Shown piece by piece: positions 1 to 64,000 of a stretch of 64,000 nucleotides of DNA. The notes beneath the pieces were generated by a model. It ran no database searches. It was not told the DNA's origin and worked only from the letters and a program-made list of their open reading frames with translations. The DNA is taken from NCBI RefSeq assembly GCF_002021815.1, contig NZ_CP019952.1, positions 2,511,001 to 2,575,000 of the forward strand. The letters run 5' to 3'. The translations under genes were made by a program, and so were the position numbers. Numbering within the stretch: position 1 is the first letter of the stretch; the number at the start of each line of letters is the position of its first letter. This DNA comes from Pseudomonas parafulva (GTDB taxonomy: Bacteria > Pseudomonadota > Gammaproteobacteria > Pseudomonadales > Pseudomonadaceae).

Positions 1-585
1 GTTGGCGTGGGCCACCCAGCGATATAGCTGGCTGCGTCCGTAGGCACTGACAGCCGCTACGAACGCTGCACGGTCGACCTTGTCGCCCAGGTGCAGGAAC
101 TGCGGCTTGTCGAACTCCTCCGGTCCGTGGACGGTGAAACTGAACGGCGGCCCACCCAGTGCGTGGACAAGCATGACGACTTCAGCGGAGTTGGTGCCAA
201 AGTGGGCATGAACGTGGGAGGCTCCGCTTTGCTGCAGCCAGAGCAGTACCTGGCAGGCTTCAGCCAGGTATACCAGGTGATACGGCCAGGCGCGGTCCGC
301 CCTGTATCCCATGCGCAAGGCCAGGCTCAGGGTTTGGCAGAAACGCCGTGGTTGTGCCCGCAGCACGCGCCAGAGCGGTTTGAGCAAACCCGCCAGCCCA
401 TGCTGCAGCACATACACCGTTTTGGCTTTCTCGCAGACATCCTCAGGGTCCTGCAACTGGGCGTCCCATCCGCGCAGGGCAATGCGCTGAACCGTAATGC
501 CCAGGCGTTCAATCGCCAGGATTTCGCGCCGTATGAAACTGTGACTCACCTTCGGGTACTGATTGACGAAGTAAGCAATACGCAT
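1..585 (-). CDS. Glycosyltransferase family 4 (GT4), N-terminal part only
   Basis: Reading the minus strand from an ATG at 585 gives an open frame of 195 codons that runs off the left edge of the window, so the C-terminal half is missing. The protein begins MRIAYFVNQYPKVSHSFIRR, the usual first strand and substrate loop of colanic-acid/WcaL-type GT4 enzymes, and has the HVHAHFGTN motif near residue 130 and a FTVHGPEEF stretch soon after. Such enzymes transfer a sugar from a nucleotide-sugar donor to a lipid-linked oligosaccharide at the inner face of the inner membrane. It is the last gene visible in the minus-strand exopolysaccharide block, 49 nt after the DUF535 gene. Family is clear; donor and acceptor sugars cannot be told. 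Confidence 0.85.
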   Translation of the reverse strand, partial: MRIAYFVNQYPKVSHSFIRREILAIERLGITVQRIALRGWDAQLQDPEDVCEKAKTVYVLQHGLAGLLKPLWRVLRAQPRRFCQTLSLALRMGYRADRAWPYHLVYLAEACQVLLWLQQSGASHVHAHFGTNSAEVVMLVHALGGPPFSFTVHGPEEFDKPQFLHLGDKVDRAAFVAAVSAYGRSQLYRWVAHAN

Positions 586-634
586 ACGAATCCAGATCCA
601 AACCCGCTTGATGACACACCACGCCCGACAAGCC

Positions 635-1639
635 TTATGTACGGCCTTCTGTCAGGGGCGGAGCGTCCACTGCCGATGCATGCCCAGCGCATGCATCCCC
701 TTGTAGTTCTTGTAGTTCATGGTTGCCGGCAGCGCCTGCCAAAGCCTTGTGCATGCGCGTGAAAACACTGTCGAGCAAAGCTTGCCGGCGGCGGTACATC
801 GCCCGTTTCTTGGCGGGAATGTCCGATTCGGCGCGCTGTGCAGCCACCAGGGGTAGCTCGAAAAAACCGTTGCAGGGCGTCGGCTGGCCGCCGTGCTCCT
901 GCCAGATAGCATCGTAGTCGGCTGCCAGTTCACGGGCGGTGTCGGCGCCAAAATAGGGATGACGGTGGTGCCTGCAGCCGTCGCTGACGGCCAGTATGCG
1001 ATCGACCGAGAGCGAGCGGGCCAGGCACTTGAGCGCTTCGAGCACCAGGCTGCGCGGGCGCAGGCCTTCGAAATGCTTGGTCAGGTCGCGGTAGATGCCC
1101 AAGGACGTTTCACTGTCGATACCTTTGTGGATGCCTTGCACGGCGCCGATGAAAAGCGTCAACCTGTTCCCGTCGTTACACAGGGTGAAGGCCAGTGACG
1201 CGACCCGCAGCTCGCCCTGAAACAGGTTCAGGACCAACTCGCCTTCGCGCTTGAACCAGATCGGCCGGTCCAGCACCAGGCTGCAGGCCGGTGAATGGTC
1301 CCCCAAATCGCACAACACGCGGCGCTCATCGCGGCCTGTGATCAGCAGCACCGGCGCTTTAGCAGTCACCACTTCGAAATGCGAGGCCACGGTGTCGAGC
1401 CGTTGGGCCACGTTCCAGCCGCTGCTGATGTAGGGCCATTGCACCATGCCCAGCGCGTCGTCCCCTACGCGCTGCCGCCATTGGGGGCCCAGTGCAGTCC
1501 TCATGCGCCCCATGAAATGCTCGAGCGCGTGGCGATGGCTCACCATCAGCACGGCCAGCGCGTACTTGCTCTTCAAGGCTCGCGGGGTGAAACCGGGTTG
1601 CAACGTCGATAGGCTGCTCACGAGGCGGACAAGCATCAT
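635..1639 (-). CDS. DUF535 / VirK-YbjX family protein
   Basis: The 334-residue protein has the family features of VirK/YbjX (DUF535): a central LALRSL-like helical stretch, a conserved DGCRHHRHPYFG segment and a FFELPL block followed by a basic helix (RRRQALLDSVF). Members are soluble proteins of unknown biochemical activity; some have been linked to envelope or antimicrobial-peptide phenotypes in enterobacteria (family knowledge). Two adjacent ATGs (1639 and 1636) can start it. It sits 9 nt downstream of a GT2 gene and upstream of the GT4 gene, so it is transcribed as part of the polysaccharide block. A DUF535 gene inside such an operon suggests an envelope or polymer-related role, which is inference. 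Confidence 0.75.
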   Translation of the reverse strand: MMLVRLVSSLSTLQPGFTPRALKSKYALAVLMVSHRHALEHFMGRMRTALGPQWRQRVGDDALGMVQWPYISSGWNVAQRLDTVASHFEVVTAKAPVLLITGRDERRVLCDLGDHSPACSLVLDRPIWFKREGELVLNLFQGELRVASLAFTLCNDGNRLTLFIGAVQGIHKGIDSETSLGIYRDLTKHFEGLRPRSLVLEALKCLARSLSVDRILAVSDGCRHHRHPYFGADTARELAADYDAIWQEHGGQPTPCNGFFELPLVAAQRAESDIPAKKRAMYRRRQALLDSVFTRMHKALAGAAGNHELQELQGDACAGHASAVDAPPLTEGRT

Positions 1640-1648
1640 GGGGTCATC

Positions 1649-2635
1649 TCACTTGTACTCGATCAGCGCTGATTTGCCGGGCAACAGCCGCTGGCGCCAG
1701 AATTTCAGTTGCCCCACTGCCTCTGGGAATTTGCCCAGGACCAGAAACAAGGCCTGCAACCTGCGTTGCCGGGGCGCCAGGCCGCCGCGCCTGGCCAACC
1801 GCAGGACTTGCAGTGGGTACAGCAGCAAGAGCGCCAGCCCCCCTGCCCCGAACAGCAGGCATGCCGCCAGTGTCAGCAGCGGGATCCCCAGCCCCCAGAC
1901 CCAGGCACGGCGGGACTCACGCACCCAGTGCCGCTCGGGTGCAGCACCATGCAACCAGGCGCCTTCGGCATAGGCGTAGCCGGCGCGCATGCTGCGTCGC
2001 CACCATTGGCCGAAGCGCGTCATGGCTGCATCGTGCAGGGTCATTTCGGCGTCCAGGCGCCATATTTTCCAGCCCGCGGCTCGCAAACGTACACACAGCT
2101 CCGGCTCCTCGCCGGCAATCAGCCCCGCCCGGAAGCCGCCTACGCTGGCGAATGCCTGGGCACGCATCAATGCGTCACCGCCACAGGCCTCGGCTTGGCC
2201 AACCGGGGTGTCCCACTCCAGGTCGCACAACTGGTTGTAGACGCTATGCTGGGCAAAGCGCTCACGCCGCCGCCCGCAAACAACCGCAACCTCGGCGTGC
2301 TGTTGCAAGAAGGCGTGGGCAGTGGGCAGCCACTGGGCGTCGATCTCGCAGTCGCCATCAACGAACTGCACCATGTCCAGACCAGGCTGCAACTGGTGCA
2401 GCCTGGCGAAGCCTTCGTTGCGCGCGCGGGCGGCAGTGAATGGGATACACAAGTCCAGGGCCAGGACGTGTACACCCAACTGATGCGCGAGCTGAACCGA
2501 GCCATCGGTGGAGCCGGAATCCACGTACACCACCGTATTGACACGGGTCACCAGCGCGCGCAGGCAGCGCGCCAGGCGCTGGCCTTCGTTGCGGCCAATC
2601 ACCACGACGCCAATGCTCTCCAGGTGTGCGCTCAC
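1649..2635 (-). CDS. Glycosyltransferase family 2 with C-terminal membrane anchor
   Basis: Protein of 328 residues. The N-terminal GT-A fold is plain: VVVIGRNEGQRLARCLRAL, then VYVDSGSTDGS (the first acidic pair), and FVDGDCEIDAQWL carrying the DxD-like metal-binding motif. A GGDALMRAQAF stretch and an ED-like GEEPELCVRLRAAGW acceptor motif follow. The last 80 residues contain two hydrophobic segments (around LLTLAACLLFGAGGLALLLL), so it is probably anchored at the inner membrane. The start is GTG at 2635; an ATG just upstream runs into a stop. The GTG overlaps the stop of the acyltransferase gene (GTGA), pointing to translational coupling. It should add one sugar of the repeat unit; specificity unknown. 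Confidence 0.85.
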   Translation of the reverse strand: MSAHLESIGVVVIGRNEGQRLARCLRALVTRVNTVVYVDSGSTDGSVQLAHQLGVHVLALDLCIPFTAARARNEGFARLHQLQPGLDMVQFVDGDCEIDAQWLPTAHAFLQQHAEVAVVCGRRRERFAQHSVYNQLCDLEWDTPVGQAEACGGDALMRAQAFASVGGFRAGLIAGEEPELCVRLRAAGWKIWRLDAEMTLHDAAMTRFGQWWRRSMRAGYAYAEGAWLHGAAPERHWVRESRRAWVWGLGIPLLTLAACLLFGAGGLALLLLYPLQVLRLARRGGLAPRQRRLQALFLVLGKFPEAVGQLKFWRQRLLPGKSALIEYK

Positions 2636-3156
2636 GGCATCACCTGCGTCGCAGGGCTGCGCCTGGGCTTGACCACCGCCGGCACGCCCACGGCAATGCT
2701 GTTGTCCGGCACATCGACCAGCACGACGGCATTAGCGCCAATCACCACATTGTTGCCAATGCGTATATCGCCCAGAATCTTGGCGCCGGTACCAATGTCC
2801 ACATTGTTACCGAACACGGGCGCCACAGGCCGATCGACCTGCTTGAGCCCCACCACCACGCCGTTGCGAATGCGACAGTCGTCACCGAACCGGGCGTAGC
2901 CGCTGACGATGATGCCGCCGAAGTGATCGATGACGAAATTGCGACCCACCAACGCCTCGCAAGGCAGTTCGACCCCGGTCAGGATCTGTACCAGTTTGAA
3001 CAACACCTTGTAGACCAGCGAACAGAGCTTGCGCAGTGGCGCAGGCTTTACGCCATAGCGCCAGCGACCGAACCGGTAGACCAACATCACCCAGAACCCC
3101 TGGGCTCCCCAGTCGCCACCGTGGGCCCGCAGATCGGCACGAATATTCTCGAACAT
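2632..3156 (-). CDS. Serine acetyltransferase-like hexapeptide acyltransferase
   Basis: Protein of 174 residues. The N-terminal helical part (FENIRADLRAHGG) and the left-handed parallel beta-helix repeats (FVIDHFGGIIVSG, NNVDIGTGAKILGD, IRIGNNVVIGANAVVL) are those of the CysE/serine acetyltransferase-like group. The conserved H in the FVIDHFGG segment is the expected catalytic histidine. It ends with VPDNSIAVGVPAVV, the usual closing coil. Versions of this size embedded in polysaccharide operons generally O-acetylate a sugar rather than serine (family knowledge plus context). It lies between two GT2 genes, with 6 nt to the upstream gene and a 4-nt overlap with the downstream one. Acceptor unknown. 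Confidence 0.82.
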   Translation of the reverse strand: MFENIRADLRAHGGDWGAQGFWVMLVYRFGRWRYGVKPAPLRKLCSLVYKVLFKLVQILTGVELPCEALVGRNFVIDHFGGIIVSGYARFGDDCRIRNGVVVGLKQVDRPVAPVFGNNVDIGTGAKILGDIRIGNNVVIGANAVVLVDVPDNSIAVGVPAVVKPRRSPATQVMP

Positions 3157-3162
3157 GGCGCG

Positions 3163-4116
3163 CTACCTTGTCGGCTGGGTGGCGTAGCGGGTTTTGAACA
3201 GCAATGCCCACGTGGTGCGGCTATGCAGCCAGCAGGCCTTCAAGGCCTCCCGCCCGCGCCGCTTGATCATTGCCTTGAGCGCCAGTATCACGTCACCCAG
3301 GCTCACCAGCCCCATATGCAGGGCAAGGCCCGCGCGGCCGTGGTGCTTGCGAAAGTACAGCAGCTCGCTTTCGATCTGATACGTGGAGATCTGTCGGCTC
3401 GCGGCTTCGAGCTGGGCCACCGACTTGGAGCTCTCGCCGCCGATATGCACCACCGTGGTGTGCGGGTAAAACACCACCTTCCAGCCCGCGGCCTTGACGC
3501 GCTTGCAGTGGTCGACCTCTTCGTAATACAGAAAGAAACGGGGGTCGAACAGCCCCACCTGGTCAAGGACTTCGCGGCGCACCAGGTAGAAACATCCAGG
3601 CAGCCAATCGCATTCGCGCACCGAGCCATGGTCCCAGCTCATGTCGTCGACGCGCTGTACGCCGGGGACGAAGCGTTCGAGCCCGGTGCGGGCGAGAAAC
3701 ACGTTGAGCGGCGTCGGAAAATACCGGCAGCTCGGTTGCAGGCTGCCATCGCGACCTTCGAGCCGAACACCGAGCACGCCACATTCCGGATGCGCCTGCA
3801 TGTAGTCCAGCGTTTTGTGCAGCGCGTCCTGGGCGATGAAAGCATCAGTGTTGAGCAGCAGGGCGTACTGGCCTTGCAGGTGCGCCAGTAACTGGTTGTT
3901 GGCACGACCAAACCCTACGTTCTTCGGGTTGCTCAGCACCACTGCCTGAGGGCAGACCTGGGTCAGGCGTGCAAGTGAGTCATCGGCCGAGGCGTTGTCC
4001 ACCACCAGGTAGCGCGCCAGATGCTCACTGTCGGCGCTGCGCAAGGCATCGAACATGGGCTGCAGCAAACCGGCCGTGTTGAAATTGACCACCATCACAT
4101 CCACCGGCTTAGCCAT
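3163..4116 (-). CDS. Glycosyltransferase family 2 (rhamnosyltransferase-like)
   Basis: Protein of 317 residues, soluble. It starts DVMVVNFNTAGLLQPMFDAL and has VVDNASADDS, NVGFGRANNQ and LLLNTDAFI, the series typical of WbbL-type GT2 enzymes. The C-terminal half carries WLPGCFYLVRREVLDQVGLFD and FFLYYEEVDHCKR, the acceptor and catalytic-base region. A rhamnosyl or similar transfer to an undecaprenyl-linked intermediate is the family norm, but the sugar is not determined here. Its start overlaps the stop of the upstream acyltransferase by 8 nt, and the downstream acetyltransferase begins 6 nt later, so it belongs to the tightly packed minus-strand operon. Confidence 0.85.
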   Translation of the reverse strand: MAKPVDVMVVNFNTAGLLQPMFDALRSADSEHLARYLVVDNASADDSLARLTQVCPQAVVLSNPKNVGFGRANNQLLAHLQGQYALLLNTDAFIAQDALHKTLDYMQAHPECGVLGVRLEGRDGSLQPSCRYFPTPLNVFLARTGLERFVPGVQRVDDMSWDHGSVRECDWLPGCFYLVRREVLDQVGLFDPRFFLYYEEVDHCKRVKAAGWKVVFYPHTTVVHIGGESSKSVAQLEAASRQISTYQIESELLYFRKHHGRAGLALHMGLVSLGDVILALKAMIKRRGREALKACWLHSRTTWALLFKTRYATQPTR

Positions 4117-4726
4117 TGTCGCTGTCCCCGAAGAAGTACTGGCGCCGCTGGGCCATCAGCATGGGCTCCACCTGCGGGTCGAAGGCGCCCTTGCGCTGCT
4201 TGACGATGTCGATCCAGGGATAGGCTTCGCAGCGGGCTTCCACCCGTTTGATCAGCGCGTCGGTGGTGCAGATGAAGGCCGCGGGGTTACCCCCGTAGAC
4301 AGTGCCAGGCGGCACGTCCTTGGTCACCACGGCCCCGGCGGCCACGACGGAGTCCGGGCCGATGGTCACGCGTGGCATGACGATTGCGCCGTGACCGATG
4401 AAACAGTTGTCCTTGATGTCGATGAAGCCGACCGAGTCCAGGTGCTTGCCGAAGCGGTGCTCGATCAGCAGCACGACGCCGTCATGGCCGATGAGGGTGC
4501 AATCGGACAAGCCCACGCTGTTGCCGATGCGCACCAGCGATGGATCGGTCACGTTGCAACCCTGGTTGATGTAGACGTTGGTGCCCACGGAGTGAAAACC
4601 GCCCCAGCGGGCCAGGTACTCGCCCCATTCCAGCCCCGCAGGGTTGCACATCTTCTTGTACAAACCGCGTGCCCGCCCCGTGCGGTGGGCATACTGCATT
4701 ACGGCTCTGCGTATCCATCCCATCAT
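4109..4726 (-). CDS. Hexapeptide-repeat acyltransferase (maltose/xenobiotic acetyltransferase type)
   Basis: Protein of 205 residues. Left-handed beta-helix turns run from about residue 48 (TNVYINQGCNV, VRIGNSVGLSDCTLIG) to residue 160. The DNCFIGHGAIVMPRVTIGPDSVVAAGAVVTKDVPPGTVYGGNPA signature, whose core is written here in pieces (FIGHGAIV, VTIGPDSVV, VYGGNPA), marks the acetyl-CoA-binding sugar O-acetyltransferase group. It is the second acyltransferase in the operon, so the polymer is probably decorated at two positions (inference). Two consecutive ATGs (4726, 4723) are possible starts. It overlaps the next gene by 8 nt and follows the GMC oxidoreductase gene after a gap of about 100 nt in which nothing else was recognised. 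Confidence 0.82.
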   Translation of the reverse strand: MMGWIRRAVMQYAHRTGRARGLYKKMCNPAGLEWGEYLARWGGFHSVGTNVYINQGCNVTDPSLVRIGNSVGLSDCTLIGHDGVVLLIEHRFGKHLDSVGFIDIKDNCFIGHGAIVMPRVTIGPDSVVAAGAVVTKDVPPGTVYGGNPAAFICTTDALIKRVEARCEAYPWIDIVKQRKGAFDPQVEPMLMAQRRQYFFGDSDNG

Positions 4727-4830
4727 GCTGCCTGGCCTCGCAATCGATGCAACCTGAGTTATCCCTGGGCGCCGCCGGTCTCATTCTTGTGTGTGCTGAC
4801 CGCCGCACCCCTTTTCCTAAAGCGGGTGGA

Positions 4831-6297
4831 TCACGCCGCGGCGCTCCTCTGGGCGCTCATGCGGGCATCGAGGTGTTCGGCCAGGCGCACGGCGAATTGC
4901 AACAGTGGCATGGTCGGGTTGGAGGCACCGCCGGTGGCGAAGATGCTGCTGCCGGCTGCATACAGGTTGTCGGTGCCGAACACCTTGCAGTCGCGGTCCA
5001 CCACGCCATGACGGGCGTCGGCGGCCATGCGCGTGGTGCCCATGTGGTGGGCGTGCGGCGACAGCCTGAGCGGTACCGAGGTGTCGTAGACGAAGTCGTT
5101 GAGTTTGACGAACCCCAGGTTCTGCTTGGCCCACTGGGTCGCAAGCTCGGTGCCGATGCACTTGATCGTGTGCCGGTCCTGCTCGTCGAGTACCCAGTTG
5201 ACGTTGACCTTGGCCACGCCCAGCGCATCCTTCTCGTCGAGCAAGGAGATCCGGCTGTGCAGGCTTGGGAACTGTTCGATCATGGTGCTGATGATGCCAT
5301 CGCCTGGGCAGCTGAAGCTGGCGACGAAGGCCACCTTGCTGGCCACGCCCATGTCACAGGCCAAGGTTTCCAAAAAGTACTTGACCTCGGCGGTACGCCC
5401 GTAGGTTTGCACATCGGCCAGCAGGGCCGCGCGCACATTGCCCTTGCCGATCTTGAAATGCTCGATGAAGGCGTCGGTGGTGTAGTACTCGCGCGGATCG
5501 GGATCAAGCCCCGACTTGAGGATGAACGTGCCCATGTCGATGTTCAGGTGCTCCATGAAGCACCGGCCCACCAAGCCGTCCTTGCTGATCACCCCGGCCG
5601 CTGCCAGGGAGGTGCTGTTGAGCAGTTGCCGCGCGTTCTCGATGGCGCCTGCGGCGAGGATGAACTGCCGCGCGACCTGACGCTGGCGGTTGCCGGCGTA
5701 GTCTGACAGCAGCACCGCTGCCAGCCGACCAGAGGCGGGGTCGAATTCCAGGTCTACGCAGTTGCAATTGATGAACACGTCCAGCCCTGGGGTTTGTTCC
5801 AGGGCGGTGGCGTACTTTTGGGCAAATCGGGTTGGGGTACTGAGCAGGAAGCGGTCCGGTTCGAACTCGTCGCCGTCCAGGCCCGTGTTGATGGCGTGAA
5901 AGTCCGCACCGGCGGGCAAATCGACGATGTCCATGGCGGCGGGCAGGTAGCGCGCGATTTCGGCGTAGGCAATGGGCCAGCCTGGCAGGTCGCCTGGCGG
6001 AGCGATGGAAAAATCGGACGGGGTAAAGGGTCGGCAGCGGCCTGCCCAATGGTTTGAAGTACCGCCCAGGTAACGCAGCCGGGTCTGTTCGGCATACAGT
6101 TGCAGCCCACTGGAGGTGCAGGCGTACAGCTCCTGAGAGCGAGGTGCATAGTCATGCCCACCCCCCTCTGCCAGCAACACGCTCCAGCCAGCCGCCGCCA
6201 GGCGCAACCCAAGCGTGATGCCGGCCGGGCCGGCGCCGATGATGCACACGTCGTAGCTGTCGCGCAGCGTCTTGTGTTCCTGAAAATCGGTGATCAT
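4831..6297 (-). CDS. GMC-family FAD-dependent oxidoreductase
   Basis: Protein of 488 residues. The N-terminal Rossmann motif is VCIIGAGPAGITLGLRLA, with E/GGG following at the strand-2 end. The middle contains GGTSNHWAGRC, as in GMC enzymes. The C-terminal block HHMGTTRMA, FGTDNLYAAGSS and GGASNPTMPLLQ carries the catalytic His and the FAD-contacting Asn-Pro pair. The family oxidises alcohol or hydroxyl groups on sugars, choline and similar substrates. No signal peptide of its own is visible. Its start overlaps the stop of a tiny Tat-signal protein by 4 nt, a layout like that of membrane sugar/gluconate dehydrogenase subunits, so it may be exported together with that partner. Placement among glycosyltransferases suggests it oxidises a sugar of the polymer or its precursor; both points are inference. 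Confidence 0.85.
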   Translation of the reverse strand: MITDFQEHKTLRDSYDVCIIGAGPAGITLGLRLAAAGWSVLLAEGGGHDYAPRSQELYACTSSGLQLYAEQTRLRYLGGTSNHWAGRCRPFTPSDFSIAPPGDLPGWPIAYAEIARYLPAAMDIVDLPAGADFHAINTGLDGDEFEPDRFLLSTPTRFAQKYATALEQTPGLDVFINCNCVDLEFDPASGRLAAVLLSDYAGNRQRQVARQFILAAGAIENARQLLNSTSLAAAGVISKDGLVGRCFMEHLNIDMGTFILKSGLDPDPREYYTTDAFIEHFKIGKGNVRAALLADVQTYGRTAEVKYFLETLACDMGVASKVAFVASFSCPGDGIISTMIEQFPSLHSRISLLDEKDALGVAKVNVNWVLDEQDRHTIKCIGTELATQWAKQNLGFVKLNDFVYDTSVPLRLSPHAHHMGTTRMAADARHGVVDRDCKVFGTDNLYAAGSSIFATGGASNPTMPLLQFAVRLAEHLDARMSAQRSAAA

Positions 6298-6506
6298 GCC
6301 GACGGGCTCTTGAAATACTGGGACGGCAATACCCAGCCATTGATGACCACGAACGCCTCGCTGGTGTCAGCGGTGTGCCGTGGCAGCGTTTGGCCGGCGA
6401 CCGCCGTCATCGGACCCAGCACGGCGCCTGTCGCCCCTACCACCGCGCACCCCTTGAGAAACTCCCTGCGACCTACCTGTGACGCACACACGCTCTGCTT
6501 GCCCAT
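6294..6506 (-). CDS. Small Tat-signal protein, likely partner subunit of the GMC oxidoreductase
   Basis: A 70-residue protein from ATG 6506 (a GTG at 6512 is an alternative, adding two residues). Near residue 11 it has GRREFLKG, a twin-arginine signal, followed by a hydrophobic stretch (CAVVGATGAVLG) and an AVAG cleavage-like site. Only about 30 residues remain after it, including AFVVINGWVLPSQY. Short Tat-signal proteins accompany GMC-type membrane dehydrogenases as the gamma or small subunit (family knowledge), and here the stop overlaps the GMC start (ATGA). It may chaperone or piggyback the FAD enzyme through the Tat pore, which is inference. The mature part is much shorter than known gluconate dehydrogenase small subunits, so this may be a different class. 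Confidence 0.7.
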   Translation of the reverse strand: MGKQSVCASQVGRREFLKGCAVVGATGAVLGPMTAVAGQTLPRHTADTSEAFVVINGWVLPSQYFKSPSA

Positions 6507-6546
6507 GATCACCTGGCCATCCTCACAAAATTCCGACAGGTAGCGC

Positions 6547-7923
6547 TCAGATCCACTCGAACAACGCGGTCAGCCCAGCCCCGCACAGCGCCCCGGCCAC
6601 AAGGGCCGGCAACACTGCAAGCTCGCGCTTGAGGCTGAACATACCCAGTTTGCTGTTCACGTAAACGATCAACACCAGTGTGGGCAGCGTGTGCAGGGCA
6701 ACGCCCCAGATCGCCCAGTCCACCCCACCGAAATACAGCAGTACCGGCAGCAACCCCCACAACGACACCAGGCGGATGATGTTGTCCATGGCCTGGTACT
6801 TGGTCAGCCCCAAGGCGATCCAGACCTGATGGGCCAATGTATAGCGCAATGTGAAGAAGGACAGCGAGAGAATTGCGAGCATCGGCCCTGCTTCACGGTA
6901 CCGCTCGTCGTACATCCAGCCAATCAGCAGCGGGCTGGCGGTCAGAAACCCCCCGCAGGTGAACAGCACCAGCAGGTCCACCAACAGCCGGAAACGGTGA
7001 TACAGGGCCACCAGACGTTCGCGATCGTCAGCACGCGCTGCCTCGCTGAACGCTGGCAGCGCCACGGCGCCGACCACCTTCATAATGGCCATCTGCACCG
7101 CACCGAGGATCAACACGGCGATGGAGTACACCCCCAGCTGCGCCGCCGTCATGCTGGCACCGAACCAGATACGGTCACCATACATGGCCAGCACCCCGAC
7201 CATCGAAGACAGCAGGATCCAGCGCCCGAACACGATCAGCTCGTTCAGGGCGGCGCGGTCCCAGTGCAGGCGGTTGCCAGGGCCTTCCAGCGCAGTGTGG
7301 CCCAGTACCGTCCAGGCCAGGGCAGACACCAGGCCAGCGCTGACCAGCGCCCAGATGGAATGGGTCAGGTAGCCCACCACAAGCATTACCAGCAGACCCG
7401 CGACTTGGGACGCCAGGTCGACCAGCACCACGCGCTTTTGTTGGAAGGTTCGCACTGCCACGTCTATCTTGGTGGACTGAAAACCCCAGATCACGGCAGA
7501 CAGGCCGGTGATGGCCAGTACCGCCGGCAACACGGGTGCTGCATACGTCGCGTCCGCAGGCCATAGCTCAGCCACCTGCGCCAGCCACGCGCCCAGGGCC
7601 AGAAGCAAGGTCAAGGCGAACAGGATGAAGCCGCGAATGATCTGCACGGTCCAGGCCGTGTTGAGGAAAACGGGGTCGTCACCCCGGTGGCTCTGGATGA
7701 TGTTCTGGCGCAGGCCAACATCGGAGAGCAAGTGAAGCAGTACCGAAACCGTGGTGGCGATGACCATGACCCCGAACATCTCCGGGACCAGGATACGCGC
7801 CATGATCAGGTTGCCGCCCAGGCGCATCAGTTGGGAAGCCACTTGCGAGACCAGGTTCCATGAACCCGCCCGCAAGGCCCGCGAGCGCAGGCTCGGGGTG
7901 GCTGACACCTCAATCGACGGCAT
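6547..7923 (-). CDS. Polysaccharide flippase, Wzx-like (MOP superfamily)
   Basis: Protein of 458 residues with about twelve hydrophobic helices, starting with GSWNLVSQVASQLMRLGGNLIMARIL, the first-helix signature of the polysaccharide transporter (PST/Wzx) group (core seen: LGGNLIMARILVPEMFG). Further blocks such as GLRQNIIQS and GIKVVGAVALPAFSEA-like IMKVVGAVALPAFSE are usual for this family. It should flip the lipid-linked repeat unit across the inner membrane. It is the first gene of the minus-strand block and starts opposite the plus-strand polymerase gene, with a 95-bp divergent control region in between. The Tat-signal gene follows after about 40 nt. Confidence 0.88.
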   Translation of the reverse strand: MPSIEVSATPSLRSRALRAGSWNLVSQVASQLMRLGGNLIMARILVPEMFGVMVIATTVSVLLHLLSDVGLRQNIIQSHRGDDPVFLNTAWTVQIIRGFILFALTLLLALGAWLAQVAELWPADATYAAPVLPAVLAITGLSAVIWGFQSTKIDVAVRTFQQKRVVLVDLASQVAGLLVMLVVGYLTHSIWALVSAGLVSALAWTVLGHTALEGPGNRLHWDRAALNELIVFGRWILLSSMVGVLAMYGDRIWFGASMTAAQLGVYSIAVLILGAVQMAIMKVVGAVALPAFSEAARADDRERLVALYHRFRLLVDLLVLFTCGGFLTASPLLIGWMYDERYREAGPMLAILSLSFFTLRYTLAHQVWIALGLTKYQAMDNIIRLVSLWGLLPVLLYFGGVDWAIWGVALHTLPTLVLIVYVNSKLGMFSLKRELAVLPALVAGALCGAGLTALFEWI

Positions 7924-7942
7924 GGGTTCAATCTCTGACTGA

Positions 7943-7976
7943 ATGGCTAAAAGTCACTATAGTTTCAATTAGCCAT
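7943..7976. promoter_or_regulatory. 34-bp dyad in the divergent wzx/wzy control region
   Basis: Arms ATGGCTAA (7943-7950) and TTAGCCAT (7969-7976) are perfect 8-bp inverted repeats. The centre of symmetry also contains the palindrome CTATAG (7957-7962), so all three elements share one axis. The dyad lies between the start of the flippase gene (7923, minus) and the polymerase gene (8019, plus), where a dimeric regulator could control both blocks. The regulator is unknown. Confidence 0.45.
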
Positions 7977-8018
7977 GATGCTAGCCGTGGCCCACCGAAA
8001 GGAAGGTGTAAATAGCTG

Positions 8019-9554
8019 ATGCCTGAACATTTTCGCGCGTTGATCGTCATCCTGTTCCTGGCCAGCGTGGTATTCGTGCTGGCTCGGCGTCCTGCCACCG
8101 ACCTGATCCCGCTGCGCGATTTCAAGCGCCGGCGCAACCTGTGGTTTTTGCTGACGGTACTGGCGTTCGTCTCCCACAGCTTCTGGCTGTACCTGGCGGC
8201 AGGCGGGCTTATCCTGTACCTGGCCGGGCGCCGTGAGCATAACCCCATGGCGCTGTTCTACCTGCTGCTGTTCCTGATCCCACCGGCGGCGGCGCAGGTA
8301 CCGGGGTTCGGCGTGGTCAACTACCTGGTCGACCTCAACCACATCCGCCTGTTGACGCTGTGCGTGCTGCTACCGGCCGCACTGACCCTGCGTCGGCAGC
8401 CGGACACGCTGCGCTTCGGCCGCACCTGGCCAGATCGACTGCTGGCAGCGAGCCTGGTGTTGATGAGTGTGCTCTACTTGCGCGAAACCACGCCCACCGA
8501 CACCCTACGCCAGACGCTGTACCTGTATGTCGATGTGTTCCTGCCCTACTACGTGGCCAGCCGTGGGTTGCGCCAGGTCAGCGACTTCAAGGACGCGATG
8601 CTGGCCTTCGTGCTGGTCGGTTTCCTGCTGGCGTTGATCGGGGTCGCCGAGTACGTACGCCACTGGTTGCTGTACAGCGCCCTGATCGACGCCATGGGTG
8701 TGCCCTGGAGCCTGTCAGGCTACCTGAGCCGCGGCGGGGCCCTGCGGGCCAGCGTTACCACGGGCCAGGCCATCGTGCTGGGTTATGTGATGAGCGTCGC
8801 CATTGGTCTGTTCCTGTTCGTGCAAGGTTACCTGCGCCGTCCGTTGCACCGCTGGATGGGCGCGTTGTTGCTGGCTGCCGGTCTGTTCGCGCCGCTCTCA
8901 CGCGGGCCCTGGATCGGCGCTGCGGTGATCGTGGTGGTGTTCGTGGCACTGGGCAGGGGTGCCGTGCGGCGCCTGGCCCTGCTGGCTACGGCGGGGGTGC
9001 TCGCACTGCCGCTGCTGGGCGTGATACCCGGTGGCGATAAAGTGCTGGACCTGCTGCCGTTCATTGGCAACCTTGAAAAAGAGAACATCACCTACCGCGA
9101 GCGGCTCATGGACAATGCCTGGATCGTCATTCAGCGCAATCCGTTGTTCGGCTCGTTCGATTTTCGCAACACGCCCGAAATGCAGTCGATGATCCAGGGA
9201 GAAGGCATCATCGATATCGTCAATTCCTACATCAATTTGGCCCTGCACGTCGGCTTGGTCGGGCTTGGATTGTTCGTGGCCTTTTTTGCCGTGGTGCTGC
9301 GCGGCCTCTACAAGGCTATGCGCAGCTTCGACGACAAGGATGACGAACGTCGCCAGCTTGGCCGGGTGTTGCTGGCGACATTGATCGGCATCCTGGTGAT
9401 CATCTTCACCGTCAGCAGCATCACCTTCATCCCGGTGGTGTACTGGTCCATCGCCGGACTGGCTGTGGCCTACACCCACATGGTCCGCCGGCAGCACGCG
9501 CTCGCTACGCCCGCTTACGACATCCCCTCTGCGCAACCCAGGAGCCTTTCATGA
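8019..9554 (+). CDS. O-antigen ligase/Wzy-type polymerase, integral membrane
   Basis: Protein of 511 residues with ten or more hydrophobic segments, a cluster of charged residues after each, and a longer hydrophilic loop around residues 345-395 (KVLDLLPFIGNLEKENITYRE and following). The Wzy_C/O-antigen ligase pattern is visible: SRGPWIGAAVIVVVF near residue 290, then the RERLMDNAWIVIQRNPLFG segment and N-S-Y-IN-LALHVGLVG near residue 400. In a locus with flippase and co-polymerase it most likely polymerises the repeat units in the periplasm. A Shine-Dalgarno GGAAGG lies about 10 nt before the ATG. Its stop overlaps the next start (ATGA). A ligase role cannot be excluded from sequence alone. 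Confidence 0.8.
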   Translation: MPEHFRALIVILFLASVVFVLARRPATDLIPLRDFKRRRNLWFLLTVLAFVSHSFWLYLAAGGLILYLAGRREHNPMALFYLLLFLIPPAAAQVPGFGVVNYLVDLNHIRLLTLCVLLPAALTLRRQPDTLRFGRTWPDRLLAASLVLMSVLYLRETTPTDTLRQTLYLYVDVFLPYYVASRGLRQVSDFKDAMLAFVLVGFLLALIGVAEYVRHWLLYSALIDAMGVPWSLSGYLSRGGALRASVTTGQAIVLGYVMSVAIGLFLFVQGYLRRPLHRWMGALLLAAGLFAPLSRGPWIGAAVIVVVFVALGRGAVRRLALLATAGVLALPLLGVIPGGDKVLDLLPFIGNLEKENITYRERLMDNAWIVIQRNPLFGSFDFRNTPEMQSMIQGEGIIDIVNSYINLALHVGLVGLGLFVAFFAVVLRGLYKAMRSFDDKDDERRQLGRVLLATLIGILVIIFTVSSITFIPVVYWSIAGLAVAYTHMVRRQHALATPAYDIPSAQPRSLS

Positions 9555-12148
9555 CCCTGTCTGCCATGCGTGCCCTGCTGAGCCTGGCCGCCCTGAGCGC
9601 CCTGGCCTTGCCCATCAACGTTCAGGCCGAGGCGTGGCAGGTCAGCATCGATGAGCAGAACGGCCTGCCGGTGGTAACACAGGGTGGCGGGCCGGTGATG
9701 AGCGCCAAGTTCGACTTCTGGGCGCAGGACTGGAGCTGGACGGGTTTCCAGACGGCCCTGAGCGTCGATGCCCCGGCGCGCTACACCTTGCAGGGGCAGA
9801 ACAAGGATCTGGATTTCGAGCTCAAGGCGGCAATCACCCAGGTGCAACCGCAAACCCTGGCGTGGGACTTCGACCTTGATGCCCATAGCCGCCAGCGCGA
9901 TGTGATAGGCGGGGGCATGGTGTTCCAGTTCGACCCGGCGCAGATCGCAGGGCCCATGGGTGCCCCGCAACTGCTGGCCGGTAACCGCGGGTGGTCCTGG
10001 GGCGGTGCCGAGCAGGGCCGGCGTGTAGAGATGCGTTTCGACCCACCCTTGGCCAAGGTCTACTTCGAGCGCGGCAACCCCTCGGAGCTGCGCGCCTTCT
10101 TCTACAAAGACGACATCGCCCCCGGCAAGCAACAGCTCAAGGCCACGCTGAACGTTACGGGGGACATCGCACTGGCGCCCACGCCAACCGAGCGCTTCGG
10201 CCTGGTGGACCCAAAGACCTGGCCACTGGACCAGTTGGACTGGCGCACATCACCGGTGGACCTGTCGTTTCTCAATGCGCAGCAAAAACCCGCCGGCAAA
10301 CACGGCTTCGTCAAGGCGTCCGGTGAACAACTGGTGTTCGAGGACAGCACGCCCGTGCGGTTCTGGGGCACCAACCTGTCGGCCTACGCCCTGTTCAAGA
10401 GCCCTGACGAGGAGATTGTCCAGCAGGCCAAACGCCTGTCGGCGCTGGGCTTCAACCTTGTACGGCTGCACCATCACGACTCGCCCTGGGTGAGCCCCAA
10501 TGTGTTTGGTGACGGTACGCTGGTACGCAACACCCAACAGGTGGACGCCGAGTCCATGCGCAAGCTTGACCTCTGGATCAAGGCGCTGAAGGACGAGGGC
10601 ATCTACATCTGGCTGGACCTGCACGTGCAACGCGCCCTGACCACCCAGGACGGTATCGATGACTTTGGCGAACTGGCCAAGGGCGAAGCGCGGGTCGACC
10701 TGAAGGGCTACGCCTACGTCAACGCCAGCATCCAGCAGGCGATGAAACGCTTTGCCACTCAGTACCTAGGCCATGTAAATCCCCTGACAGGGCTGGCTTA
10801 CAAAGATGACCCCGCCATCGCGGCTATCCTGCTCACCAACGAGAACGACATCACCCAGCACTACGGCAACGCCCTGCTCCCGGACAAGGACGTGCCCCGC
10901 CACAGTCAGCGTTACATGGCCGCTGCCAAGGCGTTCGCCAGCCAGCACGACCTGCCTGCGGACCTGACCTGGCGGGCCTGGCAGCCTGGCCCCTCCAAGC
11001 TGTTTCTCAACGACCTCGAGCAGCGCTTCAATGCCGACATGATCGCGCACCTGCGCGCCTTGGGGGTAAGAGTGCCGATCGCCACCACCAGCACCTGGGG
11101 AGGCAATGGGCTGAGTGCCCTGCCCGCCCTCACGGTGGGTGATGTCATCGATGCCCACAGCTACGGTGCCAGCGGCCAGCTGGAGAAGAACCCGCTGACC
11201 AGTGATGGTTTGATCGACTGGCTGGCCGCCGCCCAGGTCGTGGGCAAGCCGTTGACGGTCAGTGAATGGAACGCCGAGCCATTCCCGTTGCCTGACCGGC
11301 ACTCCCTGCCGCTGTATATCGCCGGCACCGCCAGCCACCAGGGTTGGGACGCCATGCTGCAGTACGCCTACAGTCAACAGGCGTTCAACCCCGGCTGGCG
11401 CACGGCAGACAACTGGCATGCCTACAATGATCCGGCATTGCTTGCCACCCTGCCGGCTGCGGCGCTGATGTATCGGCGCGGGGACGTTCAACCCGCCAGT
11501 ACCCACTACGTATTCGCGCCCAGCCCCGATACCTTGTTCAATCAGGAGATCACCCCGCGTACTTCGGCGCTGCTGCGCACGGCGGTAGGTCTGGGCCAGC
11601 TGCAGATCGCCTTGCCTGCCACGCCCGAGTTGCAATGGCTCAAACCTGCTGCCATCGCTGACGGAGCTACCGTGTTGCACGATCCTGCCCAGGCGTTGCT
11701 GCCGGCAGACGCGACTGAGTCGGTGAGCGATACCGGCGAGCTCAAGCGCAACTGGCAGTCGGGCCTCTACACCATCGACACGCCGCTCACCCAAGCGGTG
11801 ACGGGCTGGCTGGGCGGGCGCACGATCACGTTGGCTGATGTCCAGGTGCAGGCAAGCACGCCCTACGCCAGTGTCGCCGTGCAAAGCCTTGACGGGGTCG
11901 TGCTAGGCCAGTCGCGCAGCATGCTGGTGTCCCTGGGCACACGAGCGGTGCCCCAGCCTGAGCAAAACACGCGCTTTCATGTCGAGCCGCTCAAGGCCGA
12001 GCTGAGCATCAAGGCGCCTGCTGGGTTGAAACTGTTCGCCCGCGATGCCCAGGCGCAGCTCAAACCACTGCCCGCCAGCTACCGAGATGGGCGTTATCAC
12101 ATCATCCTGGACGGCACCTACATGTCCAATTGGCTGTTCTTGAAATAG
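9551..12148 (+). CDS. Exported glycoside hydrolase-like protein of the polysaccharide locus
   Basis: Protein of 865 residues with a signal peptide (hydrophobic residues 8-22, NVQA/EAW cleavage-like site). Residues about 25-220 are beta-rich. From about residue 265 a TIM-barrel begins (RFWGTNLSAYALF, LGFNLVRLHHHDSPW, IWLDLHVQR). LLTNENDI near residue 428 has the Asn-Glu pair expected for an acid/base catalyst, and VSEWNAEPF near 570 the nucleophile Glu, as in clan GH-A (GH5/GH39-like) enzymes. The C-terminal 250 residues are again beta-rich. It would act in the periplasm or outside, trimming or releasing the polymer, as dedicated hydrolases do in alginate, Psl and Pel loci (inference). The start at 9551 follows an AGGAGCC site and is coupled to the upstream stop. 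Confidence 0.72.
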   Translation: MTLSAMRALLSLAALSALALPINVQAEAWQVSIDEQNGLPVVTQGGGPVMSAKFDFWAQDWSWTGFQTALSVDAPARYTLQGQNKDLDFELKAAITQVQPQTLAWDFDLDAHSRQRDVIGGGMVFQFDPAQIAGPMGAPQLLAGNRGWSWGGAEQGRRVEMRFDPPLAKVYFERGNPSELRAFFYKDDIAPGKQQLKATLNVTGDIALAPTPTERFGLVDPKTWPLDQLDWRTSPVDLSFLNAQQKPAGKHGFVKASGEQLVFEDSTPVRFWGTNLSAYALFKSPDEEIVQQAKRLSALGFNLVRLHHHDSPWVSPNVFGDGTLVRNTQQVDAESMRKLDLWIKALKDEGIYIWLDLHVQRALTTQDGIDDFGELAKGEARVDLKGYAYVNASIQQAMKRFATQYLGHVNPLTGLAYKDDPAIAAILLTNENDITQHYGNALLPDKDVPRHSQRYMAAAKAFASQHDLPADLTWRAWQPGPSKLFLNDLEQRFNADMIAHLRALGVRVPIATTSTWGGNGLSALPALTVGDVIDAHSYGASGQLEKNPLTSDGLIDWLAAAQVVGKPLTVSEWNAEPFPLPDRHSLPLYIAGTASHQGWDAMLQYAYSQQAFNPGWRTADNWHAYNDPALLATLPAAALMYRRGDVQPASTHYVFAPSPDTLFNQEITPRTSALLRTAVGLGQLQIALPATPELQWLKPAAIADGATVLHDPAQALLPADATESVSDTGELKRNWQSGLYTIDTPLTQAVTGWLGGRTITLADVQVQASTPYASVAVQSLDGVVLGQSRSMLVSLGTRAVPQPEQNTRFHVEPLKAELSIKAPAGLKLFARDAQAQLKPLPASYRDGRYHIILDGTYMSNWLFLK

Positions 12149-12254
12149 GGCAGATGGCCATCTACGCTCAGGGCACCTGTTAGCCGAGCATCCCGCCTGC
12201 ATGTTCCAGGGACGGTTCACGGTGTCTGTCGACAGCGGCTTCGTGGAGGTGTGG

Positions 12255-13232
12255 ATGAGGTACCTGGTGGTGGGGGGCTCGGGCTACATTGGCTCGCACA
12301 TGGTCGGCTATCTGTTGGCTGCCGGGCATTCAGTGGTTGTAGCAGACCTGGTATCGCCAGGGCCGGGCGTTCAGTGGGCCCGATTGGATATCGCCGATGA
12401 AGCTGCGCTAAACGTGCTGTTCGGCATGTGCACGTTCGACGCGGTGTTTCATTTTGCCTCATTCATCCAGGTCGGCGAATCGGTCAGCGCACCGGGCAAG
12501 TATTACCAGAACAACGTCGCCGCTACCCTGTCGCTGCTGCAGGCGATGGTCAACGCAGGTATCAAGTGCCTGATTTTCTCCTCCACGGCGGCTGTGTATG
12601 GGGATCCGCAGTACGTGCCCATCGACGAGGCCCATCCCAAGTCGCCGATCAACCCGTATGGGCTGAGCAAGTGGATGGTGGAACAGATTCTTGAGGACTT
12701 CGATCGGGCCTATGGGCTCAAGTCGGTGTGCCTGCGCTATTTCAATGCCGCAGGCGCCGACCCGGCCGGGTTGCTCGGCGAGCGCCATGAGCCGGAGACA
12801 CACCTGATCCCGCTAATCCTCCAGGCCGCCTCGGGCCGGCGCGAGGCAGTCACGGTGTTCGGCCGGGACTACCCCACCCCGGACGGCACGTGCATCCGCG
12901 ATTACGTCCATGTGACTGATCTGGCCTGCGCCCATGCACTGGCCGTGGACTACCTGCTCGAAGGCGGTGAGCGTGCAGTGTTCAACCTGGGCAATGGCCA
13001 AGGGTTCTCGGTGCAGGAGGTCATTGATGCGGCCAGGACCGTGACGGGCCGCCCCATCACCGTGCTGGATGCACCGCGCCGCGCAGGCGACCCGCCTCGA
13101 CTGGTGGCCGATGCCAGCAAGGCCATGCAGGTGCTGGGTTGGCGGCCTGTGCACGCGGAGCTGGAAGTGATCGTGGCCCACGCCTGGCAATGGGAGCGGC
13201 AGTACCCGTGGCCTGCGATGTCGTGGCGTTGA
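12255..13232 (+). CDS. galE: UDP-glucose 4-epimerase
   Basis: Protein of 325 residues when started at ATG 12255, which follows GGAGG (12245-12249); an upstream in-frame ATG at 12201 lacks this support and would add 18 non-family residues. It has GGSGYIGSH (NAD-binding), FDAVFHFAS, SSTAAVYGDP and YGLSK with Tyr about 135 and Lys about 139, then CLRYFNAAGADP and the DYVHVTDLA block, all as in GalE of extended short-chain dehydrogenases. It interconverts UDP-glucose and UDP-galactose and so supplies the locus with UDP-Gal. A 106-nt gap separates it from the hydrolase gene. A specificity for N-acetylated sugars is possible. Confidence 0.9.
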   Translation: MRYLVVGGSGYIGSHMVGYLLAAGHSVVVADLVSPGPGVQWARLDIADEAALNVLFGMCTFDAVFHFASFIQVGESVSAPGKYYQNNVAATLSLLQAMVNAGIKCLIFSSTAAVYGDPQYVPIDEAHPKSPINPYGLSKWMVEQILEDFDRAYGLKSVCLRYFNAAGADPAGLLGERHEPETHLIPLILQAASGRREAVTVFGRDYPTPDGTCIRDYVHVTDLACAHALAVDYLLEGGERAVFNLGNGQGFSVQEVIDAARTVTGRPITVLDAPRRAGDPPRLVADASKAMQVLGWRPVHAELEVIVAHAWQWERQYPWPAMSWR

Positions 13233-13272
13233 GCGTCTGCCGGGGCCTGCGTGGTGGCGCCCCTGCACGCGC

Positions 13273-14079
13273 TCAGTAGTAGGGCTGCGGTTTTTCGTCG
13301 GCCTTGTTCAGGACGGTGCCAATCAGGTTCGCCGTGCCCAGATGGTGCAGGCAGTCCTCGATCTCTTTTTTGGTGTTCATGCCGTTGGCCACCACCAACA
13401 GCACGCAGTCGAACGTGGGCAGCACGGTGATCGCATCGTCGGAGCTCAGCAGCGGTGGCAAGTCGAAGATGCAGATACGCGAGGCATAGCGATTGCGCAG
13501 GTCGCTGACCAGGTGGGTGACCTTGGGTGAGCACAATACTTCAGTCGACATGGGGACCGGCACCCGCGTCGGCAGTACGACGAAGCGAGGCAATGTCGGG
13601 TTCACCAGGCAATCCTGCAATGGCGCCTGGTCATCGAGAAACTCGTTCAACGAGCAGTCCATGGGTAGCCCCAGGCTTCTGCCGACGCGGGGGCGCCGCA
13701 GGTCGAAATCCACCAGCAAGGCCGTGCGGGTGGTGTAATGGGCAATGCTCATGGCCAGGTTGATAGCCAGTACTGTCTTGCCCGCTTCGGGGGTGGGGGA
13801 CGTAATGGCCAGGGTACGCCAGCCATTTTCCTCCATGGTCCTGAGCACCTGGGTACGCAGCAGGTCAATGGGCCCGTTCATGCTGGAGTTCTTGTTGTAG
13901 GCAACGATGCGATGACGTTCCAAGTGGTCGGCCTTGAGCGCCACCACCTTGGTATTGACGTAGTCGAACTGCCCCGGGACTTCGGCAAGCGCGGTGCCCG
14001 GTGCCGGGGTCACGGCCTGGGGCGTACCTGGAGTGACCGGGTGAAGGGTATTGCCATAAGCCGGTGTATTCCTGTCCAT
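13273..14079 (-). CDS. CpsD/CapB-like P-loop ATPase (BY-kinase domain)
   Basis: Protein of 268 residues from ATG 14079, preceded by AGGAAAG; the longer frame from 14127 would overlap the upstream gene and has a Cys-rich tail unlike the family. Walker A SPTPEAGKT lies near residue 95-105, Walker A' ALLVDFDLRRP follows, and ICIFDLPPLLSSDDA is the Walker B region. These are the motifs of bacterial tyrosine kinases of polysaccharide loci. The usual C-terminal tyrosine cluster is reduced to the final PYY. It would work with the adjacent membrane co-polymerase (10 nt upstream) to control chain length through cycles of phosphorylation; with so few tyrosines its kinase activity is uncertain. Confidence 0.82.
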   Translation of the reverse strand: MDRNTPAYGNTLHPVTPGTPQAVTPAPGTALAEVPGQFDYVNTKVVALKADHLERHRIVAYNKNSSMNGPIDLLRTQVLRTMEENGWRTLAITSPTPEAGKTVLAINLAMSIAHYTTRTALLVDFDLRRPRVGRSLGLPMDCSLNEFLDDQAPLQDCLVNPTLPRFVVLPTRVPVPMSTEVLCSPKVTHLVSDLRNRYASRICIFDLPPLLSSDDAITVLPTFDCVLLVVANGMNTKKEIEDCLHHLGTANLIGTVLNKADEKPQPYY

Positions 14080-14089
14080 CACTGCTTTC

Positions 14090-15652
14090 CTATGCAAACC
14101 TGGAAGTGAGCTTGAGCAACAGCACATCCAGCGGCATGTAGAAGAGGTGTACCAGCCCTACCAGGATAGCCACCAGACACAACGCTGCCAGAATCAGGCC
14201 GTTGCGCCAGCGCTTGCGCCTGGCCACGTCGGCGCGGGTGTCGATGTAAGGCAGCGCCACCAGTACGCGCCTGCCCAGCAGGTTCTCAAGGGCGCCCACG
14301 CCCCGCACCCGCTGGTTGAGCATCTCCAGCAACATGACCAGCGCCCCACCACCTGCCGGCGCCAGCACCAGCCCCAGTGCCGCGATTTTCTTGCGGTTGG
14401 GCTTGATAGGCTTTTCGGGCATCAAGGGCGGTTCGAGCAGTACGAAACGCTCGGCCTTGTTTTCCTGCTCGAGGCTCTCGGTGATCTTGGCGCCCATTTC
14501 CTTGGCCCGGATCTCCTCGTATTTCTTGCGCGCGTTGTCATGGTCGCGCATCAGCGTCACCAGGTCGCGCTCAACCTGCGGCGCTTCGAGAATCTCGGCT
14601 TCGTACCCTTCCATCTTGCGGGTCAATTCGCGCTTCTGCTCGGCCAACGAGGCAATACGCACCTGTGCGGCGCTCATCTTGGCCCTTACGCGTGCCGCAT
14701 CCAGGCTCACCGTCGAGGCCACGCTACCGGTCTGGCCACTGGCCTCCAGCGCTTGAATCTTGCGTTTGACCGCGGCCACGTCGGGGTGCGCTTCCTTGTA
14801 GCGGGTCAACAAGCGGGCGTATTCGGCCTTCAGGCTGGCCAGGTCCTGAGGCTGATCCGCGCCGGCTGGACGCGCGCCCTCCCCGGTTTTGGTACCAAGG
14901 CCGGCATTGGCGGCGGACAGCTCAAGCTCCAGGTAGCGCAGTTCCTCCTGGGCCGCCTTGTAGTCGCGGTCTACCTCGCGGAACTCGAGCTCTGCCCGCG
15001 AAAGCATGTTCATGCGCAGCGTCTGATGCTCAGGCAACGCGTTGGCATGGGCCTGCTTGAAGTCGGCCAACTGGTTCTCCAGGCTGGCCAGCTCTGCCCC
15101 CAGCTTGTTCGCCTCCTGGGTCAGAAACTCGGTGGTCTCGTTGGCCCGCTCCGTGCGCTGCTTGAGGTTCTCATTGAGAAACAGTGTCACCAGTTCATCG
15201 GCGACTTCTTTGGTCAGCTCTGGTTGACGATGTTCGAAGGACACGTTGAAGGCCACCGTCGCCTCGCCGCGTCCACGCACGAACGTGGTCAACGTCTGGA
15301 CCGCGATGGCGTTGCGCATCTGGTCGATCTTGTCGCTTTCGCTCAAGCGCTTGTCAGCAAACAGTCCGTACTTGTCGATGATGCGCAGTAGGTTTTCCCG
15401 CGTCATCACCCGCTGGCGAATAACCTCGATGCGCTCGTCGGCAAAGCTGGTGGTGTTGGTTGACACCAGTTCGGGTGAGATCTGCTGGGACTCCACCAGG
15501 ATCGTGCCGGTGGACTGGTAGATCGGTGGCACCATCAACGCCACGGCGACGGTGGCGGCCAGGATGACGGCTGCGCTGCCCCCCAACACCACGGCCCGGT
15601 CCTTGATAATGGCGATGTAATCTCTGAGGGAGAGCTCGTAATCGGACTTCAT
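14090..15652 (-). CDS. Polysaccharide co-polymerase, Wzz/GumC-like
   Basis: Protein of 520 residues. An N-terminal membrane helix (about residues 19-38) follows the cytoplasmic start SDYELSLRDYIAIIKDR. The periplasmic part contains long charged coiled-coil stretches (about 170-400). A proline-rich PLMPEKPIKPNRK motif precedes the second membrane region, as in Wzz/GumC/VpsO proteins, and another hydrophobic helix lies near the C-terminus. No kinase domain is fused; the ATPase is the separate downstream gene, so this is the split arrangement. It should set chain length and link the polymerase to the export pore. It is 19 nt downstream of the beta-barrel gene. Confidence 0.88.
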   Translation of the reverse strand: MKSDYELSLRDYIAIIKDRAVVLGGSAAVILAATVAVALMVPPIYQSTGTILVESQQISPELVSTNTTSFADERIEVIRQRVMTRENLLRIIDKYGLFADKRLSESDKIDQMRNAIAVQTLTTFVRGRGEATVAFNVSFEHRQPELTKEVADELVTLFLNENLKQRTERANETTEFLTQEANKLGAELASLENQLADFKQAHANALPEHQTLRMNMLSRAELEFREVDRDYKAAQEELRYLELELSAANAGLGTKTGEGARPAGADQPQDLASLKAEYARLLTRYKEAHPDVAAVKRKIQALEASGQTGSVASTVSLDAARVRAKMSAAQVRIASLAEQKRELTRKMEGYEAEILEAPQVERDLVTLMRDHDNARKKYEEIRAKEMGAKITESLEQENKAERFVLLEPPLMPEKPIKPNRKKIAALGLVLAPAGGGALVMLLEMLNQRVRGVGALENLLGRRVLVALPYIDTRADVARRKRWRNGLILAALCLVAILVGLVHLFYMPLDVLLLKLTSRFA

Positions 15653-15671
15653 GGGGCCACCTGCAAGCGGT

Positions 15672-16787
15672 TCAGATGTCGGGATAGCGGTATGTCAGGG
15701 TCAAGCCAACGATCGTGGCGGTCGCATCGCCGTCAAGGTCCTGCTTGCGCTCCTTGTAGGTCAGCGCCAGGCGCACGTCCCAATAGGGGGACAATTGGCG
15801 GCTGGCCCAGAGGCTGTAGATCTGCAAGGTATTGGGTATCTGGCCCTTACTGTCCTGCCAGGCGGCGTCGGCGCCTACCCGGGTCAACGGGTCGAGGGCA
15901 TAGCTCCAGACCCCACGCACCTGATCGAGCTGGGCGAAGCCGCCTTGGGCACTGGCCACGGTGCTGCGCTCGACCGTCAGGCTGGCATCGCTGCGTGCCC
16001 CGGTGTACAGCAGCGCCACGCCGCCCTCCCCGCGCCGGCCCCCTTGGCTGCCCGACACCTTGTTGACGCCCAGGTGTGCATCGGCGCTCAGTGACTCGGA
16101 GAACTGGTACTTGATGCCCACCGCCGGGCTGTAGCTGTTGGAGGCCGTGGCGGTCAGGTCGTCATCGGGTTCATAACGCCGAGCACCGAAGCGGGTATAA
16201 ACGTCGGCGCGCTCGCTCCAGGCATAAGTCCAGGTCAGGGTATTGGCCAGCTCGTCGTAGCCAGTGAGGCTGTTGATATCGTAACGGGCGCGGTTATAGG
16301 TCGTTTCGTTGCTCAGGGTACTGCGTTCGGTGATCGCCTGGCGCCAGTTACCCGTCAAGGTGTACAGCTTCTGCGTGCCATCGGTGGTGACTACGCCCGT
16401 ATCGAGTACGGTCCCCGACAGCGTCGAGGTTTCGTTGTAGCGTGCTAGGAGCCCGAACTGCCCCCGTTCGGTGGTGCGTTGCCAGCCCAAGCTGATGTCC
16501 GGGTCTTCGCGGTCATCGACGACGTTGGTGTCGGATGAGCGCAGAATGTCCAGGCCCAGACCCAACCGGAGTTCATCTGGGCCGAAACTGCCGATCAGGG
16601 TGTAGTCAGGTGCGATCAGGGTACGTGTCACCCCTTTCTCGCCCGACGATAGCAACAGCGGGTTGCTGTCGTGTTCGACCGAAGTCGGTACCACCATCGT
16701 CGACTGCCAGGTAGCGGCCTGGGTTGAGTGCGCAAGCGGCAAGACCACAATTGCCGCGGCAATGCGTGTTGTTCTTGGAAGAGGCAT
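15672..16787 (-). CDS. Outer-membrane beta-barrel protein of the export operon (VpsM-like)
   Basis: Protein of 371 residues from ATG 16787 (a TTG just upstream adds one residue). A signal peptide (IAAAIVVLPLAHSTQA) is followed by alternating amphipathic strands: SVEHDSNPLLL near residue 37, TYAWSERADVYTRFGARRY, YQFSESLSADAHLGV, and a final strand TIVGLTLTYRYPDI. The opening strand with EHDSNP is typical of the outer_membrane beta-barrel family 2 proteins found in exopolysaccharide and exosortase-linked loci. It probably forms part of an outer-membrane channel or docking protein for the polymer, between the Wza-type protein and the co-polymerase. Function is by context. Confidence 0.72.
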   Translation of the reverse strand: MPLPRTTRIAAAIVVLPLAHSTQAATWQSTMVVPTSVEHDSNPLLLSSGEKGVTRTLIAPDYTLIGSFGPDELRLGLGLDILRSSDTNVVDDREDPDISLGWQRTTERGQFGLLARYNETSTLSGTVLDTGVVTTDGTQKLYTLTGNWRQAITERSTLSNETTYNRARYDINSLTGYDELANTLTWTYAWSERADVYTRFGARRYEPDDDLTATASNSYSPAVGIKYQFSESLSADAHLGVNKVSGSQGGRRGEGGVALLYTGARSDASLTVERSTVASAQGGFAQLDQVRGVWSYALDPLTRVGADAAWQDSKGQIPNTLQIYSLWASRQLSPYWDVRLALTYKERKQDLDGDATATIVGLTLTYRYPDI

Positions 16788-16812
16788 CAAGTCTACTTAT
16801 TAAAAGGCATGA

Positions 16813-17370
16813 TCAAGGAACGACCAGTGTGTCACCGGCCTGAAGTTGGAAATTTGTAGACATGTCGCGGCCCGTCACCAGGTCCTTGTATCGCACGGGC
16901 AAGATTCGTTGGGACGTGCCGGTGCCACGCACGACCATTATTTCGCTTTCATCGGCAAACTTGTCCAACCCACCCGACATGCTCAACGCCTGCAGCACGG
17001 CCGTGGGGCCTGACATTTGCACAGGGCCGGGCTTTATGACCTTGCCTTGGACATACACCAAGTTGCCCGCGTTACTCTTGACCACCACGCTGACGTTCGG
17101 GTCGGGCAGGAACTTTTCAAGTTTGCTGGCCACTTGTTTTTCAACCGAGGCCACATCCAGCCCTGCAACATCTATGCGGCCCGCCAGTGGGAACGTGATG
17201 CTGCCATCGGGGAGCACGGTTGCCTCCTGCTTGAGGCTGTCCTCCTGCCAGACCGAAACCATCACCACATCGCCGGGATTGAGGCGATAGGCCGATTCCG
17301 AGGGCGCGGCAGCGCACTGACCCGACCACATTGCAACAAGGCCAACGACGGCGAACAATGAACGCACCAT
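16813..17370 (-). CDS. Short Wza-type polysaccharide export protein
   Basis: Protein of 185 residues from ATG 17370, which has GGAGGG at proper distance; the TTG at 17388 lies upstream of that site and is rejected. After a signal peptide (about residues 1-24) comes a Poly_export domain (YRLNPGDVVMVSVWQEDSL, LPDGSITFPLAGRIDVAG) and one SLBB domain (VYVQGKVIKPGPVQM, ALSMSGGLDKFAD). It lacks the C-terminal outer-membrane helix of full-length Wza (about 380 residues), and its SGQC is not a good lipobox, so it likely works with the neighbouring beta-barrel protein. It is followed at 26 nt by that gene. A candidate promoter lies about 150 nt upstream. Confidence 0.85.
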   Translation of the reverse strand: MVRSLFAVVGLVAMWSGQCAAAPSESAYRLNPGDVVMVSVWQEDSLKQEATVLPDGSITFPLAGRIDVAGLDVASVEKQVASKLEKFLPDPNVSVVVKSNAGNLVYVQGKVIKPGPVQMSGPTAVLQALSMSGGLDKFADESEIMVVRGTGTSQRILPVRYKDLVTGRDMSTNFQLQAGDTLVVP

Positions 17371-17526
17371 GAGGGTCCCTCCGGCCAAATGGCCCGACTA
17401 GAGCACTGAAGAGAACAACACACCAACTCTCGCTCCACTTCGCAGTTACCACCGCAAGCGCCACGCTCTGCCGGCCGCTAGGCGGCACGTCGAACCCTGT
17501 TGACCAGACTTCGAGAGGGTAATGGC

Positions 17527-17554
17527 AATATAGCAACGCTTGACGAATTCACAA
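17527..17554 (-). promoter_or_regulatory. Candidate sigma70-type promoter for the export operon
   Basis: On the minus strand TTGTGA (17554-17549) and TATATT (17532-17527) are separated by 16 nt. It lies between the 58-residue protein gene and the Wza-type gene and would give a leader of about 150 nt. Only motif match supports it. Confidence 0.35.
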
Positions 17555-17598
17555 GCCAACTCAAGCGGTCTTACCTGAGTGACTATAACAGCGGTCTT

Positions 17599-17775
17599 TC
17601 AAATCTTTCTTCGATTGGCCACGGCGACAAAACCCACGACTGCAAATGCGAAGAACCAACCCGCGGTTGCAACAGGAATGATACTGCTCTGGTTGATATA
17701 CGAATCAGCCGCGCGGGCGGCACCGCTTAGCAGCACCAACAAAAAGAACGATTTCACAATCAGAGTCGTGCGCAT
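17599..17775 (-). CDS. 58-residue signal-peptide/membrane-tail protein upstream of the export operon
   Basis: A reading frame of 58 codons starts at ATG 17775 with AAAGGA about 8 nt before it. Residues 1-23 form a signal peptide (KSFFLLVLLSGAARA/AD). A short polar stretch (DSYINQSS) follows, then a hydrophobic helix (about residues 33-53) ending in the basic tail ANRRKI. The order signal, short polar segment, helix and Arg-rich tail is like a miniature PEP-CTERM-type sorting substrate, but the PEP motif is absent and no exosortase is in view. It points the same way as the Wza operon, 228 nt upstream of it. Not recognised as any named family; it may be a small envelope protein helping the export machinery. 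Confidence 0.6.
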   Translation of the reverse strand: MRTTLIVKSFFLLVLLSGAARAADSYINQSSIIPVATAGWFFAFAVVGFVAVANRRKI

Positions 17776-18096
17776 ACGCCGTCCTTTTAACCAGGATAAT
17801 CAATGAGTAAGTGGCGCGATGATGCGGGGTGTGTTGCGGTATTGACTTGAGCTTATGGGCACTCTGACATTACGTCAATGAACCGACACCATAATAAATC
17901 TCAATGGGCTTAGTCCAAACAAGTCAAAAAAACGTCGCTTGAGTTGTGCAGGTGGTGGGAATGTGGCTTGGTGAATTCAAGGGGGTGGGAGCCTGTTGCT
18001 ATTCGCGCGCCAAGGGGCGGCTTAGAGAAAGCACCTTGACCACAGCCCTGCACCTCACCCTAAAGCAAGACGCAGTGCTGTGGTCATCAGCAGCCG
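17776..18096. promoter_or_regulatory. Intergenic control region upstream of the small envelope protein
   Basis: About 320 nt without a gene. On the minus strand TTGACG (17878-17873) and TAAGCT (17855-17850) are 17 nt apart and could be a sigma70-type promoter for the 58-residue protein. The -35 is overlapped by TGAC-N5-GTCA (17865-17877), a dyad that might be an operator. The part near 18000-18096, beyond the stop of the atoE gene, shows no clear terminator. Confidence 0.3.
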
Positions 18097-19515
18097 CTAC
18101 GGCATGACCGGTGGCGTGTATTGCAGCGTGGTGCCCAAGGCCCACAGCAGGAACAGCACCAAGGGGACGTGCACGAGCAGCTGCACGAAGGAAAACCCGA
18201 TCAGGTCGCGCGCCTTCAGGCCAAGCACCCCTAGCAACGGCAACATGTAGAACGGGTTGATCAGGTTGGGCAACGCTTCGGCTGCGTTGTAGATCTGCAC
18301 GGCCCAGCCGAGGTGGTACTGCAGGTCGTTGGCCACCAGCATCACGTAGGGCGCCTCGATGATCCACTTGCCGCCGCCTGACGGGATGAAGAAGCCCAGT
18401 ACTGCCGAATAAACACCCATCAACAGGGCATAGGTATCGTGGGTGGCAATTTGGGTGAAGAACAGCGAGATGTGATGGGCAAGCGTCTGTTCGTCGACCC
18501 CTTTGACCTGGGTGAGGATCGCGGCAATGGAGCCGTACAACGGGAACTGGATAAGCACGCCGGTGGTGGTGGGCACGGCACGGGCCACCGCGTCGAGGAA
18601 GCTGCGCGGCCGCCAGTGCAGCAGTGCGCCGAGCATGATGAACAGCAGGTTGTAGGTGTTCAGGCCGGAGATGGCCGTAATGGCGGGTTTACTCGCGAAC
18701 TCCTGATACAGCCAGCCTGCGGCGAGTGCAACGAGCAACAAAATCAGCACTGGGCTGTGCTCCAGCCACTCGCCGGGGCGTGTACGCGCCGGTGCCGGCG
18801 GGGCGCTGAAGCTTGGGTCCACGCCACAGGCCTCGGCGCTGCGCGCGCTGTTGGGACCCGGCGCCGTGGCATAGGCGATGACCAGCGATACCACGACCAA
18901 TGCCGCCAACATCACGCCAGACTGCCACAGGAAGATGGTTTCGGTGAATGGAATGACGCCGGTGATCGACAGGATCGAGGGCGGAAGGCTGGCCGGATTG
19001 GCCTGCAACTGAGCCGCCGAAGAGGACAGCCCCAGCGCCCAAACGGCACCCAATCCCAGGTAGGCCGCCGCACCGGCAGCCCTGTAGTCCATCTTGAGGT
19101 CGGTACGACGCGCCAACGCGCGCACCAGCAGACCACCGAAGACCAGGGACAAGCCCCAGTTGAGCAGTGACGCCAGCATCGAGATCAGGGCTACCCACGC
19201 AACGGCCGAGCGACCGTTGCGCGGAATGCGGGCCAAACGATCGATCAACCGCGCGGCAGGCGGCGAACTGGCGACCACATAGCCGCCGATGACCACGAAT
19301 GCCATTTGCATGGTGAACGGAATCAGGCTCCAGAATCCATCCCCGAAGGCCTTGGCGGTGTCCAGGGGCTTGGCGCCCATGGCCAACGCGCCCAGGCACA
19401 CCAGCAGCACTGCCAAGGCGGCGAATACCCAGGAGTCGGGGAACCAGCGCTCGGCCCAGTTGGAACAGCGCAGGGCAAAGCGTGCAGAGCGGCTGTCTTG
19501 TAGTTCAGCGGCCAC
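18097..19515 (-). CDS. atoE: Short-chain fatty acid transporter, AtoE family
   Basis: Protein of 472 residues with ten or more hydrophobic helices. Blocks such as ERWFPDSWVFAALAVLLV at the N-terminus, FTMQMAFVVIGGYVVASSP, LNWGLSLVFGGLLVRAL, and the C-terminal FIPSGGGKWIIEAPY and ALPNLINPFYMLPLLG are those of AtoE-type transporters. It should import short-chain fatty acids such as butyrate or acetoacetate. It starts at GTG 19515 with AAGGA about 8 nt upstream. It is the last gene of a minus-strand unit with two CoA-transferase subunits, 152 nt after the B subunit; a hairpin in that gap may lower its expression. Confidence 0.88.
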   Translation of the reverse strand: MAAELQDSRSARFALRCSNWAERWFPDSWVFAALAVLLVCLGALAMGAKPLDTAKAFGDGFWSLIPFTMQMAFVVIGGYVVASSPPAARLIDRLARIPRNGRSAVAWVALISMLASLLNWGLSLVFGGLLVRALARRTDLKMDYRAAGAAAYLGLGAVWALGLSSSAAQLQANPASLPPSILSITGVIPFTETIFLWQSGVMLAALVVVSLVIAYATAPGPNSARSAEACGVDPSFSAPPAPARTRPGEWLEHSPVLILLLVALAAGWLYQEFASKPAITAISGLNTYNLLFIMLGALLHWRPRSFLDAVARAVPTTTGVLIQFPLYGSIAAILTQVKGVDEQTLAHHISLFFTQIATHDTYALLMGVYSAVLGFFIPSGGGKWIIEAPYVMLVANDLQYHLGWAVQIYNAAEALPNLINPFYMLPLLGVLGLKARDLIGFSFVQLLVHVPLVLFLLWALGTTLQYTPPVMP

Positions 19516-19586
19516 GGAAGCGTCCTTTTATTGGTTTTATAGGTAGATGAAAGGCCGCGCATAAACGCGCGAACCCTGCGCCAACC

Positions 19587-19637
19587 AACCCGCCCGCCAG
19601 GTACCGTGGTGAAGGCGGCAACCTGGACGAGCGGGTT
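19587..19637. terminator. Hairpin between the CoA-transferase B and atoE genes
   Basis: AACCCGC (19587-19593) pairs with GCGGGTT (19631-19637), and an inner CCAGGT pairs with ACCTGG, with small bulges. There is no T-run, so it may be an attenuator, an RNA-stability element or a degenerate REP sequence instead of a full terminator. Confidence 0.35.
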
Positions 19638-19667
19638 CGTCGCAGCAGGGTGAGATTGCATGTGGGG

Positions 19668-20324
19668 TTAGAAGGTCATTTCCTTCACATCATCGGCCAC
19701 GATGAGCTTGCCGGCCGTCTTGGCGACGATTTCTTCGACGCTCACACCGGGCGCGGTTTCGCGCAGGATGAATGCACCGTCCTCAATCTCAAGGTAAGCC
19801 AGGTCGGTGAGCACCTTGCGGATGCAGCCCGCGCCGGTCAACGGCAGGCTGCACTGGGGCAGCAGCTTGGACTCTCCGTCCTTGGAGGCGTGGGTCATGG
19901 TGACGATGATGTTTTCCGCACCGGCCACAAGGTCCATGGCGCCCCCCATGCCCTTGACCAGCTTGCCCGGGATCATCCAGGAAGCGATGTTGCCCTGCAC
20001 GTCCACTTCGAAGGCACCGAGCACGGTCAGGTCGACGTGACCGCCGCGGATCATGGCGAACGACTGCGCCGAGTCGAAGATCGATGCACCAATGCGGGCG
20101 GTGACAGTCTGTTTGCCCGCGTTGATCATGTCAGCATCAAGGGTCGCTTCGGTGGGGAATTCCCCCATGCCCAACAGGCCGTTTTCCGACTGGAGCATCA
20201 CGTCCATGTCGGCCGGCACATAATTGGCGACCAAGGTGGGAATACCGATACCCAAGTTGACGTAGTAACCGTCCTTGAGTTCACGTGCAACGCGTTGGGC
20301 CATCTGTTCGCGGGTCAGTGCCAT
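19668..20324 (-). CDS. 3-oxoacid (acetoacetate-type) CoA-transferase subunit B
   Basis: Protein of 218 residues. YYVNLGIGIPTLVANYVP, LQSENGLLGMGEFP and the MIPGKLVKGMGGAMDLVAGA block are hallmarks of subunit B of the family I CoA-transferases. The Glu in SENGLLG is the catalytic residue that forms the glutamyl-CoA thioester. With subunit A (33 nt upstream) it moves CoA from succinyl-CoA or acetyl-CoA to a keto or short-chain acid, and the product feeds beta-oxidation. The downstream AtoE transporter fits a pathway for growth on short-chain fatty acids or acetoacetate. The exact acid is not decided by sequence. Confidence 0.88.
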   Translation of the reverse strand: MALTREQMAQRVARELKDGYYVNLGIGIPTLVANYVPADMDVMLQSENGLLGMGEFPTEATLDADMINAGKQTVTARIGASIFDSAQSFAMIRGGHVDLTVLGAFEVDVQGNIASWMIPGKLVKGMGGAMDLVAGAENIIVTMTHASKDGESKLLPQCSLPLTGAGCIRKVLTDLAYLEIEDGAFILRETAPGVSVEEIVAKTAGKLIVADDVKEMTF

Positions 20325-20357
20325 GGTCAGGATCTCTTTGTTGTTCTGTAGGGGCGC

Positions 20358-21056
20358 TCAGGCCTTGACGGTGCGTTTTTCGATGCGCTTCTCGAAGGTG
20401 CCGACGATGACGCGGTCCACGAAGATGCCTGGGGTATGGATTTCACTGGGCAGCAGCACGCCAGGCTCAACGATTTCCTCGACTTCGACCACGGTGATCT
20501 TGCCGGCTGTAGCGGCCAGAGGGTTGAAGTTCTGGGCGGTGTTGCGATAGATCACGTTGCCGTAATGGTCAGCCTTCCAGCCTTTGACGATGGCAAAGTC
20601 CCCGGTGATGGCTTCTTCGAGGATGTACTTGCGACCATTGAATTCCCGCACTTCCTTACCCTCGGCGACCGGGGTGCCATAACCGGTGGCAGTGAAGAAT
20701 GCAGGAATGCCCGCTCCGCCAGCGCGCATTTTTTCGGCCAGGGTGCCCTGGGGCGTGAGCTCGACCTCAAGCTCCCCGCTAAGCAGCTGGCGCTCGAATT
20801 CGGCGTTTTCCCCCACGTAGGAAGCGACCATCTTGCGAATCTGGTGGTCTTCGAGCAGCACGCCAAGGCCGAAGCCATCAACGCCGCAGTTGTTGGAGAC
20901 CACGGTCAGGCCCTTGACGCCGCGACGCTTGATCTCGGCGATCAGGTTTTCAGGTATGCCGCACAGGCCGAACCCCCCGGCCAGTACCGTCATGCCGTCG
21001 GTCAGCCCTTCCAGGGCCTGTTCGTACGTAGCTACGCGTTTGTCCAATCCGGCCAT
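20358..21056 (-). CDS. 3-oxoacid (acetoacetate-type) CoA-transferase subunit A
   Basis: Protein of 232 residues from ATG 21056 with AAAGGCG upstream; a longer frame from 21275 runs through the promoter region and is rejected. It has [34 protein letters not shown] and [15 protein letters not shown], diagnostic of subunit A of family I CoA-transferases, and a C-terminal [13 protein letters not shown]. It pairs with subunit B to form the enzyme. It is the first gene of a minus-strand operon that is divergent from a LysR gene, which is the likely regulator (context). Confidence 0.88.
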
Positions 21057-21197
21057 GCTGGTTCGCCTTTTGTAGTTGTTGAGCCGACGGGGCGTCGGTA
21101 AGCGTGTGGGGGTATCTTCTCCCCTGTTCACTGATTTGTTAATTTTGTTTTTATGATCGATTGATAAGCACTTCAAATCAAAGCATAGGCGATTCCC
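21057..21197. promoter_or_regulatory. Divergent control region between CoA-transferase operon and LysR gene
   Basis: 141 nt shared by the two opposite starts. It is AT-rich from about 21120 to 21180, with interrupted T-N11-A-like patterns (around ATGATCGATTGAT) that a LysR-type protein could bind. No single operator can be fixed with confidence. Confidence 0.35.
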
Positions 21198-22103
21198 ATG
21201 AATGTGAAGCAACTGCGCGCCTTCGTCGCCGTGGCCAAGTTCCAGAGCTTTGCCCAGGCCGGCGAGCACCTGCACATCTCACAGCCCGCACTGAGTCTGA
21301 CCATCAAGGCGCTGGAGGAGAACCTGGGCGGCGCCCTGCTCAGCCGGACCACACGTAGCGTCAGCCTGACGGCAGAAGGCGAGGTACTGCTGCCGCTGGC
21401 CCGTCGCCTGCTGGCTGACTGGGACGACACCGAGGAAATGCTGCGCCAGCGCTTCACCCTGCAACTGGGCCGGGTGGCCATCGCGGCAATGCCCTCCTTT
21501 GCCGGCAACCTGTTACCAGGGGCCCTCAAGCTTTTCCGTCAGTGCTACCCCAAGGTCAACGTGACCGTGCACGACGTGATCAACGAACAGGTGCAGGAAC
21601 TGGTCAGGCATCGGCGCGTCGAACTGGGCATCGGCTTTGAGCCAGACAATGTCGAGGGCTTGCACTTTCACCCGCTGTACCTCGACCGGTTCGTTGCAGT
21701 CGTGCCGGCTGACTCGCCCTTGGCCCGGCTTGCGCAAATCAGTTGGGCGCAGCTTCTTGCCGAGGATTTCGTGGCGCTGCAGCGTCCTTCTGCCGTGCGC
21801 CTGTTGCTTGAGCAGAACGTGGCGGTGCAGCACGGCAAACTGGCTGTGGCTTTCGAAAGCCATCAGCTTGCAACCGTTGGCCGCATGGTCGCGAGCGGTC
21901 TAGGCGTCAGCGCGGTACCGGCGCTTTGCATTACCCAGATGCAGGAGCTGGGGGCCCGCTGTATCCCCCTGGTCGAGCCTGCCGTCGAACGGCGCATTGG
22001 CGTGATAGCCCTGCGCGAGCACACATTGTCCACGGCAGCCCAGGCGCTGCTGGATGTTCTACTGAACAATACCCACCCACCGGAGGTAACATGCGTGACG
22101 TGA
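21198..22103 (+). CDS. LysR-type transcriptional regulator
   Basis: Protein of 301 residues. The winged helix-turn-helix is at the N-terminus ([51 protein letters not shown]), followed by the periplasmic-binding-like effector domain from about residue 90. It is divergent from the CoA-transferase/AtoE operon and is probably its effector-responsive regulator, as is usual for LysR genes with this layout. Its last 13 nt overlap the start of the aldo/keto reductase gene, so the two are likely co-transcribed. The effector is unknown. Confidence 0.85.
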
Positions 22104-22912
22104 AATTGGCAGGCGCCAACGTGCCGAGCATCGGCCAGGGTACGTGGTACATGGGCGAAGACCCGAGCCGTCGGGCGGCCGAAGTCGCCGCCTTGCAACA
22201 AGGCATCGACCTGGGCATGCGCCTGATCGACACCGCCGAGATGTATGCCGAAGGTGGCGCGGAACAAGTGGTGGGCCAGGCCATCGCCGGGCGTCGGGAC
22301 GAGGTATTTCTGGTGAGCAAGGTGTACCCGCACAACGCTAGCCAGCACGGCACGCAGGCCGCCTGCGAGCGCAGCCTCAAGCGCCTGGGTACCGACTGCA
22401 TCGATCTGTACCTGCTGCACTGGCGCGGCCAGTACCCGTTGCACGAAACCGTGGACGCTTTCGAGCGGCTGCGCGAGGCTGGCAAGATCAAGCACTGGGG
22501 CGTGTCCAACTTCGACGTGGATGACCTTCGCGAATTGGACAACGCCGATTGTGCCACCAACCAGGTGCTCTACAACCCTGCGCAACGAGGGATCGAATTC
22601 GACCTGCTGCCCTGGTCGGTGCAGCATGGATTGCCCATCATGGCCTATTGCCCCCTGGCCCAGGCAGGGCGTTTACTGCAACACCCAGTGCTCAAGCAAA
22701 TCGCCAACGACCATGGTGCTACTCCGGCCCAGGTCTGCCTGGCCTGGGTCACGCGCCACAACGGCGTCATCGCCATTCCCAAAGCCGTGACGCCCGAGCA
22801 TGTCAGGCTCAATGCCGAGGCAACGCGTTTGAACTTGACCGCCGATGACCTGAACGCCATCGACCAGGCATTCGAGGCGCCTACCCGCAAGCAGCGCCTG
22901 GCGATGGTGTAA
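22091..22912 (+). CDS. Aldo/keto reductase
   Basis: Protein of 273 residues from ATG 22091, which follows GGAGG; the longer frame from 21926 is a shadow of the LysR gene. The (beta/alpha)8 barrel motifs are clear: [20 protein letters not shown] carries the catalytic Asp and Tyr, [12 protein letters not shown] the Lys, and LYLLHWRG the His region. [16 protein letters not shown] near the C-terminus binds NADPH. This is the AKR group of cytosolic reductases acting on small aldehydes and ketones such as methylglyoxal. Overlap with the LysR gene indicates one transcript. It ends 21 nt before the convergent dnaE2 stop. Substrate not predictable. Confidence 0.87.
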
Positions 22913-22933
22913 GCGAGGCTGTGCTGCAGGGGG

Positions 22934-25900
22934 TCAGTGGAAATCCCGGCTGCGTACGTCCAGCCCCTGCAGCAGCACGCTGACATCCTCCAGGCGTCGG
23001 GCCACCAGGTGGCGCACGCCATTTTCCTGTTCCAGGCGGCCACTGACCTTCATCAGCCGGGCGCCGACCAGCGCACGCCGCTGCCGTTCGGCCAGGTCCC
23101 GCCACACCACCACGTTGACCATGCCGAACTCATCCTCGAGCGTGACGAAGGTCACACCACTGGCGGTCTGTGGCCGCTGCCTGCCCACCACCAGCCCGGC
23201 CATGGCGATGGCGTCGCCGTGTTCGACACCTTGCAGCTCGCCGGAACTGCGACAACCCAGTGCCCGCAGACGGGACCGCAGCAAGGTCAATGGATGCGGC
23301 CCCAAGGTCGTGCCCATGGCGTGATAGTCGGCTACCAAATCCTCGCCGACGGTAGGCGCCGGCAGCTCGACCGGCTGCTCGGGGGCCGCCTGCACGTCGG
23401 CGAACAAAGGCAGCTGCGCCTGTACCGCCGCCACTTCCCAGCGTGCCTGGTGCCGGTGCCTGGCCAGCGCGACCAGGGCGCCTGCATCCGCCAGACGAGC
23501 CCGGGCGCGCTCATCTAGGGCCGAGCGCAGGCACAGGTCCTCGACGTCTCGCCAAGGCTGCATGGCCCTTGCCTGTTCGAGCCGGCGCACATCGGCTTCG
23601 GCCAGGCCGCGGACCAAGCGCAAGCCCATGCGGATTGCCAGTTCACCCCCAGGCCCTGGCTCGAGCGTGCAGTCCCACTGGCTGTGACACACGTCCACCG
23701 GCCTCACCTCAATGCCCTGGCGGCGAGCCTCCTGGAGCAGTTGGTCGGGGCTGTAGAACCCCATCGGCCAGCTGTTGACCAGCGCGCAGGTGAAGATGGC
23801 CGGCTCGTGGCACTTCAACCAACTGCTGGCATAACACAGCAGTGCAAAACTGGCGGCGTGGGATTCGGGGAATCCGTAGCTGCCAAAGCCTTTGATCTGT
23901 TCGAAGATGCGTTCGGCGAACGCCAGTTCGTAACCATTGCGCTGCATGCCGTCGAGCAACCGCTCGCGGTGCGGCTCCAGCCCGCCGTGGCGTTTCCACG
24001 CGGCCATGCTGCGGCGCAGTTGGTCGGCCTCACCGGGGCTGTAGTCCGCCGCGACCATGGCCAACTCCATCACCTGCTCCTGGAACAGCGGCACGCCAAG
24101 GGTGCGCTCGAACACCGCCTTGAGCTTGGGCGATGGGTACGTCACCGGTTCCTGCTTCAGGCGCCTGCGCAAGTAGGGATGGACCATGTCGCCCTGGATG
24201 GGACCGGGACGCACGATGGCGACCTCGATGACCAGGTCGTAGAAGGTCCTGGGCTGCAGGCGCGGCAACATGGCCATTTGCGCCCTGGATTCGATCTGGA
24301 ACACGCCCATGGTCTCGGCGCGGCTGATCATGGCGTACGTGGCCGGGTCTTCGGCAGGGACGGTGGCCAGGGTCAAGTGTCGCCCACGGTGCTGCTGTAC
24401 CAGCGCAAAGCAGCGACGCAGTGCACTGAGCATGCCCAGTGCCAGCACATCGACCTTGAGCAGGCCGACCATGTCCAGGTCATCCTTGTCCCACTGGATC
24501 ACGGTACGCTCGGCCATGGCCGCGTTTTCCACGGGCACCAGCTGATCGAGGGGTTGTTGCGAGATGACGAAGCCACCTGGGTGTTGCGACAAGTGCCGGG
24601 GAAAACCGATCAGCTCACCGGCCAGCACCAGGATGCGCCGCACCACCGGGCTGCCTGCATCGAACCCCGCCTCGTTCAGACGCTGCTCATCGGGGATGCG
24701 GTCGCTCCAGCGGCCGCAGCACTTGGCCAGGGCGTCCACCTGGTCGGCTGGCAGCCCCAATGCGCGAGCTACATCGCGTACCGCCCCACTGGCGTGGTAG
24801 GTATTGACCACCGCTGTCAACGCCGCGCGGTGTCGACCATAGCGCCTGAATACATACTGGATGACTTCCTCGCGCCGATCGTGCTCGAAGTCCACATCGA
24901 TATCCGGCGGCTCGTTGCGCTCGCGTGACAAAAAGCGCTCGAACAGCAAGCGATGCTTCATGGGGTCCAGCTCGGTGATCCCCAGCACGAAGCACACCAC
25001 CGAGTTGGCTGCAGAGCCGCGCCCCTGGCACAGGATGTGCTGCTCACGGGCAAAGGCCACGATGTCGTGGACGGTGAGGAAATAACTCTCGTAGCCCAGC
25101 TCGCTGATCAAGGCCAGCTCTCGATCGAGGGCTTGGCGGACTTGGGTGCTCGGGCCCTGGGGCCAGCGCAGCGGCAACCCTTGTTCGCACAGCTGACGCA
25201 ACCAACTGGCAGGGGTATGCCCGGCGGGCACCAGTTCTTCGGGATAGCGGTAGCGCAGCTCGGCGAGGTCGAAACGGCAATGCTCGGCTATCACCAAGGT
25301 CTGGGCCAGCAAGTCGGCAGGATACAACTCGGCCAATTGGGCAGGGGTACGCAAATGACGTTCGCCGTTGGCGTACAGAAAGCGCCCTGCCTCAGCCACT
25401 TGGCACCGTCGGCCAATGGCCGTCATGCAGTCTTGCAGGGCGCGCCGACCGCGCACATGCATGTGAACGTCCCCGCACGCCACCGCCTGCACACCCAAGG
25501 CCGTCGCCAATGCGCGCAGACGCGCCAGGCGCTGGTCGTCATCGACACCGCGGTGAAGATGCACGGCCAGCCATAGGCGGTGCTCGAAGACTTCCCTCAA
25601 CCACTCGCCCACCGCCTGATCGGCCATATCGTCAGGCACCCATAATGCCAACAGGCCCGGGCTGTGCGCAGGCAGGTCCTCGCGAAATAGCTGGTAGTTC
25701 CCCTTGGACGCCCGACGCCGCGCACGGGTGATCAAGGCGCAAAGGTTCTGGTAGCCCTGCAGGTCTTGCACCAGCAGCACCAGCTTGGGCCCGTCCTGCA
25801 GTTGCACTTCGCTGCCGACGATCAGCCGTACACCCTGCTCTTTCGCCGCTTGCCATGCGCGCACGATGCCAGCCAACGTGCATTCGTCGGTAATGGCCAG

Positions 25901-26014
25901 GGCTTGGTAGCCTTGCTCGCGAGCCCGGCGGAACAACTCATCGGCGCTTGAAGCCCCGCGCTGGAAACTGAAGTTGCTCAGGCAATGCAACTCGGCGTAG
26001 CCAACGCCGCTCAT
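22934..26014 (-). CDS. dnaE2: Error-prone DNA polymerase III alpha subunit DnaE2 (ImuC)
   Basis: Protein of 1026 residues from ATG 26014, which overlaps the imuB stop by 1 nt (TGATG); an in-frame ATG-like start at 26071 lies inside imuB and is rejected. The PHP domain is at the N-terminus ([18 protein letters not shown]), the catalytic palm has [11 protein letters not shown] near residue 370, and the finger, beta-binding and OB regions follow ([19 protein letters not shown]). Length and the PHP variant are those of DnaE2 and not of the replicative DnaE. It carries out SOS translesion synthesis together with ImuA and ImuB. It is the last gene of the lexA2-imuA-imuB-dnaE2 operon. Confidence 0.95.
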
Positions 26015-27429
26015 CAGAACCAGCCCTGCAGCCACAGCGGGCCGCCTTGGCCGAGGTCGCGGTAGGCCCACCCACGCAGGCCCTCACGGGTTTCGATGCG
26101 ATAGTAATCACGGCGCACGTCCCCGCCGTCCCACCAACCGGACTCGATGCGCTCGGCCTGCCCCTGAACCTGGTACGCCTGCTCTTCGAGCACCGTGGGG
26201 GTTGCCAGCAGCCAGCCAGGACGGCTTCCGGGTGCAACGCACAGGCTGGACCACTGGCCGATTTCATTGGCCTGCCATGCTTGTTCAGGACGATGGTCCG
26301 CCAAGGCACTGAGCCCCGTCACGGCCTGGTCACCCAGGCGTGCACGCAAGCGTTCGCGCAGTTGTTCCCACGGTTGGGCCTGCTGGGCACGCGGGTCGAA
26401 CAACGCCTTGTGTTGAGGTACGAACGGTGGCAAATCCTCGGCCACCAGGCGCAGGTTACGCACCGGCGCCTTCAGGCGCACCGATTCCAGCCTGCCACGG
26501 GCCAGTTCCAGCAACATGGCCGGGTCGCGTTCTGCAGCCAACAATCCAACGTCGAGCTGGGTGTCAGAGCCCTGCGCGTGCTCCATGTACACCTTGAAAC
26601 GCTGGACACCACAGTCGCGCCCCGCCAGGAACGCGGCCAGGTCGGTCAGCAGGCGACGTAATGGGAACAACAGCGCCTGATGCGACTCCACATCGAAGTT
26701 CAGCTCCAACCGCGCGTCGAAACGATCGGGCGGTTCGAAGAACGCAAGGCCCAGGTTGCGCATGCCCAGCAACTGATCCAGGTGCAACTGCACCTGGGGA
26801 GCAAAGCGCCTGGCCAGTGCATCACGCGGCAGCGCCAGCACATGATTGAGCTGGCGCAATCCCATGCGGCTAAAGGCCTGGGCATCCTCCGGTCGCAGAC
26901 CGATCCGGTCGATGGGCATTTCGGCCAACGCTGCACGGGTCGAAGCGGCATCTTCCAACGCCAACCCGTCGTGAGCATTGGCCAGCATGCGCGCAGCCAC
27001 CGGGTTGCTGGCCAGGACGATGCGCTGACGCAGGCCCAGCGCAGACAGTTCCTGGCGCAGGCGCGCCTGCAATACTGGCCACGGCCCGAACAACTGCAGG
27101 CTGGACCCTACCTCCAGCAACAAAGTTCGCGGGTAGTGCAAGCTGACCTGGGCACTGAAACGGTAGGCCCAGGCGGCCAGCAACTGCTGCAACGCATCGA
27201 TGCGCCTGGGGTCGACTTCAAGGCAGGTGAAGCCGTCAGCCAGGGCACGGGCTGCCGTCAGGGTTTGACCGGCGCGAAGCCCCAGGGCGGCGGCCGCTGG
27301 GTTGACCGACTGCAGGACCCGGCGCTGACTGGGACCACCCAGCAGCACCAGGGGTGCGTCACGGTCGTCGCGCTCGCGCAGCAGGCTGTCCAGCGCCAAC
27401 TGCGGAAATAGAATGCAGGCCCACAACAT
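26014..27429 (-). CDS. imuB: ImuB, catalytically inactive Y-family polymerase-like protein
   Basis: Protein of 471 residues with Y-family palm, thumb and little-finger layout (for example [34 protein letters not shown]). The acidic catalytic motif of active Y-family enzymes (DxDxFF) is replaced at the N-terminus by [10 protein letters not shown], and the second acidic motif by [13 protein letters not shown], so it is not expected to polymerise DNA. In ImuABC cassettes it acts as hub linking ImuC to the beta clamp (established knowledge). It starts 6 nt after imuA ends and overlaps dnaE2 by one nucleotide, so the cassette is one transcription unit. Confidence 0.93.
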
Positions 27430-27435
27430 GATCCA

Positions 27436-28056
27436 TCATCCCTGCCTTGAACACGCGATCGGTTGGGCTGGCGGCATGCCGCCACGGCATTTGAGCACCC
27501 GCCACTGGGGTGGGCGTACGTCGATGGCCAGGCGCAATGCCGCAGGCGACGGATTGTGCAGGGCCGCTTGCCCGCGGCAGGCGAACGCCAGGGCCTGCCC
27601 GGTTTCCGCCGCGACCTGCAAGCGGCGCAAGGCGCGGTCGTCGGCGCGTTCTGGCCAGCACACCACAGCGGCACAACTGCCCGAACGCAGGCACTGCTCG
27701 GCGGCCCACAGGGTGTCGGTGGTGCCCGCGTCGACCTGGAACAGCCAGCGCAGGTCGATGCCCGCCGCCTGCCAGGCTGGTGCAAAAGGGATGAAGGGAG
27801 GTGATACCAACACCACGCGTCCGCCCTCGCCGCTCAGGCGCGCCAGCGTGGGCCAGAGCAGTTGCAGTTCGCCGCTGCCAGGGCGGGCGAGCAACAATTC
27901 GCTGAGGGCCGCTGCCGGCCAGCCGCCTTCGGGCAGGCGTTCGTCCAGGCTGGCATGCCCGGTCGGTTGCAGGCCCAGTGGCCGGGCCTGGGCTTGACGG
28001 CCGCGCCACACCCGACGCTGGTCGAGCAGCCTGTCCAGATCGACGACCGCGCCCAT
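27436..28056 (-). CDS. imuA: ImuA, RecA-like mutasome protein
   Basis: Protein of 206 residues, with the ImuA/SulA2 pattern: VWRGRQAQARPLGLQPTGHASLD at the N-terminus (core LDERLPEGGWP), ALSELLL, and RVVLVSPPFIPFAPAW. It resembles a RecA core without a proper Walker A box. In bacteria with the ImuABC cassette it is needed for damage-induced mutagenesis and interacts with RecA and ImuB (established knowledge). Its ATG at 28056 overlaps the lexA2 stop by one nucleotide. The C-terminal tail (PIACSRQG) is not conserved in appearance and might vary. Confidence 0.9.
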   Translation of the reverse strand: MGAVVDLDRLLDQRRVWRGRQAQARPLGLQPTGHASLDERLPEGGWPAAALSELLLARPGSGELQLLWPTLARLSGEGGRVVLVSPPFIPFAPAWQAAGIDLRWLFQVDAGTTDTLWAAEQCLRSGSCAAVVCWPERADDRALRRLQVAAETGQALAFACRGQAALHNPSPAALRLAIDVRPPQWRVLKCRGGMPPAQPIACSRQG

Positions 28057-28673
28057 CAGTCGCGCCGCACCAGGCCACAGAAGATGCCTTCGATGAAGAG
28101 ATCCTGGTCCGGCCCTACGTCAATCGGCGCGTAAGCCGGGTTGCGCGGCAGCAGCCGATAGCCCTCGCCCAGGCGCTGGAGGCGCTTGATGGTCACCTCG
28201 CCGTCCAGCCGAGCGACCACGATCTGCCCGTCCCGCGCATCGCCCTGCTGGCGGATGCCGACCAGGTCGCCGTCGAGGATGCCGTCACCTATCATCGAGT
28301 CCCCACGCACCTTGAGCAGGTAATCGGGGGTGCGGCGAAACAGGCTGGGGTCGAGCAGCAATTGCTCGTGGATGTCCAGGTCTGGCCCGATCGGCGCACC
28401 GGCCGCGACCTGCCCGAGGACCGGCAGTTCCAGCATTTCAGGCCGGCGTAACGGCCTTGCCAGGCGAATACTGCGGGCCTGATTGGGGGTGACGTCGATG
28501 TAGCCTGCCTGGCACAGCGCGGTGATGTGCTTGCGGGCCACGCTGCGTGAGGCAAAACCAAAGCGCGTGGCGATATCGGCCAGGCTAGGCGGTTGGCCTT
28601 GTTCGGTGATGCGCTCGCGAATGAAATCGAAAATGGCGCGGCGCTTAGGGGTTAGAGTGTCCATGGAGCACAT
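28056..28673 (-). CDS. lexA2: LexA2, second SOS repressor controlling the mutagenesis cassette
   Basis: Protein of 205 residues from ATG 28673, which has GGAAAG about 7 nt upstream; ATG 28664 is a possible second start with no such site. The DNA-binding domain begins TPKRRAIFDFIRERI. The cleavage site lies in VAAGAPIG near residue 91, the catalytic Ser in RGDSMIGDGI near 124 and the Lys in EVTIKRL near 162, so self-cleavage should work. It represses its own operon through the AGTAC-N4-GTGCT operator that overlaps its start (28667-28680). P. putida species carry LexA1 and LexA2 with different operators (established knowledge). Confidence 0.92.
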   Translation of the reverse strand: MCSMDTLTPKRRAIFDFIRERITEQGQPPSLADIATRFGFASRSVARKHITALCQAGYIDVTPNQARSIRLARPLRRPEMLELPVLGQVAAGAPIGPDLDIHEQLLLDPSLFRRTPDYLLKVRGDSMIGDGILDGDLVGIRQQGDARDGQIVVARLDGEVTIKRLQRLGEGYRLLPRNPAYAPIDVGPDQDLFIEGIFCGLVRRD

Positions 28674-28680
28674 TTGTACT
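28667..28680 (-). promoter_or_regulatory. LexA2 operator (AGTAC-N4-GTGCT)
   Basis: On the minus strand the sequence is AGTACAAATGTGCT, a perfect match to the LexA2 palindrome reported for the P. putida lexA2-imuA-imuB-dnaE2 cassette. It overlaps the ATG at 28673, so a bound repressor covers the translation start and probably lies just downstream of the transcription start. Confidence 0.85.
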
Positions 28681-28766
28681 CTTTCCGGAGCACGCTGACC
28701 AGCCCCCTTCGTCGTCGTCATTGGTTATCATCGTCTGGCCACCCCGTACCTGACTGGGAAATCCTG

Positions 28767-29453
28767 ATGTTCAATGCTTTGCTGTTCGACCTCGATGGCA
28801 CCCTCACAGACACCGATACCCTCCATTTACAGGCTTTTCGCCAGCTACTGCATGAGTACGATGGCCGCGAATTGAGCCAGGACCAGTTCGATGCCCAAAT
28901 CAGTGGCCGGGCCAATGGCGAACTGTTCGCCGAGTTGTTCGAAGGCGCCAGTGCCTCGCAGTGCCAGGCACTGGCTGAGCGCAAGGAAGCGCTTTTCCGT
29001 GAAATGTCGCCAAAGCTCGAGCCGCTGCCTGGGCTGATTCGTCTGCTCGATCACGCCAGCACCCACGGCGTAGGCATGTGCGTGGTAACCAACGCCCCAC
29101 GGCTCAATGCCGAACACATGCTCGCAGGCCTGAAGTTGAGCGACAGGTTCGACCACGTGGTAATTGCCGATGAACTGGCCAAGCCCAAACCCGACCCGCT
29201 TCCCTACCTGACCGGCCTGCAGCGGCTGCAGGCCCATGCCGACCAGGCGTTGGCGTTTGAAGACTCGCTGCCGGGCGTTCGGGCAGCCAGCGCTGCCGGG
29301 ATCTTCACAGTCGGCCTTGCCACCACCCAGACGCCACAACGTTTGATCGAGGCAGGTGCGCGCCTGGTCATCGATAACTTCGAAGATGCGCGCCTATGGG
29401 CGTTATTGGGCACGGACAGGGCGCCGGCGGGAATCGATGAAACAGCGGGCTGA
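28767..29453 (+). CDS. HAD-superfamily phosphatase (subfamily IA, beta-phosphoglucomutase-like)
   Basis: Protein of 228 residues from ATG 28767, preceded by GGGAA; a longer frame from 28674 runs back over the lexA2 operator. Motif I is ALLFDLDGTLTDTD (nucleophile Asp), motif II MCVVTNAPR, motif III KPKPDPLPY and motif IV ALAFEDSLPGV, complete for a HAD phosphatase with a C1 alpha-helical cap. Such enzymes hydrolyse sugar phosphates or phosphoglycolate-like compounds in the cytosol. It is divergent from the SOS cassette and overlaps the next gene by 17 nt. The substrate cannot be told. Confidence 0.85.
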   Translation: MFNALLFDLDGTLTDTDTLHLQAFRQLLHEYDGRELSQDQFDAQISGRANGELFAELFEGASASQCQALAERKEALFREMSPKLEPLPGLIRLLDHASTHGVGMCVVTNAPRLNAEHMLAGLKLSDRFDHVVIADELAKPKPDPLPYLTGLQRLQAHADQALAFEDSLPGVRAASAAGIFTVGLATTQTPQRLIEAGARLVIDNFEDARLWALLGTDRAPAGIDETAG

Positions 29454-30015
29454 ACTTCACCTGCGCAGCCCGCTTTTGTTTCGCTGCGTAGCCCTGGGGC
29501 TGGGATTGGGCATGGTCGCAGTGTGCAGCCTGGCGATGTATGCCATCTGGATGGATGTGCTGCCGGTCTTTGGCCGCCTGTACCGCAACGCCCCGGTAGT
29601 CGAGACTTCGTTCAAGGCGTTCTTCATGATCGGTGTGATTCCGTTGACGCCCATCGTGGTCCTCGCCGCCATTATCGGCCTTTTTACCGGCCGCAAGTTC
29701 GACCCGCCGCGGGCGTCCCGGCTTGACCGTTTCCAGCTCCGCTCCTTCCAGGTCACGCTCATGGCGATATGCATCGCGGCCCCGGTGATGATTGCAGTGA
29801 CCACGGCAACGCTCATGATCAAGGACTATCGGCCGTGCGCCCAATTGCGTCTATCCGGATCGAGCGGCCACATGTTCTGGGTCAACGATGACCGGGTGTG
29901 TTTCACCCCGGATGCTTACATCAATGATCATTGGCCCTGCAAAACGGTGGGCGACCGACAGGTGTGCGTCCAGGTCGATGGCCACGCTCCGCTCAGCTCG
30001 CAGGCTGCCCGGTAG
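29437..30015 (+). CDS. Hypothetical inner-membrane protein
   Basis: Protein of 192 residues from ATG 29437 (the longer frame from 29356 overlaps the HAD gene out of frame). Three hydrophobic helices are visible: CVALGLGLGMVAVCSLAMYA, a MIGVIPLTPIVVLAAIIGLF segment and VTLMAICIAAPVMIAVTTAT. After them comes a polar C-terminal domain of about 60 residues with four cysteines (RPCAQLRL, RVCFTP, WPCKTV, QVCVQV) that could form disulphides in the periplasm. No family recognised. The 17-nt overlap with the HAD gene indicates co-expression. Confidence 0.7.
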   Translation: MKQRAELHLRSPLLFRCVALGLGLGMVAVCSLAMYAIWMDVLPVFGRLYRNAPVVETSFKAFFMIGVIPLTPIVVLAAIIGLFTGRKFDPPRASRLDRFQLRSFQVTLMAICIAAPVMIAVTTATLMIKDYRPCAQLRLSGSSGHMFWVNDDRVCFTPDAYINDHWPCKTVGDRQVCVQVDGHAPLSSQAAR

Positions 30016-30133
30016 AACTCCCTGGCCGCTTGAAGCGTCCTACAGCGTGCGATCCCCATTCGACCGCAGGCCACACACGTGATCGATTGCCTGCTATGTC
30101 TTCCCGACCCAACTGCCAAGCAAGGACAGCCAC

Positions 30134-32647
30134 ATGCCAAGCGACACACCTGCCTTCAGCGGTTTCATTCGTGTACGGGGTGCGCGCGAGCACAACCTGA
30201 AGAATGTCGATGTCGATGTACCGCGCGACGCATTGGTGGTGTTTACCGGCGTGTCGGGTTCCGGCAAGTCGTCCTTGGCTTTCTCAACACTGTATGCCGA
30301 GGCCCAGCGCCGCTATTTCGAATCGGTGGCGCCTTACGCTCGGCGCCTGATCGATCAAGTGGGTGTGCCCGACGTGGACGCCATCGAAGGCTTGCCGCCA
30401 GCGGTGGCGCTGCAGCAACAGCGTGGCAGCCCGAGTGCGCGGTCTTCGGTGGGCAGTGTCACCATGCTATCGAGCTCCATCCGCATGCTGTACTCGCGCG
30501 CAGGCCAGTACCCTGCCAACCAGCCGATGCTGTATGCCGAGGATTTCTCGGCCAACACGCCTCAAGGCGCCTGCCCCGCGTGCCATGGGCTCGGCCGGGT
30601 CTATGAGGTCACCGAGGCGACCATGGTCCCCGACCCCTCGCTGAGCATCCGGGAACGGGCAGTGGCTGCCTGGCCCATGGCCTGGCAAGGGCAGAACCTG
30701 CGGGACATTCTGGTCACCCTGGGCTATGACGTGGATGTACCCTGGCGCGATCTGCCCCAGAAGCAGCGTGACTGGATTCTCTACACCGAAGAAACTCCCA
30801 CCGTGCCGGTCTACGCGGGCCTTACGCCCGCCCAGGCACGCGCTGCCCTCAAGCGCAAGGCAGAGCCCAGCTACCAAGGCACGTTTACCGGCGCCCGGCG
30901 CTATGTGCTGAATACGTTCATGCACTCGCAAAGCGCGCAGATGCGCAAGCGCGTGTCCCGCTACATGCGCCCAAGTCCTTGCCCCACGTGTCAGGGCAAA
31001 CGTCTCAAGCCCGAGGCATTGAGTGTCACCTTTGCAGGTTTGGACATCGCAGCGTTGTCGCAACTGCCCCTGCAGGCCCTGGCCGAGGTACTGCGCAAGG
31101 TGGCGGCAGCCGAGTACCTGACCCAGGACGATGACCTGACCGTTGAAAAACGCCTGGCCGCGCAACGCATCGCCAGTGAGCTGCTGGTGCGCATCGACAC
31201 GCTGCTCGAGCTCGGCCTGGGTTACCTGGCGCTCGAGCGCAGCACCCCTACCCTGTCATCGGGCGAGCTGCAACGCCTGCGCCTGGCCACGCAGCTCAAT
31301 TCGCAGCTCTTTGGCGTGGTCTATGTGCTGGACGAGCCCTCCGCCGGCCTGCACCCCGCCGACAGTGAAGCCTTGTTCGAAGCCCTGCAGCGCCTCAAGC
31401 AGGCGGGCAATTCGGTGTACGTGGTCGAACACGACCTGGACACCATGCGCCGTGCGGACTGGCTGGTGGACGTGGGACCGGCCGCCGGGGAGCACGGAGG
31501 TGAGGTTCTCTACAGCGGACCGCCGGCTGACCTGGCCCAGGTCGAGCAATCGTGTACGGCCCGCTATCTGTTCCAGGTACAGGACAAGACACCGCGCCCA
31601 TTACGCGAGCCCCAGGCATGGCTACACCTGGAAGGCATAACCCGTAACAACCTCGACAACCTCAGCGCAGCGTTCCCGCTGGGCTGCTTCACGGCGGTGA
31701 CCGGCATCTCGGGCTCCGGCAAATCGAGCCTGGTCAGCCAGGCCCTGCTGGAGTTGGTGGGCGCACACCTGGGCCACGTCGAGGCTTCACAGGATACTCA
31801 GGAGGCGGACCTGGAAGATGAGCCAGAGCAGGTGAGCACGGGCCGCGTCAGCGCAGGCCTTGAGCACATCAAGCGGCTGGTGCAGGTAGACCAGAAACCA
31901 ATCGGCCGCACGCCTCGCTCCAACTTGGCCACCTACACCGGTCTGTTCGATCATGTACGCAAATTGTTCGCCAGTACCGAACAGGCCAAGGCCCAGGGTT
32001 TCGATGCCGGGCGTTTCTCCTTCAACGTGGCCAAGGGCCGATGCCCTACGTGCGAAGGCGAAGGGTTTGTCAGTGTCGAGTTGCTGTTCATGCCAAGCGT
32101 GTTCGCTCCTTGCCCGACCTGCCACGGGGCCCGCTACAATCCAGAGACCCTCGCGGTTGTCTGGCGTGGCATGAATATCGCCGAGGTGCTGCACCTGACC
32201 GTGGAACAGGCGTTGAGCGTGTTTGAGGATCAGCCATCGGCGCGGCGTGCGCTTCAGGTGCTGCAAGACATAGGCTTGGGCTATCTGCGCCTGGGCCAGC
32301 CGGCAACGGAGTTGTCAGGGGGCGAAGCGCAACGGATCAAGCTGGCCACCGAGCTGCAACGCCAGGCGCGCGGCGCCACCTTGTACGTGCTCGATGAGCC
32401 CACCAACGGCCTGCATCCACAAGATGTCGACCGCTTGCTGGTGCAGCTCAATCGCCTGGTGGACAACGGCCACAGCGTGGTGGTGGTCGAACATGACATG
32501 CGCGTGGTCGCCCAGTGCGATTGGGTGATCGACATCGGCCCTGGTGCGGGCGATGCCGGCGGCAAGGTGGTCGCCAGCGGCACGCCCGAACAGGTAGCCA
32601 CGACTGAGCACAGCCGTACAGCCCCCTTCCTGGCACGGGCTTTGTAG
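30134..32647 (+). CDS. UvrA-like ABC ATPase of short type (UvrA2-like)
   Basis: Protein of 837 residues with two ABC modules. Walker A boxes are GVSGSGKSS (about residue 42) and GISGSGKSS (about 525), and signature motifs LSSGELQR (about 375) and LSGGEAQR (about 727). Zinc-binding CxxC pairs are seen in [24 protein letters not shown] and CPTCHGAR. Compared with canonical UvrA (about 940 residues) the segment between [12 protein letters not shown] and [11 protein letters not shown] is too short to hold the UvrB-binding domain and first insertion. So it is not expected to recruit UvrB in the standard way. Related short UvrA proteins have been tied to DNA damage or drug tolerance. It starts at 30134 after AAGGACAG, 75 nt before an efflux gene. 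Confidence 0.82.
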
Positions 32648-32722
32648 CAGCGCTGGATGACATCGACGCGAGCGCATGCGGCCAAGCAACGGCCGCTTTC
32701 AACACCTTAGATAGGCTGGTTC

Positions 32723-34372
32723 ATGGACAAGTACGCACCCCGCCAGTGGTTGCCCCACGAGAAACCGACCCTGCCAGGTTCGCCGTCTACGCCCCTGCAC
32801 AGCCCAGCCAAGCGCCTGGCCTATGGCCTGGTCGGTTTGCTGGTCGCCATCACCGGCGGGCTTGGCAACGCGCTGGTGACCGCAAACCTTGTGTTTCTGC
32901 AAGGTGCACTGGGCGCGACCACGGCGGAAATGGCCTGGCTGCCAGCGGCCTATGTGATGACCAACGTGTCCATGAACCTGTTGCTGGTCAAGTTTCGCCA
33001 GCAATTTGGCTTGCGTGCCTTCACCGAAGTGTTCCTGGTGCTCTATGTCTTGGTGACCTTCGCTCACCTGCTGGTCAACGACCTCAACTCGGCCATTGCC
33101 GTGCGGGCCGCCCACGGCATGGTGGGCGCCGCGCTGACCTCGCTCGGCCTGTACTACATGATCCAGGCCTTTCCTGCGCAGTGGCGGCTCAAGGCCATGG
33201 TCCTGGGCCTTGGTGCTTCCCAGCTGGCCTTGCCGCTGGCACGGATATTTTCAGAAGACCTGCTACTGATCGCCGAATGGCGGGGGCTTTACTTGTTCGA
33301 ACTGGGGCTGGCGCTGACAGCCCTGGGCTGCGTACTTCTGCTCAAACTGCCACCTGGTGACCGCTTCAAGACCTTCGAGCCCTTGGATTTTCTTACCTTC
33401 GCCCTGATGGCCAGCGGCACGGCGCTGCTTTGCGCTGCCTTATCGCTTGGTCGCATCGACTGGTGGCTGGATGCGCCATGGATCGGCATGGCGCTGGCAG
33501 GCTCGATCGTCCTGATCCTCAGTGGACTGGCGATCGAGCACAACCGCGAGAACCCCTTGCTGATGACGCGGTGGCTGGGCAGCGGCGCCATCATCCGCCT
33601 GGGGCTGTGCGTGATCCTCATCCGTATGGTCACCTCCGAACAATCCACCGGCGCAGTCGGCTTTCTGCAGATGCTCAACATGTCCAGCGAACAGATGCGT
33701 TCGCTGTACTGGATCATGCTGCTCGGCGCGGTCGCCGGGCTGGCGACCAGCGCCCTGACCATCAATCCCAACCACCTGATCCTACCGTTGCTGATCTCCC
33801 TGCTGGCCATGGCGATAGGGGCCTTCATGGACAGCAGGTCGAGCAACCTGACCCGCCCTGCGCAGATGTACTTGAGCCAGTTTCTATTGGCGTTCGGCAG
33901 TACGTTCTTCCTGGGCCCCTCCATGGCCCTGGGCATCGGCCATGTGCGGGCCAATCCGCAGAACCTGGTGAGCTTCTCGGTGCTGTTCGGCATCTGCAAC
34001 AACCTCGGTGGCCTGATTGGCGCAGCGCTGCTGGGCACGTTCCAGATCTGGCGGGAAAAATTTCACTCAAGCCATCTCATGGACCACCTGAGCAGCGTGG
34101 AACCGCTGGTCACCGCCCGGGTTCAAAGTGGTGGTGCAAGCGTCGGGCGCCTGATCGCCGACCCTGCCCTGCGTACTGAAGTGGGCATGCGCCAACTGGC
34201 CAGCGCGGCCACCCGAGAAGCCAATGTGCTGGCCTACAACGATGTCTTCATGCTCATTGGCGCTATCGCTATTCTCACCATGATCTGGATCTGCATACGC
34301 GGCACCTGGCTCTGGTACAGCAAACGTCAGGCCCGCCTGACCGACCCATCCCTTGGCGCACCGACACGATGA
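32723..34372 (+). CDS. MFS drug efflux transporter, EmrB/DHA2-like (14 helices)
   Basis: Protein of 549 residues with about 14 hydrophobic helices and a soluble 40-residue N-terminal part (KYAPRQWLPHEKP). Blocks MAWLPAAYVMTNVSMNLLLV and RAAHGMVGAALTSLGLYYM are those of the DHA2 drug:proton antiporters that work with HlyD-type adaptors. It is coupled to the adaptor gene by an ATGA overlap, so an EmrAB-like tripartite pump is likely; no outer-membrane factor gene is present here. Its own start is 75 nt after the UvrA-like gene, on the same strand. Substrates unknown. Confidence 0.85.
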   Translation: MDKYAPRQWLPHEKPTLPGSPSTPLHSPAKRLAYGLVGLLVAITGGLGNALVTANLVFLQGALGATTAEMAWLPAAYVMTNVSMNLLLVKFRQQFGLRAFTEVFLVLYVLVTFAHLLVNDLNSAIAVRAAHGMVGAALTSLGLYYMIQAFPAQWRLKAMVLGLGASQLALPLARIFSEDLLLIAEWRGLYLFELGLALTALGCVLLLKLPPGDRFKTFEPLDFLTFALMASGTALLCAALSLGRIDWWLDAPWIGMALAGSIVLILSGLAIEHNRENPLLMTRWLGSGAIIRLGLCVILIRMVTSEQSTGAVGFLQMLNMSSEQMRSLYWIMLLGAVAGLATSALTINPNHLILPLLISLLAMAIGAFMDSRSSNLTRPAQMYLSQFLLAFGSTFFLGPSMALGIGHVRANPQNLVSFSVLFGICNNLGGLIGAALLGTFQIWREKFHSSHLMDHLSSVEPLVTARVQSGGASVGRLIADPALRTEVGMRQLASAATREANVLAYNDVFMLIGAIAILTMIWICIRGTWLWYSKRQARLTDPSLGAPTR

Positions 34373-35523
34373 CCGAAGAATCCCGCACCACCACCACGAC
34401 CGCCATCGCCGAAGCGCCGGAAGGCACACCGCCACCCAGCGAGCCGACCTCACCTGGACGCACCCGCAAGGTGCGCATACTGTCTGCCATCACATTCGGC
34501 TGTGTTGCCTTGGTCGGCGTGCTGGTGGTGCTTTATGCCTGGCGCCTGCCCCCTTTCAGCAGCGCCATCGAAAGTACCGAAAACGCCATGGTGCGCGGGC
34601 AGGTCACGATCATAGGTCCGCAGTTGAGCGGCTATATCGTCGAGGTGCCCGTACAGGATTTTCAGTACGTCAAGGCAGGCCAGTTGCTGGTCAGGCTCGA
34701 TGATCGCATCTACACCCAGCGTCTGGCCCAGGCGATTGCCCAGCAGCAGCAACAGGAAGCGGCGCTGGCCAACAATGCCCAGCAGCGCAAGAGCGCCGAA
34801 GCGACCATCGCCCAGCGCCAGGCTGCCATCAATGACGCCGCCGCGCAGTTGACCAAAGCCAAGGCCGATCTGTCGCGTAACCAGGCGCTGGTCAGCGATG
34901 GGTCAGTGTCACGACGCGAACTGGATGTTACCCGCGCCAGCGAAGCGGCAGCGGCGGCGAGCCTTGCGCAGGCCAAGGCCGCGCTTGAGATCGCTCGGCA
35001 GGATCGTGAGTCGGTGATCGTCAACCGCGCGGCGCTGCTGGCTGCGGTCGAGAATGCCAAGGCAGCCGTGGCCCTGGCCCGTATCGACTTGGACAACACC
35101 CGCGTCACTGCGCCCAGGGACGGGCAGCTGGGGCAGATCGGCACGCGCCTGGGCGCCTATGTCAACTCAGGTGCCCAGCTGATGGCGCTGGTGCCCGATA
35201 CGTTGTGGATCATCGCCAACATGAAAGAAACGCAGATGGCCGACGTGCGCATCGGTCAGCCGGCCAGTTTCACGGTGGATGCCTTGAACCATTTGAAGCT
35301 GTACGGGCACATCGAACAGATCTCCCCTGCTACGGGTTCGGAGTTTGCGTTGCTTCAGGCGGACAACGCGACCGGCAACTTCGTCAAGATCGCCCAGCGG
35401 ATACCGGTGCGTATCACGGTGGATGCGGGGCAGCCAGAAGCTGCGCGGCTGCGGCCGGGTATGTCGGTGGTGGTCAGCATCGATACGGGGGAGCAGCGGT
35501 CCTGTGTTGGATCTGGGTGCTAG
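34369..35523 (+). CDS. HlyD/EmrA-family membrane fusion protein
   Basis: Protein of 384 residues: a Pro/Thr-rich cytoplasmic start, a single membrane helix (about residues 41-60), then a lipoyl half (QVTIIGPQLSGYIVEVPV, VKAGQLLVRLDDRIY), an Ala/Gln-rich coiled-coil hairpin (about 115-235) and the second lipoyl half with beta-barrel (DLDNTRVTAPRDGQLGQIG in pieces: RVTAPRDGQLGQIG, RLGAYVNSGAQLMALVPD). It couples the MFS pump to an outer-membrane channel. The last residues (GEQRSCVGSGC) look atypical and end the gene just before a repeat-rich stretch, but the domain itself is complete. Confidence 0.87.
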   Translation: MTEESRTTTTTAIAEAPEGTPPPSEPTSPGRTRKVRILSAITFGCVALVGVLVVLYAWRLPPFSSAIESTENAMVRGQVTIIGPQLSGYIVEVPVQDFQYVKAGQLLVRLDDRIYTQRLAQAIAQQQQQEAALANNAQQRKSAEATIAQRQAAINDAAAQLTKAKADLSRNQALVSDGSVSRRELDVTRASEAAAAASLAQAKAALEIARQDRESVIVNRAALLAAVENAKAAVALARIDLDNTRVTAPRDGQLGQIGTRLGAYVNSGAQLMALVPDTLWIIANMKETQMADVRIGQPASFTVDALNHLKLYGHIEQISPATGSEFALLQADNATGNFVKIAQRIPVRITVDAGQPEAARLRPGMSVVVSIDTGEQRSCVGSGC

Positions 35524-35663
35524 CGGATTGATGGAGGGACGTCTTTCAGGTGGGTCACCTATTGGCGAGAATGGAAATTGGGTATCACGTTGCACCTTAT
35601 AGATCAGTCTCTTTCATAGTGGTGTAGCTGCGTTCAAAAAACTTTAAACTACCTACCATTTCT

Positions 35664-35720
35664 TGTAAGAGCGGCCTGGCCGGAGCGCCGGACCGGCCGC
35701 GATGGGGCGCGCTGTGGCCC
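35664..35720 (+). repeat. REP-type sequence, first of an inverted pair
   Basis: It starts TGTAAGAGCGGCCT and contains CGCGATGGGGCGCGC, matching the REP family that fills intergenic gaps in P. putida and relatives. It is about 35 nt from an inverted partner. Confidence 0.7.
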
Positions 35721-35754
35721 GAGTTTGGAGTTTGTTTGTTGTGATTTAAATACT

Positions 35755-35797
35755 GGGGCCGCTGCGCGGCCCATCGCGGCACTAGGCCGCTCCTACA
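35755..35797 (-). repeat. REP-type sequence, second of an inverted pair
   Basis: Read on the minus strand it starts TGTAGGAGCGGCCT and goes on to CGCGATGGGCCGCGC, so it is the inverted match of the REP at 35664-35720. Such pairs (REPINs) depend on a RAYT transposase elsewhere in the chromosome (established knowledge). Confidence 0.7.
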
Positions 35798-35853
35798 CCG
35801 GATATGTACATAAACGAAATGGCAAACAACAGCCAGCAATAAAACTCATACTC

Positions 35854-35919
35854 GATCTTAATCTTAATCTTGATCTTGATCTTGATCTTGCTTTGGCTTT
35901 TGATCTTGCTTTTGATCTT
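35854..35919. repeat. Hexanucleotide tandem repeat, 11 units
   Basis: Eleven consecutive hexamers of the type GATCTT, AATCTT, GCTTTT and GCTTTG, with no interruption, end exactly where the longer dispersed repeat begins at 35920. It is a candidate slippage site. Any protein made from it would be a run of Lys-Ile/Lys-Ser and is not credible. Confidence 0.75.
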
Positions 35920-36135
35920 CGCGACTTCAGGAGGCCGAACGCAGGTCTTGCGGAGGGAGGTGACAGGCATGGATGCCTGTCAAGCGCTGGGCCCCAGGAT
36001 GGGGCCTACAGCGCGGTCCTCCCGGGAGCAAGACCGGAGTGAGGGAACCCCGAAGCGTAGCGTAGGGGCCGTATGAATGGAGCACAGCGTTTTTTGGTTA
36101 CTTTTTGTCGCGTTTGACAAAAAGTGACTCGCCGT
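35920..36135 (+). repeat. Dispersed repeat copy A, interrupted by an IS element
   Basis: It starts CGCGACTTCAGGAGGC and shares nearly all of its length with the inverse of 37745-37974. It includes the palindrome GACAGGCATGGATGCCTGTC and a stem-loop with ACTTTTTGTC and GACAAAAAGT arms. Copy A goes on after the IS at 37580-37599 (CGTAATGGCGAAAAGGTGAC), which matches the corresponding end of copy B. No protein-coding function is supported. Confidence 0.75.
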
Positions 36136-36167
36136 TGAACTGACCCCCAAAAGTTGGACAGTGAGCG

Positions 36168-36992
36168 CTATGGGGCCAGCGCGTGGGTCCGAAATTGTAT
36201 CGGACTCAGGCCATCAAGTCTGAGGCTGATGCGTTTTTGGTTGTAGTAAGCGATGTAATCATCAAGTCCTGAAGCCAACTGCTCGACATTTTCAAACGAC
36301 TCCAGGTAAAAATATTCGCTCTTGAGTGTGCCGAAAAAGCTTTCCATTGCGGCGTTGTCTAGGCAGTTGCCCTTACGCGACATACTCTGCTCAATGTTCT
36401 TCTCGGCCAGCATATGCCGGTAAGTGGGCTGCCTGTACTGCCATCCTTGATCGGAGTGCAATATCGGTTTATCACCTGGATTCAGCCGCTCAAAGGCTTG
36501 CTCAAGCATTGCCGAGACCATCTTGAACTCCGGGCGCCGGTTAATCTGATAAGCGAGGATTTCGCCGTTATACAGGTCCATCAACGGCGAAAGAAACAGC
36601 TTCTGCCCCTTCACTTTGAACTCTGTCACGTCGGTTGCCCATTTCTGATTAGGGGCTCCTGCCTTGAATTCTCGCCTGAGCAGATCAGGCGCAACCAGTC
36701 CCTCTGAGCCTCGGTACGAGCGATATTTCTTCGCCCTGACCAGCGACTGGAGACCCATAAGCTGCATCAGTCGCTGCACCTTCTTGTGATTAATCATCCG
36801 ACCGTTGTGCTTGAGGGTCTCAGTGATCCGGCGATAGCCATACCGTCCCTTATGCTCGTGATAGACGTTGTTGATACTCTCTTTCAAAGCCGCATGCTTG
36901 TCAGTCAACAACACCTTGCTTTGGTAATAAAAGGTACTACGTGCAAGCCCGGCGGCACGTAACAGCAGAGCGAGTCGATGCCCGTGCCTCAA
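36168..36992 (-). CDS. IS3-family transposase OrfB (DDE integrase domain)
   Basis: The 274-residue frame has the rve integrase core: WATDVTEF (first Asp), PILHSDQGWQY (second Asp) and NAAMESFFGTLKSE (Glu). The HTH_21-like start reads LARSTFYYQSK, and the C-terminal LDDYIAYYNQKRISLRLDGLSP is usual for the family. The listed start is a TTG that overlaps the orfA stop. The frame stays open further upstream (TKAVQGLRHGHR), in the -1 phase relative to orfA across an A-rich AGAAAACG site, so the working enzyme is probably an OrfAB fusion made by -1 frameshifting, as usual in IS3 elements. Confidence 0.9.
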   Translation of the reverse strand: MRHGHRLALLLRAAGLARSTFYYQSKVLLTDKHAALKESINNVYHEHKGRYGYRRITETLKHNGRMINHKKVQRLMQLMGLQSLVRAKKYRSYRGSEGLVAPDLLRREFKAGAPNQKWATDVTEFKVKGQKLFLSPLMDLYNGEILAYQINRRPEFKMVSAMLEQAFERLNPGDKPILHSDQGWQYRQPTYRHMLAEKNIEQSMSRKGNCLDNAAMESFFGTLKSEYFYLESFENVEQLASGLDDYIAYYNQKRISLRLDGLSPIQFRTHALAP

Positions 36993-37531
36993 TCCCTGGA
37001 CAGCCTTCGTTTTCTCGCCTGCGCAGTGCGAGGGTCCGCTTGGATCAAGGCATCGAGCTTTTTTAGGTAAGCATTCTCCGCACGCAGATATTCCAGCTCT
37101 TCGAGCATTTGCTCGGGTGTCAGGTCGCTATCCGAAGCGGTAGGAGGACTTGCGCTGGTTTTTTTCGATGGCTTACGGGGCATGCTCAACTCTCGGGTAT
37201 GATGCGGATGAAGTGCTTCAACTCCGCCTTGATCATACAACCTTTTCCACTGCCTGATGCTACTTGGACCACGAATATCAAACTGGATGCAGGCTTGCTG
37301 GGCAGACAATCCTTCTTGCTCAATGCACTGCAAAACCTTCAATTTGAACTGGGCATCGTAGCGGCTGTACTTGGCACTTAAACCGGCTGCGCCGTGTTTT
37401 TCATAGCCCTTTACCCACCGACGTAGCATCGATGGACTGAGGTCATGCTTTAGCGCCACTTCATGAATGCTAGGAGCAGAAAGGCACTCTTCGATGAGTG
37501 CCTGTTTGAGCGCCAGGTTGTATTTCGTCAT
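36989..37531 (-). CDS. IS3-family transposase OrfA (helix-turn-helix)
   Basis: Protein of 180 residues from ATG 37531 with GGAGGG upstream. It holds two HTH units: SIHEVALKHDLSPSMLRRWVKGY and a second with LSAQQACIQFDIRGPSSIRQW, the IS150-type OrfA layout. A leucine-zipper-like stretch (MLEELEYLRAENAYLKKLDAL) follows. It binds the inverted repeats. The end of the frame carries the A-rich site where a -1 shift would enter orfB. Confidence 0.9.
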   Translation of the reverse strand: MTKYNLALKQALIEECLSAPSIHEVALKHDLSPSMLRRWVKGYEKHGAAGLSAKYSRYDAQFKLKVLQCIEQEGLSAQQACIQFDIRGPSSIRQWKRLYDQGGVEALHPHHTRELSMPRKPSKKTSASPPTASDSDLTPEQMLEELEYLRAENAYLKKLDALIQADPRTAQARKRRLSRD

Positions 37532-37579
37532 GGAACACCCTCCGGTGAGATAGGTGTCCAACATTCGGGGGTCAGTTCA

Positions 37580-38133
37580 CGTAATGGCGAAAAGGTGACT
37601 AAGCGTCGCCATCGCAAATGGAATGTGCTCTCTTTCAATACCCACGCCAACGCAATCAAACTTGAAGCCTGAAACTTCAAACTTCAAACTTCAAAGTGTG
37701 GGCGCATACGGCAAGTTGGTATTCATTGGCGCGGGTGGCGCACAGTCACCTTTGCGCCCTTACGGCGGCTCACTTTTTGTCTTGTCAAAAAGTGAGCAAA
37801 AACCGCCTGCTCCTATCACCCGGCCCCTGCGCTGCGCTCCGGGGTCCTCTCGCTCCGGGCTTGCTCCCGGGAGGACCGCGCTGCAGGCCCCATCCTGGAG
37901 CCCAGCGCTTGACAGGCATCCATGCCTGTCACCTCCCTCCGCAAGCCCTGCGCTCGGCCTCCTGAAGTCGCGATCTGCGGCGCCTGAGCTATTGCGCGCT
38001 TAGAAGCAAAAGCAGAAAGCACGTGGCGGTAAGGACGCGGACAAGGACGACGGTAATCGCTTGGCCATCGCCGAGTTACAGGCGGGCTGGACATGGGTTG
38101 CAAGCAACCTAATCCCGCTCGCCCTCCCCCAGA
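37580..38133. other. Repeat-rich spacer right of the IS
   Basis: It holds the end of repeat copy A (37580-37599), about 140 nt with CTTCAAACTTCAAACTTCAA near 37680 and no gene, and dispersed repeat copy B (37745-37974). About 160 nt near the cysS stop show nothing recognisable. Confidence 0.6.
37745..37974 (-). repeat. Dispersed repeat copy B, inverted relative to copy A
   Basis: On the minus strand it reads CGCGACTTCAGGAGGC, GACAGGCATGGATGCCTGTC, GGTCCTCCCGGGAGCAAG and a stem-loop of CTCACTTTTTGTC and GACAAAAAGTGAG, closely following copy A. It is uninterrupted, so it gives the pre-insertion form of copy A. Confidence 0.75.
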
Positions 38134-39516
38134 TCAGTCCGCCAACCGCCAGGTCGTCCCACCCTTGCTGTCTTCAAGCACCACACCCATGGCCGTCAAC
38201 TGGTCACGAATGCGATCGGACTCTCCCCAGTTCTTGTCCGCCCGCGCCTGCAAGCGCGCCTGGATCAAACCCTCGATCTGGGCCGCGTCCACCTTCCCCT
38301 CAGCGCCTGCACGCAGGAAGTCATCGGCCTCCAGCTGCAACACACCCAGCACGTCACCCAGCTCACGCAAACGCCCCGCCAAGCCAGCCGCGGCCGACAC
38401 GTCGCTCTCGCGCAGGCGGTTGATTTCGCGGACCAGATCGAACAACACGGCGCAGGCTTCAGGCGTGCCGAAGTCGTCGTTCATCGCAGCAGTGAAACGC
38501 TCGACAAAGGCCTCCCCGCCGCTGGCCGGTACACGAGGCAAGCCACGCAAAGCATGGTAGAACCGCTCCAGTGCACCCTTGGCGTCGCGAAGGCTATCCT
38601 CTGAATAGTTGATCGCGCTGCGGTAGTGGCTGGCCACCAGCAGATAGCGCACCACTTCGGGGTGATACTTTTCCAGCACGTCGCGAATGGTGAAGAAGTT
38701 ATTCAGCGACTTGGACATCTTCTCGCCGTTGATGCGGATCATGCCGCAGTGCATCCAGGCGTTGGCGTACGGTTTGCCGGTGGCAGCTTCGCTCTGGGCA
38801 ATTTCGTTCTCGTGATGCGGGAACTCAAGGTCGCTGCCGCCGCCATGGATATCGAAACTCTCACCCAGGCAGCACGTGGACATCACCGAGCATTCGATGT
38901 GCCAGCCAGGGCGGCCAGGCCCCCAAGGCGACTCCCAGCTGGGCTCGCCCGGTTTGACGCCTTTCCACAGGACGAAGTCCAGCGGATCCTGCTTGGCCTC
39001 GCCGACTTCGATTCGCGCACCAATACGCAAGTCTTCGATCTTCTTGCGCGAGAGCTTGCCGTAACCCACAAACTTGCCGACGCGGTAGTACACGTCGCCG
39101 TTGCCAGCCGCATACGCATAACCTTTGTCGATCAAGGTCTGGATCATGGCATGCATGCCGGCAATGTGATCGGTGGCACGCGGTTCCTGGTCCGGAGGCA
39201 GGATGTTGAGGCGGCGTTCGTCCTCGTGCATCGCATCGATCATGCGGGCGGTGAGTGCATCGAAGGTTTCGCCGTTCTCGTTGGCCCGGTTGATGATCTT
39301 GTCATCGATGTCGGTGATGTTGCGCACGTACGTCAGGTTGTAGCCGCTCTTGCGCAACCAGCGGGTGGCCAGGTCGAAAGCCACCATGCTGCGACCATGG
39401 CCCAGGTGGCAGTAGTCATAGACGGTCATGCCGCAGACATACATGCGCACGTTGTTGCCGTCCAACGGCTTGAACGGCTCCTTGGTCTTGGTCAGGGTGT
39501 TGTAGATCGTGAGCAC
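38134..39516 (-). CDS. cysS: Cysteinyl-tRNA synthetase
   Basis: Protein of 460 residues, the family's usual length. [16 protein letters not shown] near residue 28-43 carries the first zinc Cys and the HIGH-like motif (HLGHG). The zinc site continues with a Cys in [16 protein letters not shown] and the HHEN stretch, and [10 protein letters not shown] near residue 265 is the KMSKS loop. It charges tRNA-Cys. It starts at GTG 39516 with GAGGAA upstream, 9 nt after the glnS stop, so both synthetases share a transcript. Confidence 0.97.
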
Positions 39517-39525
39517 GGTAGTTCC

Positions 39526-41229
39526 TCAGCTGCCCCAGGAGTCACGCAGGGTGACGGTGCGGTTGAATACCGGGCGGCCCGGCTGGCTGTCCTTGAGGTC
39601 AGCACAGAAGTAGCCTTCGCGTTCGAACTGGAAGCGATCTTCCGGCTGCGCCTGGGCCAGCGAGGGCTCGGCACGGCAGCCGCTGAGCACTTGCAGCGAA
39701 TCAGGGTTGATGTTGTCGAGGAAAGTGCCACCCTCCTCGGTCTTCTCAGGGTTTGCCGAGCGGAACAGACGGTCGTACAACCGGACTTCGCATTCCACAC
39801 TGCCCTCGGCCGGCACCCAGTGGATCACCCCCTTGACCTTGCGGCCTTCGGGGTTCTTGCCCAGGGTGTCCGGATCGTAGGAGCAGCGCAGCTCGACGAT
39901 GGTGCCCTCGGCATCCTTGATCGCCTCATCGGCGCGGATGACGTAGCTACCGCGCAGGCGCACTTCGCCGTTAGGCTCAAGACGTTTGTAGCCCTTGGGC
40001 GGCTCTTCCATGAAGTCGTCGCGGTCGATGTACAGCTCACGTGCGAATGGCAGCACGCGCACGCCCATGTCTTCCTTGGGATGGCGCGGCAGTTCGAGCT
40101 GCTCGGTCTGGCCTTCGGGATAGTTGGTGATCACCACCTTCAATGGGCGCAGCACGCACATCGCGCGGGGTGCAGTGCGGTCCAGATCGTCGCGGATGCA
40201 GAACTCCAGCATGGACATATCGACCACACCGTCCGAGCGGTTGGTACCGATCATTTCGCAGAAGTTGCGGATCGACGCCGGGGTGTAGCCACGGCGGCGG
40301 AAGCCCGACAAGGTGGACATGCGCGGGTCGTCCCAGCCCTCGACGTGTTGCTCGTCCACCAGTTGCTTGAGCTTGCGCTTGGAGGTGATGGTGTAGTTGA
40401 GGTTAAGACGGCTGAACTCGTACTGGCGCGGATGCGCAGGCACCGGCAGGTTGTCCAGGAACCACTCGTACAGCGGCCGGTGTCCTTCGAACTCCAGCGT
40501 GCAGATGGAATGGGTGATGCCTTCGATGGCATCCGACTGGCCGTGAGTGAAGTCGTAGTTCGGGTAGATGCACCAGGTATCGCCCGTCTGGTGGTGGTGG
40601 GCATGGCGAATCCGGTAGAGGATCGGGTCACGCAGGTTCATGTTGGGCGAAGCCATGTCGATCTTGGCGCGCAGCACGCGCTCACCGTCCTTGAACTCAC
40701 CGGCCTTCATGCGGGCGAACAGGTCGAGGTTCTCCTCCACGCTGCGCTCGCGGTACGGGCTGTTCTTGCCTGGTTCCTTGAGGTTGCCGCGGTACTCCTT
40801 GGCCTGCTCCGGCGTGAGATCGCACACGTAGGCCTTGCCCTGCTTGATCAGCTCGACGGCCCAGGCGTGCAGTTGGTCGAAGTAGCTCGAGGCGTAGCGA
40901 ACGTCGCCGGCCCAGTCGAAGCCCAGCCACTTTACATCGCGCTGGATGGCATCGATGTACTCCTGGTCTTCCTTGGCAGGGTTGGTGTCGTCAAAGCGCA
41001 GGTGACAGACACCTCCAAACTCCTTGGCCAGGCCGAAATTGACGCAGATCGACTTTGCATGGCCGATGTGCAGGTAGCCATTGGGCTCGGGCGGGAAGCG
41101 GGTAACGATGCTGGCGTGCTTGCCCGAGTCCAGGTCGGCCTGGATGATCGGCCGCAGGAAGTTCGCAGGGACAGCGGGGGCGCCTTTGGCAGCGGCGTTG
41201 GGCGCGTTGTCGGCAGTGGGCTTGCTCAT
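39526..41229 (-). CDS. glnS: Glutaminyl-tRNA synthetase
   Basis: Protein of 567 residues from ATG 41229 with AAGGA close before it; the longer frame from 41304 lacks support. The catalytic domain has [17 protein letters not shown] (HIGH motif) and a MSKRKL-like loop seen as [11 protein letters not shown]. The anticodon-binding beta-barrels take up the C-terminal third. It charges tRNA-Gln directly. It is the first gene of the glnS-cysS unit, and it is divergent from ppiB across about 250 nt. Confidence 0.97.
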
Positions 41230-41477
41230 AGGATCCTTGAATGCACGTAGCCGGCCTGGGTAGGCCGAATGAATCAAAGGGCCTATCATAGCCGAAGCAG
41301 TCAAGCTGCCGACAGTCGGGCTCCGCCAAACTCGCGTGATTTCTCACGCCTTTTTGCCGCAGCCTTGGCAAAATGGCGCAAGCGCGCCATGTGTCCCCAA
41401 CGCCTGACGCCGCGTCTGGTAGTAATCAGCGCCCAGCGCTTCCTATTTTCGATTGCCTTGAAAAAGCGAGTTTCTGC

Positions 41478-41978
41478 ATGTCCAAAGTCAAACTGAGCAC
41501 CAACCACGGCGACATCGTCCTGCAGCTGGACGCCGAGAAAGCGCCGCAGACGACCGAAAACTTCGTTCAGTACGTCAAGGACGGCCACTACGACGGCACC
41601 GTTTTCCACCGTGTCATCAAGGGCTTCATGATTCAGGGCGGCGGCTTTGAAGCTGGCATGTCCCAGAAGAAAACCCGCGCCAGCATCCAGAACGAAGCCG
41701 ACAACGGCCTGAAGAACACGAAGTACAGCATCGCCATGGCCCGCACCATGGACCCGCACTCTGCCTCGGCACAATTCTTCATCAACGCGTCTGACAACGA
41801 TTTCCTCAATCACAGCGGCAAAAACACCCAGGGCTGGGGCTACGCCGTGTTCGGTGAAGTGATCGAAGGCCGTGAAGTCGTCGACGCCATCGAAAAAGTT
41901 GCCACCGGCTCGAAGGCTGGCCACCAGGACGTACCAAAGGACGACGTAATCATCGAGAAAGCCGAGATCATTGAGTGA
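41478..41978 (+). CDS. ppiB: Cytosolic peptidyl-prolyl cis-trans isomerase B (cyclophilin)
   Basis: Protein of 166 residues from ATG 41478; upstream in-frame codons from 41373 are outside the family. It has the cyclophilin core: [15 protein letters not shown] with the active-site Arg and Phe, [17 protein letters not shown] and a Trp in [13 protein letters not shown]. No signal peptide, so it acts in the cytosol, catalysing proline isomerisation during folding. Its stop overlaps the lpxH start by 4 nt (GTGA), making a ppiB-lpxH unit, which is common in Pseudomonas. Confidence 0.95.
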
Positions 41979-42697
41979 TACTGCTGATCTCCGATCTGCA
42001 CTTGCAAGAAGAACGCCCGGACATTACCCGGGCGTTTCTTGATCTGCTCGAAGGTCGGGCTCGCCAGGCCAAGGCGCTGTACATACTGGGCGATTTTTTC
42101 GAAGCGTGGATCGGCGACGATGCCATGACCGCCTTTGAGCAGTCGATCTGCCAAGCCATGCGACGGCTCAGCGACAGCGGCACTGCGCTCTACCTGATGC
42201 ACGGCAACCGCGACTTCCTGATCGGCCAGGCCTTTTGCGAGGCCGCAGGTTGCACCCTGCTGAGCGATCCTTGTGTGGTGGAGCTGGAAGCAGAACGGGT
42301 GCTGCTGATGCACGGCGACACCTTGTGCACCCGAGACGTGGGCTACATGAAAATGCGGCGATTGCTGCGCAATCCCCTGAGCCTTTGGTTGCTTAGGCAC
42401 CTTCCCTTGTCAGTTCGGCTGAAATTGGCACGCAAGCTGCGCAGCGAAAGCCGCGCCCAGACGCGAATGAAATCCACGGAGATCGTTGACGTTACGCCCG
42501 AAGAAGTGCCCAAGGTCATGGCGGCGCACGACGTGCGCACACTGGTGCACGGCCATACCCATCGCCCGGCGATTCACAAGCTGATGGTGGACGGGGAGCC
42601 TGCCCGGCGCATTGTGCTGGGCGACTGGGACAAGCGTGCCTGGGCCTTGCAAGTGGACGCGCAAGGGTTTCAGCTGGCGCCGTTCGAATTTCCCTGA
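41975..42697 (+). CDS. lpxH: UDP-2,3-diacylglucosamine diphosphatase LpxH
   Basis: Protein of 240 residues starting at GTG 41975 and coupled to ppiB. The metallophosphoesterase motifs are complete: [34 protein letters not shown] and [11 protein letters not shown]. It removes UMP from UDP-2,3-diacyl-glucosamine to give lipid X, a step of lipid A synthesis at the inner membrane. The two-manganese site residues (Asp, His, Asp, Asn, His, His) are all seen. A terminator-like hairpin lies 77 nt after its stop. Confidence 0.95.
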
Positions 42698-42773
42698 GCG
42701 CTTGAGCGCTATTTGCTCGATAGTGGCTAGCCAGCCTGAGCGCAACATTCAGGCGTCGGGCTGATACTTATGC

Positions 42774-42798
42774 GGGAGACGAGCAAGGCTTGTCTCCC
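42774..42798. terminator. Bidirectional terminator-like hairpin between lpxH and the acylase gene
   Basis: GGGAGACGAGC and GCTTGTCTCCC can pair as an 11-bp stem with one G-T pair and a 3-nt loop. It lies between two convergent genes. No long T-run follows on either strand. Confidence 0.55.
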
Positions 42799-42808
42799 AT
42801 TCCGATAC

Positions 42809-45136
42809 TCACCGATCGCCTAGCCGCTCATCTCGCTCACGGATAATCACCTCCCGGTACGCCGGATCGGCCTTTATCTGCTTCTCTGTGAACGGCATAT
42901 CATGCAACTGACCGGCAGCGAACGCCTTGGTCTGATCACTGGCATGGGGCGAGGCCGCCTCGCTCGATTGGGAGAACGCCAGCAGACCGCGTGCCTTGGG
43001 GCCTTCATCGGTGAAGCTGACCAGCTGTAGGTAGCTGGTGCCGCTGACAACCAAGCGCTTGCCCTGCCCCATCGGCACACTGTACATGGCGTTGTACACG
43101 CCAAGCGCCTGGGGCCCGCCCGGCACTGGCGTGCCATCATGGGCCTGTTGTACCTGCCCCCAGTGCGCCTTCGGGTCGATGCCCTCCTCGGCCACTTGCC
43201 GGAGTGAGGCAAGGGCCGCCTGATGAACCACCTTGCTCACCGATGCCTGCTCAACCGCCAGACCACGCGGGGTATGCACAGGATCGTTGCGATCGAACGC
43301 CACTCGCCATACCTGCGGTTGTTGCTCGATTGCGTTGTAGATGTTTTCAAAGTGCACCAGCCCCATGTTGCTCTGCTGGTTGGCCTTGCCGTTCCAGCTG
43401 GCCAGGCTGCGGCACACGGGCTCGACATCAGTGGGGGCACGCTTGCACCAGCTCAGCAGATCCGGCAGCAGCAAACGCGCAAGGTAGACTTTGTCATCGG
43501 TCACCAAGCGCTGCAGATCTTCCACACCAAGCAGCGCCCTGCCTTGCAGACGTTCCAACGCGAAGCGCCCACGCATGCCCAGAGGCTGATCGCTGCGGCT
43601 GACCAAGGGCGAGTAGCCTGTCATCGGCTGCGCAGGGTTGGTCATCCAGGCTGGATCGTTGGAGTTCTGCACGAAATCATCGCGCTCCAGACGGGGCATC
43701 AGCTGCGCCGGAACCGTACCGGGTTGGGCAGCGCGGCTGTCGACTTTCCAGTTGCACAGGCTGCGGGAACCATCGAGCACTACCAGCGGGCCTGTCTGTT
43801 CGCCACCGCAGGCATCGAGCAATGCCTGGTCGACGTAAGGCACCACTGACTGGTTCAGGTAGGTCGTCTTGCCACGTTCATCCACGGCGACGGTGTTGAC
43901 CCAAGGAATACCATGCAGCTGCTCAATGGAACGCGTCAGCGCCGCCACGCTGTCGGCACGATTGATCTGGTACCACTGTTGCAGCACGCGGGCGTTATCG
44001 CTGTTGGCATCACGCAGGCTGTAGGCCGTATGCCTGTCCCAGTCCAACCGCCCAGGCCACTGAACGACCGGACCAAATGACGAGCTATACAGAACACGCT
44101 CGACTTTTTGCAGTCGGCCATCGGCGGCCTTGACCATGATGCTGACGCTTTGGCGGGTCAGCGGCAGGGACTTGCCGTCGAGCACGTAGCGGGTTGGGTC
44201 CTTGGGGTCGAGTTGCAGGCGAAACAAGGTGAAATGCCTGGAGGTGTCGACGGTATGGGTCCACGCCAGGTGGCGATTAAAGCCGATGTTGATCATCGGC
44301 AAGCCAGGTAATGCTGCACCCATCACATCGAGTTCACCGGGGATGGTCAATTGCATCTGGTAGAACCGCATGCCTCCCACCCATGGGAAATGCGGGTTGG
44401 CCAACAGCAAACCACGCCCATTGACCGAACGCTGGGCACCCACTGCAATGGCGTTGCTGCCACGCTGGGTGGCAAACCGTTGCTGCTGTTCCAGCGCTTT
44501 CCCGTAAGCGACGGCGGGCCGCCGGACATCGTTCTCGGGCGGCTGCGCGCCGGCCAGGGCTTCGACGAACTGCCCGACCCCACCTTCTGCAAGTAACCGC
44601 CGTGTAAGCTTGACCAGGTCCTGGCTGGTGATGGCGCGCACCCACTCCCCCCCTCCACATTCCTGTGGCAGGCCCTGCTGACGACGCTCAGCCAGTGCTC
44701 GATTGAACCCACTGGCATAACCCGCCAAGAGAGCCTGGATGGCAGCGGGCTGCGCGTCCAGAAACGCCTGCACCTGTGTCGGCCCGTTGAGCCAGGTGAA
44801 GAAGACATCGCTGGCCAGGTTCTCGCGCTGGTCCACGGTCTGGCCTTGACCACCAAAATAGCGCGAGCGCTCACCGCTGACCGTCAGGACCTGGTCAGCC
44901 AGCAAACAAAGATTGTCCTGGGCATAGGCATAGCCAATGCCATAACCGAGTCCTCTTTCATCCTTGGCCACGATATGTGGCACGCCATAGGTAGTGCGAC
45001 GGATCTGGGCGCTGGCATCTGGCGCTACGGGACGAGCGTGTGCGGTTAAGGCCGCAACCATGAGCGCTGCGGCCAGACCGGCACAACGGCTTGAGCGGAT
45101 AAATGGGGACACGGACACTCCTCGAATACGGTTCAT
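42809..45136 (-). CDS. pvdQ: Penicillin-acylase-family N-terminal nucleophile hydrolase, PvdQ-type
   Basis: Protein of 775 residues with a signal peptide (CAGLAAALMVAALTAHARP). The alpha chain starts with IRRTTYGVPHIVAKDERGLGYGIGYAYAQDN in pieces (TYGVPHIVAKDE, GYGIGYAYAQDN). The linker ends in RG and the beta chain begins SNAIAVG near residue 226, so Ser is the Ntn nucleophile after self-cleavage. ANPHFPWVGGMRFYQMQL matches the PvdQ group, whose members deacylate long-chain acyl-homoserine lactones and the pyoverdine precursor in the periplasm. QuiP is the main alternative name. It is convergent to lpxH and divergent from a Fur-like gene; no pyoverdine gene is seen. Confidence 0.85.
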   Translation of the reverse strand: MNRIRGVSVSPFIRSSRCAGLAAALMVAALTAHARPVAPDASAQIRRTTYGVPHIVAKDERGLGYGIGYAYAQDNLCLLADQVLTVSGERSRYFGGQGQTVDQRENLASDVFFTWLNGPTQVQAFLDAQPAAIQALLAGYASGFNRALAERRQQGLPQECGGGEWVRAITSQDLVKLTRRLLAEGGVGQFVEALAGAQPPENDVRRPAVAYGKALEQQQRFATQRGSNAIAVGAQRSVNGRGLLLANPHFPWVGGMRFYQMQLTIPGELDVMGAALPGLPMINIGFNRHLAWTHTVDTSRHFTLFRLQLDPKDPTRYVLDGKSLPLTRQSVSIMVKAADGRLQKVERVLYSSSFGPVVQWPGRLDWDRHTAYSLRDANSDNARVLQQWYQINRADSVAALTRSIEQLHGIPWVNTVAVDERGKTTYLNQSVVPYVDQALLDACGGEQTGPLVVLDGSRSLCNWKVDSRAAQPGTVPAQLMPRLERDDFVQNSNDPAWMTNPAQPMTGYSPLVSRSDQPLGMRGRFALERLQGRALLGVEDLQRLVTDDKVYLARLLLPDLLSWCKRAPTDVEPVCRSLASWNGKANQQSNMGLVHFENIYNAIEQQPQVWRVAFDRNDPVHTPRGLAVEQASVSKVVHQAALASLRQVAEEGIDPKAHWGQVQQAHDGTPVPGGPQALGVYNAMYSVPMGQGKRLVVSGTSYLQLVSFTDEGPKARGLLAFSQSSEAASPHASDQTKAFAAGQLHDMPFTEKQIKADPAYREVIIRERDERLGDR

Positions 45137-45358
45137 GCCGGTGAAACGAACGAACGCAAGAAGAGTTTAGGCGGCCTTTACGCTCAGGCCTGACGCTCGT
45201 GTACAGGGACCAGGCGTGACGGTAAAAGAAGCCGCTTGATCTGAGCCCACAACAACTGATGAAGGTTTTTTCGCTTTGCATTGCAGATTACAGGCGCTCA
45301 TTCGTCTTATTCAAAGAGGCACCCATCGTTCGGTTCGTCTAAGAAAAGGAGCATTCAC

Positions 45359-45733
45359 ATGTACAACCCGCCAACTCCAGTGCAAGCCAACACGGCGCAG
45401 GCCAACACCCCGACTGGGCAGGACGCGCAGGTCGACGAACGAACCGGCAACGAGCAGATACGGGAGTTGCTGCGCAGCTTCGGGCTGCGTACGAGCCTGA
45501 TACGGCTGAAAGTGATAGACGCCCTGCACGCGGCAGAGCGAAATGGAAGAAGCATTGGCGTGCGGGGTGTGCATGCGCAACTGGAGCAGTTGGACATACC
45601 GTTGTCATTTCTCAGCGTACGAGAAGTGCTCAAACGGTTATGTGCCGAAGGCGTGATTCAGCTAGGTGCTGACAAATGCTACAGCCTTGATCCGCAGGCA
45701 CGTGCCCTGCTGGAGCGACCCACCTCAGCCTGA
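45359..45733 (+). CDS. Fur-like winged-helix protein lacking the metal-binding domain
   Basis: Protein of 124 residues from ATG 45359 with AGGAG upstream; the frame from 45281 adds residues outside the family. After a Pro/Gln/Thr-rich start comes a winged helix: LRSFGLRTSLIRLKVIDAL, GVHAQLEQLDIPLSFLSVREVLKRLCAEGVIQL, close in pattern to the N-terminal half of Fur/Zur (GLRxTLPRLKVL, SVYRTLNRL). It ends after a short ALLERPTSA tail, so the Cys/His dimerisation domain of Fur is absent. It may bind DNA without sensing metal, or dimerise in another way. It is divergent from the acylase gene across about 220 nt. Confidence 0.7.
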   Translation: MYNPPTPVQANTAQANTPTGQDAQVDERTGNEQIRELLRSFGLRTSLIRLKVIDALHAAERNGRSIGVRGVHAQLEQLDIPLSFLSVREVLKRLCAEGVIQLGADKCYSLDPQARALLERPTSA

Positions 45734-45764
45734 GTAGCTGGGTTGGCCACTGGACCGACAAACG

Positions 45765-45953
45765 TCATCGCCTGACTTTACGTCGCAGTATGCCGTTGAT
45801 CACGACCACAACCACGGCAATGGCGATAGCCAGCATCTGAAAGGTCTGCTCGCTGATCGTACCCGCTTTTTGCAAATGGGAAAGGCCGATCATTAGCCCA
45901 AGGACCACCAGAATGATCAGGAGGGAATATTTGAGGCGCTGCACGTGTGTCAT
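45765..45953 (-). CDS. Small membrane protein, 62 residues
   Basis: From ATG 45953, with AAGGAACC upstream. Two hydrophobic helices (YSLLIILVVLGLMIGLS and MLAIAIAVVVVVINGIL) are joined by a polar loop (HLQKAGTISEQT) and the tail is basic (RRKVRR), so both ends should lie in the cytosol. No family recognised. It converges on the Fur-like gene, 31 nt away. Confidence 0.65.
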   Translation of the reverse strand: MTHVQRLKYSLLIILVVLGLMIGLSHLQKAGTISEQTFQMLAIAIAVVVVVINGILRRKVRR

Positions 45954-46102
45954 CGACGGTTCCTTGCTACATCCGGGACAGATGGCTTAGCTCAAGCCGC
46001 GCAGATGATACAACGTTCGCACGCCCCGGCGCTGCATTTCCTGCTGCCTGGTAGCACCCCAACCTGAAAACATTCGGCTTCATCACACGTGTGGGGAGCC
46101 CC

Positions 46103-46561
46103 ATGAACAAACGCCTGTTAACACTCATGCTGTGCCTGACCGCCACGCCACTGCATGCTTTCAATACAACTGAGGTGCCTTGCGCAAGACTGCTCGATCT
46201 TGGTTACACGCTGAGCCAGCAAGCAGGGAGCAGCCAGTGGCAACAGTTGTGGCAACGGGTTCGAAAGGCTGGCTATCTGAATCCTGGCAACACTTCGTTG
46301 CGATTCGAGGTGCCCTCCGCTGTATTGCCAACACTTGCGCAGCAGACCCTGGCGCGCGCCGACCAAGTCCGGCCGGTGTCCGAGACCCACGCGATCTACC
46401 GCAGGACCTTCGATGACCGGATTATCGGATCCCGTAACGGGCAGCCTCTGCACGCGCTCTGCGTGCAGGTGGACTGGAGGTCCGTGCCATCCGGGCCGAG
46501 AAGTCTTCAAGACGCACACGTGGGCAGTGCCAGTCTACTCAGTGCCTACCCCTGCGACTGA
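46103..46561 (+). CDS. Hypothetical exported protein
   Basis: Protein of 152 residues from ATG 46103 with GGGGAG upstream. A signal peptide (RLLTLMLCLTATPLHA/FN) is followed by a small domain with three cysteines (VPCARLLD, LCVQVDW and the C-terminal YPCD), of which two may form a disulphide. AGYLNPGNTSLRFEVP and RTFDDRIIGSRNGQPLHALC are its most characteristic stretches. No family recognised; periplasmic location is inferred. No gene is tightly linked to it. Confidence 0.65.
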   Translation: MNKRLLTLMLCLTATPLHAFNTTEVPCARLLDLGYTLSQQAGSSQWQQLWQRVRKAGYLNPGNTSLRFEVPSAVLPTLAQQTLARADQVRPVSETHAIYRRTFDDRIIGSRNGQPLHALCVQVDWRSVPSGPRSLQDAHVGSASLLSAYPCD

Positions 46562-46800
46562 GGTGCTAATACCCAAAGTGCCATACGTTGCGCACATCCC
46601 TTCGGGAACATTCGTTTTTCAAGCGCTTGCATGTTTTTTTCCTACACCGTGAGACTGCGCTGCCTGCGTAAGCTAGTAACCGAAACTACAGCCCTCACCC
46701 CTAATGGCGCCTAGCGGGTCCCGCCGGCTATCACAGAGAATTTAGCCACACCTCGACGTTATGCCGCTGGTGACCCCTACCATTTTCGAAGGAGCGTCAT
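46562..46800. other. Spacer before the Mor-like gene
   Basis: About 240 nt with no gene, tRNA or att-like repeat seen. It has a GAAGGAG ribosome site at its end and must hold the promoter of the Mor-DUF2589 unit, but no motif is convincing. Confidence 0.4.
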
Positions 46801-47181
46801 ATGGAAACGCCAGACTTGAGCCACATCGACGTTAGCCAATTGCCGCAATCGCTACAGGCACTGATTGAGTGCATAGGCATAGAAAACGCGTACCAGCTGA
46901 CCTGCGCATTTGGCGGTAGGCCTAAGTACATTCCAAAACACCGCGATCGAACCAAACTTGCTGACGTGTTACCGGCTGAGGCACTCGACGCCCTGATCAA
47001 GCGCTTTGCAGGTGTCGCGCTTGAGATTCCCAAGGCTGATCATTTTATCCGCCAATTGCGCAACCACCAGATTCAGAAAGAAAGCGCCAGCGGATTCTCG
47101 CGCAGCTTGTTGGCCGACAAGTACGGCCTGAGCCTGCGCCAGATCGGCAACATCCGCCGTCAGGATTTGCCGTTGCGATGA
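46801..47181 (+). CDS. Mor-like transcription activator
   Basis: Protein of 126 residues from ATG 46801 with AAGGAG upstream. It resembles the Mor/C activator family of phage Mu-like elements: N-terminal IECIGIENAYQLTCAFGGRPKYIP (shown in part), IPKADHFIRQLRN in the middle, and a C-terminal helix-turn-helix SRSLLADKYGLSLRQIGNIRR. Mor proteins activate phage middle genes by contacting RNA polymerase, and relatives are found as orphan regulators in chromosomes. No other Mu-like gene is nearby. The gene is 57 nt before the first DUF2589 gene and probably controls that pair. Confidence 0.75.
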   Translation: METPDLSHIDVSQLPQSLQALIECIGIENAYQLTCAFGGRPKYIPKHRDRTKLADVLPAEALDALIKRFAGVALEIPKADHFIRQLRNHQIQKESASGFSRSLLADKYGLSLRQIGNIRRQDLPLR

Positions 47182-47238
47182 GCGAAGCCTCCTCAACCCA
47201 TACACACCCTTAACCTGAAATTTAAAAGAGAACCCAGC

Positions 47239-47874
47239 ATGTCCATAGACAACAGCCTCATAGGGTCCGTCATCAGTGCCTTGCCCATGGACCGCATGAT
47301 TGCGGGCCCGTTGCAGGCCATGGTCCAGGCCCAGGTCACCGCCAGCAAATCCTACGCAGACTTCCTCATGCAAGTCTGCGTACAGGACGGCAAGGCGGTC
47401 GCTATCCAGTTCGACTATGACGAGACCATCGCCGACGAGCAGGGCCAATCACAGGGCGTGGTCAAAAAGACGCTGCAAGTGCCGCTAATGGCGGCGATCA
47501 CCCACCCCAACATCGCCATCGAAAACGGCACCGTCGAATTCGAGCTGGTCATCAATCAGATGTCCGAAGCCACTTCGGCCAGGGACATGAACGCAGAAGG
47601 CGCCGCCTCCTTGGGCTGGGGCCCCTTCAAGCTCAACGTCAAGGGCAGCGTGAGCCATAAGTCCTCGCAAACGCGCAAGACCGACACCCGGGCACGCTAC
47701 GCCTTCAACACGACCCTCAAGCGACAGGACCCACCAGAGGCAATGATGAGGGTGATCGACTTCCTCACGGAGGCGGCTACCAAGCCCATTGTTGCAAAGG
47801 ATGTCACGCAGCAATCGCCAGCCTTGAGTGCGCCACCTCAGGCTCAGGAAGAGCTCGATAGCCCAACGGCATGA
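47239..47874 (+). CDS. DUF2589-family protein, first paralogue
   Basis: Protein of 211 residues. An N-terminal amphipathic region (MIAGPLQAMVQAQVTASKSYADFLMQVC in part: GPLQAMVQAQVTASKSY) is followed by a beta-rich domain with KKTLQVPLMAAITHPNIAIE, VEFELVINQM and ARYAFNTTLKRQDPPEAMMRVID. The tail is Pro/Gln rich. This matches the pattern of DUF2589, a family of unknown function. The second gene downstream shares the same order of motifs. No signal peptide is seen. The AAAAGAG site precedes the ATG at 47239. Confidence 0.72.
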   Translation: MSIDNSLIGSVISALPMDRMIAGPLQAMVQAQVTASKSYADFLMQVCVQDGKAVAIQFDYDETIADEQGQSQGVVKKTLQVPLMAAITHPNIAIENGTVEFELVINQMSEATSARDMNAEGAASLGWGPFKLNVKGSVSHKSSQTRKTDTRARYAFNTTLKRQDPPEAMMRVIDFLTEAATKPIVAKDVTQQSPALSAPPQAQEELDSPTA

Positions 47875-47959
47875 CTACTGCCAGCGCAGTCACGGCGCGG
47901 CGCGAACTGTCCCCCTGAAGGCTCTTCAGGGGACCCACTTGGCCCAATGAGTCGAACCC

Positions 47960-48541
47960 ATGGACAAGAGCCCTGTCCCTATGACCTCCATTGACCTGCG
48001 CGAAATCACTCGCGGCCTGCAGGAAGCTGCGAGCGCCGCCAACAGCATGATCGCGCAACAGTACATTGAACTGTTCGATCGTTTTTTCGACTGCAATCAC
48101 CAGGAGCTGGGCGCGCCGATGACCGCGAAGATGGTCGAGGTGGCCATGGATGGGCAGCACCTGATGCGCGTGCCCCTTTTCGCGCTAGTGTCGCCTAAAG
48201 GGTTGGCACTGGAACGGATGCAGGTCGACCTGTCGGTTCGCGTCCAGAATACCGAAGCACAACGAGCATTAACCCCAGCCGACGCAAGCCGCTCGGCCAG
48301 TTTCAAGGTAACCATCGGTGGCCAGGAGCGCCAAGGAGATAGCCGCGACCCCGACGAGGTGCAGATCCGGATGCAGTTCCAGGCAAGCGAACCGCCCGAG
48401 GCCTTGAACCGGCTGATCGAGGAATACACCAACTTGATCATCCCAGTTCGCGCCCCGGCTCCGGCTCCGGCTCCAGCTCCAGCTCCAGCGCCACCACCCT
48501 CGCCCACCAACGAATTCATCGAGGCGGCGACGGTACGTTGA
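47960..48541 (+). CDS. DUF2589-family protein, second paralogue with Ala-Pro tail
   Basis: Protein of 193 residues from ATG 47960 (ATG 47981 is an alternative). A helical start (REITRGLQEAASAANSMIAQ) precedes LMRVPLFALVSPKGLALERM and VDLSVRVQNT, the same order as in the first paralogue (VPLMAAITHPNIAIE, VEFELVINQM), and EPPEALNRLIEEYTNLI parallels its DPPEAMMRVIDFL. Residues from about 160 are an APAPAPAP run coded by tandem GCTCCG/GCTCCA hexamers, which could change length by slippage. It lies 85 nt after the first paralogue and is the last gene of the unit. Confidence 0.7.
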   Translation: MDKSPVPMTSIDLREITRGLQEAASAANSMIAQQYIELFDRFFDCNHQELGAPMTAKMVEVAMDGQHLMRVPLFALVSPKGLALERMQVDLSVRVQNTEAQRALTPADASRSASFKVTIGGQERQGDSRDPDEVQIRMQFQASEPPEALNRLIEEYTNLIIPVRAPAPAPAPAPAPAPPPSPTNEFIEAATVR

Positions 48542-48603
48542 TTCCCAAACCACCTGCTTAACCCGACTCTCGGTCGGACCAAGCCGGCAACCTTCGGTGG
48601 CGA

Positions 48604-51600
48604 CTAGAAGTCGCGTTTGTAGAAGACGTCCAGGGAGCTTGCCACGCCACTGGCAGCCTCGACATACACCTTCTTGCTGAGCTTGTAGCGCAGGGCGATG
48701 GTGTTGGCCGGCTCGAACACGCCCACTCCATAGCGCAGGCTGAGTTTCTCGGTCAGGTTGCCACTGGCCACCACACTGGTGGTGTTGCCTGAGCCCTCGG
48801 TATCGAGCTGGAAGTCATCGATACCCAGGCGGGATGCCACATTACCCGTGATCCCTGCGCTGCCGGCCAAGCCCAGTCCCAAGGCAGCCTCGGCCAGCAT
48901 GTTGTTGTCCTCACCCGATGCCCCCAACGGACGGCCAAGCACCAGGTAGGACAACGCTTGTTCCTGGCTCATGGTAGGCTCGGAAAACACCGTACTAGTC
49001 GGCTGCTCGGCGTTGCCGCTCAAGCGGATGCCGGCGATCACGTCATCGACTTGGCGGATCGCTTCGATGTCCAGGTAGGGCTGGTCGATCGGCCCGGCAA
49101 ACAGCAGCCGGGCGCGGCGGATGGTCAGCCGCTGTCCGTAGGCGCGGTAGCGACCATCGGCCAGGCTCAACTCGCCACGCGTATCGAGGTTGTCACCGAT
49201 ATGCACGTGCCCCAACAGGTTGGCAGTCAGGCCGAAACCACTGAACGACAGTTTGCCTCGGCCTACCTCGACATCGATATCCATGGCCATGGCCATCGGC
49301 GGCTTGCCCTCCTCGGTCTGGTTGCCGACGATGACCGTGTCGTCGGAAACCTTAACCGTGGAAGGGGGCAGCTCGCGCACCGTGATCTTGCCGTTGGGCA
49401 CCTGCACCTTGCCTGTGACTGCCAACTTGTCGTCGATCAGTTCCAGGGTAAGGTCCGGCGCTACCTCCAGCGTGGCATAGGGTTCGACCGTGACAGGCAA
49501 CTGCTGCCCTTGCACGCGGATGTTCATCCCCAGCGCCTGGCCCCAGGCCAGGTTGCCATCGACCTGGCCGCGACCTGCAGTGCCGCTGCGCCAGGTGCCG
49601 GCAAGCTGCACCTGTTCACCCGCGATCCGGGCCTGAAGGCCCAGGTCCTGGAACTGAATCGGCAGTTCGGCACCGGTGATCTGGCCGCCGCTCAAATTCA
49701 TGCTGCCGTTGACTTGCGGCGCCAACAGCGTGCCAGACAGCTGTCCGCTCCCCTTGAGCTCCCCAGCCAGGTGCTCAACCATCGGCACGAAGGGACGGGC
49801 CACCGAGAGGTCGAGACCGGCCAGGTTGAAGTCGCCGGACAACGGCTTGTCCTTGCCCAGTGGATCGATACGCGCCGTGAGATTCAGCTGCCCCAGGCGC
49901 TCCCCCAGGAATGCAAGACGCGTATCGATACGCCGCGGCGCCAAGGTGCTATCCAGCCGCAGGGTCTGGTAGGGGAAATCGACCCAGCGGTTACCGTCAT
50001 TGACACGCAATGTGCCGCGACTGGCGTCAACCACCACGGTGCCCTTTGGGCCGCTGGCGGGCAGGTCCAGGTTGATGTCGGCATTGAGCAGGCCCTGCCA
50101 TGCGAAATCCTTGGGCATCCACTGCGCCAGGCTGTCCAGCGGGAAGCGCTTGAGGTGGTACCGCAGGCGCGGCTCAGGCGCCAACCGTTGATCATCACCA
50201 CACAGACTGGCCTGCCCGGAACGCCAGCAGTGGGCGCCGAAATCCAGCTGACCGCTGGCCAGGCGCTGCAGTTTGGCAGGCGCCTGCAATTGCCAGTCTT
50301 GCCCGCCAGCCTGTACCCGCCCAGTGGCTAGGCGGCCGCGCCAGTCACCGTTATCCAGTTGCCCGTCCAGACCCACGTCCAGCTTCAGTTGCGGGCCGTT
50401 CAACGCCAGCGTCAATGCCTGTCGTCGCATGTCACCATTGCCGACCGCCTGCAGCGTACCGAGGGCGGTGTCACCCGCCTGGATACCCGTGACTTTCAAG
50501 TCGATATTGGCCCGTTGCCGGTCGTCCAGACGGGCCGAGAGATTCAGTTGCTGCAAGCGATTCTCGGCCTGTGCCAACCCGGTACCGCGCAATGCCAGCG
50601 TGCCTTGCGGCGCCTGCAGGGTACCGGCCACGTCCAGTTGCCCCTTGACCTGGCCCTGCAGCTCGGGCCACAGCTGCCCCAGCCGTGGCAGATCGATGTC
50701 CACCTTGCCGGCCAGGCGCTGTTGCAGGCTGCCACTTCCGTTTATACGATTGTCACCCAGTTGCACGCGCAAGGCTGCCAGTGTCCAGCGCTGCCCTGCC
50801 CCGTCCGCCTGAACGTTGAGCACAGCGGGTTGGCCGCGCAGGCGCCCCTTGAGGTCGAGCTGAGCGTCGAGCGACAGGTCATCGCCCTGCAGCTGGCCTT
50901 TGCTACGCAACGGCCCGGCCAATGTTCCAGGTAGCTCCGCCACCCAATAGGCCGGGTTCAGCGCCGACAACTGCAGGTCCACGTCCCAGGCGAGCGCTTG
51001 CGCGAAGCGTACGGCCACACGGCCTGTCGCCTTGCCTTGTCCCGCAGTAAGCGCCAGCGTTGGCAAAGTGACCTGCTCCAGATCCCCTTCGAAAGGGCTT
51101 GCCACCTTGAAGGCGCCGGCAGGCCCGTCCAGATCGCCATCAAAGCTGCCCTCGTAGCGACCGTCGCGATAGCGAACCTGCGCGTTCAGGCGTTTGAGCG
51201 TCACCTCAGGCGGTGTATCCAGCGGGTACAGGCGCAGCCAGGGAAAGTCCTGCCAAGCCAATTGGGCGTCCGCTGCCAGGCCGTCCTGCCAGTCGACCTT
51301 GGCTTGCAGCTTCACCTGCTGGCTATCGCCTGCGTTGAGATCAAGGCCCTTGACCACGGCACCTTTGCTGTCGACCATCCCGGACAAAGCCAGGGCGATG
51401 GGCGACTGCTGGGCTGGCAAGTTGGCAGACCCGGTCAATGCATAGCCCGTCTCAAGGTTCCCATCGGCTAACAGCACCAGGTCATCGAGCTGCAGGGTGT
51501 CGGGCAGTGCCTCGGATGGCTTGAACGCCTTGGTCTGAATGCTCAGGCTGGCCGGCAGGTGTTCAGCCAATGCCTGGACCTTGCCCGCAAGGGTGGCATC

Positions 51601-52278
51601 CAGATACCCATTGCTCGTCCCGGTCAGGTCAAGCGAGCGTTGCAGTTCACCCGTGGCTTGCAATGCCAGTTGCCATGGCTTGTCCCCCACGGCGGGGAGC
51701 TGCACCTGGGCCTGCAACTGCACAGGCCAATCGCCTTGAGGCTTCACATCACCTTGCAGGCCCAACTGCAGATCGTCGCGGGTCAGGTGCAGGCTGTCGA
51801 TGCGCATGCCTTCACCGGTCCAGTGCGCAGCCAGTTGCAGATCACCGAGCAGGTCGCTGCCATCCAGGCGCAGTTGCCCTATCTTCACCTCGCCCAGTTC
51901 GATGGCAAGCGGCAAGTCCAATGTGGGCAGTTGCAGCGGGCCGTCGTCGCTGACGTCAGTCGAGGGGGCGAACGCCATGTCGATTCGTTCTGCGTGCAAC
52001 TGCTCGATGCACAAAGCCCCACGCAGCAGGCATGCCGGGGACCAGTTCAGCAACGGCGCCTGCGTCTGGACTTGGGTCTGCCCATCGACGTAGGAAAGAC
52101 GAGTGGCTTGCCAGGTGCCCGCCAAGCGTCCTGCGAAACCCTCCACGGTCAGCCCGGGAACCTTGCCCAGCGCCCAACGGCTGCCGCCCTCGGTGCCGAT
52201 CACCAACGCGATGGTCAGCGTCAGGACGGCCACGAGCCCAAACAGGCCCAGCAGCATGTATTTGATGACAGATTTCAA
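48604..52278 (-). CDS. tamB: TamB, large inner-membrane-anchored bridge protein
   Basis: Protein of 1224 residues. It starts with a single membrane helix (LLGLFGLVAVLTLTIALVIG) followed by a very long beta-rich periplasmic part with the repeated patterns typical of AsmA/TamB proteins. The C-terminal DUF490 region shows FSEPTMSQEQALSYLVLGRPL and ends LRYKLSKKVYVEAASG, DVFYKRDF. It helps lipid or outer-membrane protein transport to the outer membrane with TamA. The chosen start is TTG 52278, overlapping the tamA stop (TTGA); the next ATG at 52257 would lack a ribosome site and cut into the membrane helix. Confidence 0.92.
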   Translation of the reverse strand: MKSVIKYMLLGLFGLVAVLTLTIALVIGTEGGSRWALGKVPGLTVEGFAGRLAGTWQATRLSYVDGQTQVQTQAPLLNWSPACLLRGALCIEQLHAERIDMAFAPSTDVSDDGPLQLPTLDLPLAIELGEVKIGQLRLDGSDLLGDLQLAAHWTGEGMRIDSLHLTRDDLQLGLQGDVKPQGDWPVQLQAQVQLPAVGDKPWQLALQATGELQRSLDLTGTSNGYLDATLAGKVQALAEHLPASLSIQTKAFKPSEALPDTLQLDDLVLLADGNLETGYALTGSANLPAQQSPIALALSGMVDSKGAVVKGLDLNAGDSQQVKLQAKVDWQDGLAADAQLAWQDFPWLRLYPLDTPPEVTLKRLNAQVRYRDGRYEGSFDGDLDGPAGAFKVASPFEGDLEQVTLPTLALTAGQGKATGRVAVRFAQALAWDVDLQLSALNPAYWVAELPGTLAGPLRSKGQLQGDDLSLDAQLDLKGRLRGQPAVLNVQADGAGQRWTLAALRVQLGDNRINGSGSLQQRLAGKVDIDLPRLGQLWPELQGQVKGQLDVAGTLQAPQGTLALRGTGLAQAENRLQQLNLSARLDDRQRANIDLKVTGIQAGDTALGTLQAVGNGDMRRQALTLALNGPQLKLDVGLDGQLDNGDWRGRLATGRVQAGGQDWQLQAPAKLQRLASGQLDFGAHCWRSGQASLCGDDQRLAPEPRLRYHLKRFPLDSLAQWMPKDFAWQGLLNADINLDLPASGPKGTVVVDASRGTLRVNDGNRWVDFPYQTLRLDSTLAPRRIDTRLAFLGERLGQLNLTARIDPLGKDKPLSGDFNLAGLDLSVARPFVPMVEHLAGELKGSGQLSGTLLAPQVNGSMNLSGGQITGAELPIQFQDLGLQARIAGEQVQLAGTWRSGTAGRGQVDGNLAWGQALGMNIRVQGQQLPVTVEPYATLEVAPDLTLELIDDKLAVTGKVQVPNGKITVRELPPSTVKVSDDTVIVGNQTEEGKPPMAMAMDIDVEVGRGKLSFSGFGLTANLLGHVHIGDNLDTRGELSLADGRYRAYGQRLTIRRARLLFAGPIDQPYLDIEAIRQVDDVIAGIRLSGNAEQPTSTVFSEPTMSQEQALSYLVLGRPLGASGEDNNMLAEAALGLGLAGSAGITGNVASRLGIDDFQLDTEGSGNTTSVVASGNLTEKLSLRYGVGVFEPANTIALRYKLSKKVYVEAASGVASSLDVFYKRDF

Positions 52279-54026
52279 AGCTCAGGCCCCATGGAAAAGT
52301 GCAGGCGGATGCCGCCGTCGTCGTCCAAGGCCTTGGCCAAGTCCAAGCGTAGCGGCCCTACCGGTGAAACCCAGCGTACGCCGAAGCCGACCCCCGTCTT
52401 CAGGTTGGGCAACTCGAAGTTGTTGAACGCGTTGCCCTGGTCGACGAAGGTCGCCAGGCGCCATTTGTCCGTCAGGGAATACTGGTATTCGACGCTGCCC
52501 GCCACCAGGTAACGGCCACCGATGCGATCCCCGTCGCTGTTTTTCGGCGACAGGGTCTGGTAGTCGTAGCCGCGCACGCTCTGGTCGCCACCAGCGAAGA
52601 ACCGCAGCGAAGGCGGAACGCTGTTCTGGAAACCGTTGGTGGCGCTGCCGCCGAACTGAACGCGGCCCAGCAGCCGGTGGTTCTGACCTACCGTGGTGAG
52701 CCCTTTGAGCAGCACGTTGCCGCGCAGCAGGTTCGTATCGGAACCCAGGCCTTCCTTTGCCACTTGCGCTTCGAACTGCACGCGATAGCCATTATGGGGG
52801 TCAATGCGGTTGTCGCTGCGCAGGAATGAATAGCTGATACCGGGCATGAGCAGGTTGCTAAGGCCCGCATCGTCCCCCAGCCGGTACTCTTCGCGCTGGT
52901 ACTTGAGCGATATGACCCGCTGCCAGCCGCTGGGCAGCTTGCTGTGCCATTCAGGGCCTACCGTCAAGAGCTTGCTGAGGGTGTCGGTGCCCGCCAGTTC
53001 TTCGTTCTGGTACCCCCCGGCAAATCGCAGTTTGTCGGTCAATGGCGGGTCCAACGGGATGTCGTACCACAGCCCCACGTTTTGACGCGGCGCCGACAGC
53101 TCCGCTTCCCAGCCATAGCTGTGCCCCTGGGGATTGACCCAATGGCGCGTCCAGTTGGCCTTGCCGCGCGGGCCAACGTCGGTGGAATACCCAAGGCCCA
53201 AGCCCAATGTGCGAGGCTTGCGGGTTTCCAGGCGTACATCGACCGGAATATTCTGAGCGACTGCGGCCGTGGGCGCGGCGTCTACGCGTACACCCTCGAA
53301 GTAGCCGCTGGACTGCAAGTCGCTGTTGAGTTCGGCAATCAGCTCCGAATCGTAGGGCGTACCGGGTTTGAACGAGACCATCCGCTGCAGCAAATCGTCG
53401 TCCAACGGCGTATCGCCACTGAAGGTGACCGCGCCCAGTCGGTACCGCGGCCCACTTTGGTAGACCAGGTCGATATCGGCCACCCCGGCGCGGGGATCGA
53501 CGGCCAGGCGCTGCTGGCTGAAGCGACCTGCGAAGAAGCCATAGCGTGAGGCCTGGTTCTGAATGACACGCTTGGCATCCTCATAGACACCATGGTTCAG
53601 TTGCTCGCCAGTGCGAAGCGCGCCCCCGGAAGGCACTCTGAACGCGGTCATGTCACTGGCCGGCCCCTCGACACGCACGGTCACGTTGCGCAGGCGTATC
53701 GGCTCGCCGGGCACGATGTTAACCACCAGTCGTGGTGAACCGTCATCGTCGCGGGGCGGCTTGACGTCGGTACTTATCTGGGCCTGGTAGTAGCCCAGCG
53801 CCTGGGCCGCTTTGCGCGCCTGCTCCTCGGCCCCGCGACTGAAACGCAGCAGCGCTTGCTCGTCGCGGTCGCCCAAGCTACCGATATAGCCCTCGACATT
53901 GGCCTTGAGCGCCTTGTTGGCCGGCTTGACCGTCACCACCAATTCGCTCTGGCCCCATGCAGCAAAGCTGACGGCCCAGATCACCAGGCCCCAGCGAACT
54001 CTTCCTGAATATGTCATCCCGCGCAT
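52275..54026 (-). CDS. tamA: TamA, Omp85-family outer-membrane protein
   Basis: Protein of 583 residues from ATG 54026 (54017 is equally possible). A signal peptide (RWGLVIWAVSFAAWGQS) is followed by three POTRA domains (ANVEGYIGSLGDRDEQ; RLRNVTVRVEG; YRLGAVTFSGDTPLDDDLL) and a 16-strand barrel with FFAGGDQSVRGYDY, the Omp85 signature loop, and the final strand region PLRLDLAKALDDDGG-like, closing with RLHFSMGPEL. The longer frame from 54104 overlaps a neighbouring gene and is rejected. Coupled to tamB. Confidence 0.93.
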   Translation of the reverse strand: MRGMTYSGRVRWGLVIWAVSFAAWGQSELVVTVKPANKALKANVEGYIGSLGDRDEQALLRFSRGAEEQARKAAQALGYYQAQISTDVKPPRDDDGSPRLVVNIVPGEPIRLRNVTVRVEGPASDMTAFRVPSGGALRTGEQLNHGVYEDAKRVIQNQASRYGFFAGRFSQQRLAVDPRAGVADIDLVYQSGPRYRLGAVTFSGDTPLDDDLLQRMVSFKPGTPYDSELIAELNSDLQSSGYFEGVRVDAAPTAAVAQNIPVDVRLETRKPRTLGLGLGYSTDVGPRGKANWTRHWVNPQGHSYGWEAELSAPRQNVGLWYDIPLDPPLTDKLRFAGGYQNEELAGTDTLSKLLTVGPEWHSKLPSGWQRVISLKYQREEYRLGDDAGLSNLLMPGISYSFLRSDNRIDPHNGYRVQFEAQVAKEGLGSDTNLLRGNVLLKGLTTVGQNHRLLGRVQFGGSATNGFQNSVPPSLRFFAGGDQSVRGYDYQTLSPKNSDGDRIGGRYLVAGSVEYQYSLTDKWRLATFVDQGNAFNNFELPNLKTGVGFGVRWVSPVGPLRLDLAKALDDDGGIRLHFSMGPEL

Positions 54027-54069
54027 GCTACCAGACCAAGGGTGTAAAAGAAGCCAACCGAAACGCCAT

Positions 54070-54717
54070 TCACGCCAAGGGTTCACTGACCTGAGCGCTG
54101 TCATACATCAGAACGCGTTGGCGCACTGTCCCAATGGCGACCTCGCCAACCTCGACAAAGCCTTGCGTGTGATAAAACGCCACGTGTTCATCATTGCCCG
54201 TGTCGACGACGATCCCTTCGACCTGCCCATTCTTCATACACCATTGTTGTACCGCATGTAACAACTGGGTCGGATACATCTGGCCTTGCAGCGCCGGCAA
54301 CACCCCCAGTAGCGGCAGCACGTGCACTTGATCGGTAGGCCGACATGTCGAGACAGCCGCCTGGTACGCCATGAAGCGCCGGGTGGCGCGCACCCCCGCG
54401 CCAACCATCATGCGCAGGCGCCAGGCCCAACTGTCAGCCACACCCAGACGCCGCAGTGGCGGCACAATCAGCGCGACGCTTACCAAGCGATCGTCCAGCA
54501 GCAGGCCAACGGCGGGCAGTTGCAGGTAGAAATGCTGGCGTACCCACTCGCGTAGCAGCGTACGCAGGCGGCGCTCATAACCAGGGCGATGCGCTTCGAG
54601 CAGATAAGCGAAGGTAGGGTCGTTCCGGTAGACGGTGTACAGCAGTGCCCGGGTTTCGCGGCGATAACCGGAGTCGAGCAGGCAAACGCGGGCCTCGGCG
54701 GCAGGGGCTTGAGACAT
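54070..54717 (-). CDS. GNAT-family N-acetyltransferase
   Basis: Protein of 215 residues from ATG 54717 with AAGG upstream. The GNAT layout shows LYTVYRNDPTFAYLLEAHRPGY at the N-terminal part (in pieces), VHVLPLLGVLPALQGQMYPTQLL for the acetyl-CoA-binding strand and loop (VLPALQGQM taking the Q/RxxGxG/A position), and TGNDEHVAFYHTQGFVEVG, the C-terminal hairpin. It likely acetylates a small molecule or protein; no target is seen. It is upstream of tamA on the same strand but 43 nt away. Confidence 0.75.
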   Translation of the reverse strand: MSQAPAAEARVCLLDSGYRRETRALLYTVYRNDPTFAYLLEAHRPGYERRLRTLLREWVRQHFYLQLPAVGLLLDDRLVSVALIVPPLRRLGVADSWAWRLRMMVGAGVRATRRFMAYQAAVSTCRPTDQVHVLPLLGVLPALQGQMYPTQLLHAVQQWCMKNGQVEGIVVDTGNDEHVAFYHTQGFVEVGEVAIGTVRQRVLMYDSAQVSEPLA

Positions 54718-54873
54718 GGAGGGGAACCTTCTGGGCTGGCTGATAGGCCTTGGAGGCACAATGCCGCCCATCGTTCACCTTCGCGCCATGTCAGCCGCGC
54801 CTAAGCGCCCTCATGCTGGTGATCAACGCCGATGTCGGCTAGCATCGCGCCTTTTTACCGGGATCGGCTCTGC

Positions 54874-55686
54874 ATGAAGATCGTCTGCTTCAACATCAAT
54901 GGCCTGCGGGCGCGCCCACACCAGTTGGCCGCCTTGGTCGAAAAGCACCAGCCGGACATCATCGGCCTGCAGGAAACCAAGGTCAGCGACGATCAGTTTC
55001 CACTGGCCGAGGTCCAGGCTCTGGGCTACCACGTGCATTACCACGGGCAAAAGGGCCACTACGGTGTCGCTTTGCTGTCACGCCAGGCACCTTTGAGCTT
55101 GCACAAAGGGTTTTCAACGGACGAAGAAGACGCCCAGCGGCGCTTCATCTGGGGCACCTTCGCCGACCACCACGGCAACCCCATCACCGTCATGAACGGC
55201 TATTTCCCCCAGGGCGAAAGCCGCGACCACCCCACCAAGTTTCCCGCCAAGCAGCGTTTCTACGCGGACCTGCAAGCGCTGCTCGAAAGCCAGTTTCGCA
55301 GTGACCAGCCCGTGTTGGTCATGGGCGACATGAACATATCCCCAGAGGATTGCGACATCGGTATCGGCCCAGACAATGCCAAGCGCTGGCTCAGGACCGG
55401 CAAATGCAGCTTCCTGCCAGAGGAGCGGGAGTGGATGGAGCGCTTGAAAGGCTGGGGGCTGGTGGACAGCTTCCGGCATCTGCACCCGGGTGTCGACGAC
55501 CGTTTCAGCTGGTTCGACTACCGCAGCCGCGGCTTCGAGGACGAGCCCAAGCGTGGCCTGCGCATCGACCTGATCATGGCCTCGGCAAGCCTGGTTCCGA
55601 GGATCAAGGCTGCAGGCGTGGATTACGAACTGCGCGCGATGGAAAAACCGTCGGATCATGCGCCCATCTGGCTAGAGCTCAGCTAA
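54874..55686 (+). CDS. xthA: Exonuclease III family AP endonuclease
   Basis: Protein of 270 residues from ATG 54874. [27 protein letters not shown] with the metal Glu, a [14 protein letters not shown] block with Asp and Asn, RIDLIMAS and the final [10 protein letters not shown] are the complete motif set of Xth/APE enzymes. It cuts DNA at abasic sites and removes 3' blocks. P. putida has more than one Xth-like gene, so this may be the second. It is convergent to the anti-sigma gene, 32 nt apart, and it has no clear operon partner. Confidence 0.93.
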
Positions 55687-55718
55687 GCCAGCCTAGGGCG
55701 CAGGAGGCCTTGTACGGC

Positions 55719-56468
55719 TCACAACGTCGTGCGCAAGGCCTCGCCGATACCCACACCGCGACCATCATCGGCAGCACTGACCAGGGCGAAATTGTAGGCG
55801 CCATGGGACCAGTATCGGGCCTGGAGCTGCCCATCGATTCGCTGCCCTTGCGGCATGCGCCGGAAGTGCTCGCCGGGTGAGCGCAGGAACAGGCTGATAC
55901 GGCGCCCCGCCCCGTCCTGGAACACCACCAGCGCCGCCGGCCCTTGCTCGTTACTGAGCAGCCGGGCGCCCACCGGGGCGAACCCGTAGCCTGCCAAATC
56001 AGGCAGTTGGCCCACCTGGTGAAAGTGCGCTTGCAGCCAGGTGCGCAATTGATCGGGGTCACGCGCCTGAATATCCAGCGCTTGGCTGTCGGCGAACAAT
56101 CGGTGGGCCTGCACGGCATCAGCCATGGGCTTTGCGTCGGCAAAGCTGGCATCGCGCGCCTGCCACCCGCCAAGTCCCCCAACGCCTAAGGCTAGGACGA
56201 TCGCTGCAGCACTTGCCCAGCGACGCTTCAGGCGGTGTCGCGCCTGTTGGCGCAGCTGATCGCGGTCAACCCGCGGGCCCGCCAGCGGCTGCGCAAGGCC
56301 CGCCAGGCTCGTACGCAACTGGCGCGCATCGGCGCGCCAGCCTTCCACACGCTGCGCAGCCTTTGGATGATTGGCCAGCCAGGCCTGGACTTCGGCACGG
56401 CGCACCGGGTCCAGGCGGTCATCGACGTAGGCGTGAAGCTCTTCTTCGCTAGGAATAAGACGGGTCAT
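55719..56468 (-). CDS. prtR: Transmembrane anti-sigma factor (PrtR-like)
   Basis: Protein of 249 residues. The N-terminal cytoplasmic part (EELHAYVDDRLDPVRRAEVQAWL) is the zinc-less anti-sigma pattern of ChrR/RsiW-type proteins, one membrane helix follows (SAAAIVLALGVGGLGGWQA, about residues 86-104), and the periplasmic part has FAPVGARLLSNEQGPAALVVFQD and RSPGEHFRRMPQ. It should hold the ECF sigma factor inactive until a periplasmic or membrane signal. Gene order sigma then anti-sigma with an ATGA overlap is usual. The name comes from P. fluorescens PrtI/PrtR, as I recall it. Confidence 0.83.
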   Translation of the reverse strand: MTRLIPSEEELHAYVDDRLDPVRRAEVQAWLANHPKAAQRVEGWRADARQLRTSLAGLAQPLAGPRVDRDQLRQQARHRLKRRWASAAAIVLALGVGGLGGWQARDASFADAKPMADAVQAHRLFADSQALDIQARDPDQLRTWLQAHFHQVGQLPDLAGYGFAPVGARLLSNEQGPAALVVFQDGAGRRISLFLRSPGEHFRRMPQGQRIDGQLQARYWSHGAYNFALVSAADDGRGVGIGEALRTTL

Positions 56469-56986
56469 TTCAATCTCCGCAAGGCCGGTGGTCGAGGGCT
56501 GTCCTCGGTCAATGCACGCAGGGCATCGCGCGCCCGCGACAGCCGTGACATGACAGTACCGATTGGAATACCCAACGTCTGGGCAGCCTCCTTGTAACTC
56601 AGGTCCTCAACGCTCACTAGCAACAGCAACGCGCGCTGCTCGGTCTTGAGCCGGCCAAATGCCTGCAAATCCGCCTGCGCCAGCACGATGTCCTCAAGGT
56701 TATCGCCGGCCGTTTCTTCGGCAGCGCTACTGCTGGCGAACCAGGACAGCCAGCGGGCATGCAACCGTTCTCGCCGTTTGCCATCAAGAAACAATCGATA
56801 AAGGATGGTGAAGAGCCAGGCGCGCAGGGCATCGGGATCCTGATGCTGCTGACGCCGGCTCAAGGCACGCTCGACCGTGGCCTGCACAAGGTCATCCGCA
56901 CTTCCCGCCTCGCGGGTCAGCCAGAGGGCGAAGCGACGCAGTCGGGCCAGTAGCGCTCGCCATTGTTGGTCGTCCAAGTCCTGCAT
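56465..56986 (-). CDS. prtI: ECF-family RNA polymerase sigma factor (PrtI-like)
   Basis: Protein of 173 residues with region 2 (RRFALWLTREAGSADDLVQATVERAL, ALRAWLFTILYRLFLDGKRR) and region 4 (LKTEQRALLLLVSVEDLSYKEAAQTLGIPIGTVMSRLSRARDAL), shown here by those blocks. It directs transcription from GGAATAA-N14-CGTC type promoters, of which two, one for itself and one for the divergent peroxidase operon, lie just upstream. The anti-sigma gene overlaps its 3' end. Conditions that release it are unknown; oxidative or singlet-oxygen-like stress would fit the peroxidase target (inference). Confidence 0.87.
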   Translation of the reverse strand: MQDLDDQQWRALLARLRRFALWLTREAGSADDLVQATVERALSRRQQHQDPDALRAWLFTILYRLFLDGKRRERLHARWLSWFASSSAAEETAGDNLEDIVLAQADLQAFGRLKTEQRALLLLVSVEDLSYKEAAQTLGIPIGTVMSRLSRARDALRALTEDSPRPPALRRLK

Positions 56987-57025
56987 GGAAAGTATCCGGT
57001 CAATGATGGGGCAGTGTAGAGAACA

Positions 57026-57050
57026 GACGCGTTGGAGAAAAAGTTATTCC
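57026..57050 (-). promoter_or_regulatory. ECF-type promoter of the sigma factor gene
   Basis: On the minus strand GGAATAA (57050-57044) and CGTC (57029-57026) are separated by 14 nt. It would give a leader of about 30 nt before the sigma factor ATG at 56986, the layout of autoregulated ECF genes. Confidence 0.7.
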
Positions 57051-57069
57051 CGCTCGGGGAATAACTTTT
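57039..57069. repeat. Perfect 13-bp inverted repeat joining two ECF promoters
   Basis: AAAAGTTATTCCC (57039-57051) and GGGAATAACTTTT (57057-57069) are exact inverse copies around GCTCG. Each arm contains the -35 element of one of the two divergent promoters. Confidence 0.85.
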
Positions 57070-57082
57070 CCAGGGCAGCGTC
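57058..57082 (+). promoter_or_regulatory. ECF-type promoter of the peroxidase operon
   Basis: GGAATAA (57058-57064) and CGTC (57079-57082) are separated by 14 nt, identical in both boxes and spacing to the divergent promoter of the sigma gene. The peroxidase ATG is 36 nt after the -10 box. Confidence 0.7.
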
Positions 57083-57118
57083 GTACTGGCACTTTTCGTG
57101 AAATCAACGGGACTGACC

Positions 57119-58165
57119 ATGAACCAACCTTTGCACGGCCGGGCCAAGGCCTGGCGGCTTGCCGCAATCGGCGCGGTGATGCTGGCTGCCGGTGCGGGCT
57201 TCGCCTACAGCGCCGGCTGGCTTGGCCAATCCGCGCTCACACCACAGCGCATCATCGACACGTTCGAGGCCCAGGCTGGGCACTACCCGGGTTATCGCAA
57301 GAACCACGCTAAAGGCCTGTGCGTGAGCGGCTATTTCCAGGCCAGCGGGCAAGCGGCAAGCTTGTCGACGGCACGGGCATTCACCCAGGCGCATGTGCCG
57401 GTCACAGGCCGCCTGGCCATTGGTGGTGCCAACCCGTTTGCGCCTGACACCGGCATCCCCGTGCGCAGCCTGGCAATCGAACTCGCCACCGACGATGGGC
57501 AAGTCTGGAGGACCGGCATGAACAACCCGCCCGTTCTGGCGGTAAGTACGGCCGAGGCGTTCTACGAGCAGGTGCTGGCCAACACCCCGGACCCGGCCAC
57601 GCGCAAGCCCGACCCTGCCAAGGTACAGGCCTTCTTTGCAGCCCACCCCGAGAGCGCCGCGTTCAGGCAATGGGCAGCCAGCTACAAGCCCAGCGACAGC
57701 TTCGCCAACACCCAGTACCACAGCATCAATGCATTCAAGTTGATCGATCACGACGGCCATGCCCATCCGGTGCGCTGGCAGCTTGAACCGCTCACGCCGT
57801 ATACGGCCTTACCGGCGAAGGTGGACGACCCTCTGTTCCTGCAACATGACCTGCGACGACGGCTGGCGCTGGGGCCGTTGCGCTGGACCCTGCGCCTGGT
57901 ACTGGCCGAACCGGACGACGCTATCGACGACCCTGCCAAGCCTTGGCCAGCGAGCCGGCGCAGCGTCAACGCAGGCACCCTGGTGCTTGAGCAGGTCGAC
58001 GCACCGGAACAGGGTGCCTGCCGCGACCTCAACTTTGACCCCTTGATACTGCCCCACGGCATCGAACCCTCCGCCGACCCTATACTCGCGGCCCGGTCAG
58101 CGGCCTATTCGGAATCATTCAACCGTCGTAGCCGCGAGTCCTTGAGCACGGGAGCCCGACCATGA
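57119..58165 (+). CDS. Catalase-related peroxidase (SrpA-like), membrane-anchored or exported
   Basis: Protein of 348 residues from ATG 57119 (with GGGA upstream). A signal/anchor helix (AAIGAVMLAAGAGFAYSAG) is followed by the small-catalase fold: the distal His in YRKNHAKGLCVSGYF near residue 63, an Asn in SFANTQYHSINAFK, and the heme-ligand Tyr in RSAAYSESFNRR near the C-terminus. It lacks the catalase C-terminal domain, as usual for these peroxidases, which remove organic or hydrogen peroxide. It overlaps the cytochrome b561 gene by 4 nt, so both are probably periplasm-facing partners. Confidence 0.85.
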   Translation: MNQPLHGRAKAWRLAAIGAVMLAAGAGFAYSAGWLGQSALTPQRIIDTFEAQAGHYPGYRKNHAKGLCVSGYFQASGQAASLSTARAFTQAHVPVTGRLAIGGANPFAPDTGIPVRSLAIELATDDGQVWRTGMNNPPVLAVSTAEAFYEQVLANTPDPATRKPDPAKVQAFFAAHPESAAFRQWAASYKPSDSFANTQYHSINAFKLIDHDGHAHPVRWQLEPLTPYTALPAKVDDPLFLQHDLRRRLALGPLRWTLRLVLAEPDDAIDDPAKPWPASRRSVNAGTLVLEQVDAPEQGACRDLNFDPLILPHGIEPSADPILAARSAAYSESFNRRSRESLSTGARP

Positions 58166-58689
58166 AACCCACCGCCTTTCATCCCGTCGCCCGCCTGCTG
58201 CACTGGTCGATGGCGTTCCTGATCCTGGCCATGCTCTTGATCGGCGTGAGCATGGTCACGGACCTGTCGGTCCGTCACCCCGTACTGGTCAGCTTGCACA
58301 AGATCACGGGGCTTGCGCTGCTGGTGCTGATCGTAGCGCGCATCATCGTGCGCCTGAGCATTCCCCATCCACCTCTGCCCCAGGACCTACCAGCCTTCCA
58401 GCGCCTGGCTGCCGGCGCTTCGCACCTGCTGCTGTACGGCCTCATGCTAGCCATGCCCTTGCTGGGGTGGGCCATGCTCTCGGCCGGCGGGTACCCTCGC
58501 CCGTTTGGCCTGCCGGCGATCGTGCCCCATGATTTGCAGCTGTATGCCGTGCTGCGCCAGGCGCACGGCTGGGGAGGCTACCTGTTGTTCGCCACGGTAC
58601 TGGTACACGTGGGCGCTGCGCTGATGCACGCCTGGGTTCGCCGTGATGGGGTGCTGCGCAGCATGTGGCCAGGATCAAAGGCGGACTGA
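58162..58689 (+). CDS. Cytochrome b561
   Basis: Protein of 175 residues with four membrane helices and the conserved histidines of bacterial b561: FHPVARLLHW at the start, VSLHKITGLALL in helix 2, and VLVHVGAALMH in helix 4, which ligate two hemes b. It should pass electrons, likely from quinol, to the peroxidase encoded just upstream, giving a quinol-dependent peroxidase system (inference from the overlap and the shared ECF promoter). Its last 10 residues are soluble. No gene follows closely. Confidence 0.85.
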   Translation: MKPTAFHPVARLLHWSMAFLILAMLLIGVSMVTDLSVRHPVLVSLHKITGLALLVLIVARIIVRLSIPHPPLPQDLPAFQRLAAGASHLLLYGLMLAMPLLGWAMLSAGGYPRPFGLPAIVPHDLQLYAVLRQAHGWGGYLLFATVLVHVGAALMHAWVRRDGVLRSMWPGSKAD

Positions 58690-58828
58690 GGGCGCCGCAT
58701 CTTGCCTGGCGATGGCCCGTCCGGCCTCGCTGGCAGCGGGCACCTGCAAACCGCAGCGCGCAAGCCTTGAGAGTGTGTTTTAATGCGCCTCGCTCATTAT
58801 TCTTGACACCTCTTATTACAAGGCGGCT

Positions 58829-59374
58829 ATGGACACGGGGACGCGACTCAAACTAGTGCGTGAACGCAACAACCTCTCCCAGCGAGAGTTGGCGCGCCGC
58901 AGCGGGCTCACCAACTCGACCATTTCGCAGATCGAGCAGAACCGCGTCAGCCCATCGGTCAGTTCCTTGAAAAAGCTGCTGGAGGGCATTCCGATGAGCC
59001 TGGCAGAGTTTTTCAGCTTCGATGAACCCGTGCGTGAGGAGCGTTTCGTGTTCCGGGCGGGCGAGCAGCCCGACTTGGGTCGCAACGGATTGCGCATGCT
59101 GCTGGTAGGTGCCAGCGTCGAGGGCCGGCAAATGCGCATGCTGCGCGAGCTTTACGCCCCAGGTGCCGACTCGGGCGAGCCCATCGTGCATGCCGAGGGC
59201 GAAGAGTGCGGGCTCGTCACGCGAGGCACCGTCGAGCTGTGGGTCGATGGCCAGGTCAGCGTGCTCAATGCGGGAGATGGCTACTACATCCCTACCACCC
59301 TGCCCCACAGTTTCAAGAATATTGGCCAGGACGAAGCAGAGATCATCAGCGCCAATACCCCCGCGAACTTCTGA
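58829..59374 (+). CDS. XRE-cupin transcriptional regulator (PuuR-like)
   Basis: Protein of 181 residues from ATG 58829 with AAGGCGG upstream. An N-terminal HTH_3 (TRLKLVRERNNLSQRELARRSGLTNSTISQIEQN, shown in part) is joined to a C-terminal cupin_2 domain (GEECGLVTRGTVELWVDGQ, LNAGDGYYIPTTLPHSFKN). The group includes PuuR and relatives that regulate polyamine or amino-acid use by binding small ligands in the cupin. No catabolic gene is next to it, so the target is not seen. It ends 11 nt before a perfect hairpin and is convergent with a transporter gene. Confidence 0.85.
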   Translation: MDTGTRLKLVRERNNLSQRELARRSGLTNSTISQIEQNRVSPSVSSLKKLLEGIPMSLAEFFSFDEPVREERFVFRAGEQPDLGRNGLRMLLVGASVEGRQMRMLRELYAPGADSGEPIVHAEGEECGLVTRGTVELWVDGQVSVLNAGDGYYIPTTLPHSFKNIGQDEAEIISANTPANF

Positions 59375-59384
59375 CCCAGGCGAC

Positions 59385-59420
59385 GTGATGGTTGCAGACC
59401 ACGTGAGCTGCAACCATCAC
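59385..59420. terminator. Perfect 13-bp hairpin between convergent genes
   Basis: GTGATGGTTGCAG (59385-59397) pairs with CTGCAACCATCAC (59408-59420) around a 10-nt loop. It lies between the regulator stop and the stop of the minus-strand transporter and can serve both strands. No T-run follows. Confidence 0.6.
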
Positions 59421-59424
59421 CGGG

Positions 59425-60417
59425 TCATCGCACCGTCGGCACCTCGATATCATCCTGCTCGCGGCTCGCATAGTGTTGGGCCAGCACAGCGCAGACCATC
59501 AGCTGGATCTGGTGGAACAGCATCAATGGCAGGATCATTGCGCCGATGCCGCTTCCGACGAACAGCACCTGCGCCATCGGCACACCGGTTGCCAGGCTCT
59601 TCTTCGAGCCTGCGAACAGGATGGTGATCCGGTCTTCGAGGTTGAAACCAAGCACTTTGCCCAACAGGCTGGTCCCCACCAACACCACGGTCAGCAGGAT
59701 GCCGCAAACGGCGAACAGGCCTGCCAGGTGCTGCGGCGAAACAGTGTGCCACAAGCCCGTGACCACCGCCTCGCTGAAGGCGGTGTAGACCACCAGCAGA
59801 ATCGAGCCCTGGTCGACGATCTTCAGCCAGCGCGCATTGCGTTTAACCCAGGCACCGATCCAGCGGCGGGCCAGTTGCCCGGCCACGAATGGCACCAGCA
59901 ACTGCAGGGTGATCTTGAGCACTGCGTCCAGACCCGAGCCGGTGTCGCCGCTGGCGCCCAGCAACAGCATCACCAGAACCGGGGTCAGGAATATGCCCAG
60001 CAGGCTGGATGCGGCTGCGCTGCAGATGGCCGCTGGCACATTACCCCGCGCCAGCGAGGTGAACGCGATGGCCGACTGGACGGTGGCAGGCAGGGCGCAA
60101 AGGTACAGCACCCCCAAGTAGAGCTCGTCTCCTACCAATGGCAGGAACAGCGGCTTGAACGCCATGCCCAGCAGCGGAAACAGCACGAACGTGCAGGAAA
60201 ACACCAGCAGGTGCAGGCGCCAATGCCCCGCTCCAGCGATGATTGCCTCCCGCGAGAGCTTGGCCCCGTGCAGGAAGAACAACAAACCGATCGCCAGGTT
60301 GGTGAGCCAGCCGAAATACACCGCCCCTTGTCCTGAGCAAGGCAACACGGTGGCGATCGCTACCACTGCCAGCAAGGCAAGGGTGAAGTTGTCGAACAGC
60401 ATGCGCAGGTACTTCAT
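59425..60417 (-). CDS. SBF-like bile acid:sodium symporter family protein
   Basis: Protein of 330 residues from ATG 60417 with GGAG upstream. Nine to ten hydrophobic helices are visible; NLAIGLLFFLHGAKLSREAI near residue 40 and ALPATVQSAIAFTSLARGNV near 110 are typical of the SBF_like (YfeH) subgroup, and SKKSLATGVPMAQVLF lies near residue 270. Proteins of this subgroup are inner-membrane carriers of unsettled substrate. The gene stands alone between a convergent regulator and a divergent beta-lactamase. Confidence 0.85.
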   Translation of the reverse strand: MKYLRMLFDNFTLALLAVVAIATVLPCSGQGAVYFGWLTNLAIGLLFFLHGAKLSREAIIAGAGHWRLHLLVFSCTFVLFPLLGMAFKPLFLPLVGDELYLGVLYLCALPATVQSAIAFTSLARGNVPAAICSAAASSLLGIFLTPVLVMLLLGASGDTGSGLDAVLKITLQLLVPFVAGQLARRWIGAWVKRNARWLKIVDQGSILLVVYTAFSEAVVTGLWHTVSPQHLAGLFAVCGILLTVVLVGTSLLGKVLGFNLEDRITILFAGSKKSLATGVPMAQVLFVGSGIGAMILPLMLFHQIQLMVCAVLAQHYASREQDDIEVPTVR

Positions 60418-60531
60418 CACAGCTCCGTCTTGTCTTTGGGCAAGGACGGAGGATAAGGTCTAGCGCCCCCAGGCGCTAACGCCGGAACCCCTTCTGGTAT
60501 CGCGCAACGGACAGTCAGCCAAGGAATCTTC

Positions 60532-61674
60532 ATGATCTGCTCCCGCTCCGTGACCCTTGCGGTCGCCCTCACACTCGGCGCCCCCTGGTTACCCGCCTAC
60601 GCCAATGACCCGCTGCGAATCAAAGTCGACACCGTCATCGGTCCCCTGATGCAGGCCCAGGGCATCAGCGGCATGGCGGTCGCGCTGTATGCGAATGGCC
60701 ACGCTCATTACTTCAGCTACGGCGTCGCCAGCCGCGACAGCGGCGTGCCCGTTAGCCGCGACACCCTCTTCGAAATTGGCTCGCTGAGCAAGACATTCAC
60801 CGCCACGTTGGTGGCAGTGGCCAATGCTGAAGGCCAGCTTGCCCTGGACGCCCCTGCCAAACGCTATCACCCGGCCCTGGCTGGCACTCCCCTGGGCGAC
60901 GCCACCGTGCTGGACCTGGGCACCTACAGTGCCGATTGCCTGCCCTTGCAGTTTCCCAACACCGTGGAAACACCCCAGCAAGTGGTGAAGTTTTTGCGCC
61001 AATGGCAGGCCAAAGGCACGCCAGGTGCCCAACGGTGTTACTCCAACCCGAGCCTGGGCCTGTTCGGCGACCTGGCCGCCCGCGCCCAACACCAACCGTT
61101 TGCCACCTTGCTTGAGCACAACGTGCTGGAGCCCATGGGCCTGCACAGTACCTACCTGGAGGTGCCCAGTGATGCACGTAGCCTGTATGCCCAAGGCTAC
61201 GATGCCAGCGACAAGCCAGTGCGCGTAAACCCTGGCCCTTATGCGCAGCAAGCCTACGGCATCAAGACCAGTGCCAGCGATCTGCTGCGTTATGTGCGCT
61301 TGAACATGCAGCCCGACGGTCTGCCTGCGCCCTTGGCCCGCGCCACCCTCATCACCCGTAGCGGCTACGCCCAGATCGGTGAAATGACACAAGGCTTAGG
61401 CTGGGAGCGTTATGCGTACCCCGTTGCACTGCGCACCCTCATCGCCGGCAATGGCCCGCAGATGATACGAGGCCCCCAGCCGGCACAACGGCTGCAGCCG
61501 CCTGCCGCCCCATTGGCGGGAGCCTGGTACAACAAGACAGGCTCCACCAATGGTTTCGGTGCCTACGCAGCGTTCGTCCCGTCTGAGGGGTTGGCCATCG
61601 TGCTTCTAGCCAACCGCAACTACCCCAACGAAGCCCGCGTGCGCGCGGCATACGAGATTCTTTCAGGGCTTTGA
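60532..61674 (+). CDS. ampC: Class C beta-lactamase
   Basis: Protein of 380 residues from ATG 60532, with AAGGA upstream. A signal peptide (VTLAVALTLGAPWLPAYA/ND) is followed by the class C motifs: FEIGSLSKTFTA with the nucleophile Ser near residue 84 and Lys three later, CYSNPSLGLFG holding the Tyr-Ser-Asn motif near 169, and WYNKTGSTNGFGAY holding KTG near 335. It hydrolyses cephalosporins in the periplasm. In place of the usual TYTAGGLPLQ it has TYSADCLPLQ, with a Cys, a small variant near the active site. No ampR gene is adjacent; expression control is not visible. Confidence 0.9.
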   Translation: MICSRSVTLAVALTLGAPWLPAYANDPLRIKVDTVIGPLMQAQGISGMAVALYANGHAHYFSYGVASRDSGVPVSRDTLFEIGSLSKTFTATLVAVANAEGQLALDAPAKRYHPALAGTPLGDATVLDLGTYSADCLPLQFPNTVETPQQVVKFLRQWQAKGTPGAQRCYSNPSLGLFGDLAARAQHQPFATLLEHNVLEPMGLHSTYLEVPSDARSLYAQGYDASDKPVRVNPGPYAQQAYGIKTSASDLLRYVRLNMQPDGLPAPLARATLITRSGYAQIGEMTQGLGWERYAYPVALRTLIAGNGPQMIRGPQPAQRLQPPAAPLAGAWYNKTGSTNGFGAYAAFVPSEGLAIVLLANRNYPNEARVRAAYEILSGL

Positions 61675-61971
61675 AATCGAGGATTGTCGAACAACTCTAC
61701 GAAAATGTAGTTAGCAGAAAATATCACTACAAAATGGTTGACGCCGTTCATCGCGCTTGTGCATGATGAGGCCGTCTCCCTGATCGGGAGCCGTGGCAAG
61801 GGTGTTCCAGGCCGCCTGCGCGGTAACGCAGGCGGTCCGTGGAGAGGGAACTGTCCAAAAGGCAGCGTGAGAAAGCCCCTGTTGCAAAGCTGCAGTAGCA
61901 GCCTTGGAAACGCGCTACATCGCGATAGCGCCAACTGTGAAAATCACCTGAAACTGGGTAATGGGGGCTTT
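61675..61971 (+). other. Structured leader-like region upstream of a small orphan gene
   Basis: About 300 nt with no gene. TTGACG at 61738-61743 is followed after about 17 nt by GCATGAT, a weak promoter. A hairpin CCGCCTGCG (61812-61820) and CGCAGGCGG (61827-61835) around CGGTAA, and a smaller CTCCC/GGGAG pair near 61777-61791, lie downstream. It could be a long 5' leader or a small RNA; no known riboswitch was recognised. Confidence 0.4.
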
Positions 61972-62304
61972 ATGATGAACTTGAACGACAATCCGACCAT
62001 CGATCAATTGGCCAAGCTGTTCGCCACGCGCAAGGACAGCCTTGATGACCATCTGTTGTGGGTGAGCCAAAGCGGCGAAGTGCGCCTGGACCGCTTGCCA
62101 CCCAACACGATCGAAGATGAATTCCAGGAGCACCTGCCAAGCATGCGTGCGCGATTCAAGGCCTATCGCCGAGGCCAGGGCTATGTGGGCAAGAAGGCGG
62201 CTGCCGATACCGAGTTCGTCGGCCGTGTCTTGCAAACCCTGCAACAGCAATGGCCAGAGGCACGTACGCAACGTGCCGTGAAAGTGATCGAAGCGCAGTA
62301 CTGA
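61972..62304 (+). CDS. Hypothetical small cytosolic protein, 110 residues
   Basis: From ATG 61972 with GGGGG upstream (ATG 61975 is an alternative); the longer frame from 61738 is the leader. The protein starts NLNDNPTIDQLAKLFATRKDS (in part DNPTIDQLAKLFATRKD), has WVSQSGEVRLDRLP and MRARFKAYRRGQGYVGKKAA, and ends QRAVKVIEAQY. It is soluble, helical and somewhat basic. No family recognised. A clear hairpin terminator 18 nt after its stop shows it is a single-gene unit. Confidence 0.65.
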   Translation: MMNLNDNPTIDQLAKLFATRKDSLDDHLLWVSQSGEVRLDRLPPNTIEDEFQEHLPSMRARFKAYRRGQGYVGKKAAADTEFVGRVLQTLQQQWPEARTQRAVKVIEAQY

Positions 62305-62321
62305 CCGTCACGCTGTATCAA

Positions 62322-62346
62322 GCCCGGCCACCGCGCCGGGCTTTTT
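62322..62346 (+). terminator. Rho-independent terminator
   Basis: GCCCGG (62322-62327) and CCGGGC pair around CCACCGCG-like loop bases and are followed by TTTTT (62342-62346). It ends the transcript of the small orphan gene. Confidence 0.8.
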
Positions 62347-62645
62347 CATGCGCGCCTTTTGGCGTTTTTAGGTAATGGCATGGCACCTGTGGCCAACGCC
62401 CGAGCGCGCTCAACACCCCAAACCAGCGCCCGGGTCATGGTTTCCCCAGAGCGCGCAGGATAATACTCCTCCACCAGAGCCTGCCCATTGCGTGCGTAAA
62501 GGCCGAGAAACAGTTGAGTTGCGCCTTGCCTGGACAGGCGCACCTGCACATCCAGGGTGGTGCCATCGCTCAGCACTTCGTCGTGGCAGCGGCTGTGCAG
62601 TTGTGCATCGGCCCACTGCCAATAGGTTTCGTCCCTGACTCGCAT
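62346..62645 (-). CDS. Hypothetical small protein, 99 residues
   Basis: From ATG 62645 with GGAGG upstream. The protein begins RVRDETYWQWADAQLHSRCHDE, followed by a beta-like stretch (LDVQVRLSRQGATQLFLGLY) and an amphipathic helix (MTRALVWGVERARALATG), and ends with PLPKNAKRRA. No signal peptide or membrane helix. No family recognised. It is convergent with the previous small gene and partly shares its terminator region. Confidence 0.65.
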   Translation of the reverse strand: MRVRDETYWQWADAQLHSRCHDEVLSDGTTLDVQVRLSRQGATQLFLGLYARNGQALVEEYYPARSGETMTRALVWGVERARALATGAMPLPKNAKRRA

Positions 62646-62776
62646 CGTTTGCGGTCCTCCTTACAAAAAACGTAACCAAGGAACCATATCCGTGCCTGAT
62701 AGGCGACCGTAACTGACCGACATCATGAGCTTGGTCAATCAACGCTTAAAAAAAGACAGGTAGCACTCGTAATTAC

Positions 62777-63661
62777 TCAGGCCCTCGCAGCCTTGAGTCG
62801 CTGTCCGAGTCGGGCGCCGAACACGTTCACCAACAAGCCACTCATAACCAGCAAGGCACCCCAACCCTGGGTTTCGGTCAGGCGCTCGCCCAGCAGCAGC
62901 GCTGATGAACTCAGGCCTATGACAGGTACCAGCAGCGAAAAAGGCGCGACCTTTCCGGCCGGATGGCGCGACAACAGCGTGCTCCAGAGGCTGTAGCCCA
63001 GAATGGTGGCCACGAATGCAAGGTATGCCAGCGCGGCAATCGAGTGCCAGCCGATGTGCGTGAGCGCCTGGCTGATGCTTTCAGGCCCCTCCAACCAGCC
63101 AGAGAGCAGCAGAAAAGGCAGCGGAGGGATCAAGCCGCCCCAGATGACCAATGCCACCAAGTCTATCGACCCGAAGCGACGAGTGATGATGTTGCCCAAG
63201 CCCCACATCGCCCCGCCACACAAGGTCAGTACCAGCGCGAGCATGGGGACATGGCTACCGTCTTCGCTGCCGATCAGCGCCAGCCCACCGGCGGCCACCA
63301 GCAGCCCGAGCACGCTGGCCACGCGCAAGCGCTCGCCCAGAAACAGCGCAGCGAAGCCCAAGGTGAAGAAGGCCTGGGACTGCAGGACCAATGAAGCGAG
63401 CCCCGGTGGCATGCCGCTGGCCATGGCCTGGAACAGAAATGCAAACTGCCCCAGCGAGATGGTCGCACCGTAGGCGATCAACCAACGCCACGGCAGGTTC
63501 GGCCGCTTAATGAAGAACACCGCGGGAAAAGCCACAAGCAGAAAACGCAGCGCCCCCAGCAACATGGGTGGCAACCCATCGAGCCCGACCTTGATCACGA
63601 CGAAGTTGACGCCCCAGGCGATGATTACCACCAGAGCGATGAGCAGGTCCTTGAGCGGCAT
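62777..63661 (-). CDS. EamA/DMT-family transporter
   Basis: Protein of 294 residues from ATG 63661 with AAGGAA upstream; the frame from 63682 adds a non-family start. Ten hydrophobic helices in two EamA repeats: the first starts LLIALVVIIAWGVNFVVIKVG, has FLLVAFPAVFF and SLVLQSQAFFTLGFAALFLGE; the second has LALVLTLCGGAMWGLGNIITRR and FSLLVPVIGLSSSALLLGE. The group exports amino acids or other metabolites (YedA/RhaT-like). It is followed by 94 nt before the next gene on the left; the azoreductase terminator lies upstream. Confidence 0.85.
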   Translation of the reverse strand: MPLKDLLIALVVIIAWGVNFVVIKVGLDGLPPMLLGALRFLLVAFPAVFFIKRPNLPWRWLIAYGATISLGQFAFLFQAMASGMPPGLASLVLQSQAFFTLGFAALFLGERLRVASVLGLLVAAGGLALIGSEDGSHVPMLALVLTLCGGAMWGLGNIITRRFGSIDLVALVIWGGLIPPLPFLLLSGWLEGPESISQALTHIGWHSIAALAYLAFVATILGYSLWSTLLSRHPAGKVAPFSLLVPVIGLSSSALLLGERLTETQGWGALLVMSGLLVNVFGARLGQRLKAARA

Positions 63662-63803
63662 TGCGGCTTCCTTCTTCAGCACTTATACATATTTCGTTAC
63701 AGCATAAGGCTATTCCTCAATGAACCACCATTACAGTTGCGCCCTAGCGTTGCGCAACAGTGAGCTGTGCGGCCATCAGCAACATGCGGTTGGTACGCCC
63801 ATG

Positions 63804-63827
63804 AAAAAGGGCCGCCTAGGCGACCCT
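63804..63827 (-). terminator. Rho-independent terminator of the azoreductase gene
   Basis: On the minus strand AGGGTCGCC and GGCGGCCCT pair with one G-T pair, and TTTTT follows. It lies 25 nt after the azoreductase stop at 63852. Confidence 0.7.
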
Positions 63828-63851
63828 CAATTTGCGCTGTTTCCCCTGCCT

Positions 63852-64000
63852 TTATGCCACCGCGAACAGATCGTTTTCGATGTGCGCCTGTGCCGCGGCA
63901 ATCGCTTGGGTGCGCTGCTCCGGGCCATAAGCCAGGCCATGAGCTCGAACCACGTGCAGGTCGGTAATGCCGATGAAGCCCAGGAACACCTTGAGGAAGT
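63852..64000 (-). CDS. FMN-dependent NADH-azoreductase, C-terminal end only
   Basis: The last 48 codons before a TAA at 63854-63852 read [36 protein letters not shown] and end ENDLFAVA. This matches the C-terminal end of AzoR ([21 protein letters not shown]). The gene continues beyond the right edge of the window. AzoR reduces azo dyes and quinones with NADH and FMN in the cytosol. Confidence 0.8.

Follow-up and report, generated by a model that had tools for sequence, protein, structure and literature searches.

Genes and promoter-like elements of the locus

The window analysed here is a stretch of 64,000 nucleotides from Pseudomonas parafulva (contig NZ_CP019952.1, positions 2,511,001 to 2,575,000 of the forward strand), whose genome consists of a single contig of 4.69 Mb. 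It contains two divergent gene pairs. On the minus strand, an open reading frame at 56465..56986 encodes a 173-aa sigma factor matching PF04542/PF22029 and PF08281/PF04545 above cut-off, that is, sigma-70 regions 2 and 4 and no other sigma-70 region, which defines it as an ECF sigma factor; TIGR02937 is also matched above cut-off. The protein is ECF26-like, being 41% identical over 146 aa to Sinorhizobium meliloti RpoE6, the only ECF26 member compared, and carries the label “PrtI-like”. The sigma gene is overlapped by a gene for a putative anti-sigma factor of 249 aa (55719..56468, minus), assigned from an NF052375 match that lies below the curated cut-off (E 2.8e-9); the profile search gave no Pfam match for this protein, and its single hydrophobic segment, near residue 84, has a borderline score of 1.51. 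Anti-sigma factors of the ECF26 group have a single transmembrane segment together with a periplasmic domain.

On the plus strand, a gene at 57119..58165 encodes a predicted catalase-related peroxidase of 348 aa with the catalase fold (PF00199, E 5.1e-22) and a hydrophobic segment near residue 14. Its H63 and Y330 are invariant across 14 sequences and presumably play the roles of the distal His and proximal Tyr of the catalase fold. The overlapping gene at 58162..58689 (plus) encodes a 175-aa prokaryotic cytochrome b561 (PF01292) with four hydrophobic segments. By sequence, the nearest solved relatives of the two proteins are PDB 3e4w, which we take to have peroxidase activity, and E. coli PDB 5oc0, presumably a superoxide oxidase. 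The b561 protein may feed electrons to the peroxidase. The initial annotation had named a membrane quinol-peroxidase as the target of the sigma factor; the peroxidase-b561 operon holds as the probable target, the quinol part of the name being plausible only. Downstream of the b561 gene lies a gene for a PuuR-like XRE/cupin regulator (58829-59374, plus).

Between the two gene pairs, the pattern GGAATAAN{13,15}CGTC has its two matches in the window, at 57026-57050 on the minus strand and 57058-57082 on the plus strand, each with exactly 14 nt between GGAATAA and CGTC. Shuffled sequences gave a mean of 0.06 matches, and two matches in 0 of 100 shuffles, so that the divergent pair of boxes first read from the letters is confirmed. 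The candidate promoter of the sigma/anti-sigma operon (57026..57050, minus) comprises a -35 GGAATA at 57050-57045, 15 nt and a -10 CGTC at 57029-57026, and that of the peroxidase/b561 operon (57058..57082, plus) a -35 GGAATA at 57058-57063, 15 nt and a -10 CGTC at 57079-57082. The two -35 hexamers are 7 nt apart and do lie, as had been noted, within a perfect 13-nt inverted repeat (left arm 57039..57051, right arm 57057..57069) around a 5-nt centre.

The motif by itself is not rare, and the significant point is its paired placement between divergent genes together with its conservation. Genome-wide, GGAATAN{14,16}CGTC occurs at 11 sites in 4.69 Mb vs 12 for a reversed-pattern control, and a regulon beyond the locus in the source genome was rejected on this count. 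Most of the genomic sites inspected fall within open reading frames. One intergenic site (L002), located 53 nt upstream of the first ATG in a reading frame for an alpha/beta hydrolase, was taken as chance because the sister genome reads GGGATA there, and at another (L006) no reading frame of at least 110 aa was found.

Conservation of the predicted promoter pair

Loci for comparison were picked on protein similarity alone, the motif scan being done afterwards. Of the 149 genomes searched within the genus, 108 had a sigma match (E <= 1e-20), identity reaching 43% at best in the most distant one; in a sample of the phylum, 44 of 398 genomes had a peroxidase match (E <= 1e-30). After removal of duplicates, of loci with no sigma match and of those with the sigma start less than 200 nt from the locus end, 216 loci were reduced to 191 distinct ones. 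The peroxidase gene is divergent and adjacent in 146 of these; 42 have no adjacent peroxidase in the DNA covered, and the remaining three are single operons, two led by the peroxidase gene and one by the sigma gene.

A strict promoter motif, defined as GGAATA-N15/16-CGTC, points towards both genes in 145 of the 146 divergent loci, the sole exception (L058) having a sigma-side -10 that reads CGTT; with a relaxed motif the figure is 146/146. At these loci, the regions upstream of sigma (65,700 bases) hold 291 strict matches vs 3 in the 630,188 bases outside them. Most loci (139) have 15/15 spacers, four have 16/16 (corresponding to three changes on the tree) and two have 15/16 (L204 and L210). 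Of the 146 loci, 26 lie outside the genus of the window or in organisms not named Pseudomonas, 19 of them in Burkholderia, Frateuria, Lysobacter and a relative, Dyella, Nevskia, Xanthomonas, Pseudoxanthomonas, Arenimonas, Gluconobacter and Acetobacter. Among laboratory strains, Pseudomonas capeferrum WCS358 has the locus (L115). Loss of the boxes in related species had been named beforehand as an outcome that would speak against the promoter reading; the boxes are kept, and this comparison shows that both predicted promoters are conserved.

The 42 loci without an adjacent peroxidase behave differently: none of them (0/42) has a strict second promoter in the upstream DNA covered, which ranged from 715 to 4,036 nt and was under 2 kb in five. 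The strict sigma promoter itself is present in 19 of the 42 and missing in 23, mostly alphaproteobacterial. Near matches facing the other way occur in L250, with a relaxed second match beginning GGAATC, and in L032 and L033, with GGAATA-N15-CGTA. A Cupriavidus plasmid (L319) has the sigma promoter and no peroxidase match in the 7.4 kb of sequence covered.

When 17 of the 19 genomes having the sigma promoter and no adjacent peroxidase were searched, 13 were found to hold a close peroxidase relative elsewhere (65-94% identical to the query), and in all 13 the displaced gene keeps its own promoter. A more distant copy (46%) in one of these 13 genomes is without it, as are all peroxidase operons having no sigma match within about 4 kb (promoter in 0/16). 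In displaced loci both promoters persist 3-4 kb apart. Where sigma, anti-sigma, peroxidase and b561 genes form a four-gene single operon, one promoter stands at its head, strict in L148, L171, L172 and a Pantoea plasmid (L317), and with TGTT in L170 or CGTT in L122 and L124 as the -10. Since displaced and one-operon loci keep the promoter and sigma-less peroxidase operons lack it, the promoter follows the sigma/peroxidase pair and not the place.

Several of these rearranged loci present further peculiarities. Five displaced loci that were read through (L311-L315) have a three-gene cassette between the two promoters, encoding in L313 an AMP-binding enzyme, a protein without a Pfam match and an enoyl-CoA hydratase. 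In Pseudomonas japonica (L309) the displaced peroxidase frame has one internal stop, the promoter being kept. The sigma-first operons of L148, L171 and L172 carry on their other strand a second similar site, GGAATAAGC-N12-CGTC, with no reading frame of at least 90 aa starting within 250 nt. Finally, L173 has a peroxidase gene without a b561 match, a distant sigma-like match downstream and no motif; it fits no class and was excluded from the counts.

Promoter spacing, A/T tracts and the inverted repeat

The two predicted promoters are kept in nearly all related pairs; their perfect mirror image is hardly conserved. The gap between the -35 hexamers varies from 3 to 205 nt. Most loci (84) have gaps of 23-31 nt; another 32 have gaps of 7-9 nt, 25 have gaps of 34-51 nt and three have gaps of at least 63 nt, while L058 has the shortest, at 3 nt, and a single locus has 13 nt. 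Changes between the tight and wide arrangements number at least seven on the sigma tree (FastTree, with many weak branches).

A recurrent feature lies upstream of most of the -35 boxes. Numbering the first G of GGAATA as -36, the positions -55 to -46 are 92% A/T on both sides in the 23-31 gap class; the corresponding figures are 81% and 83% for gaps up to 13 and 74% and 68% for gaps of 34-51. At least seven of these ten positions are A/T in 127/146 sigma and 131/146 peroxidase promoters vs 5.7% of 10-nt windows from the same regions. The 66 loci with a gap of 28 (18.8 effective) share the central consensus ATTTATTTTT, whose core TTTATTT is found at 89-100% of weight and whose flanks vary, and two A/T runs can be made out by eye in the eight loci with a gap of 43-44, which sit at two different places on the tree. 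An A-rich tract also accompanies the displaced peroxidase promoters of L297-L307. Of the 146 loci, 16 have a weak tract (<0.6) on one or both sides, and three members of the clade of the window where the gap has widened (L019, L021 and L118) have lost it on one or both sides.

In the window, the tract of the plus promoter, at about -55 to -46, is AAAAGTTATT (57039..57048, plus), which is on the opposite strand the -35 box and spacer start of the minus promoter; reciprocally, the same tract for the minus promoter (57060..57069, minus) coincides with the -35 box and spacer start of the plus promoter. Both stretches are candidate UP elements. The -35 box and spacer start of each promoter would thus occupy the place of the UP element of the other because the hexamers are only 7 nt apart. 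Spacers are A/T-rich in 28/34 tight vs 26/111 wide loci, the opposite -35 box itself supplying part of the A/T richness in the tight ones; a link between tight gaps and A/T-rich spacers independent of ancestry found no support among three pairs on supported branches (median p 1).

The A/T tract is probably, though by no means certainly, an UP element contacted by the alpha subunit of the polymerase. The block fits the UP consensus AAAWWTWTTTT given in the accessible part of PMC2412878, and ECF promoters taken from G+C-rich genomes were often inactive in E. coli unless supplied with an UP element, according to the available text of PMC3817407. An alternative, albeit an unlikely one, is that the tract is bound by nucleoid proteins or some specific regulator and not by the alpha C-terminal domain. 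A/T-rich DNA attracts H-NS-like proteins, and the TTTATTT core of the 28-nt class is perhaps stricter than an UP element needs; against this, the tract keeps its position with respect to each -35 box as the gap changes, it is doubled at 43-44 nt and also stands before many single promoters, and its fit to the published UP consensus points to the alpha subunit.

The UP reading also bears on the inverted repeat. Counted from the first G, the mirror arm is 12 nt long in the genome of the window (13 with the preceding G), 14 in its sister and 11 in L031. Such runs of at least 11 nt are confined to three of the 33 listed tight loci (L007, L008 and L031), the other 30 having arms of 6-8 nt. Lack of conservation of the long arms was first indicated by GGGAATAACTTTT-N9-CGTC, which occurs in two of 149 genomes, that of the window and its sister. 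With long arms so restricted, the perfect repeat appears, on this comparison, to be a local by-product of two similar predicted promoters with A/T-rich spacer starts.

This result tells against the repeat being an operator at which a further repressor or activator controls both genes, as had been suggested in the initial annotation, or a structure selected for binding of one polymerase at a time. These are improbable explanations, despite the perfect 13-bp arms and a mirrored run beyond the box that, in the 32 loci with a gap of 7-9, slightly exceeds that of shuffled pairings (mean 1.03 vs 0.65 nt, p 0.005). Total spacer matches in tight loci show no excess over such pairings (6.09 vs 6.00, p 0.37), the bases between the -35 boxes vary along with the gap, and both promoters persist when kilobases apart. 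Two holoenzymes would be unlikely to fit with a 7-nt gap, so that exclusion may operate in the tight arrangement, even though the variable gap indicates that it is not a conserved property. The proposal of one control point likewise gives way, the promoters being separable. The mirror symmetry itself does not appear to carry the function, a role that the A/T element upstream may have instead.

We give about even odds to the overlap of core and UP sequences, as opposed to a repressor site, being the best explanation of the inverted repeat. More tentative, and to our minds rather doubtful, is the proposal that the UP tract constitutes a third element which divergent pairs place in various ways, their spacing setting the balance between feedback and output. 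The placements would form a series, from overlap with the opposite core (gap 7-9) through a shared tract (about 28) and a long tract (35) to two tracts (43-44), and, if the proposal is true, sigma and target promoters would fire in mutual exclusion at the start of this series and independently at its end. In any case, the natural spacing series offers ready-made variants of back-to-back promoters sharing or competing for polymerase.

Probable regulation by the sigma factor, and related systems

The reading of the boxes as promoters is strongly supported by comparison. The sigma factor most likely reads both, judging from their co-occurrence and the published ECF26 consensus: the strict motif agrees with GGAATA/GT and GGAAT/CGTC, as listed in the available parts of PMC6180224 and PMC6527743, respectively. 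In the model favoured here, to which we assign a probability of roughly 0.87, the two divergent promoters are read by the neighbouring ECF26-type sigma factor, which would control its own synthesis and have the peroxidase/b561 operon as a direct target. The putative membrane anti-sigma factor would release the sigma factor upon a signal that is probably peroxide, and the resulting holoenzyme would transcribe both the sigma operon (autoregulation) and the operon for the catalase-related peroxidase and cytochrome b561, each promoter being composed of a -35 GGAATA and a -10 CGTC separated by 15 nt, or by 16 nt in a few lineages. The same regulatory link had been proposed from the window, and the paired promoters of the divergent loci, the promoters retained by displaced peroxidase genes and their absence from sigma-less operons now lend it considerable weight.

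It might be argued that the promoters are real and read mainly by another ECF sigma factor, the neighbouring one being one of several, since the ECF26 sigma factors of S. meliloti cross-activate promoters (available portions of PMC6180224 and PMC10880074). This is very improbable, as the second promoter goes with the sigma/peroxidase pair, being kept in divergent and displaced loci and missing from sigma-less peroxidase operons, and GGAATAA-N14-CGTC occurs at 2.48 sites per genome vs 1.56 for the control in 71 genomes with the sigma factor, compared with 0.75 vs 1.82 in 28 genus genomes without it (99 in all, the 43%-identical match of G060 being scored absent). That the boxes reflect chance similarity or a terminator hairpin is practically negligible: a five-pair terminator-like match does exist at 57047-57060 (mean 0.3 in shuffles), but the repeat is situated between divergent genes and precedes the predicted starts of both, and the boxes are conserved in every divergent locus under the relaxed motif.

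The promoter type is a known, ECF26-like one, to which the locus adds another case. As described in the accessible text of PMC6180224, the sigma genes for RpoE1, RpoE4 and RpoE6 of S. meliloti are followed by a gene for a membrane anti-sigma factor, as the sigma gene of the window is by a putative one, their promoters have a GGAATA-like -35 and a CGTC or CGTT -10, their regulons are small, and RpoE6 drives a divergent neighbour, SMa0142. Accordingly placed sequences, GGAATA-N15-CGTT, are found on pSymA upstream of ecfR6 and of SMa0142. The targets differ, as those in S. meliloti include a sulfite oxidase, a serine protease and others instead of a peroxidase with b561, and the signal for RpoE1 and RpoE4 is sulfite (PMC3511301, in the part available). 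Two records count against autoregulation as a precedent: the rpoE6 promoter sequence listed in the available text of PMC6180224 is without GGAATA, and the sigE promoter of Starkeya novella, as given in the corresponding text of PMC6527743, is without the ECF26 consensus.

A closer parallel may be Burkholderia cenocepacia, in which BCAL3478 (EcfB, “PrtI-like”) is divergent from the putative catalase gene BCAL3477, a likeness that rests on name, divergent catalase and gene length, not on the J2315 sequence. The two genes are induced together by H2O2 and are not induced by NaOCl, according to the accessible part of PMC2830190. Apart from that remark on co-expression, no description of the promoter pair was found in the largely open-access literature, as far as the sources were available in full text or in part. 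Both promoters are present in seven Burkholderia records. PrtI/PrtR of Pseudomonas fluorescens, from which the PrtI-like label derives, combines a sigma with an anti-sigma factor in broadly the same way, a likeness of type and not of compared sequences; PrtR is, we assume, involved in protease control. PrtR has also been linked to germination-arrest-factor activity (PMC2997014, in part). The label itself fits, BCAL3478 being called PrtI-like in the available text of PMC2194791.

The model would assign a defined output, the membrane peroxidase together with b561, to a widespread, little-studied sigma/anti-sigma pair at promoter resolution and across several bacterial families, and it would therefore provide a testable regulon for “PrtI-like” sigma factors.

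Some loci present the motif before other genes. In L291 (1723-2233), from a genome without a peroxidase match, it stands before a DUF305 gene at a distance of about 4 kb from the promoter of the sigma gene. In L283, L284, L286 and L293, strict GGAATA-N15-CGTC (promoter near 2500) lies 69-70 nt before the gene for a small secreted protein, identified by Pfam as DUF2790 in the three of these four genomes of the genus that were checked and likely a second target of the same sigma factor. In L287, L288 and L292, the same motif stands about 90-105 nt before the gene for a secreted alpha/beta hydrolase (Pfam assignment from L288).
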